From a virus: a stretch of 35,062 bases of DNA. Below the pieces are notes generated by a model. The model did not search any database. It was given only the letters and a program-made list of their open reading frames with translations, and was not told where the DNA came from. Below are positions 1 through 35,062 of the stretch, one piece after another (the stretch's first letter is position 1; each line of letters starts with the position of its first letter). The stretch is taken from the IMG/VR virus record IMGVR_UViG_3300046010_002683, positions 1 to 35,062 of that record; one strand, given 5' to 3'. The position numbers were made by a program, and so were the translations under genes.

Positions 1-126
1 AAAAGAAAGCATTGAAGCAAAAGCAAAAAAGTACGATGAGTTAATGTTAACCATACAAGAGATGGAACTAATGTACACAAAGGCATTGGATAAATATCCA
101 AGTCTTACAGAGATAATTCAAGAAAA
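1..126. repeat. Left terminal overlap, identical to 33135-33260
   Basis: All 126 bases match 33135-33260 exactly. The first mismatch is A127 against G33261. The sequence lies inside the coding region of the small early gene seen complete at 33064-33291. Together with the second identity block (2450-2548) this brackets a region present as two alleles. It indicates that the contig ends are the same genomic place, not a true terminal repeat. Confidence 0.95.
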
Positions 127-157
127 ATTAAACGTTTTAAAACTAGTTAAATTATGA
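1..157 (+). CDS. Small early protein, 5'-truncated by the window edge
   Basis: This is the 3' part of the gene seen complete at 33064-33291. The reading frame begins at base 2 with Lys-Glu-Ser-Ile and ends with TGA at 155-157. The stop overlaps the ATG of the next gene at 154, so the two genes are translationally coupled. The only differences from the complete copy are near the 3' end. No function is recognised. The full protein is 75 residues, charged and probably helical. Confidence 0.8.
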   Translation, partial: KESIEAKAKKYDELMLTIQEMELMYTKALDKYPSLTEIIQEKLNVLKLVKL

Positions 158-360
158 AGATAGTAGCAGATTTAACGGATAAGCATGAAATTAACCTAAA
201 AATAATCAAAAGACTTGGTTACATATTAGGTGAAGAAGTTAACACAAAACCACAACAGGTATCATTAGCAATGGATTTATTGCAATACTTAATGTGGGAA
301 TTCAGTGAGCCAGAACTAATAGAAATAATACTTAAAAACAAAGACAATGAAAGAGCATAA
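154..360 (+). CDS. Hypothetical small early protein (allele A)
   Basis: A 68-residue acidic and probably helical protein that I do not recognise. It overlaps the upstream gene by four bases (ATGA) and the downstream start at 347 by 14 bases, so it sits in a tightly packed early operon. A diverged version is at 33288-33488. Both keep the N-terminal MKIVADL, the RLGYIL block and the C-terminal LIEIILK...NERA, with substitutions in the middle. Preservation of frame and ends in two diverged alleles argues that it is a real, selected gene. Function unknown. Confidence 0.75.
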   Translation: MKIVADLTDKHEINLKIIKRLGYILGEEVNTKPQQVSLAMDLLQYLMWEFSEPELIEIILKNKDNERA

Positions 361-865
361 TATAGATTGCATGAAACACAGAAAGCATACACATATAAGC
401 GGTGTAGATGTAGAAATGATAACTGCTGAGAAAGGTAGTTGTATAGTTACAATTAAAGACGCTTATTTTAGTCGTGGAGTAGATGTATCAGGAAATAGAA
501 CGGATGGCTACTTCCTAGAGTTTGAGGAAGATGTCATGCCAATGGTTTGCAATTCTACAAATAGAAAAAGAATAGCAAATAACTTAATGATTGAAAAGAA
601 AATAACACCATTAGAATCTCGTAATATTGGCAACTGGATAGGGGTAAAGATTAATTTAAAATTTGATCCAAATATAAAAATGATGGGGAAGATTACAGGT
701 GGTATAGTTGTAGATAGCATAAAAATACTTCCTGATTTAATTATTGATAGTGATAACTTTAAAGCTGTAAAAGATGCAGTTATAAATAAAGGATATACTA
801 TTGCACAAGTAAAGTCAAAATATAATTTATCAAAAGAATGTGAAGAATTGCTATTAAATAAATAA
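347..865 (+). CDS. OB-fold-like probable ssDNA-binding/recombination protein (allele A)
   Basis: A 172-residue protein. The stretch from about residue 25 to 125 contains VTIKDAYFSRGVDVSG, then GYFLEFEEDVMPMVCN and NIGNWIGVKINL followed by a GKITGG turn. This pattern resembles small OB-fold phage proteins encoded beside RecB/YqaJ-type nucleases, where a role in handling single-stranded DNA is usually assumed. That family link is inference from memory of the pattern. A clearly homologous allele lies at 33475-33996. An alternative start is ATG at 371, but both alleles share the residues from 347, so 347 is preferred. In this allele the gene ends just before the inserted HNH cassette. Confidence 0.7.
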   Translation: MKEHNIDCMKHRKHTHISGVDVEMITAEKGSCIVTIKDAYFSRGVDVSGNRTDGYFLEFEEDVMPMVCNSTNRKRIANNLMIEKKITPLESRNIGNWIGVKINLKFDPNIKMMGKITGGIVVDSIKILPDLIIDSDNFKAVKDAVINKGYTIAQVKSKYNLSKECEELLLNK

Positions 866-877
866 TTTGTATATTTG
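848..877 (+). promoter_or_regulatory. Bacteroidetes-type promoter of the HNH-1 cassette
   Basis: TTG at 848-850 is followed by a 19-base spacer and TATATTTG at 870-877. This is a perfect fit to the TAnnTTTG -7 box known in Bacteroidetes, with a TTG upstream box. Transcription should begin near 883, right at the start of the structured RNA. The -7 box lies in sequence absent from the HNH-minus allele at the end of the window, so the cassette brings its own promoter. Confidence 0.7.
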
Positions 878-882
878 CATAT

Positions 883-965
883 CGAGTAGTGCCGATGAAT
901 AAGAACTTTTTTAAAGCCTTAGCGGATTGGTAGCACTACCCATGAAGCTAGGGTTTTTTTATTTT
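883..965 (+). ncRNA. Structured leader RNA 1 (predicted H-type pseudoknot with U-run)
   Basis: Stem 1 pairs GTAGTGC (886-892) with GCACTAC (933-939), seven perfect pairs. Stem 2 pairs 914-923 (AAGCCTTAGC) with 947-956 (GCTAGGGTTT), ten pairs including two G-U. Because 914-923 lies inside the stem 1 loop and its partner lies outside, the fold is an H-type pseudoknot. A T-run (954-960) begins inside the 3' strand of stem 2, and the HNH start codon follows at 966. The same topology recurs at 27347-27434 and, in looser form, at 22360-22433. It could act as a terminator or attenuator, a translational switch, or a small RNA. The pairing is visible; the role is inferred. Confidence 0.6.
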
Positions 966-1469
966 ATGGAAATATGGAAAGATGTACCTGGTTATGAAAG
1001 CAAATACCAGGTTAGTAATTTAGGAAATGTAAAATCATTGCCAAGATTAATGGAAAAAGGTAAGAATGTTTTTGTATCAAAAGAAAGAACATTAAAACCA
1101 TGTTTGTCAAAAGGATATAATAGATATGTTTTAAGTATTAATTCTATTAAAAAATCTTTTAAAGAACATCAATTAGTAGCGATGGCATTTCTTAATCATA
1201 TACCAAGTGGAAATAAATTAGTAGTAGATCATATCAACGATAATAAACTAGATAATAGATTAGAGAATTTACAAGTAGTTACTAATAGATTTAATACTTG
1301 TAAAACAAGAGGTAACTATTCAAGTAACTATAAAGGTGTAAATTGGCATAAGCATACACAAAAGTGGGTTAGTAGAATTATAATAAATAATAAAAGACAT
1401 TCATTAGGATACTTTAATTGTGAGTTAGCTGCTCACTTAGCATACCAAAACAAATTAAAAACAATATAA
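966..1469 (+). CDS. HNH homing endonuclease 1 (NUMOD4-HNH-AP2-like)
   Basis: A 167-residue site-specific DNA endonuclease of the free-standing phage homing type. Residues 1-25 (EIWKDVPGYESKYQVSNLG) are a NUMOD4 DNA-binding motif. The HNH core is formed by H68 and the block VVDHINDNKLDNRLENLQVV (residues 86-105, with D88-H89). The C-terminal part, about 108-160, contains YKGVNWHKHTQKWVSRI and HSLGYF, an AP2-like DNA-binding module. The ATG at 966 is chosen because NUMOD4 starts there in the paralogue at 22448; a start at 927 would translate the structured leader. The gene is absent from the second allele, so it is polymorphic cargo. Its target is probably the junction of the flanking genes. 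Confidence 0.9.
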   Translation: MEIWKDVPGYESKYQVSNLGNVKSLPRLMEKGKNVFVSKERTLKPCLSKGYNRYVLSINSIKKSFKEHQLVAMAFLNHIPSGNKLVVDHINDNKLDNRLENLQVVTNRFNTCKTRGNYSSNYKGVNWHKHTQKWVSRIIINNKRHSLGYFNCELAAHLAYQNKLKTI

Positions 1470-1471
1470 TT

Positions 1472-2101
1472 ATGGAAAACAAGATTTTTAGAATGCGTGG
1501 TAGTCAAGCTGGACTATTACTTACTAATGGCAAAGATGCATTAGGATTAGGCACAAGTTTAATTACATACTTGAAAGATTATTATGCTGAAGAAAAAAGT
1601 GGTGTAAAAGAAGAAATTAACTCAAAGTATTTAATCAAAGGTAATTTGATGGAGCAAGAATTAATCGACATCACAGCTGAAAGATTAGGGTTAGGTATCT
1701 TAGAAAAAAATGAAATTAGATTTCACGACGAACATTTTTCAGGAGTACCTGATGTCATTACCGATGAATTTATTATTGACACTAAAAATTCATGGAGCTA
1801 TAAAACATTCTTAGATGCTATTACTTCGCCAATCAATAAAGATTACGAAGCACAACTACAAGTATACATGCATTTGACAGGTGTAAAGAAAGCAAAGTTA
1901 GTCTATGGATTATTAGATGTTCCTGGTGAAGCAAACTACGGCAACGATATATTCTACAGTCATATGCCAATAAACGAAAGGTTTTATGCTTTTGAGTTTG
2001 AATATGATCCTGCTATGATTGAGCAAATGCAAAACAAAGTAAATAATTGTAAAATATTTTTAAAAGATTACGATGAAAGAATCAGTACGTTACTTGGATA
2101 A
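1472..2101 (+). CDS. YqaJ/RecB-like PD-(D/E)XK exonuclease (allele A)
   Basis: A 209-residue nuclease of the PD-(D/E)XK superfamily, as used by phages for recombination and end resection. Visible active-site elements are E61 in KGNLMEQE, D94 in SGVPD, D103 and K105 in IIDTK, and the QxxxY-type helix AQLQVYMHL at about 127-135. The order and spacing match the YqaJ/Cas4/RecB nucleases. Its partner is probably the OB-fold-like protein encoded upstream; no RecT or Red-beta annealing protein is recognisable. A homologue with all these residues is at 33986-34615. The end overlaps a 50-residue gene beginning at 2073. Confidence 0.85.
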   Translation: MENKIFRMRGSQAGLLLTNGKDALGLGTSLITYLKDYYAEEKSGVKEEINSKYLIKGNLMEQELIDITAERLGLGILEKNEIRFHDEHFSGVPDVITDEFIIDTKNSWSYKTFLDAITSPINKDYEAQLQVYMHLTGVKKAKLVYGLLDVPGEANYGNDIFYSHMPINERFYAFEFEYDPAMIEQMQNKVNNCKIFLKDYDERISTLLG

Positions 2102-2225
2102 AAGAGATAACACCATTGTCATGTTAGTATTACGTGGCAATGGATTCATCCGAGTAAAGCCGTTGAAAGGATTGGATATTGTTATGAGTGTAGAATGTTT
2201 TAAAACTAATTTTAAAAGAATATGA
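2073..2225 (+). CDS. Conserved 50-residue hypothetical protein (allele A)
   Basis: A short gene starting with ATG inside the end of the nuclease gene and ending with TGA that overlaps the next ATG (ATGA at 2222-2225). The protein starts MKESVRYLDKRD and contains RGNGFIRVKP and the terminal CFKTNFKRI. The second allele at 34587-34739 keeps the same length and nearly the same protein, with many differences at third codon positions (for example ATTACG against CTTCGT in the same frame). That pattern of silent change shows selection for the peptide. Function unknown; it is basic and beta-rich. Confidence 0.75.
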   Translation: MKESVRYLDKRDNTIVMLVLRGNGFIRVKPLKGLDIVMSVECFKTNFKRI

Positions 2226-2470
2226 ATAAGCAAATAAACAATACATTCCAAGTGCTATTGCTCATGCAAATTGCACTTGAAAAGTTAGAAGATATGGACG
2301 ATGGAAATACGTTCAGAGAGAATCACAGAGAGGTAATAGATAACTTTATTAAATATTTAGAGTCGAACGTGGAAGATTTAACGTGCAATATTGATGTGCA
2401 AGAGTCCGACCAATACGCCTATATCTGTCGTAACATCCGTAAAGTAATTGATAAAATTAGAATCAAATGA
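2222..2470 (+). CDS. Hypothetical early protein, 82 residues (allele A)
   Basis: Unrecognised acidic, helical protein starting MNKQINNTFQVLLLMQIALE. It overlaps the neighbour on each side by four bases (ATGA), so it is part of the early operon. The second allele at 34736-34984 has the same length, with identical ends (MNKQINNTFQVL and NIRKVIDKIRIK) and changes in the middle. Sequence identity between the alleles becomes exact from base 2450 onward, inside this gene. Confidence 0.75.
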   Translation: MNKQINNTFQVLLLMQIALEKLEDMDDGNTFRENHREVIDNFIKYLESNVEDLTCNIDVQESDQYAYICRNIRKVIDKIRIK

Positions 2471-2548
2471 GTAATTTTAAAAAAGGAGATAGAGTTTACC
2501 ACTTTCAACATGGATGGGGTACAGTAAAAAAAGTAGATGGAATAATGT
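2450..2548. repeat. Right terminal overlap, identical to 34964-35062
   Basis: Ninety-nine bases are identical to the last 99 bases of the window. The base before (T2449 against A34963) differs. The window therefore stops exactly where the second allele has rejoined the common sequence for 99 bases. This is what a graph assembler does when a variant path re-enters sequence already used. Confidence 0.95.
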
Positions 2549-2811
2549 CAGTAATTTTTACACATGGTATAGTTACTTTTATTGAAGGTAGATTACTCTC
2601 ATTCACAGAATACACCTTACAAGGATTCAGTCAAGAAAGACCTATTGAACTTCCTGAGGTCGGTGAGTTGTGCTTGGTTAGAGATGATGAGTCTATTCAT
2701 TGGAGAGTTCGAGAGTTTGCTTTTGAACATAACGGAACATTTTATGTTAAAGAACCATGCGGGAGTACGGATAGTTATATTTACATGAAACGAATTAAAA
2801 TATTAGACTAA
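2467..2811 (+). CDS. Hypothetical protein with SH3/KOW-like N-terminus
   Basis: A 114-residue protein opening with FKKGDRVYHFQHGWGTVKKV, the look of a small beta-barrel of the SH3/KOW/CarD type that often contacts RNA polymerase or nucleic acid. A second beta-rich half begins near residue 60 (LPEVGELCLVRDD). The family assignment is by pattern only. It overlaps its neighbours by four bases and one base, within the early operon. The same gene begins again at 34981 and is cut by the window end. Confidence 0.65.
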   Translation: MSNFKKGDRVYHFQHGWGTVKKVDGIMSVIFTHGIVTFIEGRLLSFTEYTLQGFSQERPIELPEVGELCLVRDDESIHWRVREFAFEHNGTFYVKEPCGSTDSYIYMKRIKILD

Positions 2812-3128
2812 TGAAAATAATAATCGCGATGTGTGTTTGGTGCGTTCTAACAAGTTTTAAAGCTACTTACTATAGTGATACATTCCATGGTAAAGTTATG
2901 CGTTCAGGAGCAATCTATGATATGAATAAGTTGACATGTGCTAGTAATACACATAAGCTAGGAACTAAACTAAAAGTAACTAACCTAGATAACGGAAAGA
3001 GTGTGATAGTTAAAGTTACAGATACAGGATCATTCCGTAAAGTAACACTAGACTTATCCAAGAAAGCATTTGAACGGATAGCTGAATTAGATAAAGGAGT
3101 AATAAATATTAAAATAAAAAAGATATGA
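2811..3128 (+). CDS. RlpA-like double-psi beta-barrel protein, exported
   Basis: A 105-residue protein with an N-terminal hydrophobic segment (about residues 1-16) that looks like a signal peptide, then a compact RlpA-type domain: ATYYSDTFHG (18-27), SGAIYD (32-37), LGTKLKVTNLDNGKSV (50-65) and VTDTG (69-73, with D71 at the conserved acidic position). RlpA proteins bind or cleave peptidoglycan in the periplasm, so a role in envelope attack or remodelling is plausible. It lies in the early operon, far from the holin and endolysin at 22966-23630, so it may act before lysis. It starts on the last base of the upstream stop. Confidence 0.7.
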   Translation: MKIIIAMCVWCVLTSFKATYYSDTFHGKVMRSGAIYDMNKLTCASNTHKLGTKLKVTNLDNGKSVIVKVTDTGSFRKVTLDLSKKAFERIAELDKGVINIKIKKI

Positions 3129-3460
3129 CAAAGAAAGAAGAGTTAAAGCACTCATTGATGATGGAACAGCTTTTAACAAGTCAATTGTTTGAGCAAATAC
3201 GAGAATTAAAGTATGAGAATGCAGTAATGCGAGACGATCTATATCAACTTAGTAAGGACTACTTCACACCGAAAGATGCAATCGTAGCAAAGGTTATTGA
3301 AGCATATAAAACAAGGTCAGAAATAGGGATTAGTAAGTACGGAACGACACTAGATGCAAACAATACGGATGACTTTCTACAACATCTTCAGGAAGAATTA
3401 ATGGACGCCACACTTTATATTGAAAAATTAAAAGAAATTGCATCACAGTTAAATAAATAA
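3125..3460 (+). CDS. Small MazG-like or dNTP pyrophosphohydrolase-like protein
   Basis: A 111-residue, mostly helical protein. The C-terminal half has RSEIGISKYGTTLD, then a spacer, then HLQEELMDATLYIEKL. The EELMDA helix resembles the metal-binding EExxD motif of all-alpha NTP pyrophosphohydrolases (MazG/dUTPase superfamily), and the RSxxGxxKYGTTL block is common in small phage proteins of that group. If correct, it would hydrolyse nucleoside triphosphates and shape the nucleotide pool. The first 40 residues look like a coiled coil. This is the last gene before a short gap. Confidence 0.45.
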   Translation: MTKKEELKHSLMMEQLLTSQLFEQIRELKYENAVMRDDLYQLSKDYFTPKDAIVAKVIEAYKTRSEIGISKYGTTLDANNTDDFLQHLQEELMDATLYIEKLKEIASQLNK

Positions 3461-3488
3461 TACTTATATTAGTCAAAAATTAAAAACG

Positions 3489-3767
3489 ATGAGTAAATTT
3501 AAAGGAGTGATTACACACATTGGAGATGTAATCGAATTAGGGAACTACAAAAAGCTGTATGTTCATGTAGTAGAAAACGAAGGAGAATATCCTCAATCAT
3601 GTAACTTCGAAGTATTTGGAGAAGTAAAAGTAGATAACGTTCTTAAATACAATCGAGTTGGTGATGTTGTCGAAGTAGACTACAATCTGAAAGCTCAAGA
3701 GTCTAAACGAGAAGCTGGTGTATTCTTTAACACCATTCAAAGTTGGAAGATTACAAAGCATGATTAA
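3489..3767 (+). CDS. DUF3127-like OB-fold protein, probable ssDNA-binding
   Basis: A 92-residue beta-rich protein with KFKGVITHIGDV, then YPQSCNFEVFGE, VGDVVEVDYNLKAQE and the terminal FFNTIQSWKI. This order is characteristic of DUF3127, a small Bacteroidetes and phage family with an OB-fold, often placed with replication genes. I infer binding of single-stranded DNA. It overlaps the sigma-factor start at 3760 by eight bases, so the two should be co-translated. Confidence 0.7.
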   Translation: MSKFKGVITHIGDVIELGNYKKLYVHVVENEGEYPQSCNFEVFGEVKVDNVLKYNRVGDVVEVDYNLKAQESKREAGVFFNTIQSWKITKHD

Positions 3768-4284
3768 GCAAATAGAAGTAATAGCAAAGAAACACAAGGA
3801 CTGGGTGAATATCGCTCGGTCCTTTGGTGCTAAAACAGAAGCAGAGGATGTCGTTCAGGACATGTATCTTAGACTAGATAAGTATATCAAACCAGACCAA
3901 CAAATATCTACATCGTTTGTATGGATTACTTTGAGAAACATTTATTTTGACTTCCTAAAGAAAGAGCCAGCCACGTTTGAACTAGATAAGACCGTTTCTG
4001 ACGCTATTTCACAGACTGAAAGTATAATTGCATACGGAGAGTTAAATAAACGCGTTAGAGACGAACTTAATAATGTTGATTGGTTTGATAAAATGCTATT
4101 CGAACTATATGTAACGAGTGGTAAGTCGATGAGACAACTATCAAAAGAGACAGGGATAAGTCTTTCTTGTATATTCTACACTACGAATAGAACAAAAACA
4201 CACTTAAGGAGTTTACTTAATGAAGACTATGAAGATTACTTAAACGAAGATTACGAATGGCTAAAAGAAAAGCAACAGGACTAG
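3760..4284 (+). CDS. Phage-encoded RNA polymerase sigma factor (ECF/sigma-70 like)
   Basis: A 174-residue protein. Residues 20-69 resemble sigma region 2 (AEDVVQDMYLRL and FVWITLRNIYFDFLKK), which binds the polymerase clamp and the -10 element. Residues 112-160 resemble region 4 with a helix-turn-helix (KSMRQLSKETGISLSCIF). A longer frame from 3718 would need a GTG start inside the DUF3127 gene; the ATG at 3760 overlaps the previous stop, as usual here. It is encoded immediately before the terminase and virion block, so it probably redirects host RNA polymerase to late genes. The C-terminus ends in an acidic repeat (NEDYEDYLNEDYE). Confidence 0.8.
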   Translation: MIKQIEVIAKKHKDWVNIARSFGAKTEAEDVVQDMYLRLDKYIKPDQQISTSFVWITLRNIYFDFLKKEPATFELDKTVSDAISQTESIIAYGELNKRVRDELNNVDWFDKMLFELYVTSGKSMRQLSKETGISLSCIFYTTNRTKTHLRSLLNEDYEDYLNEDYEWLKEKQQD

Positions 4285-4613
4285 GAGATACAATTGAGAA
4301 TGTACTCCAAGCAACAGGAATAGATAAGGTAGCAAAGTTTATATTAGGTGAAGACTGCAAATGTGATGAACGTAAAGCAAAACTTAACGAGCTTTGGTCC
4401 TATAGAAAGAAACCACTTTGCCTTAATGAAGATGAGTACTTATGGCTTAACGAAGGAGGATTAAAGAAAGCAGAGACATCCCTAGTAGATTCTATGTTAA
4501 TGCAAAGAACACATAACAGAGTATTCCAAACAGGTAGATTAGAATATACTTCTTGTGCTTCTTGTTTGAGAGATCAATACCAAGACTTAAAGAAAATATA
4601 TGACGCATATTAA
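4257..4613 (+). CDS. Conserved phage protein with cysteine pairs
   Basis: A 118-residue protein beginning MAKRKATGLGDTIENVLQAT and containing GEDCKCDERKAKLN, then YTSCASCLRDQY near the C-terminus. The two cysteine pairs could bind a metal. Proteins of this build (GLGDTI... GEDCxCDERK) occur just ahead of terminase genes in Bacteroidetes phages, to my knowledge without a defined role. It overlaps the sigma gene by 28 bases and is followed by an 80-base leader before terS. Confidence 0.7.
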   Translation: MAKRKATGLGDTIENVLQATGIDKVAKFILGEDCKCDERKAKLNELWSYRKKPLCLNEDEYLWLNEGGLKKAETSLVDSMLMQRTHNRVFQTGRLEYTSCASCLRDQYQDLKKIYDAY

Positions 4614-4636
4614 TAACGATATAATACAAGTAATAT

Positions 4637-4671
4637 ATTCAGGTAGATTCTTTTTTGTAGTTTGCCTGAAT
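4637..4671 (+). promoter_or_regulatory. RNA hairpin in the leader before the terminase genes
   Basis: Bases 4637-4649 can pair with 4659-4671 over 13 positions (seven Watson-Crick pairs at the base, ATTCAGG with CCTGAAT, then six with three G-U), leaving a nine-base U-rich loop. No T-run follows, so it is not a usual terminator. It lies 22 bases before the terS start, in the only non-coding gap between the sigma factor and the virion genes. It may be a processing site, a translational control element, or part of a late promoter read by the phage sigma factor. Confidence 0.5.
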
Positions 4672-4693
4672 TGAATAAACAATACAAAATCAT

Positions 4694-4972
4694 ATGGCAG
4701 GACCAGGAGGTGCAAGACCAGGAGCAGGTCGCAAACCAAAAGACGAAGAGAATAGAATTAGGGATTTAATGATGCCTTATTCACTAGATGCAATACAATG
4801 CCTAGCTAATATAGTAGTAAGCGATAAATCAAAAGATACCGATAAGATTAGTGCATCAAAGATTATCATTGAATATGCTTATGGTAAACCTAAGGAGAAA
4901 GTAGAATCAGACATCACAATCAATACAACATCACTAAAAGATTTGATTAACTTTGGTAACACTGAATCCTAA
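4694..4972 (+). CDS. terS: Terminase small subunit
   Basis: A 92-residue basic protein with the N-terminal signature GGARPGAGRKPKDEE, typical of small terminase-like proteins, followed by a helical part (SLDAIQCLANIV, SASKIIIEYAYGKPKE). Small terminases recognise packaging sites on the concatemer and hand the DNA to the large subunit. Its position directly before and overlapping the large subunit supports the call. It is short for a complete TerS, so it may contain only the DNA-binding and oligomerisation parts. Confidence 0.7.
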   Translation: MAGPGGARPGAGRKPKDEENRIRDLMMPYSLDAIQCLANIVVSDKSKDTDKISASKIIIEYAYGKPKEKVESDITINTTSLKDLINFGNTES

Positions 4973-6158
4973 ATATAAAACGTTTGGAAGTGATAGCAGA
5001 TATTTCATTGTTACTGGTGGTAGGGGTAGTGGTAAGTCTTACAGCATTAACTTGCTACTTCTATTACTTACATATGAAAGTGGGCATACCATTCTATTTA
5101 CAAGATATACACTTACTTCTGCTCACGTTAGTATTATCCCTGAGTTTATTGATAAGATTGATATACTAGATAAGCACTCCGATTTTCATATAACAAAGGA
5201 CGAGATTATAAACCTAAGAACAGGAAGTAAGATATTATTTAAAGGTATCAAAACAAGTTCAGGAACTCAGACTGCAAACCTTAAATCTTTGGCTGGTGTT
5301 ACGACATGGATATTAGATGAAGCAGAAGAGCTTACTGATGAAGATACATTTGATAAGATAGATTATTCGATACGTTCTAAAGACAAACAGAATAGAGTAA
5401 TACTTATTTTAAATCCAGCAACTAAGGAGCATTTCATTTATCAAAAGTTCTTTGAAGCAAAAGGTGTTGAAGCGGGTAGCAATGTAATTAAAGGAGATAC
5501 AACATACATTCATACGACATACCTAGATAACTATAACAACTTATCGGAAAGTTTCTTAAATCAAATACAAACAATAAAAGAACGTAGACCGGACAAGTAT
5601 AAACACACAATACTTGGAGGATGGCTAGAGAAAGCTGAAGGAGTTATATTTACCAATTGGAGAATAGGACCATTCAACAAAGATAATGGAAGTGTATTCG
5701 GTCAGGATTATGGATTCAGTAACGATCCATCTACATTAATTGAAACGTCAATAGATAGGACAAACAAAAAGATATACATTAAAGAGCATATACATAAGCA
5801 AGGTTTAACTACGTCAGAACTTGCGCAATTAAACCAACAATTTGCGGGTAGAGATTTAATAGTAGGTGACAACTCAGAGCCTAGATTGATAGCAGAACTT
5901 AAAGCAAGAGGGTTAAATATAGTAGCAACAATAAAAGGTGCAGATTCAGTTAAATATGGCATAAGTTTAATTCAAGATTATGACTTGATTATTGAAGAAA
6001 ATTCTGTAAATTTGATAAAGGAATTAAACAACTACTGCTGGCTTGAAAAAAAGAGTGAGACACCGATTGATAAATACAACCACTGCTTAGATGCAATGAG
6101 ATACGCGATTAGTTATCAATTAGCTAATCCAAACAAAGGGAAGTATTCAATTTACTAA
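4953..6158 (+). CDS. terL: Terminase large subunit (Terminase_3/PBSX type)
   Basis: A 401-residue packaging ATPase and nuclease. Walker A is GGRGSGKS (22-29) and Walker B with the catalytic acid is WILDEAEE (119-126). The RNase H-like nuclease acids are D252 in GQDYGF, D306 in VGDNSEP and D380 in HCLDAMRY. It translocates DNA into the prohead and cuts it. An in-frame stop at 4944-4946 and the lack of any ATG before Walker A leave TTG at 4953 as the best start. This gives a 20-base overlap with terS, so translation is probably coupled to it. Confidence 0.93.
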   Translation: MVTLNPKYKTFGSDSRYFIVTGGRGSGKSYSINLLLLLLTYESGHTILFTRYTLTSAHVSIIPEFIDKIDILDKHSDFHITKDEIINLRTGSKILFKGIKTSSGTQTANLKSLAGVTTWILDEAEELTDEDTFDKIDYSIRSKDKQNRVILILNPATKEHFIYQKFFEAKGVEAGSNVIKGDTTYIHTTYLDNYNNLSESFLNQIQTIKERRPDKYKHTILGGWLEKAEGVIFTNWRIGPFNKDNGSVFGQDYGFSNDPSTLIETSIDRTNKKIYIKEHIHKQGLTTSELAQLNQQFAGRDLIVGDNSEPRLIAELKARGLNIVATIKGADSVKYGISLIQDYDLIIEENSVNLIKELNNYCWLEKKSETPIDKYNHCLDAMRYAISYQLANPNKGKYSIY

Positions 6159-6170
6159 ATACAAAATAAG

Positions 6171-6374
6171 ATGAGTGAAGTTAAAGAAGTAACGTTTCAA
6201 GTACCGAACAAGAAACAAATTATTAAGGATGTAACCTTAGACTTAATCGAGAAGTTTAAAGCTGAGCACGGAGATGGCTGGAAGTTAGAGATGTATGAAG
6301 CTATCGACAACGAGATTATGAAGTTTCAAGGAAGTTTAGAGTATTGGAAAGCTATTAGAAAGTTGATTAAATGA
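6171..6374 (+). CDS. Hypothetical protein, 67 residues
   Basis: Unrecognised small charged protein starting MSEVKEVTFQVPNKKQIIKD, likely beta then helix (FKAEHGDGWKLEMYEAIDNE). It lies between the large terminase and the tail chaperone and overlaps the latter by four bases. A tail-related role is likely from position only. Confidence 0.6.
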   Translation: MSEVKEVTFQVPNKKQIIKDVTLDLIEKFKAEHGDGWKLEMYEAIDNEIMKFQGSLEYWKAIRKLIK

Positions 6375-7060
6375 AGTTAGAACTAGTAATACCAACATCG
6401 TTAAGCGAGATACCTTTGATGCACTACCAAAAATACATGGTAGTTGCATCGAATAAGGATAACTCAGAGCTGTTTATATCACAGAAAATGATTGAGATAT
6501 TTTGTGGTATAGAATTAAAGAACGTAGTTAACATTAAGCTGTCAGATGTGATTGATTTGGTTACTCACTTCAAGAAATTGTTTAGTGAAAAGTTAGAACT
6601 TAAAAGAACATTTGAGATACAAGGTGTAAAGTTTGGATTCATTAATGAGTTAGAGGATATCTCTTTTGGTGAGTATATAGATTTAGAGTCTAACATAATC
6701 GATGTACAATCTTTCCACAAAGCAATGGCTGTAATGTACCGACCTATTACGAGTCAGAAAGGGGATAAGTATACCATAGATAAATATAGCGGTACAGCGA
6801 ACTATGCTGACTTGATGAAGTACGCACCTTTAGATGTTGTATTGCCAGCGTCGGTTTTTTTTTGGAATTTAGGAAGCGAGCTATTGACAGCTACCCTGTC
6901 CTATTTGGAGAATCAGATGACGAAGAAGAACAAAACGATTTTAGCGAAGCAACTCAATTTGGACAACGATGGGGATGGTATCAGTCAATATATCAACTCG
7001 CTAAAGGAGACATTACGAAGTTTGACAGAGTTACAGAAAGTGGACTATTTGAGTGCTTAA
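6371..7060 (+). CDS. Tail assembly chaperone, unshifted form (gpG-like)
   Basis: A 229-residue protein that is the zero-frame product of a frameshifted pair. The shared N-terminal 164 residues include LVIPTSLSEIPLMHYQKYM and SFGEYIDLE. The call rests on the frame arrangement: a slippery T-run at 6855-6863 and a second open frame at -1 that continues to 7137. In siphoviruses such pairs (gpG and gpGT) coat the tape measure during tail assembly. Unusually, the zero-frame extension after the slip is long (about 65 residues), nearly as long as the shifted tail of 91. Confidence 0.7.
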   Translation: MKLELVIPTSLSEIPLMHYQKYMVVASNKDNSELFISQKMIEIFCGIELKNVVNIKLSDVIDLVTHFKKLFSEKLELKRTFEIQGVKFGFINELEDISFGEYIDLESNIIDVQSFHKAMAVMYRPITSQKGDKYTIDKYSGTANYADLMKYAPLDVVLPASVFFWNLGSELLTATLSYLENQMTKKNKTILAKQLNLDNDGDGISQYINSLKETLRSLTELQKVDYLSA

Positions 7061-7137
7061 CAATGTTGACGTTTGAAAAGCAGAAAATGGAAATAGAAAA
7101 TAGACAATTAAAAAGAGCACATGAAAGGATACTATGA
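6371..7137 (+). CDS. Tail assembly chaperone, -1 frameshift product (gpGT-like)
   Basis: Joined frame 6371-6862 plus 6862-7137, giving about 255 residues. The codons GTT TTT TTT TGG contain the heptamer T TTT TTT at 6856-6862, a standard -1 slip site. After slipping, the frame reads LEFRKRAIDSYPVLFGE and then FGQRWGWYQSIYQLAKGDI and LTMLTFEKQKMEIE. That C-terminal pattern resembles the T extension of tail chaperones, and it has no start codon of its own apart from a TTG. A possible hairpin (GACAG 6886-6890 with CTGTC 6896-6900) lies downstream. A polymerase slip on the nine Ts is an alternative mechanism. Confidence 0.75.
6855..6863 (+). promoter_or_regulatory. Slippery site for -1 frameshifting (nine Ts)
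   Basis: Nine Ts give T TTT TTT in the zero frame, the classic form X XXY YYZ. Both tRNAs could re-pair after moving back one base. The run lies just where the second open frame overlaps. Transcriptional slippage at the same run is also possible. Confidence 0.75.
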
Positions 7138-7576
7138 TTTTACAAAAGCATTTCACGATTTCTTAATAAGTGATCCGTTAGTAAACCAGGTTACAAAAGG
7201 AAGCCTGGATAAGATTACAAACGCTAAAAAAGATATGTATCCGTTAGCTCACGTCATGATTGATAATGGTGCATTTGAAGAGAATACAATAAGGTTTTCT
7301 GTATCGTTAGTTGTGATGGATATTGTTGATTATACGAAAGAAGATTTAACACATTTATACTTCGGGAATAATAACGAAGATGACATTCACAATCAAACGT
7401 TAATGATTTGTCAACGTGCATTTGAAAGTATGCGAAGAGGTCAGTTAGGCGACAATTACTCTATTGAGTCAGAGACTGCATCTTTTGAATTCTTTGTTGA
7501 TAGATTTACAGATGATGTTGCTGGTTGCACTATGACTTTCGATGTAATAATGTCAAACGAGATGACTATATGTTAA
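7121..7576 (+). CDS. Putative tail completion/neck protein
   Basis: A 151-residue protein starting MKGYYDFTKAFHDFLISDPL. The body (IRFSVSLVVMDIVDYTKEDL, then a helix around QTLMICQRAFESMRRG, then strands ending in TMTFDVIMSNEM) has the strand-helix-strand look of tail terminator or neck proteins. Assignment is mainly from its place between the tail chaperone and other tail genes. It overlaps the chaperone end by 17 bases and the next start by seven. Confidence 0.45.
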   Translation: MKGYYDFTKAFHDFLISDPLVNQVTKGSLDKITNAKKDMYPLAHVMIDNGAFEENTIRFSVSLVVMDIVDYTKEDLTHLYFGNNNEDDIHNQTLMICQRAFESMRRGQLGDNYSIESETASFEFFVDRFTDDVAGCTMTFDVIMSNEMTIC

Positions 7577-8121
7577 ATGTACAGGAGGAGTTAGACAAGT
7601 TTAAGGATTATGTAATTAAGCAATCTAAATCTAATCTAACTAGACTAAAGAAAAACGATAGGAAGGGATTGTATAATACGATTAAAGGTGAAGCAAAGGC
7701 AATGCCTAACTCTTTCTACCTATCATTTGATTTAGGGGAATATGGTGCGTATGTCGATAAAGGTGTAAAGGGTGCGGACCCGTCTCAGGTTTCACCAAAC
7801 GCAAAAGTAAAAGGACAGCAAGCGCCTAATAGTCCATACAGTTTCAAGACTAAGAAGCCACCATCTGACTTAATAGCAAAGTGGGCTCAAAGAAAGAACT
7901 TAAGATTAAGGGATAAGAAGGGACAATATGTTAAAGGCAGTTACAAAGCAATAGGATTTATCACGGCTAAAAACATTTGGGCGCGAGGCATTAAACCTTC
8001 ATTATTCTTTACAAAACCATTTGAGAAGGCATACAAGCAACTTCCTGATGAGTTAGTCGAAAAATACGGATTGGACGCTTTGGAGTTATTTAAACATACA
8101 ATCAAACAACCTAAAAAATAA
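7570..8121 (+). CDS. HK97 gp10-like neck/tail completion protein
   Basis: A 183-residue basic protein beginning MLNVQEELDKFKDYVIKQSK. It contains FYLSFDLGEYGAYVDKGVKG (about residues 44-63), then a region typical of phage neck proteins with FKTKKPPSDLIAKWA and a C-terminal FFTKPFEKAYKQ. The glycine-aromatic motif YGAYVDKGVKG is common in Bacteroidetes phage tail completion proteins. The ATG at 7570 is preferred over an in-frame TTG at 7525 because it overlaps the preceding stop (ATGTTAA), as elsewhere in this genome. Confidence 0.5.
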   Translation: MLNVQEELDKFKDYVIKQSKSNLTRLKKNDRKGLYNTIKGEAKAMPNSFYLSFDLGEYGAYVDKGVKGADPSQVSPNAKVKGQQAPNSPYSFKTKKPPSDLIAKWAQRKNLRLRDKKGQYVKGSYKAIGFITAKNIWARGIKPSLFFTKPFEKAYKQLPDELVEKYGLDALELFKHTIKQPKK

Positions 8122-9176
8122 TGGCTAATATATTTGCGAGAAGTCCTTACATTATATCCGTAAACGAAACGGGACAAGAAGGTAGTAAGATAGAGATATT
8201 TCTATGGAATGGTACAGGTTCAGCACCTACTACACCACAATACACACTATCTAAATTAATACCCGCGTCTAATAATACGTTAACAACCTACGATATATCC
8301 CCATATATTAGAGAGTATTTGTCATTTGCTACGAGACAAGACCCAACAGCAATCACAACGTTAAGTACAAGCCAATGGTGTAATGTTCGAATCAAGAGAT
8401 ATAAATTAGACGTTACTACATATACGCTATTAAATACTACAGATTACTACGCCTTTGATGGATATACTTATTACGAAAGTGGAAGCAATGTAGATTTAGG
8501 GAATTATTTACTAGAAAATAAAACATATTATTATAACGAGGGAACTTATTCAGGTCAGATAAATTTATTCTTATCTTATTACAATGTTTATGATGGTGGT
8601 GATTATGTTCTTTATACTAAACCTGACTTGAGCGGTTCAACTACTTTGTCTGCTTCTAGTCAAGGATGGAGATGTATTCCTAGGGTTCATCCATCGTATA
8701 CAGCAACAGGAAATATAGTAAAAGTATATACAGCTTATGGCGTATTGAAAGCTACATATACATTTCTTCCAATTTGCGAGTCGAAATATACTCCTGTAGT
8801 GATTGACTTCATTAATCAGTATGGAGCTTGGCAAAGAGAGTTCTTTTTTAAAGCGTCTAAGAGTACGCTAGCAATAGAATCAAATGATTATAACGTAATG
8901 CAGAGTTCGATAACTAGCTACGATATCAAACAAGGTCAAAAGAAATCATTTAACACCAATGCTAGGGAGACAATTTCTGTAAATAGCGGTTATGTAAATG
9001 AAGATTTTAGCTCAAACATTAAACAGCTTATAATGAGTGAACGTATATTGGTTGATAATAAGCCTGCGATATGCAAAACAAAGTCATTAGAGTTAATGAA
9101 AAACATAAATAATCACATGATTAACTATAGTTTAGAATTCGAATTAGCTTATAACACTATAAATGCAGTAATATAA
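8121..9176 (+). CDS. Virion structural protein, probable tail/baseplate
   Basis: A 351-residue beta-rich protein, rich in Thr, Ser, Tyr and Asn and without a signal peptide. It starts MANIFARSPYIISVNETGQ and has FINQYGAWQREFFFKASK near residue 230-247. In Bacteroidetes siphoviruses proteins of this type are encoded directly before a larger tail protein, as here, and are called structural. I cannot name an enzymatic activity. It starts on the last base of the preceding stop and ends on the first base of the next gene's start. Confidence 0.55.
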   Translation: MANIFARSPYIISVNETGQEGSKIEIFLWNGTGSAPTTPQYTLSKLIPASNNTLTTYDISPYIREYLSFATRQDPTAITTLSTSQWCNVRIKRYKLDVTTYTLLNTTDYYAFDGYTYYESGSNVDLGNYLLENKTYYYNEGTYSGQINLFLSYYNVYDGGDYVLYTKPDLSGSTTLSASSQGWRCIPRVHPSYTATGNIVKVYTAYGVLKATYTFLPICESKYTPVVIDFINQYGAWQREFFFKASKSTLAIESNDYNVMQSSITSYDIKQGQKKSFNTNARETISVNSGYVNEDFSSNIKQLIMSERILVDNKPAICKTKSLELMKNINNHMINYSLEFELAYNTINAVI

Positions 9177-11599
9177 TGAAGAGAATTGTAGACATATACG
9201 TTGAAAGTATCAGTGGGAGTGGTGACTATTTAAAATTAGAATTGTTTAACGATGAGAAAATTGAGCTTACAAGTACGATTCAGAATATACAAGATATATC
9301 TAAGGTATACACCGACTTTACACAATCGTTTACCATACCAGCGAGTACAATTAATAATTCCATACTTCATCACTTTTATCAGTCGGATGTAAATATTACT
9401 AATAACGAATGGAATTTTAATTTTAGAATTAGAGCAAGAATTGAAATTGATTTAGTCCCATTTAGAACGGGTACTATAATGATGGAGAAAGCTAATATAA
9501 AGGATGGACGTACGGATAGTTATACGATTACTTTCTATGGTGACTTAGTAAGTCTTAAGGATAAGTTTGGAGATGCTAAGTTAAGCGATTTAGATTTTAC
9601 TTCATATGATATTGAATACACTGGCACAAATGTAATTAATAGAGTTAAGTCAAGTACATTAGAGAATGTGATGTTTCCGTTGATTAGTTCTAAAAGATTA
9701 TGGAGCTATGGAGATGGGGCTAGTACAGATGTTAAAACGGTTAAAGGTTCGATTAAGAATGACGAATTATTTCCGGCCTTAAAAGTTGCAAGGATATTAG
9801 ATGCAATTGAAGCAAAGTTTGACGTTGAATTTAATTCGCAGTTCTTTGTAAGTACAAATGATAAGTGGGAAAAGTTGTATTTATGGCTCAAGAATGAAGA
9901 GCAGTACACAGGAAAAACAAGTTCTACACCAGTGAATATTGTCGCGCCAAGCGGACAAACTATTGTCCCTGGATTCACTATGTATCCGTATTCTGTATCC
10001 CCAGTTCATTACACTGGATTTTCAGGGTTTTATTTTGATGGTTCCTTCTTTACTTGTAAATCAGTAGGAAACGTGACGAATCCTTTTGGTTCGGGACTTG
10101 TGTCAATAGACGCTCCAACGTTACAAATATCCGTACAAAGTGTTTCAGACGCTACAATTGAATATTACATAGACTTATATAAAGATGGTAAAGTTGTTAA
10201 AACAAAGACGAGTAAAGGTAAATTTTCCCCCTTAGATTTCTATACTTTCGCGCCTTCAGATAATGGAAGTGTATTTTTCTTTAGAATAAGAACTAAGGCG
10301 CCAATGACGTTAAACTTAGATGCTACTCTAAACTATAAATATTATAATAATTATAATCAACCAATATTTATTCCTTCAACTACCACTACTACAAAAACGG
10401 ATTTAAGTTCCAAAATGCCATCGATGACGGTTGCTGAATTCTTTAGCGGGTTGCTTAAGATGTTCAACGCTACTTGTTATGCTACGAGTGTAGATGTGTT
10501 TACAATTGAGCCTTTGGATATGTGGTATAATGGTGGTAACATTTACGATATTACAAACTATACAGATATAGATTCTATTGACGTTGAAAGAACAAATGTA
10601 TTCAAAAAATTGTCTTTCAAATATCAAAAGTCAGAATCGTTTTTAAATAGGGAATATTACGACAATGGAATAATGGAAAGAGAGTATGCAGACACTAATT
10701 TGACGTTATCAAACGAGGGTACGGATTATAGTGTTGAATTACCTTTTGAAAACTTATTGATGAACAATCTAAACGTTGACAACTTTCAGGTTGGGTATTG
10801 CTTAACAAAAGGTCCTGACTTTAAATCTTACATTCCTAAGCCAGTATTCTTATATTTTAACGAAAGAATTAACGATACTTTATACATGAATAATGGCACT
10901 ACATCGACGTTATGTAGCGACTTTAATATATTCAGTAATGTATTAGAGTCAAATGGTGGCTTATATTCTCTTACATTTCATCCTGAATCAGACGTTAAAA
11001 TCCCTAATGATACGTTAACTAATAATTTATACTCATTATACTATAGTAGCTACCTAGAAAACTTATTCAATCCTAAATGTAGACTTATAAGAATAAAGGC
11101 ACACTTCCCTTTGTCATTAATCACGAAATTACGATTGAATGATAGGTTAATAGTGCGAGATAAAAGATATATTATCAACGAACTTAAGTCTGACATTACA
11201 AGTGGGGAAGTCAGTCTAACTTTAATCAATGATTTTAGACCAATGCTTAACGATGCTATTACTCCTACAATAGTTATACCAAGTGGCGGTGGTACTGTTA
11301 CAATTCCTTATAAGGTTCCAAACGGGGTGATTAGCACAACGTTTTCATCTGGGGTTGCAGGTACTACAATATCACCAGGAAGCACAACTACAGATGCATC
11401 TATTGAAGTCACAGCGCCTGTAAACCCGTACACACCTACACCGATTTGGACCGAAAGCACAACGGATGTTATAATAACAGATGATGGATGGGGGATAGTA
11501 AACGAAGAAGGGTTTGGAGTTGTAATACCTGTTGATGCGACTAACTTAAATAATGATGGTACGACTTTTACAAATACAATTAATTTATTACAAGAATGA
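9176..11599 (+). CDS. Large tail/baseplate structural protein
   Basis: An 807-residue beta-rich protein starting MKRIVDIYVESISGSGDYLK. The first 150 residues (YTDFTQSFTIPAS, FRIRARIEIDLVPFRTGTIM) look like a tail-hub or distal-tail-like barrel that fixes the protein to the tail. The region around 400-480 (PSMTVAEFFSGLLKMFNATC) is reminiscent of hub proteins. The last 110 residues are low-complexity, rich in Thr, Pro, Gly and Val, and may form an exposed Ig-like or flexible domain. With the preceding gene it probably forms the baseplate. Unlike most siphovirus genomes, it precedes the tape-measure gene. Confidence 0.55.
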   Translation: MKRIVDIYVESISGSGDYLKLELFNDEKIELTSTIQNIQDISKVYTDFTQSFTIPASTINNSILHHFYQSDVNITNNEWNFNFRIRARIEIDLVPFRTGTIMMEKANIKDGRTDSYTITFYGDLVSLKDKFGDAKLSDLDFTSYDIEYTGTNVINRVKSSTLENVMFPLISSKRLWSYGDGASTDVKTVKGSIKNDELFPALKVARILDAIEAKFDVEFNSQFFVSTNDKWEKLYLWLKNEEQYTGKTSSTPVNIVAPSGQTIVPGFTMYPYSVSPVHYTGFSGFYFDGSFFTCKSVGNVTNPFGSGLVSIDAPTLQISVQSVSDATIEYYIDLYKDGKVVKTKTSKGKFSPLDFYTFAPSDNGSVFFFRIRTKAPMTLNLDATLNYKYYNNYNQPIFIPSTTTTTKTDLSSKMPSMTVAEFFSGLLKMFNATCYATSVDVFTIEPLDMWYNGGNIYDITNYTDIDSIDVERTNVFKKLSFKYQKSESFLNREYYDNGIMEREYADTNLTLSNEGTDYSVELPFENLLMNNLNVDNFQVGYCLTKGPDFKSYIPKPVFLYFNERINDTLYMNNGTTSTLCSDFNIFSNVLESNGGLYSLTFHPESDVKIPNDTLTNNLYSLYYSSYLENLFNPKCRLIRIKAHFPLSLITKLRLNDRLIVRDKRYIINELKSDITSGEVSLTLINDFRPMLNDAITPTIVIPSGGGTVTIPYKVPNGVISTTFSSGVAGTTISPGSTTTDASIEVTAPVNPYTPTPIWTESTTDVIITDDGWGIVNEEGFGVVIPVDATNLNNDGTTFTNTINLLQE

Positions 11600-11772
11600 T
11601 AGAGCAAATAATAGCACTTTTAAAGATAGATAATTTCTACGGAGTAAGTGAAAATATAGACATTGCAAAGGGAAAATATCTATTATCGGATAGTTTTCGC
11701 GTAAACTACAAACAAGGCAAAAGAGAGTTATTATTGAAAGCAAAGTACAATGGCAGAAAAGAAAGTAATTGA
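11596..11772 (+). CDS. Small tail-module protein, 58 residues
   Basis: A short open frame, ATG at 11596 overlapping the stop of the large tail gene (ATGA), ending TGA at 11770-11772 inside the start of the tape measure gene. The product begins MIEQIIALLKIDNFYGVSEN and is rich in Lys and Leu. It fills the only gap between two tail genes and keeps the stop-start overlap habit of this genome. Function unknown. Confidence 0.55.
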   Translation: MIEQIIALLKIDNFYGVSENIDIAKGKYLLSDSFRVNYKQGKRELLLKAKYNGRKESN

Positions 11773-13636
11773 ACTCGAAGTAAAGACAAACACTGAAGAT
11801 ATAAAGGGTAAATTTGCATCTTTAAAAAGCGAAATATCTAAAACTTCGGAAGAGGTAGAACAACTTACAAAAGCCTATGGTGAAAATAGTGACGAGGTAA
11901 AGCAAGCGTCTAAACAATTAGAGTCTCTTGAGAATGCGTATAGAGATTTAAATAAAGTAGCTACAGATGTCGGTGCTACATTCGAGGAGGTATATGGTGA
12001 TTTACAACCACTTACAACGAGAATGGGTGAAGCAGAAGATAGACTCTATGAATTAACTTTAGCTGGTAAAACAAACTCAAAAGAATATAAGGATTTATTA
12101 GGTGTTGTAGGTCAGTACAAACGTACCATGATGGAGACTGATATGGTGGTAGATGCTGCTGCTACAACAATGACAAGTAAATTAGGAGGTGCATTAGGGG
12201 GTGCTGCATCTGCATTTTCAGCAGTTGAAGGAGGAATGGCTTTAGTTGGAGTTGAGAGTGAGGACTTGCAAGCTACGATGGTAAAGTTACAAGCCGCAAT
12301 GGCACTCTCAGAAGGCATAAATGGCATAAAGGAATCTAGTGCTGCATTCAAACAATTAGGTGCTATAATAGGTCAAACTGCAATAGGTCAAAAATTACTT
12401 ACAGCAGCGCAAATAGTAGGTGCTGCAACTATGCGTGTTCTAAATGCTGTAATGGCTGCAAACCCAATACTCCTTGTAGTTGGTGCCGTAGGTGCTTTAG
12501 TTGCTGCTTTAGAAATATTAAAAAGAGGGCAAGATGATGCTGCTAATAAACAAAGGGAATTAAATAGACAATTAGAATACACAAAAAGATTAGAGAAAGA
12601 AAGTATAGACGCTACATCTGAGCACGTTAACGAATTAAAGAAACAGCACGAAAACAAGCTAAGATTAAAACAAGCTGAGGGAGCTAAGGATAGTGAGTTA
12701 GCAAAAATTGAAATTGACAATAAAAAAGAGATATTAAGATATTACAACTTAGTTTATCAAGGTGGAGCTAAATTAAATAAGGATCAATTAGCAGATGCAA
12801 AACAATTAAGAGAAGATATAAAAATATTACAAGCTCAACAACTAACTGATTTAAAGGAAGCAAACGCAGAAAAGAAAACAGAAATTAAAAAAGCAAATAA
12901 AGACCTATACGAACAAGACAGAATAGATTTAATAAATCAAGAGCAAGATGACATAGCAAGAGGTATTTTAGCTGATAATGCTGAGGCTGAAGCGGATAGA
13001 TTAGCAAAAGGAAATAAATTAAAATCAGAGGAGGAGTACTTTGGTTTATTAGTTGAGCTAGACGATCAAGCGAGAGAAGAAAAGAAAGCAAAAGACGCAG
13101 AAGATTTAGCAAATTCAAAATTAATTTCAGCTGCAAAGTTTGACATAGCAAGAAATACCTTTTCAGTAATTGGTGATTTAGCAAAGTCATTTGCTGGCAA
13201 GTCAGAGAGAGAACAAAAGAGAGCGTTTAATATTCAGAAAGCGGCTAATATTGCTGGTGCTGTAATGGATACTTATAAGGCTGCAAATGGTGCTTATGCC
13301 TCAATGTCAGGAATCCCCTATGTTGGTCCGTTTTTAGGTGCTGCGGCTGCGGCTGTTGCTATTGGTGCAGGTATAGCAAACGTTAACAATATTCGTAATC
13401 AAGAATTTGGTGGGGGGGGAAGTGCTAGTTCAGCTCCATCTAGCACAGGCAGTCTTGGTGGTGGTGGTGGATCTAATAACCAAGCAATAACACCGAACTT
13501 TAATATTATAGGCAACCAAAACCAAACGCAATTAGCACAATTAAATCAAGCACCCGTTAAAGCGTATGTTGTAGGTTCGGACGTTACGACACAGCAAATG
13601 TTAGATAAGAAAAAAATACAAAACGCTACAATTTAA
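11750..13636 (+). CDS. Tape measure protein
   Basis: A 628-residue protein with long heptad-like helices at both sides (residues 1-120 and about 270-470, rich in Lys, Glu, Ala and Asp). There is a hydrophobic stretch near 237-256 (NPILLVVGAVGALVAALEIL) and a second, alanine-rich one near 525-545, followed by a Gly/Ser-rich linker. Such proteins fill the tail tube, set its length and may insert into the host membrane during DNA entry. By length this suggests a short-to-medium tail. It overlaps a 58-residue gene upstream. Confidence 0.8.
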   Translation: MAEKKVIELEVKTNTEDIKGKFASLKSEISKTSEEVEQLTKAYGENSDEVKQASKQLESLENAYRDLNKVATDVGATFEEVYGDLQPLTTRMGEAEDRLYELTLAGKTNSKEYKDLLGVVGQYKRTMMETDMVVDAAATTMTSKLGGALGGAASAFSAVEGGMALVGVESEDLQATMVKLQAAMALSEGINGIKESSAAFKQLGAIIGQTAIGQKLLTAAQIVGAATMRVLNAVMAANPILLVVGAVGALVAALEILKRGQDDAANKQRELNRQLEYTKRLEKESIDATSEHVNELKKQHENKLRLKQAEGAKDSELAKIEIDNKKEILRYYNLVYQGGAKLNKDQLADAKQLREDIKILQAQQLTDLKEANAEKKTEIKKANKDLYEQDRIDLINQEQDDIARGILADNAEAEADRLAKGNKLKSEEEYFGLLVELDDQAREEKKAKDAEDLANSKLISAAKFDIARNTFSVIGDLAKSFAGKSEREQKRAFNIQKAANIAGAVMDTYKAANGAYASMSGIPYVGPFLGAAAAAVAIGAGIANVNNIRNQEFGGGGSASSAPSSTGSLGGGGGSNNQAITPNFNIIGNQNQTQLAQLNQAPVKAYVVGSDVTTQQMLDKKKIQNATI

Positions 13637-13647
13637 GTTATAATAAT

Positions 13648-14220
13648 ATGGAAAAGTTACAGAACATAGAGCTTACAATTAAGGACGAGAAAGAGCAAGG
13701 TGTATTTGCAATTAGTTTTGTTGATAGACCGGCGATTGAAGAAGATTTTATTTTACTTTCTGAAATGGAAGTGCAAATGAAAGTTATCGACGAGAATAAA
13801 CGTGAGGTAATTGGTCTTGCATTGGTACCTGAAAAAAAGATTCTTAGACGTATTAAAGATAAAGAATTCACGGTCTCATTTAGTGCTGAGACAATTGCTA
13901 AAACGCAGGAACTTTACATGAAGAAATTGTACGGAAATAATGTTACTGTGGACCATGCAGAAAATGTTGATGGTGTAGCATTAATTGAGTCATGGATAGT
14001 TGAAGATGTTAAGAACGATAAATCAAATATCTACAAACTTAATGCGCCTATTGGATCGTGGGTTGTAAAGATGAAAGTTTATAACGAAGAAGTTTACCAA
14101 GGCATTAAAGATGGTAAGTTTAACGGATTTAGTATTGAGGGTAAATACGATGGATTAGAGCAATTAGAAATGCAAGAAGACGTACTAAATGAGATTAAAG
14201 ATTTACTAGAAAAACTATGA
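13648..14220 (+). CDS. Prohead serine protease (XkdF-like, peptidase S78_2)
   Basis: A 190-residue protein. FAISFVDRPAIEEDF (residues 20-34) and the core VTVDHAENVDGVALIESWIV (99-118) followed by APIGSWVVKMKV and GFSIEGKY are the hallmark of XkdF-type prohead proteases. Likely catalytic residues are H103 and S115. The enzyme would process the capsid scaffold inside the prohead. It overlaps the next gene by four bases. In its usual arrangement it stands near portal and capsid; here the portal is 3.4 kb downstream. Confidence 0.75.
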   Translation: MEKLQNIELTIKDEKEQGVFAISFVDRPAIEEDFILLSEMEVQMKVIDENKREVIGLALVPEKKILRRIKDKEFTVSFSAETIAKTQELYMKKLYGNNVTVDHAENVDGVALIESWIVEDVKNDKSNIYKLNAPIGSWVVKMKVYNEEVYQGIKDGKFNGFSIEGKYDGLEQLEMQEDVLNEIKDLLEKL

Positions 14221-14747
14221 GTTTATATCCACACTATGTAAGATATAATGATTCGACACATATTGAGTCTACAAACTATTTGTATTTTGATGATGGTTCG
14301 GACGAGTTACGCAGAATATTAAGAAGTAAATTTAATTCATTCTTAAATTATTACGACCATTTAGGGACTAGCGTAACAACTATTACGACAACTAATTTTT
14401 ATAAATTAACTACTACTACTACGTTAGGACTTTATAACGATAATTTCCAACATACAAATAATAGAATAACAAACTTAAATACTAATAGAAATTGCAAATT
14501 AGAAGCATCTGTTTCTGTTACTAGTGGAAATAATAATATACTAAACTTTGCTTTCTATAAAAACGGGGTGATAGTAGATTCTAGTGAAATGGACGTTACT
14601 TGTTCATCAAGTGGTAAAGCATCAACAACTCACATACAAACAATAGTAAATTTAGATGTAAATGACTATGTTGAAGTATGGGTAAAAAATCAAAGTTCAA
14701 ACAATGTTACTTTGGTTCATTTAAATGTAATCATAACTGAAATATAA
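14217..14747 (+). CDS. Virion beta-sandwich protein, possible head decoration
   Basis: A 176-residue protein with a short helical N-terminus (DELRRILRSKFNSFLNYYD), a Thr-rich linker and a C-terminal beta domain of about 90 residues (KLEASVSVTSGNNNILNFAF ... LDVNDYVEVWVKNQSSNN). The last part has the alternating pattern of C1q/TNF-like jelly rolls used as capsid decorations or fibre heads. Its place between protease and scaffold favours a capsid role. Function inferred. Confidence 0.5.
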   Translation: MSLYPHYVRYNDSTHIESTNYLYFDDGSDELRRILRSKFNSFLNYYDHLGTSVTTITTTNFYKLTTTTTLGLYNDNFQHTNNRITNLNTNRNCKLEASVSVTSGNNNILNFAFYKNGVIVDSSEMDVTCSSSGKASTTHIQTIVNLDVNDYVEVWVKNQSSNNVTLVHLNVIITEI

Positions 14748-14944
14748 TGGCAAAGAAAGCGACAATGGCAAAAGCGTCACCAAAAGGTGGCAAGAAAGGG
14801 TGTCTATGTAAAGACGGAAAATACTCTAGTGAATGTTGTGATGGCACATTACCAGCACAAGGAATTGGAAGCGAGTTAGGACAATCCGTAGCGACTATTA
14901 ATCACGTTGTAACTGAACGAGTTATCTCTGAAGCAAGAGGGTAA
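14747..14944 (+). CDS. Small cysteine-containing protein in the capsid module
   Basis: A 65-residue protein with a basic N-terminus (MAKKATMAKASPKGGKKG) and a cluster CLCKDGKYSSECCDG, then LPAQGIG. Four cysteines in 12 residues suggest a metal site or disulfides. Proteins with this cluster followed by QGIG recur in Bacteroidetes phages next to capsid genes, to my knowledge with no known function. It starts on the last base of the previous stop. Confidence 0.65.
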   Translation: MAKKATMAKASPKGGKKGCLCKDGKYSSECCDGTLPAQGIGSELGQSVATINHVVTERVISEARG

Positions 14945-14980
14945 TTTAAAACAAACTATTTAATAATAAGTTAATAAAGT

Positions 14981-15580
14981 ATGGAAAAAGAAACACTTTT
15001 AAAAAAGGTTAAAAACTTCCTTATAGAGCTTACAGGTTTAGAGACTGAAGTTCTAGAAACGAAGTTAGAAGACCAAGTATTAGCAGATGGTCAAACAACT
15101 ATCCAAGCTGATATGTTTGAGCCAGGACAAAACGTATTTATCGTAGTTCCTGATGCCGAGCCTGTGCCACTTCCTGTTGGTGAATATGAACTAACGGATG
15201 GTAAAATCTTAGTAGTAAAAGTTGAGGGAGTTATTGACTCTATCGTTGATGCTTTACCTACTGAAGAAAACCCTGCAGAAGCAGAAACAGAAGTACCTGT
15301 TGAAGCTGAAAAAACACCTGAACAAGCGAAAGTTAAAAAAATCGTACGTTCACAAGTTGAAGAACAACATTTTTCCGCATTGGAAGAAAAAATTGCAGAG
15401 TTAGAAGCTAAAATTGTAGAACTTTCTAAGGTTACAGAAGAGGTGGTTGTAGAGCTTGCTGAAGAGCCTAAACCAATTCAGTTTAATCCTGAGAATTCTC
15501 AAACAATTCAGCACATCGACTTAACACCAGGTAAAGCGAGAAGTATTCGCGACAACATTTTAGAAACAATTTATAAATAA
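14981..15580 (+). CDS. Probable capsid scaffolding protein
   Basis: A 199-residue, very acidic protein directly before the major capsid gene. Residues 20-85 are beta-rich (GQNVFIVVPDAEPVPLPVGE). Then comes a Glu/Pro/Ala-rich linker, a coiled coil near 128-155 (LEEKIAELEAKIVELSKVTE) and a short terminal helix (RSIRDNILETIYK). Acidic coiled-coil proteins in this place usually serve as scaffolds removed by the prohead protease. Call inferred from position and composition. Confidence 0.6.
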   Translation: MEKETLLKKVKNFLIELTGLETEVLETKLEDQVLADGQTTIQADMFEPGQNVFIVVPDAEPVPLPVGEYELTDGKILVVKVEGVIDSIVDALPTEENPAEAETEVPVEAEKTPEQAKVKKIVRSQVEEQHFSALEEKIAELEAKIVELSKVTEEVVVELAEEPKPIQFNPENSQTIQHIDLTPGKARSIRDNILETIYK

Positions 15581-15588
15581 AATAAACT

Positions 15589-16542
15589 ATGGCAACTACA
15601 ACATCATTAACGACTACATATAGTGGTCAACATTCAGGAATGTGGGTAAAAGCTGCTTTATTAAGCGGTAACACATTAGCAAACGGGGGTATGACTATCA
15701 TGCCTAACATCGCTTACAAAGCGGTTATCAACAAATTGAGTACGGACGGGCTTCTTGCAAATGCGAGCTGTGACTTCACCGCTACTTCTACGGTAACAAT
15801 TACAGAACGTACATTAACTTTAGAGAATTTCCAAGTTAATTTATCTTTATGTAAAAAAGATTACATCACTTCTTGGCAATCAGAAGAAATGGGGTATTCT
15901 GCAAACAAAGTATTAGCTAAATCTTTCGCTGATTACTTACTTGCATTCGTAGTAGAGAAAGTTGCTTCTGCTATCGAGACATCTATTTGGAATGGTGTTA
16001 ATGCGACTGACGGACAAGTTGCCGGTATCATGACATTATTAACTGCTGACGCTTCATTGCCAACTGCAAATGAGGTTGCTGGAACAACTGTAACTGCTGC
16101 TAACGTTATTGCTGAATTAGGAAAAATCGTTGACGCAATTCCAGCTGCATTGTATGGTAAAGATGACTTGAAACTTTATGTATCTCAAAACATCGCTAAA
16201 TTATATGTTCGTGCATTAGGTGGATTTGGAGCTTCAGGATTAGGTGCTAATGGTTCTGATAACAAAGGGACACAATGGTATAACAATGGTCAATTGACTT
16301 TTGATGGTATTCCATTATTCGTAGCAAACGGATTGACTGCTAACCAAGCAATCGCTGCTCAAACTTCTAACTTGTTTTTCGGTTGCGGTTTGCTTAACGA
16401 TGCAAATGAAATACGATTAATTGATACCTCCGAAACATTAGGAGATGACAATGTAAGAATCGTAATGAGAGCTGGTTACGCAGTTAACTACCACTCAGTA
16501 TCAGATATCGTGACTTACGGAATCACCAATTCCGCTAATTAG
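15589..16542 (+). CDS. Major capsid protein
   Basis: A 317-residue protein, Ala/Gly/Asn-rich with an even codon use that suggests high expression. Features expected of an HK97-fold shell protein include the helix around KVLAKSFADYLLAFVVEKVASA, a central domain with LYVSQNIAKLYVRALGG, and a C-terminal VRIVMRAGYAVNYHSVSDIV. It follows a scaffold-like gene and is closed by a strong terminator, the usual arrangement for the most abundant virion protein. The fold is inferred without a structural comparison. Confidence 0.75.
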   Translation: MATTTSLTTTYSGQHSGMWVKAALLSGNTLANGGMTIMPNIAYKAVINKLSTDGLLANASCDFTATSTVTITERTLTLENFQVNLSLCKKDYITSWQSEEMGYSANKVLAKSFADYLLAFVVEKVASAIETSIWNGVNATDGQVAGIMTLLTADASLPTANEVAGTTVTAANVIAELGKIVDAIPAALYGKDDLKLYVSQNIAKLYVRALGGFGASGLGANGSDNKGTQWYNNGQLTFDGIPLFVANGLTANQAIAAQTSNLFFGCGLLNDANEIRLIDTSETLGDDNVRIVMRAGYAVNYHSVSDIVTYGITNSAN

Positions 16543-16564
16543 TAACTAGCTGAATATTAATACT

Positions 16565-16595
16565 AGGGGAGGGGAAAAAACTCCTCCCTTTTTTT
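16565..16595 (+). terminator. Rho-independent terminator after the capsid gene
   Basis: GGGAGGGG (16567-16574) pairs with CTCCTCCC (16581-16588), eight pairs with one G-T, across an AAAAAA loop, followed by seven Ts. It would separate the capsid transcript from the tail-tube gene. Confidence 0.85.
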
Positions 16596-16618
16596 ATAAA
16601 CATTAAAACTATAAACTC

Positions 16619-17167
16619 ATGGCATGTGATATTGCAAAAGGTAGATTAGAAGAGTGCAAAGACCAAGTTGGAGGTCTTAAAGCAGTTTACTTCATTAACT
16701 ACCAAATAGCTCGAGCGGACATAACGTATGACGCTACAAATACAGATATGATTACAGCAATTACGAATGTAGATGTCTTGTATAAATATGAATTAAAAGG
16801 TGTGGATAATACATTCGACCAGGATGTTGTATCTGACAGAAATGCTGGTACAACTTATTTTTCTCAAAAATTAAACATTAGATTAAAGCACCAAGATATT
16901 GCTACTCACAAGCAAATCAAGCTGTTAAGTTATGGTCGTCCACATATCGTGGTACAGACTAATAATGATCAGTTCTTCATTATGGGTTTAGAGCAAGGTG
17001 CTGATGTTGTAGGGGGTACAATTTCAACAGGTGGTGAAATGAAATCTGCTTCAGGATATTCTTTGAATTTCGTAGCAGACGAGAAAGTTCCTGCTAACTT
17101 CTTGAATGCGTCAACATCAACAGCGATGTTAGCGTTATTTACAAGTGCTACAATGGTTACTTCATAG
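16619..17167 (+). CDS. Probable major tail (tube) protein
   Basis: A 182-residue beta-rich protein starting MACDIAKGRLEECKDQVGGL. Strands with LLSYGRPHIVVQTNN and FFIMGLEQGADVVGGTISTG, then SGYSLNFVADEKVPANFL, fit tail-tube subunits of Bacteroidetes phages. It is alone between two terminators, as expected for a protein made in large amounts. There is no other tail-tube candidate in the window. The alternative is a capsid-associated protein. Confidence 0.6.
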   Translation: MACDIAKGRLEECKDQVGGLKAVYFINYQIARADITYDATNTDMITAITNVDVLYKYELKGVDNTFDQDVVSDRNAGTTYFSQKLNIRLKHQDIATHKQIKLLSYGRPHIVVQTNNDQFFIMGLEQGADVVGGTISTGGEMKSASGYSLNFVADEKVPANFLNASTSTAMLALFTSATMVTS

Positions 17168-17189
17168 CCTAAAATAGTTCACTAGGCTA
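17165..17189 (+). promoter_or_regulatory. Perfect inverted repeat at the stop of the tail-tube gene
   Basis: TAGCCTA (17165-17171) and TAGGCTA (17183-17189) are perfect inverted repeats around an 11-base loop. The left arm starts with the stop codon. It lies just before a separate terminator and could shield the 3' end of the messenger RNA. Confidence 0.5.
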
Positions 17190-17193
17190 AGAG

Positions 17194-17224
17194 GGGGTGT
17201 CGATTAAGTTCGGCATCCCTTTTT
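17194..17224 (+). terminator. Rho-independent terminator after the tail-tube gene
   Basis: GGGGTGTCG (17194-17202) pairs with CGGCATCCC (17211-17219), nine pairs with two G-T, around an eight-base loop, followed by five Ts. It closes the tail-tube transcript. Confidence 0.75.
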
Positions 17225-17263
17225 GTGTTTAAAACAAAATGTAATTCTTTAAGTTATATATAC

Positions 17264-17650
17264 ATGATAGTATTAGAACCTATAGCAACGTCTCAATTAA
17301 TCACAGTAACTCAAAGGTTAACTGACCTTGGAACAATACCTAGAGCGAATAAATTACAAATTACAGACGAAGAAACAAACGTATCTAGGGTAATAACATT
17401 AACGGCTACAGCTCCATACGATTACTTTGATAATATTACCTTAACAATTAATCCAGCATTAAAGGAAGGACATACTTATAAGGCTGTATTATACTATAAT
17501 ACTATAGATAAATACACATGGAAGGGTAAAATCTTCTGCACTGCTCAAATTACTACTTCATTAGGTTTTGAAGATGTAAGAGACTACAGCGTAAATGATG
17601 GAAGATATACAGAAAATACAACAACAAACCAATTTATATTAAATGACTAG
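17264..17650 (+). CDS. Hypothetical virion-module protein
   Basis: A 128-residue beta-rich protein starting MIVLEPIATSQLITVTQRLT, with a pattern of strands like an immunoglobulin-type domain (ITLTINPALKEGHTYKAVLY). The ATG at 17264 is used rather than the GTG at 17225, which lies against the terminator. It overlaps the portal start by eight bases and so is probably co-translated with it. Function unknown; a small head or tail accessory protein is likely. Confidence 0.6.
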   Translation: MIVLEPIATSQLITVTQRLTDLGTIPRANKLQITDEETNVSRVITLTATAPYDYFDNITLTINPALKEGHTYKAVLYYNTIDKYTWKGKIFCTAQITTSLGFEDVRDYSVNDGRYTENTTTNQFILND

Positions 17651-19397
17651 TAACCACGTTATAGAATTATCTGCATATACTTCACCAATAGTTACGGAAG
17701 ACAAGCGTAATGAATGGGTAAATTATGGGGAAGACAATAATTATTTTCAATTCTTGATAGATAGATACTCTAATAGTGCTACTCATTCAGCAGTAGTTAA
17801 TAATATTAGTAGATTAATATACGGAAAAGGTTTGAGTGCATTAGATGCGTCTAAAAAGCCAAATGATTACGCTCAGATGTTGACTCTATTTACAGCAAAT
17901 GATTTACGTAGAGTTATCCAAGACTTATATTTATTAGGTCAAGGTGCATTTCAAGTGCATTACGATAAAGGTCATAAGAATGTTGTAAAGGTATATCATA
18001 TCCCTGTGCAATTATTACGACCAGAGAAATGCGATAAAGACGGAAATATTGTAGGATATTATTATTCAGATAACTGGGAAGATCCTAAGAAATTTGTACC
18101 TAAAAGATTTGACGCATTCGGTGAGGGTAAAAGTGAGATAGAGATACTAATGATACAGCCTTATTCTGTAGGAGCTAAATATTTTAGTAGAGTTGATTAC
18201 CAAGGTGCGTTAGAATATACGGTCCTAGAAGAAAAAATTAGTGAGTACCTTATTAATGAGGTAACAAATGGGTTCAGCCCCACGACTATAGTAAATTTTA
18301 ATAATGGTACACCGACTGATGAGCAGAAAGATGAGATTGCAAGAGCTACGATAAGTAAATTAACAGGATCAACAGGGAAGAAAGTAGTTGTATCATTCAA
18401 TGAAGATGAAGCTAAGAAAACTACAATCGATAGCGTACCTTTAAATGATGCGCCTGAACATTACCAATACTTGTCAGATGAGTGCAGAAGCAAGATATTA
18501 ACAGGTCATTGCGTAACTTCACCACTTATTTTTGGTATTGCTACAACTACAGGATTCAGTGCAAATGCAGATGAGTTAAAGAATAGTGTTATTTTATTCG
18601 ATAACATGGTGATAAGACCAAAACAAGAAATATTATTAGAAGCGTTAGATAGTATATTAGCATTTAATGGTATATCATTAAAGTTATTCTTTAAGACTTT
18701 ACAACCTTTAGAATTTGTAGACTTATCAAACGCACAATCTACGGACCAAGTTAAAGAAGAAACAGGTGTTGAAATGAGTGCTGAAGACCATATTGAATGG
18801 ATTGATGGACATGAATATGTGTTAATTGATAGTAGAGAAGTTGATTATGACCTAGAAGATGAGTTGGACGCTGAATTAGAAGCATTAAATTCACCAAAAA
18901 AAACGTTATTATCTAAGATTGTTAACCTGGTTTCTACAGGAACGGCAAGAGCTAATATAAAGTCAGAGCAAGACGGTGCTCTTTTCAAACATAGATATAG
19001 ATATGTAGGTGGGGTTTCTGAAAATACTAGGGATTTCTGTAAAAAAATGGTGCAAGCAAACAAAATATATCGTAAAGAAGATATTATTAACATGGGTTCA
19101 CAAGCAGTAAATGAAGGTTGGGGACCAGAGGGTGCAGATACATACTCAATTTGGTTATATAAAGGGGGTGGAGATTGCCACCATAAATGGATGAGAGAAA
19201 CATATTTGAAGAAGTCAGACGCTAACTCTCCACTTGCAAGAAGATACACACCCGGTGAAGTTAGAAAAGCTGGTGAAATTGTACCACTTACTGATAAAGA
19301 TAAAAGTGGAAAACAAGTAAATGACAAACGCGTATATCAAAGACCAACGGACATGCCTTATAACGGGTTTTTACCAACAAATAAACGATTCAACTAA
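17643..19397 (+). CDS. Portal protein with C-terminal MuF-like domain
   Basis: A 584-residue protein. The first 380 residues are portal-like: RNEWVNYGEDNNYFQFLIDR at the start, LYLLGQGAFQVHYDKG, then the stem and clip part with GHCVTSPLIFGIATTTGFSA. An acidic linker follows. Residues about 445-525 (FKHRYRYVGGVSENTRDFCK ... KEDIINMGSQAVNEGWGPEG ... GGGDCHHKW) match the C-terminal signature of Mu gpF-like minor head proteins. Portal and MuF are usually separate neighbouring genes, so this is a fusion. The portal would form the DNA gate at the capsid vertex and the MuF part would face the head interior. Confidence 0.85.
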   Translation: MTSNHVIELSAYTSPIVTEDKRNEWVNYGEDNNYFQFLIDRYSNSATHSAVVNNISRLIYGKGLSALDASKKPNDYAQMLTLFTANDLRRVIQDLYLLGQGAFQVHYDKGHKNVVKVYHIPVQLLRPEKCDKDGNIVGYYYSDNWEDPKKFVPKRFDAFGEGKSEIEILMIQPYSVGAKYFSRVDYQGALEYTVLEEKISEYLINEVTNGFSPTTIVNFNNGTPTDEQKDEIARATISKLTGSTGKKVVVSFNEDEAKKTTIDSVPLNDAPEHYQYLSDECRSKILTGHCVTSPLIFGIATTTGFSANADELKNSVILFDNMVIRPKQEILLEALDSILAFNGISLKLFFKTLQPLEFVDLSNAQSTDQVKEETGVEMSAEDHIEWIDGHEYVLIDSREVDYDLEDELDAELEALNSPKKTLLSKIVNLVSTGTARANIKSEQDGALFKHRYRYVGGVSENTRDFCKKMVQANKIYRKEDIINMGSQAVNEGWGPEGADTYSIWLYKGGGDCHHKWMRETYLKKSDANSPLARRYTPGEVRKAGEIVPLTDKDKSGKQVNDKRVYQRPTDMPYNGFLPTNKRFN

Positions 19398-19897
19398 TGG
19401 CAGAAGCATTATTAATAGGGAAAGCAGATTTGCAAGCGTACACAGCATTAAATGGCAATGTTGATACGGATAAGGTAATACCATTTATAAAGATAGCTCA
19501 AGACATTTGGCTTTTGCAATATGTAGGTACTGACTTAATGACTAAAATTAAGAATGATATTGCATCAAGTACATTAACAGGTAACTATGCAACGCTTGTA
19601 AATACGTATTTAAAGCCTATGTTAATCCACTTTACAATGGTAGAATATTTACCATTTGCAGCTTATTCGATTTCTAATAAAGGACTTTATAAACATAGTT
19701 CTGAAAATGCTGAAATAGTAAGTAAGGAAGAAGTTGATTATTTAATAGAGAAAGAAAAACGTATTGCTGAGAATTACGCACAAAGATTTTTAGATTACAT
19801 GTGTGTAAACTCTTCACTATTTACGGAATATACAAGCAATGGAAGTGGAGATGTATTTCCTCAAAATGGTAATTACTTATCAAATTGGTATATATGA
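19397..19897 (+). CDS. Head-tail connector protein (DUF6712-like)
   Basis: A 166-residue, mainly helical protein: LIGKADLQAYTALNGNVDTD at the start, then FIKIAQDIWLLQYVGTDLMT, a central VEYLPFAAYSISNKGLYKHS and a Tyr/Asn/Ser-rich tail. This arrangement matches DUF6712 proteins, the connector or adaptor family of Bacteroidetes phages that sits below the portal. Its position directly after the portal agrees. It overlaps neighbours by one and four bases. Confidence 0.7.
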   Translation: MAEALLIGKADLQAYTALNGNVDTDKVIPFIKIAQDIWLLQYVGTDLMTKIKNDIASSTLTGNYATLVNTYLKPMLIHFTMVEYLPFAAYSISNKGLYKHSSENAEIVSKEEVDYLIEKEKRIAENYAQRFLDYMCVNSSLFTEYTSNGSGDVFPQNGNYLSNWYI

Positions 19898-20025
19898 TTA
19901 GAGAGGTATACAAGCCTAAACAAAACAATGTTATTAAATTAGAGTTATATCTAAAGAAGATAGAGAAAGATGGCAAACAAAAAGATAAGCGAATTAACAC
20001 CGAAGGTAGCACAACTAGAAGATAG
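19894..20025 (+). CDS. Very small basic protein, 43 residues
   Basis: An ATG overlapping the connector stop (ATGA) opens a frame that ends TAG at 20023-20025, inside the next gene. The peptide starts MIREVYKPKQNNVIKLELYL and is Lys-rich. It fills a 72-base gap between two virion genes. The overlap of 56 bases with the next gene makes it less certain than the other small genes. Confidence 0.4.
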   Translation: MIREVYKPKQNNVIKLELYLKKIEKDGKQKDKRINTEGSTTRR

Positions 20026-20422
20026 TGACCTGATAATGATTTCCGATTACAACGGAGCTACGTACGACACTAAATCTGTTACAGGCGCGGAGATAAGACC
20101 ATATAAAACAATAATATTTGCGATTAGTCAAAGCGGAACTGCTGCACCTACAAAAGATTGGAGTTATGAAACAGAAGTTACGCAAACTTTTACATTTGCA
20201 AGAACTGCAGCTGGCACATATACAATAACGGCTTCAAGTGCTTTATTCACATTAGATAAAACATTTGTAACATTAGGAAGTGGAGGTAATCCATACGCAT
20301 TATATGGAGCTACTAGATTAAGTACAACAGTTATAGAGTTCTATAGTTTGAACGTATCTACAAATGTGGGTATTGATAACGCACTAGGAGAAACAATATT
20401 AGAAATCAAAATAATAAAATAG
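19970..20422 (+). CDS. Probable tail-fibre/virion appendage protein
   Basis: A 150-residue protein. The N-terminus (KISELTPKVAQLEDSDLIMI, then DTKSVTGAEI) is a short repeated-type motif often found where fibres or spikes attach to Bacteroidetes phage virions. The remainder is beta-rich (TFTFARTAAGTYTITASSAL). Followed by two more putative appendage genes, it probably belongs to the host-recognition apparatus. Confidence 0.55.
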   Translation: MANKKISELTPKVAQLEDSDLIMISDYNGATYDTKSVTGAEIRPYKTIIFAISQSGTAAPTKDWSYETEVTQTFTFARTAAGTYTITASSALFTLDKTFVTLGSGGNPYALYGATRLSTTVIEFYSLNVSTNVGIDNALGETILEIKIIK

Positions 20423-20424
20423 AT

Positions 20425-20694
20425 ATGAGTTTACCAAATTTAGATAGATTAGTTGCTACGAAAGGAACTAAATTAGTGAATAACACGACAGAAGTAACTG
20501 CTGTAATTGCTGGTATTTTTGTGTTAGAAGACACAGTGTTTACTTCCATTAAAGTTAGTGGATCAGATGCTAAGTCAACGTATATTACTACTCCAGCAAC
20601 AGCAGTTAAAGCTGGTGCGTTGATTACAGGAGCTGGTGTGTTATTCAGTGGTGTAAAATTGACAAGCGGTTCGGTTAACTTAATCTTAGGTTAG
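20425..20694 (+). CDS. Small beta-rich appendage protein
   Basis: An 89-residue protein starting MSLPNLDRLVATKGTKLVNN, with Thr/Val/Gly-rich strands (VFTSIKVSGSDAKSTYITTP) and a hydrophobic C-terminus (GSVNLILG). It resembles a single repeat of a beta-helix or a fibre shaft segment. It is encoded between the fibre-like gene and the LamG protein. No named family. Confidence 0.5.
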   Translation: MSLPNLDRLVATKGTKLVNNTTEVTAVIAGIFVLEDTVFTSIKVSGSDAKSTYITTPATAVKAGALITGAGVLFSGVKLTSGSVNLILG

Positions 20695-20695
20695 A

Positions 20696-21430
20696 ATGCT
20701 ATACGGATACGGAGTTCTAAATAATCACGTTCCAACATTGCGAGCTACAGTTATGCGTGGTGGCAGTATAGCTCCTTCTTCATTACTTACTGGGCTTTAC
20801 GCTGTGTATAAAGGTGAATCTAATGCAAATGATTCATTAGGTCCTTATACTGGGACGCCATATGGTGGGCTTACTTATGTCACTGGTAAAAGCGGAAATG
20901 CTTTTCAATTTAATGGACTTAACTCTTACATTCAAGTACCTTATAATATCTTTGCATCTACTGTAAATTTTTCAATTTCTTTTTGGGTTAATTTCAGTTC
21001 ATTAACTGGGAATCAATTTTTGTTCAGTAATATAAAAGTTTCAGGTGGTATTTATAAAGGATTTGGAATAGTAAAAAATACGGCAAATAAAATAAATTTA
21101 CAAATATATGGTGCTTCAAGTACAGATATATATTCAATTACAACTTTAAACGCATCTACTTGGTATAATATTGTAATTACTAGAAACAATTTAGGGAGTA
21201 ATATATATATAAATGGCGCTTTAGATAATTCAGATAGTTCATCAGTTAATCCAACTTATTACACGCCACAATATTCTCAAATTGGAGCATATGATAATAC
21301 ATCAAGTTCACTAAGTTATGTTACTAATGGAGCAATTGATGAATTAGATATTTGGGGAAAACAATTAACATCGACAGAAGTAACTGAATTATATAATAGT
21401 GGAGCTGGTAAGTTCTACCCAACATTTTAA
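20696..21430 (+). CDS. LamG/concanavalin A-like receptor-binding protein
   Basis: A 244-residue protein. Residues about 35-240 form a LamG-like jelly roll: GLYAVYKGESNANDSLGPYT, GNAFQFNGLNSYIQVPYNIF, FSISFWVNFSSLTGNQFLFS, STWYNIVITRNN..NIYINGA and the ending NGAIDELDIWGKQLTSTEV. These are the classic marks of Laminin_G_3 carbohydrate-binding domains. It most likely binds host surface glycans at the tail tip or on the capsid. It is rich in Tyr, Ser and Asn and lies with other appendage genes before lysis. Confidence 0.75.
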   Translation: MLYGYGVLNNHVPTLRATVMRGGSIAPSSLLTGLYAVYKGESNANDSLGPYTGTPYGGLTYVTGKSGNAFQFNGLNSYIQVPYNIFASTVNFSISFWVNFSSLTGNQFLFSNIKVSGGIYKGFGIVKNTANKINLQIYGASSTDIYSITTLNASTWYNIVITRNNLGSNIYINGALDNSDSSSVNPTYYTPQYSQIGAYDNTSSSLSYVTNGAIDELDIWGKQLTSTEVTELYNSGAGKFYPTF

Positions 21431-21433
21431 ACT

Positions 21434-21670
21434 ATGACTAAAGTAAGAGAATTAACAGTAGAACAAAAAAATATCCTTGTAGGTAAAGTATGGGGGTTTC
21501 AAGGACAATATTTTAATCCACAATTAGATGCAGATGGTAAATGGTTTATATCAAATGAAGAAGTGAATGGATGTACATTAATCCAAGCGGAATCGATACC
21601 TTGTGATGCTTGGTTGTTAACTTTGCCCGAAATTGATTATAATCCTGTAGTAAGTGAAATGCCATTATAA
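21434..21670 (+). CDS. Hypothetical protein after the LamG gene
   Basis: A 78-residue protein starting MTKVRELTVEQKNILVGKVW, with FNPQLDADGKWFISNEEVN and a hydrophobic, proline-ending C-terminus (YNPVVSEMPL). Such small proteins commonly follow tail-fibre genes in Flavobacterium phages. A fibre assembly role is a guess from position only. It starts just after the LamG stop and ends one base into the next start. Confidence 0.55.
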   Translation: MTKVRELTVEQKNILVGKVWGFQGQYFNPQLDADGKWFISNEEVNGCTLIQAESIPCDAWLLTLPEIDYNPVVSEMPL

Positions 21671-22350
21671 TGCAAGAACTACAATCGATACTAAATTCTA
21701 AATTATCAAGCGGAATGATTTTCGTATTGGTTGTATTGGTTGTAATTCTTTATTACTTTCATAAACCTATAACTTTCTGGTTAACATCGTTAATTAAGCG
21801 TAAAGAGAAAGTGCAAGATATTAAGTCTTTGAAGAGTCATGATATCTTTTCAACTTTGCAACGTGTAAAACAAGAAGCAATGTTTCTTAAATTTTTCTCT
21901 CACGGAAAATATGACGAAACTAAATCTAGAATGTCTGCGGATTTCGTGAGGTTTAAGTGCGATGTTTGTAGTGATAAGTTTGAGAGTTTTTTAGATAATG
22001 ATTTTAGTAAGTTATCTAGTGATGAATTAAAGCAGTTGATACTTTCTTCACTTTGGAATATACACGCGAAATATGTAAATGAAATAAAAAACCATTGGAT
22101 TGATAGAGGTATTGAGAAAAAAGACGTGGATTATGTAATAGAATTATTTGAGTCATTTAGACATGGAGTTGTGATGGGTTTTCAGCATAGAGTTGAAGCT
22201 ATATTTTCATGTGAACATTACGATAGTCATTTTAAAAAAATACTTGCTTGTTACAACATCTTTGCATTTGGAATTGATTTACTTCCTAAAGATTTACAAG
22301 ATACATTTGAATCTATTAACGGCAAATTTGCGAATATAGCATATAATTAG
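21670..22350 (+). CDS. Membrane-anchored protein of unknown function
   Basis: A 226-residue protein with one clear membrane segment at about residues 15-30 (MIFVLVVLVVILYYF) and then a positive patch (LIKRKEKVQ), which predicts a large soluble C-terminal domain on the cytoplasmic side. That domain has FKCDVCSDKFESFL, a helical core and FRHGVVMGFQHRVEAI. I recognise no family. It sits between receptor-binding genes and the lysis genes, so candidates are a lysis regulator, a superinfection-exclusion protein or a virion component. Confidence 0.65.
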   Translation: MQELQSILNSKLSSGMIFVLVVLVVILYYFHKPITFWLTSLIKRKEKVQDIKSLKSHDIFSTLQRVKQEAMFLKFFSHGKYDETKSRMSADFVRFKCDVCSDKFESFLDNDFSKLSSDELKQLILSSLWNIHAKYVNEIKNHWIDRGIEKKDVDYVIELFESFRHGVVMGFQHRVEAIFSCEHYDSHFKKILACYNIFAFGIDLLPKDLQDTFESINGKFANIAYN

Positions 22351-22358
22351 TATATTTA
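22328..22358 (+). promoter_or_regulatory. Promoter of the HNH-2 cassette
   Basis: TTG at 22328-22330, a 20-base spacer and TATATTTA at 22351-22358, one change from TAnnTTTG. It starts inside the end of the preceding gene and leads straight into leader RNA 2. Confidence 0.5.
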
Positions 22359-22359
22359 C

Positions 22360-22447
22360 ATTGGAGTTAAGATTTAGCGGTCTTATGCAAAAGGTTCACG
22401 TTCCTGCTCCATTCTTTTTTTAACAACGTGAATAAAAACGTAAAATT
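22360..22447 (+). ncRNA. Structured leader RNA 2 (predicted pseudoknot)
   Basis: Stem 1 pairs TGGAG (22362-22366) with CTCCA (22407-22411). Stem 2 pairs TTCACGTT (22395-22402), inside the stem 1 loop, with AACGTGAA (22425-22432) outside it: eight perfect pairs and an H-type pseudoknot. A local hairpin pairs TAAGA (22368-22372) with TCTTA (22381-22385). A run of seven Ts (22415-22421) separates the two 3' strands. The order differs from leader 1, where the Ts follow stem 2, so a common origin is uncertain, but a TTAGCGG heptamer occurs in both. It leads into HNH 2 at 22448. Confidence 0.5.
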
Positions 22448-22969
22448 ATGCAAGAAGAAATTTGGAAGGATATACCTAACTATGAAGGGTTATATCAAGT
22501 TAGCAACTTAGGTAATGTAAAAAGCTTATCAAGAGAAATTTTAAAACGTGGTAAATATCCATTTATTTGCAAAGAAAGGATGTTAAAAAATAGGGTAAAC
22601 ACACGTGGCTATAATCAATTTATTCTTTCTAGTAATAGAAACCGAAAAACTTTTACTACTCATCAATTAGTAGCAATGGCTTTTCTTAATCACAAACCTG
22701 ATGGCACACATAAATTAGTGGTGGATCATATTAATGCAAATAAATTAGATAATCGTGTTGAAAATCTACAAGTAATAAGTCAAAGAGAAAATTCTTCTAA
22801 GGATAAAAAGAACAAGGCTTCAAGATACACTGGTGTAAGTTGGAGTAGTGGAAATAATAAATGGATGTCAGCAATTAGAATAAACGGGAAACAAAACCAT
22901 TTAGGGTACTTCAAATGTGAAACATCTGCACATTTAGCATATCAAAATAAACTAAAACAAATAATATGA
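22448..22969 (+). CDS. HNH homing endonuclease 2 (NUMOD4-HNH-AP2-like)
   Basis: A 173-residue paralogue of the enzyme at 966-1469. NUMOD4 is at residues 4-28 (EIWKDIPNYEGLYQVSNLGN), the HNH core includes H72 and VVDHINANKLDNRVENLQVI (91-110, D93-H94), and the AP2-like C-terminal part has YTGVSWSSGNNKWMSAIR and HLGYFKC. Both enzymes end with AYQNKLK and differ mainly in the linker. It lies between the membrane protein and the holin, and its stop overlaps the holin start by four bases, so holin translation may depend on read-through from it. It is a likely separate homing insertion. Confidence 0.9.
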   Translation: MQEEIWKDIPNYEGLYQVSNLGNVKSLSREILKRGKYPFICKERMLKNRVNTRGYNQFILSSNRNRKTFTTHQLVAMAFLNHKPDGTHKLVVDHINANKLDNRVENLQVISQRENSSKDKKNKASRYTGVSWSSGNNKWMSAIRINGKQNHLGYFKCETSAHLAYQNKLKQII

Positions 22970-23160
22970 GTACAATTAAAGAAAGATGGAATGCGAAAAC
23001 TCCCATTTTTTGGAAGAAATTTCAAAGAGTAGGAATTACAATCGGTAGTTTAGGTGCAATTTTAATAGCTCCTCCAATTGGATTGTCTGTTGTAGGTGGT
23101 TATTTAATAACTGCTGGTAGTGTAATAGGTGTGATTTCACAATTAACAACAGAGAAGTAA
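22966..23160 (+). CDS. Holin-like small membrane protein
   Basis: A 64-residue protein with a basic, soluble N-terminus (STIKERWNAKTPIFWKKFQR) and two hydrophobic segments at about 23-38 (VGITIGSLGAILIAPP) and 41-58 (LSVVGGYLITAGSVIGVI). Small proteins with two membrane helices directly before an endolysin are usually holins, which open the inner membrane at a set time. It touches the endolysin start by one base. The exact holin family is not identified. Confidence 0.7.
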   Translation: MSTIKERWNAKTPIFWKKFQRVGITIGSLGAILIAPPIGLSVVGGYLITAGSVIGVISQLTTEK

Positions 23161-23630
23161 TGGATCAGTTAACAATTGATAGGATAGCAACTGCACATCC
23201 TAAAATCAGAGAAGAGTTAAAGAATTATTATATCGAATGTAATAATAAGTTGCCAAAAGGTGTTAGATTGCGTTTTGCGTACGTTTATCGAAGTGTAGAA
23301 GAACAAAACGTACTATATAACCAAAGGCCTAAAGTTACGAACGCTAAAGGCGGTCAATCGATACATAATTATGGGCTTGCTTTTGATATAGCTATACTAC
23401 TAGATAAGGATAATAACGGAACTTTTGAGAGTATAGATTGGAATATTAGCTCTCCTTACTTTAAGTTAGTAGTAGAATACTTTAAAAGCAAAGGTTACGA
23501 ACATGGAGGAGATTGGAAGTCATTTAAAGACTACCCACACTTTCAAAAGGCATTAGGTCACACATGGCAAACATTGAAAAACAAGCCTACATTTAAAGAT
23601 ACAAACGGAATATCTTATCCTATTTTGTAA
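23160..23630 (+). CDS. Endolysin, M15-type peptidase (VanY/peptidoglycan endopeptidase)
   Basis: A 156-residue zinc peptidase that should cleave peptide cross-links in peptidoglycan at lysis. Visible are YRSVEEQ (43-49), the motif SIHNYGLAFD (67-76, zinc ligands H69 and D76) and DYPHFQ (H127, third ligand). The size suits a single-domain endolysin. No signal peptide, so it needs the holin encoded just upstream. A strong terminator follows, ending the late operon. Confidence 0.88.
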   Translation: MDQLTIDRIATAHPKIREELKNYYIECNNKLPKGVRLRFAYVYRSVEEQNVLYNQRPKVTNAKGGQSIHNYGLAFDIAILLDKDNNGTFESIDWNISSPYFKLVVEYFKSKGYEHGGDWKSFKDYPHFQKALGHTWQTLKNKPTFKDTNGISYPIL

Positions 23631-23650
23631 CTATATATCACTCTATTTTA

Positions 23651-23681
23651 AACGCAATCTTAATCGGTTGCGTTTTTTTTT
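23651..23681 (+). terminator. Rho-independent terminator of the late operon
   Basis: AACGCAATC (23651-23659) pairs with GGTTGCGTT (23666-23674), nine pairs with one G-T, around a short TTAATC loop. The T-run extends to 23681. It follows the endolysin. Confidence 0.88.
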
Positions 23682-23723
23682 AACTTTATTTTATAAAATG
23701 TTATGATATTATAATAAATGTAT

Positions 23724-23731
23724 TATATTTG
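23724..23731 (+). promoter_or_regulatory. Promoter -7 box of the small-gene operon
   Basis: TATATTTG is a full match to the Bacteroidetes -7 box TAnnTTTG, 31 bases before the first start codon. A TTG box at the usual distance is not seen; TTATG at 23701 is the nearest. Transcription would cover 23763-25489. Confidence 0.6.
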
Positions 23732-23762
23732 TAAGGTATTAACAATTTAAAAAATAGAAATT

Positions 23763-23960
23763 ATGAGAAGAGCACACGAAATAGCAGCAAAACATTTAAG
23801 AAATGCAAAATTTGAAGCGAGATTATTTAAAAACTACGATATGCCACACCAACCATTTGAGGTTAGAGTAAAAGGAATTACAAAAGATGTTGCTATGAAG
23901 TTACAATCTATTATGTGTCAAGTTGTTAAATGTGACAGTATTAATATAATTGAATGTTAA
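23763..23960 (+). CDS. Hypothetical 65-residue protein, first of the small-gene operon
   Basis: Unrecognised basic protein beginning MRRAHEIAAKHLRNAKFEAR, with KNYDMPHQPFEVRVKGIT and a Cys-containing end (CQVVKCDSINIIEC). It lies just downstream of the promoter at 23724. Its last codons overlap the next start. Confidence 0.65.
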   Translation: MRRAHEIAAKHLRNAKFEARLFKNYDMPHQPFEVRVKGITKDVAMKLQSIMCQVVKCDSINIIEC

Positions 23961-24349
23961 TTATGGATAATTTATCAAAAGTTTTAGATTTCGTAAAATC
24001 AGAACAAAAAAGAGCGAAAAAAGGATTTAAAATGTGGGGTTGGATAGGTGCTAGTTCAAAGAGTTTTTATAGAGGTGCAATTACTTTTTTAGAAAATATT
24101 GAGGACTTTATCGAAATAGAAAAAATTACAAAAAGAGAAATAAACACAAAAATAAATTTTGGAACTATAAAAGATTTAAATAAATATAAATATACTATTG
24201 AAAATTTTAATGTAGATTTAAGATTATGCAAAATAGATATAACAACACGATCAATAAATCAAGAAAAAAATAGTTTTACAATTGATTTATTAGAAGCAAA
24301 AGAACAAGGGATAATAGATATAACATTTTTAAATAAATTATTAAAATAA
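23954..24349 (+). CDS. Hypothetical AT-rich gene
   Basis: A 131-residue protein (128 if the ATG at 23963 is used). It is Lys/Ile-rich: VLDFVKSEQKRAKKGFKMWG near the start and FTIDLLEAKEQGIIDITFLN near the end. AT content is higher than in the virion genes. No family recognised; it lies in an operon of small genes that could include host-takeover or defence-evasion functions, which is speculation from position. Confidence 0.6.
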   Translation: MLIMDNLSKVLDFVKSEQKRAKKGFKMWGWIGASSKSFYRGAITFLENIEDFIEIEKITKREINTKINFGTIKDLNKYKYTIENFNVDLRLCKIDITTRSINQEKNSFTIDLLEAKEQGIIDITFLNKLLK

Positions 24350-24356
24350 CAAAATT

Positions 24357-24497
24357 ATGATTGAATTAGTATTAGGTGGTGCAATTTACTGGGTAATAAA
24401 TACTATCGAAAAGGACAGAAAGCAAATGCAACGTGTTAAAAAAATGAAAGAAAAGTATTTCACAGATGATAGACCAAAATATTATACAAGTCTTTAA
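24357..24497 (+). CDS. Small protein, 46 residues
   Basis: A short frame with ATG seven bases after the previous stop, ending TAA. The peptide starts MIELVLGGAIYWVINTIEKD, a moderately hydrophobic segment followed by a basic, Lys-rich part (RKQMQRVKKMKEKYF). It could be a membrane-associated peptide. Spacing on both sides is as tight as for the other genes here. Confidence 0.55.
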   Translation: MIELVLGGAIYWVINTIEKDRKQMQRVKKMKEKYFTDDRPKYYTSL

Positions 24498-24498
24498 T

Positions 24499-24570
24499 AT
24501 GAAATTAGCAAGAATTATATTGGCAATTATAGTAATAACAATTACAATACTATTATATTATGACAAGTGA
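24499..24570 (+). CDS. Tiny single-helix membrane peptide, 23 residues
   Basis: ATG at 24499, two bases after the previous stop, encodes MKLARIILAIIVITITILLY followed by YDK, nearly all one hydrophobic helix with a positive start. The stop overlaps the next start by 11 bases. It would insert in the membrane if made. Very short, so confidence is limited. Confidence 0.4.
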   Translation: MKLARIILAIIVITITILLYYDK

Positions 24571-24853
24571 ATTAGCAAGAAAGTTAAGTACAGAGACTCT
24601 TACAAATAGACTACATAAACAGCCGTTTAACGTAACTATATTAAAAGAGTTAAACAAACGTGCGACGAAAGTATTTAAATGCGAGATACAAGCTAAAATA
24701 CGCCTAGAAAAGGAATTGGCTAAGCGTTCTAATCGTGCCGTAATCGGTTGCAAGAATGAAGCCTATGCGACAGAAGACGAAATGATAAGCGGATTTAGTT
24801 GTACCTATGAACAATTAAGTCCAAGTGAAAAATCAATATTTGATAAGTTATGA
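24560..24853 (+). CDS. Hypothetical 97-residue protein
   Basis: A basic, helical protein starting MTSELARKLSTETLTNRLHK, with a Lys/Glu/Arg-rich middle (IQAKIRLEKELAKRSNRAVI) and a C-terminal TYEQLSPSEKSIF. It may bind nucleic acid, judging only by charge. It overlaps the next gene by four bases. Confidence 0.6.
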   Translation: MTSELARKLSTETLTNRLHKQPFNVTILKELNKRATKVFKCEIQAKIRLEKELAKRSNRAVIGCKNEAYATEDEMISGFSCTYEQLSPSEKSIFDKL

Positions 24854-25041
24854 TAGCAAAGGAAAAAGCCGCACAATTAAGATATAAATACTCTACACTG
24901 TTAGATTTAAAAACAACTGATGGATTAGTATTACAATGCGCTTTAATTTCAGTTTATGAGATTTTAAGATTAGGTAAAAAATTACCTTTAGAAACTTTAG
25001 AGTATTATTTAGAAGTAAGAAAAGAAATAGAAAAGTTATGA
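24850..25041 (+). CDS. Hypothetical 63-residue protein
   Basis: A helical protein starting MIAKEKAAQLRYKYSTLLDL, with VLQCALISVYEILRLGKKLP and a Glu-rich end. It overlaps both neighbours by four bases (ATGA), so it is translated with them. No family recognised. Confidence 0.6.
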   Translation: MIAKEKAAQLRYKYSTLLDLKTTDGLVLQCALISVYEILRLGKKLPLETLEYYLEVRKEIEKL

Positions 25042-25262
25042 AAAAGTGCTTCACCTGTAGAACTAACTATCCCATGCTTATGTATCATTTAGATGAGTCT
25101 AAATATCAATTAAAAGCAAATAAGGGTAAGACTATAGAATGCAGATTTTGTAGCCTTAAACGCAATCTAAATGATAAAGGATTTACGCATCGTGTAGATG
25201 GAAAGTTTACATTTACACAAGCTAGTAAAAAAAAAATAATACTTAATTTTTTTAAAAGATGA
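25038..25262 (+). CDS. Small zinc-ribbon-like protein
   Basis: A 74-residue protein with two cysteine pairs, CFTC at the N-terminus and CRFC near residue 36, spaced as in a zinc ribbon. The rest is basic (SLKRNLNDKGFTHRVDGKFT). Small phage zinc ribbons often modify transcription or bind DNA. Which role applies here cannot be told. Overlaps neighbours by four bases. Confidence 0.65.
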   Translation: MKKCFTCRTNYPMLMYHLDESKYQLKANKGKTIECRFCSLKRNLNDKGFTHRVDGKFTFTQASKKKIILNFFKR

Positions 25263-25489
25263 AAACACCAGTACAAGAAGTTTTTAGCGACTTAGAAGTT
25301 AACCACAGAGAGTTCTTTGATGTACATACGTCGAAAGGCAAGATATTTGTAAATCACTATTCAAAGTATATAAAAATTGAAAGAGAATTTTTAATAGACT
25401 TCTTCAATTTCTTTAGAGATAACGGAGAAAACCATATCGGGTTAACAATCGAACAATTTGTTGAACTATATTTAAACCAGTCTAAATAA
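25259..25489 (+). CDS. Hypothetical 76-residue protein, last of the small-gene operon
   Basis: Unrecognised protein starting MKTPVQEVFSDLEVNHREFF, rich in Phe, Glu and Asn. The final codons and the stop lie within the hairpin of the downstream terminator, so the operon ends here. Confidence 0.6.
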   Translation: MKTPVQEVFSDLEVNHREFFDVHTSKGKIFVNHYSKYIKIEREFLIDFFNFFRDNGENHIGLTIEQFVELYLNQSK

Positions 25490-25502
25490 GGCTGGTTTTT
25501 TT
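25474..25502 (+). terminator. Rho-independent terminator of the small-gene operon
   Basis: AAACCAGTCT (25474-25483) pairs with AGGCTGGTTT (25489-25498), ten pairs with one G-T, around an AAATA loop. The T-run ends at 25502. The stop codon lies within the hairpin. Confidence 0.85.
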
Positions 25503-25522
25503 ATTGTGTAAAAACAATTACT

Positions 25523-25561
25523 TAAATATGTAGTTACTTATTTGTACAAATACGTATTTAA
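25523..25561 (+). promoter_or_regulatory. Nested inverted repeats before the phosphoesterase gene (operator-like)
   Basis: Outer arms TTAAATATGTA (25523-25533) and TACGTATTTAA (25551-25561) match at ten of 11 positions. Inside lies the perfect 12-base palindrome ATTTGTACAAAT (25540-25551). The right arm ends on the base before the start codon. A weak -7-like CTTATTTG overlaps the palindrome. It could bind a dimeric regulator, or form an RNA hairpin that hides the start. Confidence 0.5.
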
Positions 25562-26680
25562 ATGGTTGAATTTAAAACCGAGATGATAGAACTCTATAAA
25601 AAAGGAGTAAGTATCACAGAAATCGCAAAGAAAATCTGCAAAGAAAATAACCTAGAATATACAGATGCTAAAAGGACTTCAACTTCCAAAATCATTAATA
25701 GAGTAAAAAGCAAAGGTGTGTTCGATGAGTGTGAAGCCGTAGGAATAGATCCCGACAAAATCAAAAACTATTGGTATAAAGGTAAGCACTATTCCATCAA
25801 CGTAAAAGGTGAAACTGACACATTTAAATATGAAGACTTTAAAGAAGACTTTATTGCATCGGTTAAGGATATTAAACCTGACTACATTCAGATAATTAGA
25901 ACAGAATCGGAGGAAGAATCTCACTGCTTACTTATCGATCCAAGCGACATTCACGTAAATAAGCTATGCTCAGTATTCGAAACAGGTGAAGAATACAATA
26001 CTCAGATAGCAGTGCAACGTGTCAAGGACGGTGTAGCATCGATTTTAAGCAAGTCTAAAGGCTTTAATATAGATAAGATAATACTTATTGTGGGCAACGA
26101 TGTTTTAAACACGGATAACGCACGAAATCAAACAACAAAAGGAACACAACAAGATACCCACATGAAGTGGTTCGATGCTTTTTTAATGGCTAAACAGCTT
26201 TACATAGATATTATTAGCACTTTAGTAGCTATCGCGGACCTAGAAGTAGTCTATAATGTATCTAATCACGATGAAATGTCAGGGTTCTTTTTAATGGATT
26301 CAATCTATTCATGGTACAACGAACACCCAAACATTAAATTTGATAGGTCTCCGTCACATCGTAAATATACAACCTACGGAAAGAACTTAATCGGTACAAC
26401 ACATGGAGATGGGGCCAAACAAAATGACCTTCCTCTATTAATGTGCCACGAAGCTAGTCAACATTGGCACGATTGTAAGCATCGTTATTGGTTTACACAC
26501 CACGTACATCATAAAACAAGCAAGGATATAATGTCAGTACAAATTGAGTCGTTACGTTCACCTAGTCCAGCAGACTCATGGCATCACAAAAGTGGATATC
26601 AACACTCACCACTAGCAATAGAAGGCTTTATATTCCATAAAACACATGGGCAGGTAGCACGGCTTACGACACTTTTTTAA
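25562..26680 (+). CDS. Calcineurin-like metallophosphoesterase with N-terminal HTH
   Basis: A 372-residue protein. Residues 1-50 include an HTH-like segment (GVSITEIAKKICKENN). The phosphoesterase core shows all expected metal-binding motifs in order: DIH (119-121), GND (168-170), NHDE (225-228), HGD (271-273) and HVH (304-306). Related phage enzymes are Mre11/SbcD-like nucleases or phosphodiesterases acting on DNA or nucleotides. Substrate unknown. A role in DNA metabolism fits its place beside the replication region. Confidence 0.85.
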   Translation: MVEFKTEMIELYKKGVSITEIAKKICKENNLEYTDAKRTSTSKIINRVKSKGVFDECEAVGIDPDKIKNYWYKGKHYSINVKGETDTFKYEDFKEDFIASVKDIKPDYIQIIRTESEEESHCLLIDPSDIHVNKLCSVFETGEEYNTQIAVQRVKDGVASILSKSKGFNIDKIILIVGNDVLNTDNARNQTTKGTQQDTHMKWFDAFLMAKQLYIDIISTLVAIADLEVVYNVSNHDEMSGFFLMDSIYSWYNEHPNIKFDRSPSHRKYTTYGKNLIGTTHGDGAKQNDLPLLMCHEASQHWHDCKHRYWFTHHVHHKTSKDIMSVQIESLRSPSPADSWHHKSGYQHSPLAIEGFIFHKTHGQVARLTTLF

Positions 26681-26714
26681 GCCTATACCCTTAAAATAAA
26701 ATAAAAATTTAATC

Positions 26715-26933
26715 ATGGCAAAAGTAACACTAGAATTCGACTCACTAGAAGATCAAGACGATATTAAGTACGCATTGTACGGATGGAAGTACGCGCTTGT
26801 AATTGACGAATTAGACCAATACTATCGAGGGCTATATAAATACTCTGAAATAGGTAGCGAAATTGAAATGGCAGAACTTGTTCGTGCTAAAATTAGAGAG
26901 ATAATGCATGATAATGGATTGACGATGGAATAG
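26715..26933 (+). CDS. Conserved small phage protein, 72 residues
   Basis: An acidic protein starting MAKVTLEFDSLEDQDDIKYA, with YGWKYALVIDELDQYYRGLY. The pattern EFDSLEDQDD...GWK...ELDQYYR is familiar from many phages where it accompanies replication genes; to my knowledge no function is established. It is the last gene before the large non-coding region. Confidence 0.7.
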   Translation: MAKVTLEFDSLEDQDDIKYALYGWKYALVIDELDQYYRGLYKYSEIGSEIEMAELVRAKIREIMHDNGLTME

Positions 26934-27312
26934 AAAAAGTAGAAAAGGTAGAAACTTGTATAAAATTTAGGTGTTTTGTAACGTATTGATTTATATAATT
27001 TTAAAGGAAACTTGAAAAACTTAAAAAACGCTTAACTTATTGATACTCATAGAAAGTAATAAAAGGTTAAAAGTGTTTTGCTATATTACACTAAAACAAT
27101 AAATAAAAAAAAAAGTGAAAAAAGTTTTAACTTTATACGTAAACTACTATAAATCAACAAACTAATCAAAAACAAGTTTCCTTTAAATTATTGATATTTA
27201 ACAACTTACAAAACATCAAAGTTTCTACATTTTTAAGCAAAGTTTTAACCTTTTTACGTTTTTCGCAAAATTCAACATTTTATTTAGAATGAATATAAAT
27301 AACGATTAAATG
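26934..27312. other. AT-rich non-coding region with long inverted repeat, candidate replication origin
   Basis: The longest gap without genes. The arms 26948-27014 and 27173-27228 form an extended imperfect inverted repeat: both start with GTAGAAACTT on their own strand, share TGTTTTGTAA, and meet at TTTAAAGGAAACTTG (near 27000-27014, complement near 27173-27187). Between them and to the right are copies of an AGGTTAAAA-like word, at 27064-27072 and inverted at 27123-27134 and 27240-27255. It lies between the phosphoesterase and helicase genes. Repeats, AT richness and context suggest an origin, but a regulatory region or degraded insertion is possible. Confidence 0.5.
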
Positions 27313-27342
27313 TTGTTTATATAAAATAATATAGTAATTTAG
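27313..27342 (+). promoter_or_regulatory. Promoter of the IbrA/IbrB-like cassette
   Basis: TTG at 27313-27315, a 19-base spacer and TAATTTAG at 27335-27342, one change from TAnnTTTG. Spacing is identical to the promoter of HNH cassette 1. It leads within five bases into leader RNA 3. Confidence 0.5.
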
Positions 27343-27344
27343 CA

Positions 27345-27440
27345 AAGTGTTAGGTCTCAAACATTGTAACACTTAAGATATTTGCCCTATCGATTTGTAA
27401 ACTTGAGACCTTTACACTTCGATGGGGCTTTTTTATTTAA
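27345..27440 (+). ncRNA. Structured leader RNA 3 (predicted H-type pseudoknot with U-run)
   Basis: Stem 1 pairs GTGT and GGTCTCAA (27347-27360) with TTGAGACC and ACAC (27403-27417), 12 pairs around a small internal loop. Stem 2 pairs GCCCTATCGA (27384-27393) with TCGATGGGGC (27419-27428), ten pairs with one G-U. The 5' strand of stem 2 lies in the stem 1 loop, so this is an H-type pseudoknot, followed by six Ts. The order of elements is the same as in leader 1. An alternative pairing GTGTTA with TAACAC (27347-27352, 27367-27372) could compete with stem 1, so a switch is conceivable. Start codon at 27454. Confidence 0.65.
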
Positions 27441-27453
27441 ACAAATTATTATT

Positions 27454-27849
27454 ATGGAAAAAAGAATTTATCATCCATATTGGTTATGGGAAGATTATTT
27501 AAATGGATTTTACGAAAATTCATCAGGACAACAAAAAAACATAGATATACAAAAATGTATAGAGATGTTTAATAGTCAAGAGTTAACAATAAAAAACATG
27601 AATTATGTAGTTGATAATTGGAAATATTCAATGGAACATAACCTAACAAATAGCTCAATGAATCATATAGCTTATGTAGGTCAAAGTGCTTGCTGTAATT
27701 ATGCTAAAATACCAAATACAATAACAATGGAATGTTGGTCTAAACTAACAAAAGAAGTACAGGAAAGAGCAAATAAAAATGCTTTAGATTCAATACAAAG
27801 ATGGAAATTAAACAATAAATTTATTCAATTATGCCTAAAATTAGATTAG
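27454..27849 (+). CDS. Small protein of the IbrA/IbrB-like cassette
   Basis: A 131-residue protein starting MEKRIYHPYWLWEDYLNGFY. It has NWKYSMEHNLTNSSMNHIAY and GQSACCNYAKIPNTITMECW. I recall similar small proteins encoded directly before PAPS-reductase-like genes in phages of Bacteroidetes and Firmicutes; no function is known to me. The ATG at 27454 is preferred; a longer frame from 27382 would read through the pseudoknot. It overlaps the next gene by 19 bases. Confidence 0.7.
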   Translation: MEKRIYHPYWLWEDYLNGFYENSSGQQKNIDIQKCIEMFNSQELTIKNMNYVVDNWKYSMEHNLTNSSMNHIAYVGQSACCNYAKIPNTITMECWSKLTKEVQERANKNALDSIQRWKLNNKFIQLCLKLD

Positions 27850-29045
27850 ATAAAAATGTATACGATGCATCTATTGAAAGGATAAATTACACACTTGATA
27901 ATTTTAAGAAAGTATATTTATCTTTTAGTGCTGGTAAAGATAGTACAGTGATGCTTCATTTAACAATGCAAGAAGTAAAAAAAAGAAACGCTAAAATAGG
28001 TGTTTTAATAGTAGACTTAGAAGGACAGTATAAATTAACTATAGACCATATATACGCTTGTATTGAAGAATATAAAGACAATATAGATTTATACTGGGTT
28101 TGTTTACCTATACACTTAAGAAATGCAGTATCTGTTTATGATCCTTTTTGGAAGTGTTGGGATTCAGAACAAAAAGAAAATTGGATAAGACCACTACCTA
28201 AAAAATGTATTTCAGACATTAATTATTTTTCGTTTTTTAGAGATGGAATGGAGTTCGAAGAGTTTGTTCCTGAGTTTGGAGAATGGTATTCACAAGGAGA
28301 GTTAACAGCTTGTTTAGTTGGTATTCGTTCAGATGAATCATTGAATAGGTATAGAACAATAGCTTCTAAAACAAAAGAAAGGTTTGATAATAAGGTTTAT
28401 ACCACAAAAGTAACTGATAATGTATTTAATGTTTACCCTATTTACGATTGGAAAACAGAAGATATTTGGATTTACCACGCTAAAAATAAAGATAAAATAT
28501 CTAATGGACTTTATGAATTAATGTTTAAAGCTGGTTTATCTATTCATCAACAAAGAATATGTCAACCTTATGGTGATGACCAAAGACGTGGGTTATGGCT
28601 ATTTCATTTGATTGAGCCTGAAACATGGGCTAAAGTAGTAGCAAGGGTTAATGGAGCAAATTCAGGAGCTTTATACATAAATGAAAGCGGAAGCATAACA
28701 GGGTATAATAAAATAACAAAACCTAATAATCACACATGGAAATCATTTGCTGAATTATTTTTAAATAGTATTCCTGAAAAAACAAAAGAGCATTATTTAA
28801 ATAAAATATTTACATTTGACAAATGGTGGAAAGAAAGAGGTTATGATAATGGCATACCTGACGAAGCTCCTTATATTTTAGAATCCAAAAAAATAGCACC
28901 TAGTTGGAGGAGAGTATGTAAGTCTTTACTTAGAAATGATTTTTGGTGTAAAGGATTAGGATTTACACAACATAAAACAAAAGCATATTCTAAATATTTA
29001 GAATTAAAAAAACAACAAAGAATTGAAAATAAATTTTTAAAATAA
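27831..29045 (+). CDS. ibrA-like: PAPS-reductase-like PP-loop protein (DUF3440/IbrA-like)
   Basis: A 404-residue protein. The PP-loop SFSAGKDS (31-38) binds the phosphates of ATP or an adenylylated nucleotide. It continues with LIVDLEGQYKLTIDHIYACI, the cysteine-containing WKCWDSEQ, LVGIRSDESLNRYRT and YPIYDWKTEDIW. This is the layout of the DUF3440 group of the PAPS reductase family, which includes E. coli IbrA. Its reaction in phages is unknown; sulfur or nucleotide chemistry on DNA or RNA is a guess. It is paired with a ParB-like gene, as ibrA is with ibrB. Confidence 0.85.
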   Translation: MPKIRLDKNVYDASIERINYTLDNFKKVYLSFSAGKDSTVMLHLTMQEVKKRNAKIGVLIVDLEGQYKLTIDHIYACIEEYKDNIDLYWVCLPIHLRNAVSVYDPFWKCWDSEQKENWIRPLPKKCISDINYFSFFRDGMEFEEFVPEFGEWYSQGELTACLVGIRSDESLNRYRTIASKTKERFDNKVYTTKVTDNVFNVYPIYDWKTEDIWIYHAKNKDKISNGLYELMFKAGLSIHQQRICQPYGDDQRRGLWLFHLIEPETWAKVVARVNGANSGALYINESGSITGYNKITKPNNHTWKSFAELFLNSIPEKTKEHYLNKIFTFDKWWKERGYDNGIPDEAPYILESKKIAPSWRRVCKSLLRNDFWCKGLGFTQHKTKAYSKYLELKKQQRIENKFLK

Positions 29046-29050
29046 AAACT

Positions 29051-29716
29051 ATGAAAACTACAATTTTAGAAAAGCAAAATGAAGTTATTAACGCTTTAAG
29101 ATACTTATCACTTGATGATAAAGTTGATGTAATTAACGAAATCAAAAAACAATTACACGAAGTAAGTCCATTTAATACAGAGCCAGTAGATTGCGTTCTT
29201 TGGGTTAAAAACGATAGTGTTCATGCTAATGATTACAATCCAAATAGTGTTGCACCGCCTGAAATGGAATTGTTAAGATTATCAATATCAAATGATGGGT
29301 ACACACAACCTATTGTATCAATGGACAACAATAATGGTACTAGAGAAGTTATTGATGGTTTTCATAGAAACAGAGTTGGTAAAGAATGTGAGGATATCCA
29401 AAAAAGAGTACATGGATATTTGCCTGTAGTTACTATTAGAGAGTCTCAGTCAGATAAAAACAATCGTGTAGCATCTACAATTAGACATAATAGAGCTAGA
29501 GGAAAACATAAAGTTGAATCCATGTCAGAAATTGTTGTTGATTTAAAAAGACGAAATTGGTCAGACGAAAAAATATCTAAAGAATTAGGCATGGATAGAG
29601 ATGAAGTATTAAGACTATGCCAAATTAGTGGATTAACTGAATTGTTTTCAGATAAAGAATTTTCAATAGCGTGGATTCCTGAGATGGAAGAATTTGAAGA
29701 CGAAATAGAAGATTAA
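29051..29716 (+). CDS. ibrB-like: ParB-like nuclease-domain protein (IbrB-like)
   Basis: A 221-residue protein with a ParB/sulfiredoxin-type domain: DYNPNSVAPPEMELLRLSIS, then GYTQPIVSMD, DGFHRNRVGKE (102-112) and ASTIRHNRARGKHK. A helix-turn-helix follows at about 169-190 (NWSDEKISKELGMDRDEVLR). The pairing with the PP-loop gene is the known IbrA/IbrB arrangement. ParB-like domains of this type bind CTP or have nucleotide or DNA activity; which applies here is unknown. The end is acidic. Confidence 0.85.
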   Translation: MKTTILEKQNEVINALRYLSLDDKVDVINEIKKQLHEVSPFNTEPVDCVLWVKNDSVHANDYNPNSVAPPEMELLRLSISNDGYTQPIVSMDNNNGTREVIDGFHRNRVGKECEDIQKRVHGYLPVVTIRESQSDKNNRVASTIRHNRARGKHKVESMSEIVVDLKRRNWSDEKISKELGMDRDEVLRLCQISGLTELFSDKEFSIAWIPEMEEFEDEIED

Positions 29717-29732
29717 TGTAAATAATATATAA

Positions 29733-31169
29733 ATGAACGAAAATAATTTAACGCCATTCTGGTCTGTAAACCAGAATGGCAAAATAGACCTTAATAACTA
29801 TCTTTTTAAGAAGTTCTTAGAAAAACATGACTATTTTAAAAACAAACCAAATGCAAATAGTACGTTTAACATAATCAAAAAGAATGGAATATTTTTAGAG
29901 ATTAAAGACGAAACCGATTTAAAAGATTTTATACTAACTCACATAGAGCAAAATGATTTAGGTATAGGAGTTTATAACTTGATGTCCGGCAACCTTAAAT
30001 ATTTTAAACGTGACTTTCTTTCTATGATTTCCACAAAAGAAATTCAAGTAATGAAAGACGATAAAGATAATGCTTACTTTTTTTACAATAATTGTATTGT
30101 AAACATAACTAAAAACGAACGTAAGATTATAGACTACAAAGATGTAAATATTTCTATTTGGAAGAAACAAGTTATTAATAGAGATTTTATCGAAGCTGAC
30201 CACCACCAATCACAGTTTAGAACATTTGTCTGGAAGGTAAGTGGTGAAGATGTTGAAAGATATAATACTTTACAATCTGTACTAGGTTACTTACTTCATT
30301 CATATAAGACAAATTCTAACAATAGAGCAATTATTTTCAACGATGAAATGATAAGCGACAATCCAAATGGACGAAGTGGTAAAGGATTGATTTGGAATGC
30401 ACTAAAACAAATTAAAAATGTACAATCTTTAGATGGTAAAACATTTACTTTTAATAAATCATTCCCTTATCAAAACGTTTCTACTGATTGTCAAATATTA
30501 GTGTTTGATGACGTTGAACGTAATTTTAGTTTTGAATCGTTATTCAGTGTTATTACAGAGGGTATTTGCATAGAGTATAAAGGTAAAGATGCAATAAGAT
30601 TAAGCGTTGAGGAAAGTCCAAAGATAATTATTACAACTAACTACACTATAAAAGGGGATGGCGGATCACATGAAGCTAGAAAGTTCGAAGTTGAAATGTC
30701 TACGTTCTTTAATGCAGATTATACTCCAGAAATGTTTTTTGGCAACAAATTATTTAACGATTGGGACAAACAGGAATGGGCTAGGTTTGATAACTACATG
30801 ATGGAGTGTTTACGTAAATATTTAAATAATGGATTAGTTCGTAGTAATACAAAGAATTTAGAGATTAGAAAATTAATTGATAAAATAAGTAGTGAACTAC
30901 ACACATTTATTCCGTCAATACCAAATAACGAATGGGTAAACGTAAAGACTATTTACGATAATTTCTTAAATTCGTATCCTGAGTTAAAGAAATGGTATAA
31001 ACAAAATAGCTTAACAATTGGTTTGAAGTCCTATGCTAAACACTACGGAGTTAAATATCATACAACAACAGCTGGGGGTATTACAAAGATTATGTTTGAA
31101 GCTAGTAAAAGTTATAATAATGAAGAGCAAAAGGATATTTGGGATTCACCACAATTACAAGGATTATGA
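29733..31169 (+). CDS. SF3/D5-like replicative helicase
   Basis: A 478-residue ATPase. Walker A is GRSGKG (213-218), Walker B is ILVFDD (255-260), and the sensor segment is PKIIITTNY (296-304), which together define superfamily 3 helicases of the D5 and phage primase-helicase type. No clear primase active site is visible in the N-terminal 190 residues, which may bind DNA or interact with host primase. The C-terminal part has a winged-helix look. It would unwind the phage origin. A perfect 11-base-pair hairpin spans codons 7-16. Confidence 0.85.
   Translation: MNENNLTPFWSVNQNGKIDLNNYLFKKFLEKHDYFKNKPNANSTFNIIKKNGIFLEIKDETDLKDFILTHIEQNDLGIGVYNLMSGNLKYFKRDFLSMISTKEIQVMKDDKDNAYFFYNNCIVNITKNERKIIDYKDVNISIWKKQVINRDFIEADHHQSQFRTFVWKVSGEDVERYNTLQSVLGYLLHSYKTNSNNRAIIFNDEMISDNPNGRSGKGLIWNALKQIKNVQSLDGKTFTFNKSFPYQNVSTDCQILVFDDVERNFSFESLFSVITEGICIEYKGKDAIRLSVEESPKIIITTNYTIKGDGGSHEARKFEVEMSTFFNADYTPEMFFGNKLFNDWDKQEWARFDNYMMECLRKYLNNGLVRSNTKNLEIRKLIDKISSELHTFIPSIPNNEWVNVKTIYDNFLNSYPELKKWYKQNSLTIGLKSYAKHYGVKYHTTTAGGITKIMFEASKSYNNEEQKDIWDSPQLQGL
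29753..29780 (+). promoter_or_regulatory. Perfect 11-bp hairpin inside the start of the helicase gene
   Basis: GCCATTCTGGT (29753-29763) and ACCAGAATGGC (29770-29780) are perfectly complementary around the loop CTGTAA. This starts 20 bases after the A of the ATG. No T-run follows, so it is not a terminator. It may control translation or be a binding site for a dimer, perhaps the ParB-like protein encoded just upstream. Confidence 0.6.
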
Positions 31170-31375
31170 CAATAGATAGTATAATAGTAATTAAGAAGAT
31201 TGAAAGCATAATGGATAAGTATAAAGATTCAATGGATTGGTTGCAAGAAAATCATGCCACTAGAAAAGATTTAATATCTAGTTTACAGCAATCAATATTT
31301 ATGCTTGGATTGATTAGAAAGGATATAATTATGTACGACACTAAAATAGAAGCAAAAGAATGGATGGAAAGCTAA
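31166..31375 (+). CDS. Hypothetical 69-residue protein A
   Basis: A small helical protein starting MTIDSIIVIKKIESIMDKYK, with DWLQENHATRKDLISSLQQS. The ATG overlaps the helicase stop (ATGA), so it is translationally coupled to it. A longer start at 31139 is less likely. Similar in style and spacing to the next small gene (both contain an I-x-K...I(I/M)DKY...LE/DxL pattern), suggesting an old duplication. Confidence 0.6.
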   Translation: MTIDSIIVIKKIESIMDKYKDSMDWLQENHATRKDLISSLQQSIFMLGLIRKDIIMYDTKIEAKEWMES

Positions 31376-31548
31376 GTAATATAATAATAGATGCAGAAAT
31401 TGAGAAAGTAAGCAATTCAATGCAAGAAATTATTGATAAATATCCTGAAAGGTTGGAGTCAATTGGTAAACTAAACTATGTACTAAAAGATTTAGAACAC
31501 ATTAAAAGACATTTAAACTATTTAATTAAGAAGTATGAAAGAGCTTAG
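31360..31548 (+). CDS. Hypothetical 62-residue protein B
   Basis: Helical, starting MDGKLSNIIIDAEIEKVSNS and containing IIDKYPERLESIGKLNYVLK. It overlaps its neighbours by 16 and 14 bases. Both this and the previous gene look like small helical partners between two helicase genes. No family recognised. Confidence 0.55.
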   Translation: MDGKLSNIIIDAEIEKVSNSMQEIIDKYPERLESIGKLNYVLKDLEHIKRHLNYLIKKYERA

Positions 31549-32743
31549 GCAGTACCAACTAGACTTATCAAAGAAAGCTGTTGATATACTAAAAGATAAG
31601 AAGATAGTGTATTTAAATTTTAGTGTAAGAACAGGTAAAACGGCAACAGCATTAGAAACATGTAGGCTATTTGGCGCTAAAAAAGTTCTATTCTTAACAA
31701 AAAAGAAAGCAATTACTTCTATTCAAAACGATTATAATGACTTTGGATATACATTTGACCTAGTTGTTATCAATAACGAATCACTTTCTAAGATTAAGGA
31801 TAATGATTTTGATGTAGTTGTGCAAGATGAAGCACATGGAATGGCATCTTTTCCAAAGCCAAGTAATAAAGCAAAGGAATTTAAAGCACGTTTTTCAAGA
31901 ATTCCATTAATATTATTGTCAGGCACCATGGCTGCAGAATCATACTCGCAAGTGTTCCACCAATTTTGGCTTAGTGCTTATAGTCCATTTAGTCAATATA
32001 AGAACTTTTATGCGTGGAGTAAGGTATTTACACAACCAACACTAAAATATGTAAGCTACGGGACCATAAATGATTATTCAGCAGCTAAGATTGATTTGAT
32101 TGATGCAGTAATACAACCATACATTTTAAAATTCACTCAAGAAAATGCCGGTTTCGAAAGTAAAGTAAATGAGAAAGTAATATATTTTGATAGTTGTAAT
32201 AAAAAGATAATTGATAAGCTAAAAAAAGATAGTATCGTTGAGGGTAAAGAAGAGGTTATACTAGCGGATTCTGGCGTGAAAATGATGAGTAAATTACACC
32301 AACTAGAAAGCGGGACAATTAAGTTTGAAAGCGGAAATTCAATGGTAATAGATAATTCAAAAGCTTTGTTTATTGCGGACCATTTTAAAGGTAAAAAACT
32401 AGCTATATTTTATTATTACATAGAGGAGTTTCATTTACTTCAATTTGCTTTCCCTAATCATACTACATCAATTGAAGAATTTAATACTACCGATAAGCAT
32501 TACATAGGTCAACAATATAGTTCTGCAATGGGGATTAATTTAAGTTCAGCGGATTGCCTGGTGTTTTTTAATTTTGGATTCAGTGGCACAAATTACATAC
32601 AATCAATTGATAGGTTAACAACAATCTCACGTAAAGAAAACGATGTATATTTTGTATATGGCAAAGGATCGCTAACTGAAAAAATACATCGGGTGGTAAA
32701 ACAAAAAAAGACATTCACACTAAAACAATTTGAGAAATGTTAG
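31535..32743 (+). CDS. Superfamily 2 DNA/RNA helicase
   Basis: A 402-residue helicase. RQYQLD (Q-like, residues 5-10), motif I VRTGKTAT (31-38, an R in place of the first G), motif II DEAH (98-101), motif III LLSGT (127-131), and near residue 365 motif VI-like QSIDRLTTISR. The arrangement fits phage Snf2/UvsW-like helicases acting in recombination or replication restart. It overlaps the VRR nuclease start by seven bases; the two may work together. Confidence 0.85.
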   Translation: MKELRQYQLDLSKKAVDILKDKKIVYLNFSVRTGKTATALETCRLFGAKKVLFLTKKKAITSIQNDYNDFGYTFDLVVINNESLSKIKDNDFDVVVQDEAHGMASFPKPSNKAKEFKARFSRIPLILLSGTMAAESYSQVFHQFWLSAYSPFSQYKNFYAWSKVFTQPTLKYVSYGTINDYSAAKIDLIDAVIQPYILKFTQENAGFESKVNEKVIYFDSCNKKIIDKLKKDSIVEGKEEVILADSGVKMMSKLHQLESGTIKFESGNSMVIDNSKALFIADHFKGKKLAIFYYYIEEFHLLQFAFPNHTTSIEEFNTTDKHYIGQQYSSAMGINLSSADCLVFFNFGFSGTNYIQSIDRLTTISRKENDVYFVYGKGSLTEKIHRVVKQKKTFTLKQFEKC

Positions 32744-32997
32744 AAAGTAAGATTCAAACTTCATGTATAAACTACGCTAAAAAAAACGGATGGTATTGTT
32801 GCAAAACTATTAAAGTATCTGTATCTGGTTTCCCTGACCTTATTATGCTGAAAGATGGTGTTTGTGTATTTGTTGAATTCAAAACGTTAAAAGGAGTTCA
32901 ATCGGAATTGCAAAAGTACCAACAAAAGCTACTTGAAAGTCAAGGCTTTAAATATTACTTAATACGTTCACTAAAAGAATTTCAAAATATATTATAA
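32737..32997 (+). CDS. VRR-NUC family nuclease
   Basis: An 86-residue stand-alone VRR-NUC. GFPDLI (31-36, D34), VFVEFKT (44-50, E47 and K49) and a helix with GVQSELQKYQ form the PD-(D/E)XK active site of phage VRR nucleases. Such nucleases usually accompany a DEAD/SNF2 helicase in phages, as here. It would cut branched or single-stranded DNA. Confidence 0.85.
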   Translation: MLESKIQTSCINYAKKNGWYCCKTIKVSVSGFPDLIMLKDGVCVFVEFKTLKGVQSELQKYQQKLLESQGFKYYLIRSLKEFQNIL

Positions 32998-33026
32998 AAA
33001 TGTAACGTAGTTATAATAATAAACCT

Positions 33027-33034
33027 TATATTTG
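33027..33034 (+). promoter_or_regulatory. Promoter -7 box of the early operon
   Basis: TATATTTG fits TAnnTTTG exactly and lies 30 bases before the ATG at 33064. No TTG box at the usual distance. It would drive the early genes that continue, across the circular junction, into the start of the window. Confidence 0.6.
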
Positions 33035-33063
33035 TCATATATAAACAATTTAATATTTGAATT

Positions 33064-33291
33064 ATGAGTTACCCAAGTCCCTATTTAAAAGCAAAATTTA
33101 AGACTAATTATGCGACAGGAGAATGCGAATTAGTAAAAGAAAGCATTGAAGCAAAAGCAAAAAAGTACGATGAGTTAATGTTAACCATACAAGAGATGGA
33201 ACTAATGTACACAAAGGCATTGGATAAATATCCAAGTCTTACAGAGATAATTCAAGAAAAGTTAAACGTATTAAAACTAGTTAAATTATGA
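33064..33291 (+). CDS. Hypothetical small early protein, complete copy
   Basis: A 75-residue helical protein starting MSYPSPYLKAKFKTNYATGE, followed by a Lys/Glu-rich helix and ending KLNVLKLVKL. It is the complete form of the gene truncated at the left end of the window. Its stop overlaps the next start (ATGA). Function unknown. Confidence 0.7.
   Translation: MSYPSPYLKAKFKTNYATGECELVKESIEAKAKKYDELMLTIQEMELMYTKALDKYPSLTEIIQEKLNVLKLVKL
33135..33260. repeat. Second copy of the left overlap (identical to 1-126)
   Basis: An exact match to 1-126. It marks the point where the two alleles begin to diverge in the early operon. Confidence 0.95.
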
Positions 33292-33488
33292 AGATAGTAG
33301 CAGATTTAAACGATAGTCAAGAAAAGACTTTGAAAAACTTAAAGCGGTTGGGGTACATTCTCAACCGCGAAGTAAACACGAAACCAGGCCAAATAAGTTT
33401 TGGTTTAGATATCCTAGATATTTTATTAGGACAATTTTTTGAACAAGATTTAATCGAAATAATACTTAAAGACAATGAAAGAGCATAA
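33288..33488 (+). CDS. Hypothetical small early protein (allele B)
   Basis: A 66-residue homologue of 154-360: same start MKIVADL, the RLGYIL block and the end LIEIILK...NERA, with a changed middle (NREVNTKPGQISFGLDILDI). Length differs by two residues. It overlaps the next gene by 14 bases as in allele A. Confidence 0.75.
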   Translation: MKIVADLNDSQEKTLKNLKRLGYILNREVNTKPGQISFGLDILDILLGQFFEQDLIEIILKDNERA

Positions 33489-33996
33489 TATAGACGCGAT
33501 GAAATATCGTAAACATTCGCACCTTGCCGGTGTAGATGTGGCAATAATTACAGCAGAGAAAGGTAATTGCATACTTACAATTAAAGATGCTTATTACTCA
33601 AAAGGTGTAGATGTAAGTGGTAACAAGACCGATGGTTACTTTCTAGAGTTTGAAGAGGATGTTATGGATATGGTATGTAATAGTTCTAATCGTAAAATGA
33701 TAGCTAACAACTTGGTTTTAGAGAAAGGATTATCACTTTTGGATTCACGTAATATAGGTAACTGGATTGGTACTAAAGTAGAGTTACAATTTGACGAGAC
33801 AATTAGAATGATGGGTAAAGTAGTTGGTGGGATCAGAGTTAAAGGATTCAAACTACTTCCTAACTTAGAACCAGCAACACCAAACTTCGATGCAGTTAAG
33901 AAAGCATTACAAGGTGGTAATTATACTATTGATCAAGTTAAAACGAAGTATAACGTATCTGTTGAGGTACAAAATTTATTAAACGATGGAAAGTAA
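33475..33996 (+). CDS. OB-fold-like recombination protein (allele B)
   Basis: A 173-residue homologue of 347-865, keeping VTIKDAY-like, GYFLEFEEDVMDMVCN, NIGNWIGTK and a GKVVGGIRV turn. The two proteins agree at roughly two thirds of positions by eye. Here the gene runs on to overlap the nuclease start by 11 bases; no HNH gene interrupts. Confidence 0.72.
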   Translation: MKEHNIDAMKYRKHSHLAGVDVAIITAEKGNCILTIKDAYYSKGVDVSGNKTDGYFLEFEEDVMDMVCNSSNRKMIANNLVLEKGLSLLDSRNIGNWIGTKVELQFDETIRMMGKVVGGIRVKGFKLLPNLEPATPNFDAVKKALQGGNYTIDQVKTKYNVSVEVQNLLNDGK

Positions 33997-34615
33997 GATA
34001 TACAGACACAGAGCAAGTCAGTCAGGCTTGCTTTTAACAAATGGCAAAGACGATTTAAAGTTAGGTGCGTCAATGATTACTTACCTAAAAAAATGGTATG
34101 CAGAACAAAAGTCAGGAGTACGTGATGAAATAGATTCTAAATACTTCCGTAAAGGTAATATGTGCGAAGATGAAGCTATCGATATTTGCGCTGAGAGATT
34201 TGGATTAGGTATACTTGAAAAGAACATGGTACATTTTCATGATGGACATTTCAATGGTACACCAGATGTTATTACCGATGATTTTGTAATCGATACTAAA
34301 TGCTCATGGGATTACGTTACGTTCTTAGATGCTATAACAAGTCCAATTAATAAAGACTACGAAGCACAATTACAAGTGTATATGCACTTAACAGGGATAA
34401 AGAAAGCGAAGTTAGTCTATGTATTACTAGACACACCTGCAGAAGCTAACTATGGTAACGATATCTTCTACTCACACCTTCCAATTGAGCAACGATTCTT
34501 TGCGTTTGAATTGGAATACGATAAAGAAATGATTGAAGCAATGCAAGAGAAGGTAATTAATGCAAGAACTTTTTTAAATGATTACGATGCAAGAATCAAA
34601 AATATACTTAGATAA
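33986..34615 (+). CDS. YqaJ/RecB-like PD-(D/E)XK exonuclease (allele B)
   Basis: A 209-residue homologue of 1472-2101, with the active-site elements kept at the same spacing (KGNMCEDE, NGTPD, VIDTK, EAQLQVYMHL). Changes are mainly at the surface and in the N-terminal third. It overlaps the upstream gene by 11 bases and the 50-residue gene downstream by 29. Confidence 0.85.
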   Translation: MESKIYRHRASQSGLLLTNGKDDLKLGASMITYLKKWYAEQKSGVRDEIDSKYFRKGNMCEDEAIDICAERFGLGILEKNMVHFHDGHFNGTPDVITDDFVIDTKCSWDYVTFLDAITSPINKDYEAQLQVYMHLTGIKKAKLVYVLLDTPAEANYGNDIFYSHLPIEQRFFAFELEYDKEMIEAMQEKVINARTFLNDYDARIKNILR

Positions 34616-34739
34616 AAGAGATAATACCATTGTCACGTTAATACTTCGTGGCAATGGTTTCATCCGAGTTAAACCAGCGAAAGGATTGGATATAGTAATG
34701 AGTGTTGAATGTTTTAAAACTAATTTTAAAAGAATATGA
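34587..34739 (+). CDS. Conserved 50-residue hypothetical protein (allele B)
   Basis: Homologue of 2073-2225: MQESKIYLDKRD at the start, then identical RGNGFIRVKP and CFKTNFKRI. Same length, same overlaps. Most base changes against allele A are silent, which supports it as a real gene. Confidence 0.75.
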   Translation: MQESKIYLDKRDNTIVTLILRGNGFIRVKPAKGLDIVMSVECFKTNFKRI

Positions 34740-34984
34740 ATAAGCAAATTAATAATACTTTTCAAGTACTTTGTTTAATGCAAATTGCGCTTGAAAAGTT
34801 AGAAGATATGCCAGAGGGAAATATTTTTAGAGAGAATAACTACGATACAATAGATAACTTTATTAAGTATCTTGAATCAAATGTAGAGCCGTTGACAAGT
34901 GAGATTAACGTACAAGAGTCAAATCAATACATCTACATCACTAAGAACATTCGTAAAGTAATAGATAAAATTAGAATCAAATGA
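34736..34984 (+). CDS. Hypothetical early protein, 82 residues (allele B)
   Basis: Homologue of 2222-2470 with identical ends and a diverged middle (EDMPEGNIFRENNYDTIDNF). Its last 21 bases lie in the region identical to the other copy. Confidence 0.75.
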   Translation: MNKQINNTFQVLCLMQIALEKLEDMPEGNIFRENNYDTIDNFIKYLESNVEPLTSEINVQESNQYIYITKNIRKVIDKIRIK

Positions 34985-35062
34985 GTAATTTTAAAAAAGG
35001 AGATAGAGTTTACCACTTTCAACATGGATGGGGTACAGTAAAAAAAGTAGATGGAATAATGT
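34964..35062. repeat. Second copy of the right overlap (identical to 2450-2548)
   Basis: The last 99 bases equal 2450-2548 without a mismatch. The window ends here. Confidence 0.95.
34981..35062 (+). CDS. SH3/KOW-like protein, 3'-truncated by the window end
   Basis: The first 27 codons of the gene that is complete at 2467-2811, base for base identical. It is cut by the window edge, not by a mutation. Confidence 0.85.
   Translation, partial: MSNFKKGDRVYHFQHGWGTVKKVDGIM

Follow-up and report, generated by a model that had tools for sequence, protein, structure and literature searches.

The stretch of DNA analysed here, which we call the window, is the 35,062-nt IMG/VR virus record IMGVR_UViG_3300046010_002683. 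It carries tailed-phage genes (terminase) and Bacteroidota-type promoters. At two places on its + strand a promoter is followed by a structured leader and a gene (Table 1). Leader 2 (27345-27434) precedes an open reading frame of 131 aa with no Pfam or PHROG match, itself followed by genes for an IbrA-like and an IbrB-like protein, and leader 1 precedes a homing endonuclease gene.

Several other features of the window were noted. Between the last early gene and the IbrA cassette lies an AT-rich non-coding stretch of about 400 nt (26934-27340) with inverted repeats such as AAAGGAAACTTG / CAAGTTTCCTTT. A block of about four genes is present in two diverged copies, one at each contig end (154-2470 and 33288-34984; example sequences MKIVADLTDKHE... 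and MKIVADLNDSQE...). A third promoter (TATATTTAC), structured leader and T-run occupy 22357-22447, 5' of a second NUMOD4/HNH gene (22448); this leader has a mainly nested fold (TGGAG...CTCCA, followed by TTCTTTTTTT) that departs from the kissing architecture described below.

Table 1. Positions of the two leaders, their promoter elements and the neighbouring genes in the window
Feature	Position	Strand	Basis
-33 element TTG, Bacteroidota-type promoter of leader 2	27313..27315	+	sequence
-7 element TAATTTAG of leader 2 (family consensus TAnnTTTG)	27335..27342	+	sequence
S0 5' arm (hairpin 1); expected transcript 5' end	27345..27352	+	MFE structure; family covariation
S1 5' arm, kissing helix, within hairpin 1 loop	27353..27360	+	crossing helix; family covariation
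Loop segment ACATTG, counterpart of family ATTATA	27361..27366	+	position in alignment
S0 3' arm	27367..27374	+	MFE structure; family covariation
A/T-rich linker AAGATATTT (family AAGNNATT-like)	27375..27383	+	alignments
S2 5' arm, base of hairpin 2	27384..27393	+	MFE structure; covariation; shuffle test
S3 5' arm	27396..27401	+	MFE structure; covariation; shuffle test
S1 3' arm, apical loop of hairpin 2	27403..27410	+	crossing helix; covariation; shuffle test
S3 3' arm	27411..27416	+	MFE structure; covariation; shuffle test
S2 3' arm, GC-rich base adjoining T-run	27419..27428	+	MFE structure; covariation
T-run TTTTTT, terminator-like	27429..27434	+	sequence
First gene after leader 2, 131 aa	27454..27849	+	
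IbrA-like PAPS-reductase/DUF3440 protein	27831..29045	+	profile matches
IbrB-like ParB-fold protein	29051..29716	+	phrog_2159, E 5e-71
-7 element TATATTTG of leader 1	870..877	+	
Leader 1 (probably subtype B)	880..957	+	S0 880-883/894-897, S1 886-892/933-939, S2 913-923/947-957, S3 928-930/940-942
NUMOD4-HNH-AP2 homing endonuclease, 3' of leader 1	966..1469	+	

Two hairpins joined by a kissing helix

A sequence-only reading of this DNA had proposed a TTG-N19-TAATTTAG promoter, two crossing helices, a T-run and a start codon ahead of the IbrA cassette, and all of these are present where it placed them, with the ATG (27454) 20 nt past the T-run. The anatomy differs in part from the one it drew. 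The minimum-energy structure of leader 2 (-30.0 kcal/mol, z = -5.7, with 0 of 200 shuffles as good) consists of S0 and a long hairpin in which S2 is capped by S3, and not of the proposed 12-pair first stem. The apical loops hold GGTCTCAA and TTGAGACC, which pair with each other as S1. This crossing helix is 8-9 bp long (27352/27353-27360 with 27403-27410/27411); at the extra pairs of the 12-pair stem (about 27345-27350 with 27413-27418) pairing in the family equals that of permuted controls and is not conserved. S3 is a fourth helix that had been overlooked.

One explanation for such stems is chance, namely fortuitous pairing in AT-rich intergenic DNA, and single crossing stems with a T-run do arise in shuffled sequence. 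Comparable stems in shuffles had been named beforehand as grounds for giving up the proposal. Among 2000 dinucleotide shuffles, none of those of the 150-nt stretch of leader 2 and one for leader 1 reached the observed score of crossing stems plus T-run, so the proposal withstands this control. An unbiased scan of the whole window for crossing stems of at least 7 bp gave seven + strand matches, only two of which, 886-957 and 27352-27428, have a T-run next to them. The shuffle counts, the covariation and the placement of promoters and reading frames given below all argue against chance, and the covariation in alignment A6 refutes it; we give this explanation practically no weight. Leader 2 is a real structured RNA of two hairpins joined by a loop-loop (kissing) helix.

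The claimed likeness of the two leaders holds for order and spacing, which they share with different and unrelated bases, but it does not extend to the plain nested fold, unremarkable in leader 1 (z = -1.9). Leader 1 was assigned to the family defined below through the descriptor, in subtype B spacing, with an S0 of only 4 bp and an S3 of only 3 bp; covariance model R1 does not recover it. It probably belongs to subtype B.

A family defined by covariation

The family search started from IMG/VR relatives of the IbrA-like protein, the HNH protein and the 131-aa reading frame. We used a descriptor that located S1, S2 and the T-run first and scored S0 and S3 afterwards. At a score of at least 52 it returned 41 non-redundant matches in real sequence, while shuffled sequence of the same total length yielded 1. 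S0 and S3 played no part in finding candidates and beat shuffling of the unpaired letters by about 3 and about 6 standard deviations respectively. Descriptor matches alone are circular as evidence of covariation, and we therefore also scanned with patterns made mostly of unpaired conserved bases. The IMG/VR pattern (CATTATA...AATGAA...GGATTT) matched at least 120 stretches; among the matches listed, about half of the distinct ones have a T-run and nearly all of those also have a TAnnTTTG-like box.

Covariance model R1, built on S0, S2 and S3 only from eight elements, recovered further family members; the match of leader 2 to it at E 2e-9 is by construction, as leader 2 is among the eight training sequences. 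Model R2, derived from A6, was too narrow and missed the window, and R1 was used instead. A blastn search with one leader against the named phages gave no match, while the descriptor did find elements in them. This null result is as expected because form is conserved without conserved sequence.

MAFFT alignments (A1-A3) lost the register of S0 and were therefore replaced by padded fixed-anchor alignments (A4, A6 and A8). A6 consists of 37 distinct rows picked for standard spacing among the pattern matches listed. In these rows 96.2% of 1073 cells are paired compared to 66.9 +/- 1.0 after shuffling, 25 of the 29 pairs changed on both sides (double compensatory), and the covariation score is 0.794 versus 0.198 +/- 0.013 shuffled. 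Sliding the partner by one to three columns leaves pairing at only 34-45%. All six S0 pairs covary; in the kissing helix S1, 99.3% of cells pair and six of the eight pairs show double changes. Two invariant pairs in S1 and two in S2 lie at or beside pattern bases and are uninformative. For arms taken at fixed distances from the pattern among the matches listed, pairing versus permuted partners is 84 vs 50% (S0), 84 vs 62% (S1), 94 vs 67% (S2) and 91 vs 50% (S3). G-U cells number 63 and A-C cells 3, and thus the functional RNA strand is the gene strand. Subtype B, sought with a second pattern for its other spacing, was found in 15 contigs, phage 11b included; it pairs at 100% compared to 88.9% in the control and covaries too.

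The family RNA is about 85-95 nt long and comprises hairpin 1 (S0), hairpin 2 (S2, an internal loop and S3) and the 8-bp kissing helix S1. In subtype A the -7 box is followed after about 4 nt by S0 (6 bp), S1 (8 bp), ATTATA, the 3' arm of S0 and a linker of 10-16 nt of the form AAAGNANTTATT. The 3' part runs S2 (11 bp), TGAA, S3 (4 bp), AA/AG, the 3' arms of S1 and S3, GGAT, the 3' arm of S2, the U-run and, about 22 nt later, the ATG. ATTATA, TGAA and GGAT are bases of the search pattern, so that their invariance in A6 is partly imposed; they also recur in descriptor matches found without the pattern. S0 directly adjoins S1 in subtype A, as does the 3' arm of S1 that of S3. Since hardly any unpaired bases, or none, separate S0, S1 and S3, these helices could stack as one rod atop S2. 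In subtype B 1-3 nt separate S0 and S1, and GAAA often stands on the 3' side of the internal loop. Leader 2 has S0 to S3 in family spacing, the -7 box before S0, the T-run and the ATG.

The idea that a competing pairing (27347-27352 with 27367-27372) acts as a switch was not borne out: these bases are part of the conserved S0, which coexists with S1 and S2. Switching by some other helix was also considered and rejected, no alternative in A6 covarying comparably with the four helices. The idea of conserved form without conserved sequence is supported: the architecture turns up across dozens of phage contigs, and each of the four helices covaries strongly. S1 pairs over 6-10 bp inside one element and over 1-5 bp between elements of the same genome: each element has a private S1 sequence, and same-genome elements do not cross-pair. 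The family is real and its structure is settled.

Rfam 15 gave 0 matches for the window and 0 at E<=1 in seven element loci; no family, those of riboswitches, ribozymes and phage RNAs included, reached its gathering threshold, and the best sub-threshold matches lay far below. The literature searched holds no description of such leaders. The family is undescribed by the Rfam 15 and literature searches made.

Promoters, downstream genes and range

Gene context was assessed for 90 elements pooled from the pattern set (matches listed) and the descriptor set, a few contigs being counted twice. A strict TAnnTTTG stands 15-21 nt before S1 in 71 of the 90, compared to 1% of random positions, and 19 of 83 family promoters have a TTG 19 nt upstream of the -7 box (2.5 expected). 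The placement of TAnnTTTG puts the expected transcription start at the foot of hairpin 1. A reading frame starts 7-45 nt downstream of the element in 85/90 cases (23% at random). The base of S2 is GC-rich and the S2/S3 hairpin has a folding energy of -15.7 +/- 1.9 kcal/mol. All 50 pattern elements measured, which were preselected for a T-run among the matches listed, have at least 6 T in 8 beside the hairpin; the T-run is interrupted in 3 of about 50 pattern-selected elements among the matches listed.

It is conceivable that the leader serves as a 5'-end or translation element, the folded 5' end blocking 5'-dependent decay and the U/A-rich unstructured stretch loading ribosomes in a phylum with little Shine-Dalgarno use. 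With the promoter box 16-20 nt before S1, hairpin 1 does open only a few nt from where transcription should start, and a median of 22 nt separates the U-run from the start codon. A simple stem would suffice for such a role, though, while covariation keeps an elaborate kissing architecture. A T-run directly abutting a GC-rich stem, as found here, is moreover a hallmark of termination rather than of ribosome loading. We consider this explanation quite unlikely.

The genes that follow are diverse. DUF6291 proteins make up 18 of 84 downstream proteins and HNH/NUMOD4 proteins 10 of 84, the latter count being enriched by the HNH query; DnaD-like, replication initiation, Lin1244_N, methylase and helicase families also occur, and many proteins are 57-81 aa long without a named family. 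That one RNA class serves unrelated genes, as the sequence-only reading had it, is therefore upheld, from DUF6291/DnaD-like, HNH, methylase and helicase genes to small reading frames and the first reading frame of the IbrA cassette.

The small-protein loci are L114, L149, L165, L193, L216, L229, L263, L026, L028, L045 and tooticki9-1 (L313, about 12767). Several of these proteins end in a similar helix (e.g. ICLDKPTAVKLVKELK), and a profile of them finds the tooticki9-1 member at E 7e-7. A AGTTNNNGGTAATCTTA-like stretch is shared between T-run and small-protein gene in L313 (after 12732), L318 (after 10451), L045 (after 6840) and L114 (after 5320). The small proteins may possibly be regulators or common cargo. 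As the source of a regulator of the leaders they were rejected: they differ widely among themselves, and the window was found to contain none.

If the element were an independent small RNA, transcribed from a promoter and ended by a terminator of its own and acting on the next gene as a regulator, a decoy or a type III-like RNA antitoxin, it would show the same promoter-RNA-terminator-gene order as type III toxin-antitoxin and AbiF loci (PMC12373285). These loci likewise place a pseudoknotted or motif RNA plus terminator before a gene and are often phage-borne. Unlike them, the leader has no tandem repeats, and its downstream genes belong to many unrelated families, with no type III (ToxN-like) or Abi_2 toxin among the 84 proteins. 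The gene begins about 22 nt past the stem, leaving little room for its own promoter, and S1 differs in each copy. A stand-alone RNA thus appears improbable.

Absence of the pattern from related cassettes had also been named as a result that would speak against the family. An element lies in the expected place in 13 of 74 IbrA relatives, so the family stands on this count; because only these 13 carry one, the leader is no constant component of the IbrA cassette, and relatives of the small reading frame mostly lack it.

Cultured phages with elements are Flavobacterium phage 11b (33634-33718), Muminvirus tooticki9-1 (two elements, 11600-11678 and 12637-12732), Cellulophaga phi13:2 and phi19:1 (10367-10451 in phi19:1), and Polaribacter P12002L. 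In 299 genomes of one host family, that of Poritiphilus flavus, which we take to be Flavobacteriaceae, we found one match, on a short contig, with stricter filters that would miss weak matches, so that this count is not directly comparable with the phage counts. The lone match precedes a reading frame that resembles a replication initiator by eye. The elements are almost restricted to phages.

Leader 1 appears to move together with its gene. The segment 855-1470 (leader 1 plus HNH) is missing from the syntenic place in several contigs of terminase-sharing relatives, and in relatives L352 and L358 it sits elsewhere as one unit. Leader 1 is better conserved than its own gene, 75-77 of 78 nt of the RNA (96-99%) being identical in L082, L352 and L358 compared to 71-73% of the HNH coding sequence. 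Such conservation points to particular bases being recognised in addition to pairing or, alternatively, to recent homogenisation.

What the leaders may do

The leader probably works as a switch or brake built into the beginning of the gene that it precedes. The reading we favour, at about even confidence, is that the family consists of cis-acting leader RNAs of Bacteroidota phages that would work as promoter-proximal conditional terminators, because S2 and the U-run together look like an intrinsic terminator placed ahead of the gene. Close to the promoter, hairpin 2 and the U-run would terminate transcription intrinsically or make it pause; the kissing helix would form just before RNA polymerase reaches the U-run and so set the amount of transcription into the gene. 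Terminator efficiency would depend on the kissing helix and, probably, on a factor of phage or host origin, which perhaps recognises bases of the linker and internal loop. Each phage operon or mobile gene under such control would have an element to itself, with a private S1.

Like riboswitch and attenuator leaders, these elements show the order promoter, structured RNA, GC-rich stem with U-run, gene; the stem and U-run lie between promoter and start codon in the 50 elements preselected for a T-run among the matches listed. Unlike such leaders they have no metabolic gene theme, are nearly phage-only and have no Rfam match, and no conserved mutually exclusive antiterminator pairing was found, only four helices covarying strongly in A6. 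Without a conserved competing helix the leader is not a classical alternative-pairing attenuator, and any switch would work otherwise. Some points weaken the terminator reading. In subtype B an A intervenes between stem and T-run, and T-runs are interrupted in a few elements as noted above. An always-on terminator before a gene would also be costly, so that a relieving factor must exist, which we count against this reading.

The main rival is a put-like role, in which the nascent leader would bind RNA polymerase and make it resist downstream terminators and pauses, so that early operons are read through and the U-run is a spacer or pause. HK022 put binds the beta' zinc-binding domain of RNA polymerase and gives factor-independent antitermination. 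The leaders resemble putL and putR in being phage-borne, cis-acting and promoter-proximal and in lying before early operons; they are also of similar length, putL being about 70 nt long and located just downstream of an early promoter (PMC9378689). Their very compact fold and the frequency of replication-initiation genes downstream fit this role as well. However, put is a pair of stem-loops of a lambdoid phage, without kissing helix or terminator, whereas the new family has S0, S2 and S3 with the crossing S1, comes in many copies and many sequences, and in all 50 members measured (matches listed, preselected for a T-run) ends in a GC stem plus U-run; nor is there a sequence or Rfam link to put. 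We hold a put-like role to be rather unlikely, and favour the conditional terminator over it and, after it, over control at the 5' end or of translation.

Kissing-loop RNA pairs likewise join two hairpins by loop-loop pairing; here the kiss is in cis and 6-10 bp long, S1 joins S0 and S3 directly, and the second hairpin is terminator-like. More speculatively, and with less than even probability, the elements might constitute an RNA regulon peculiar to phages. Each regulated operon would have one copy of a dedicated kissing-loop terminator, or of a dedicated RNA that modifies RNA polymerase, with its private loop-loop sequence, and one phage- or host-encoded factor would read the conserved linker and internal loop. 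If this is true, Bacteroidota phages encode in their genomes a means of timing early genes that differs from lambda N/Q and from HK022 put.

Structured RNAs with such covariation are usually functional. The kissing-leader family occurs widely among the phages of a major bacterial phylum and is absent from the RNA catalogues searched, and its presence in cultured phages makes its function directly testable. As a set, the elements would be naturally orthogonal kissing-loop terminators if the putative terminator role holds. Cargo and homing genes that move with an expression module of their own can be recognised by the leader, which would also offer a handle on the timing of early and cargo genes in flavobacterial phages.
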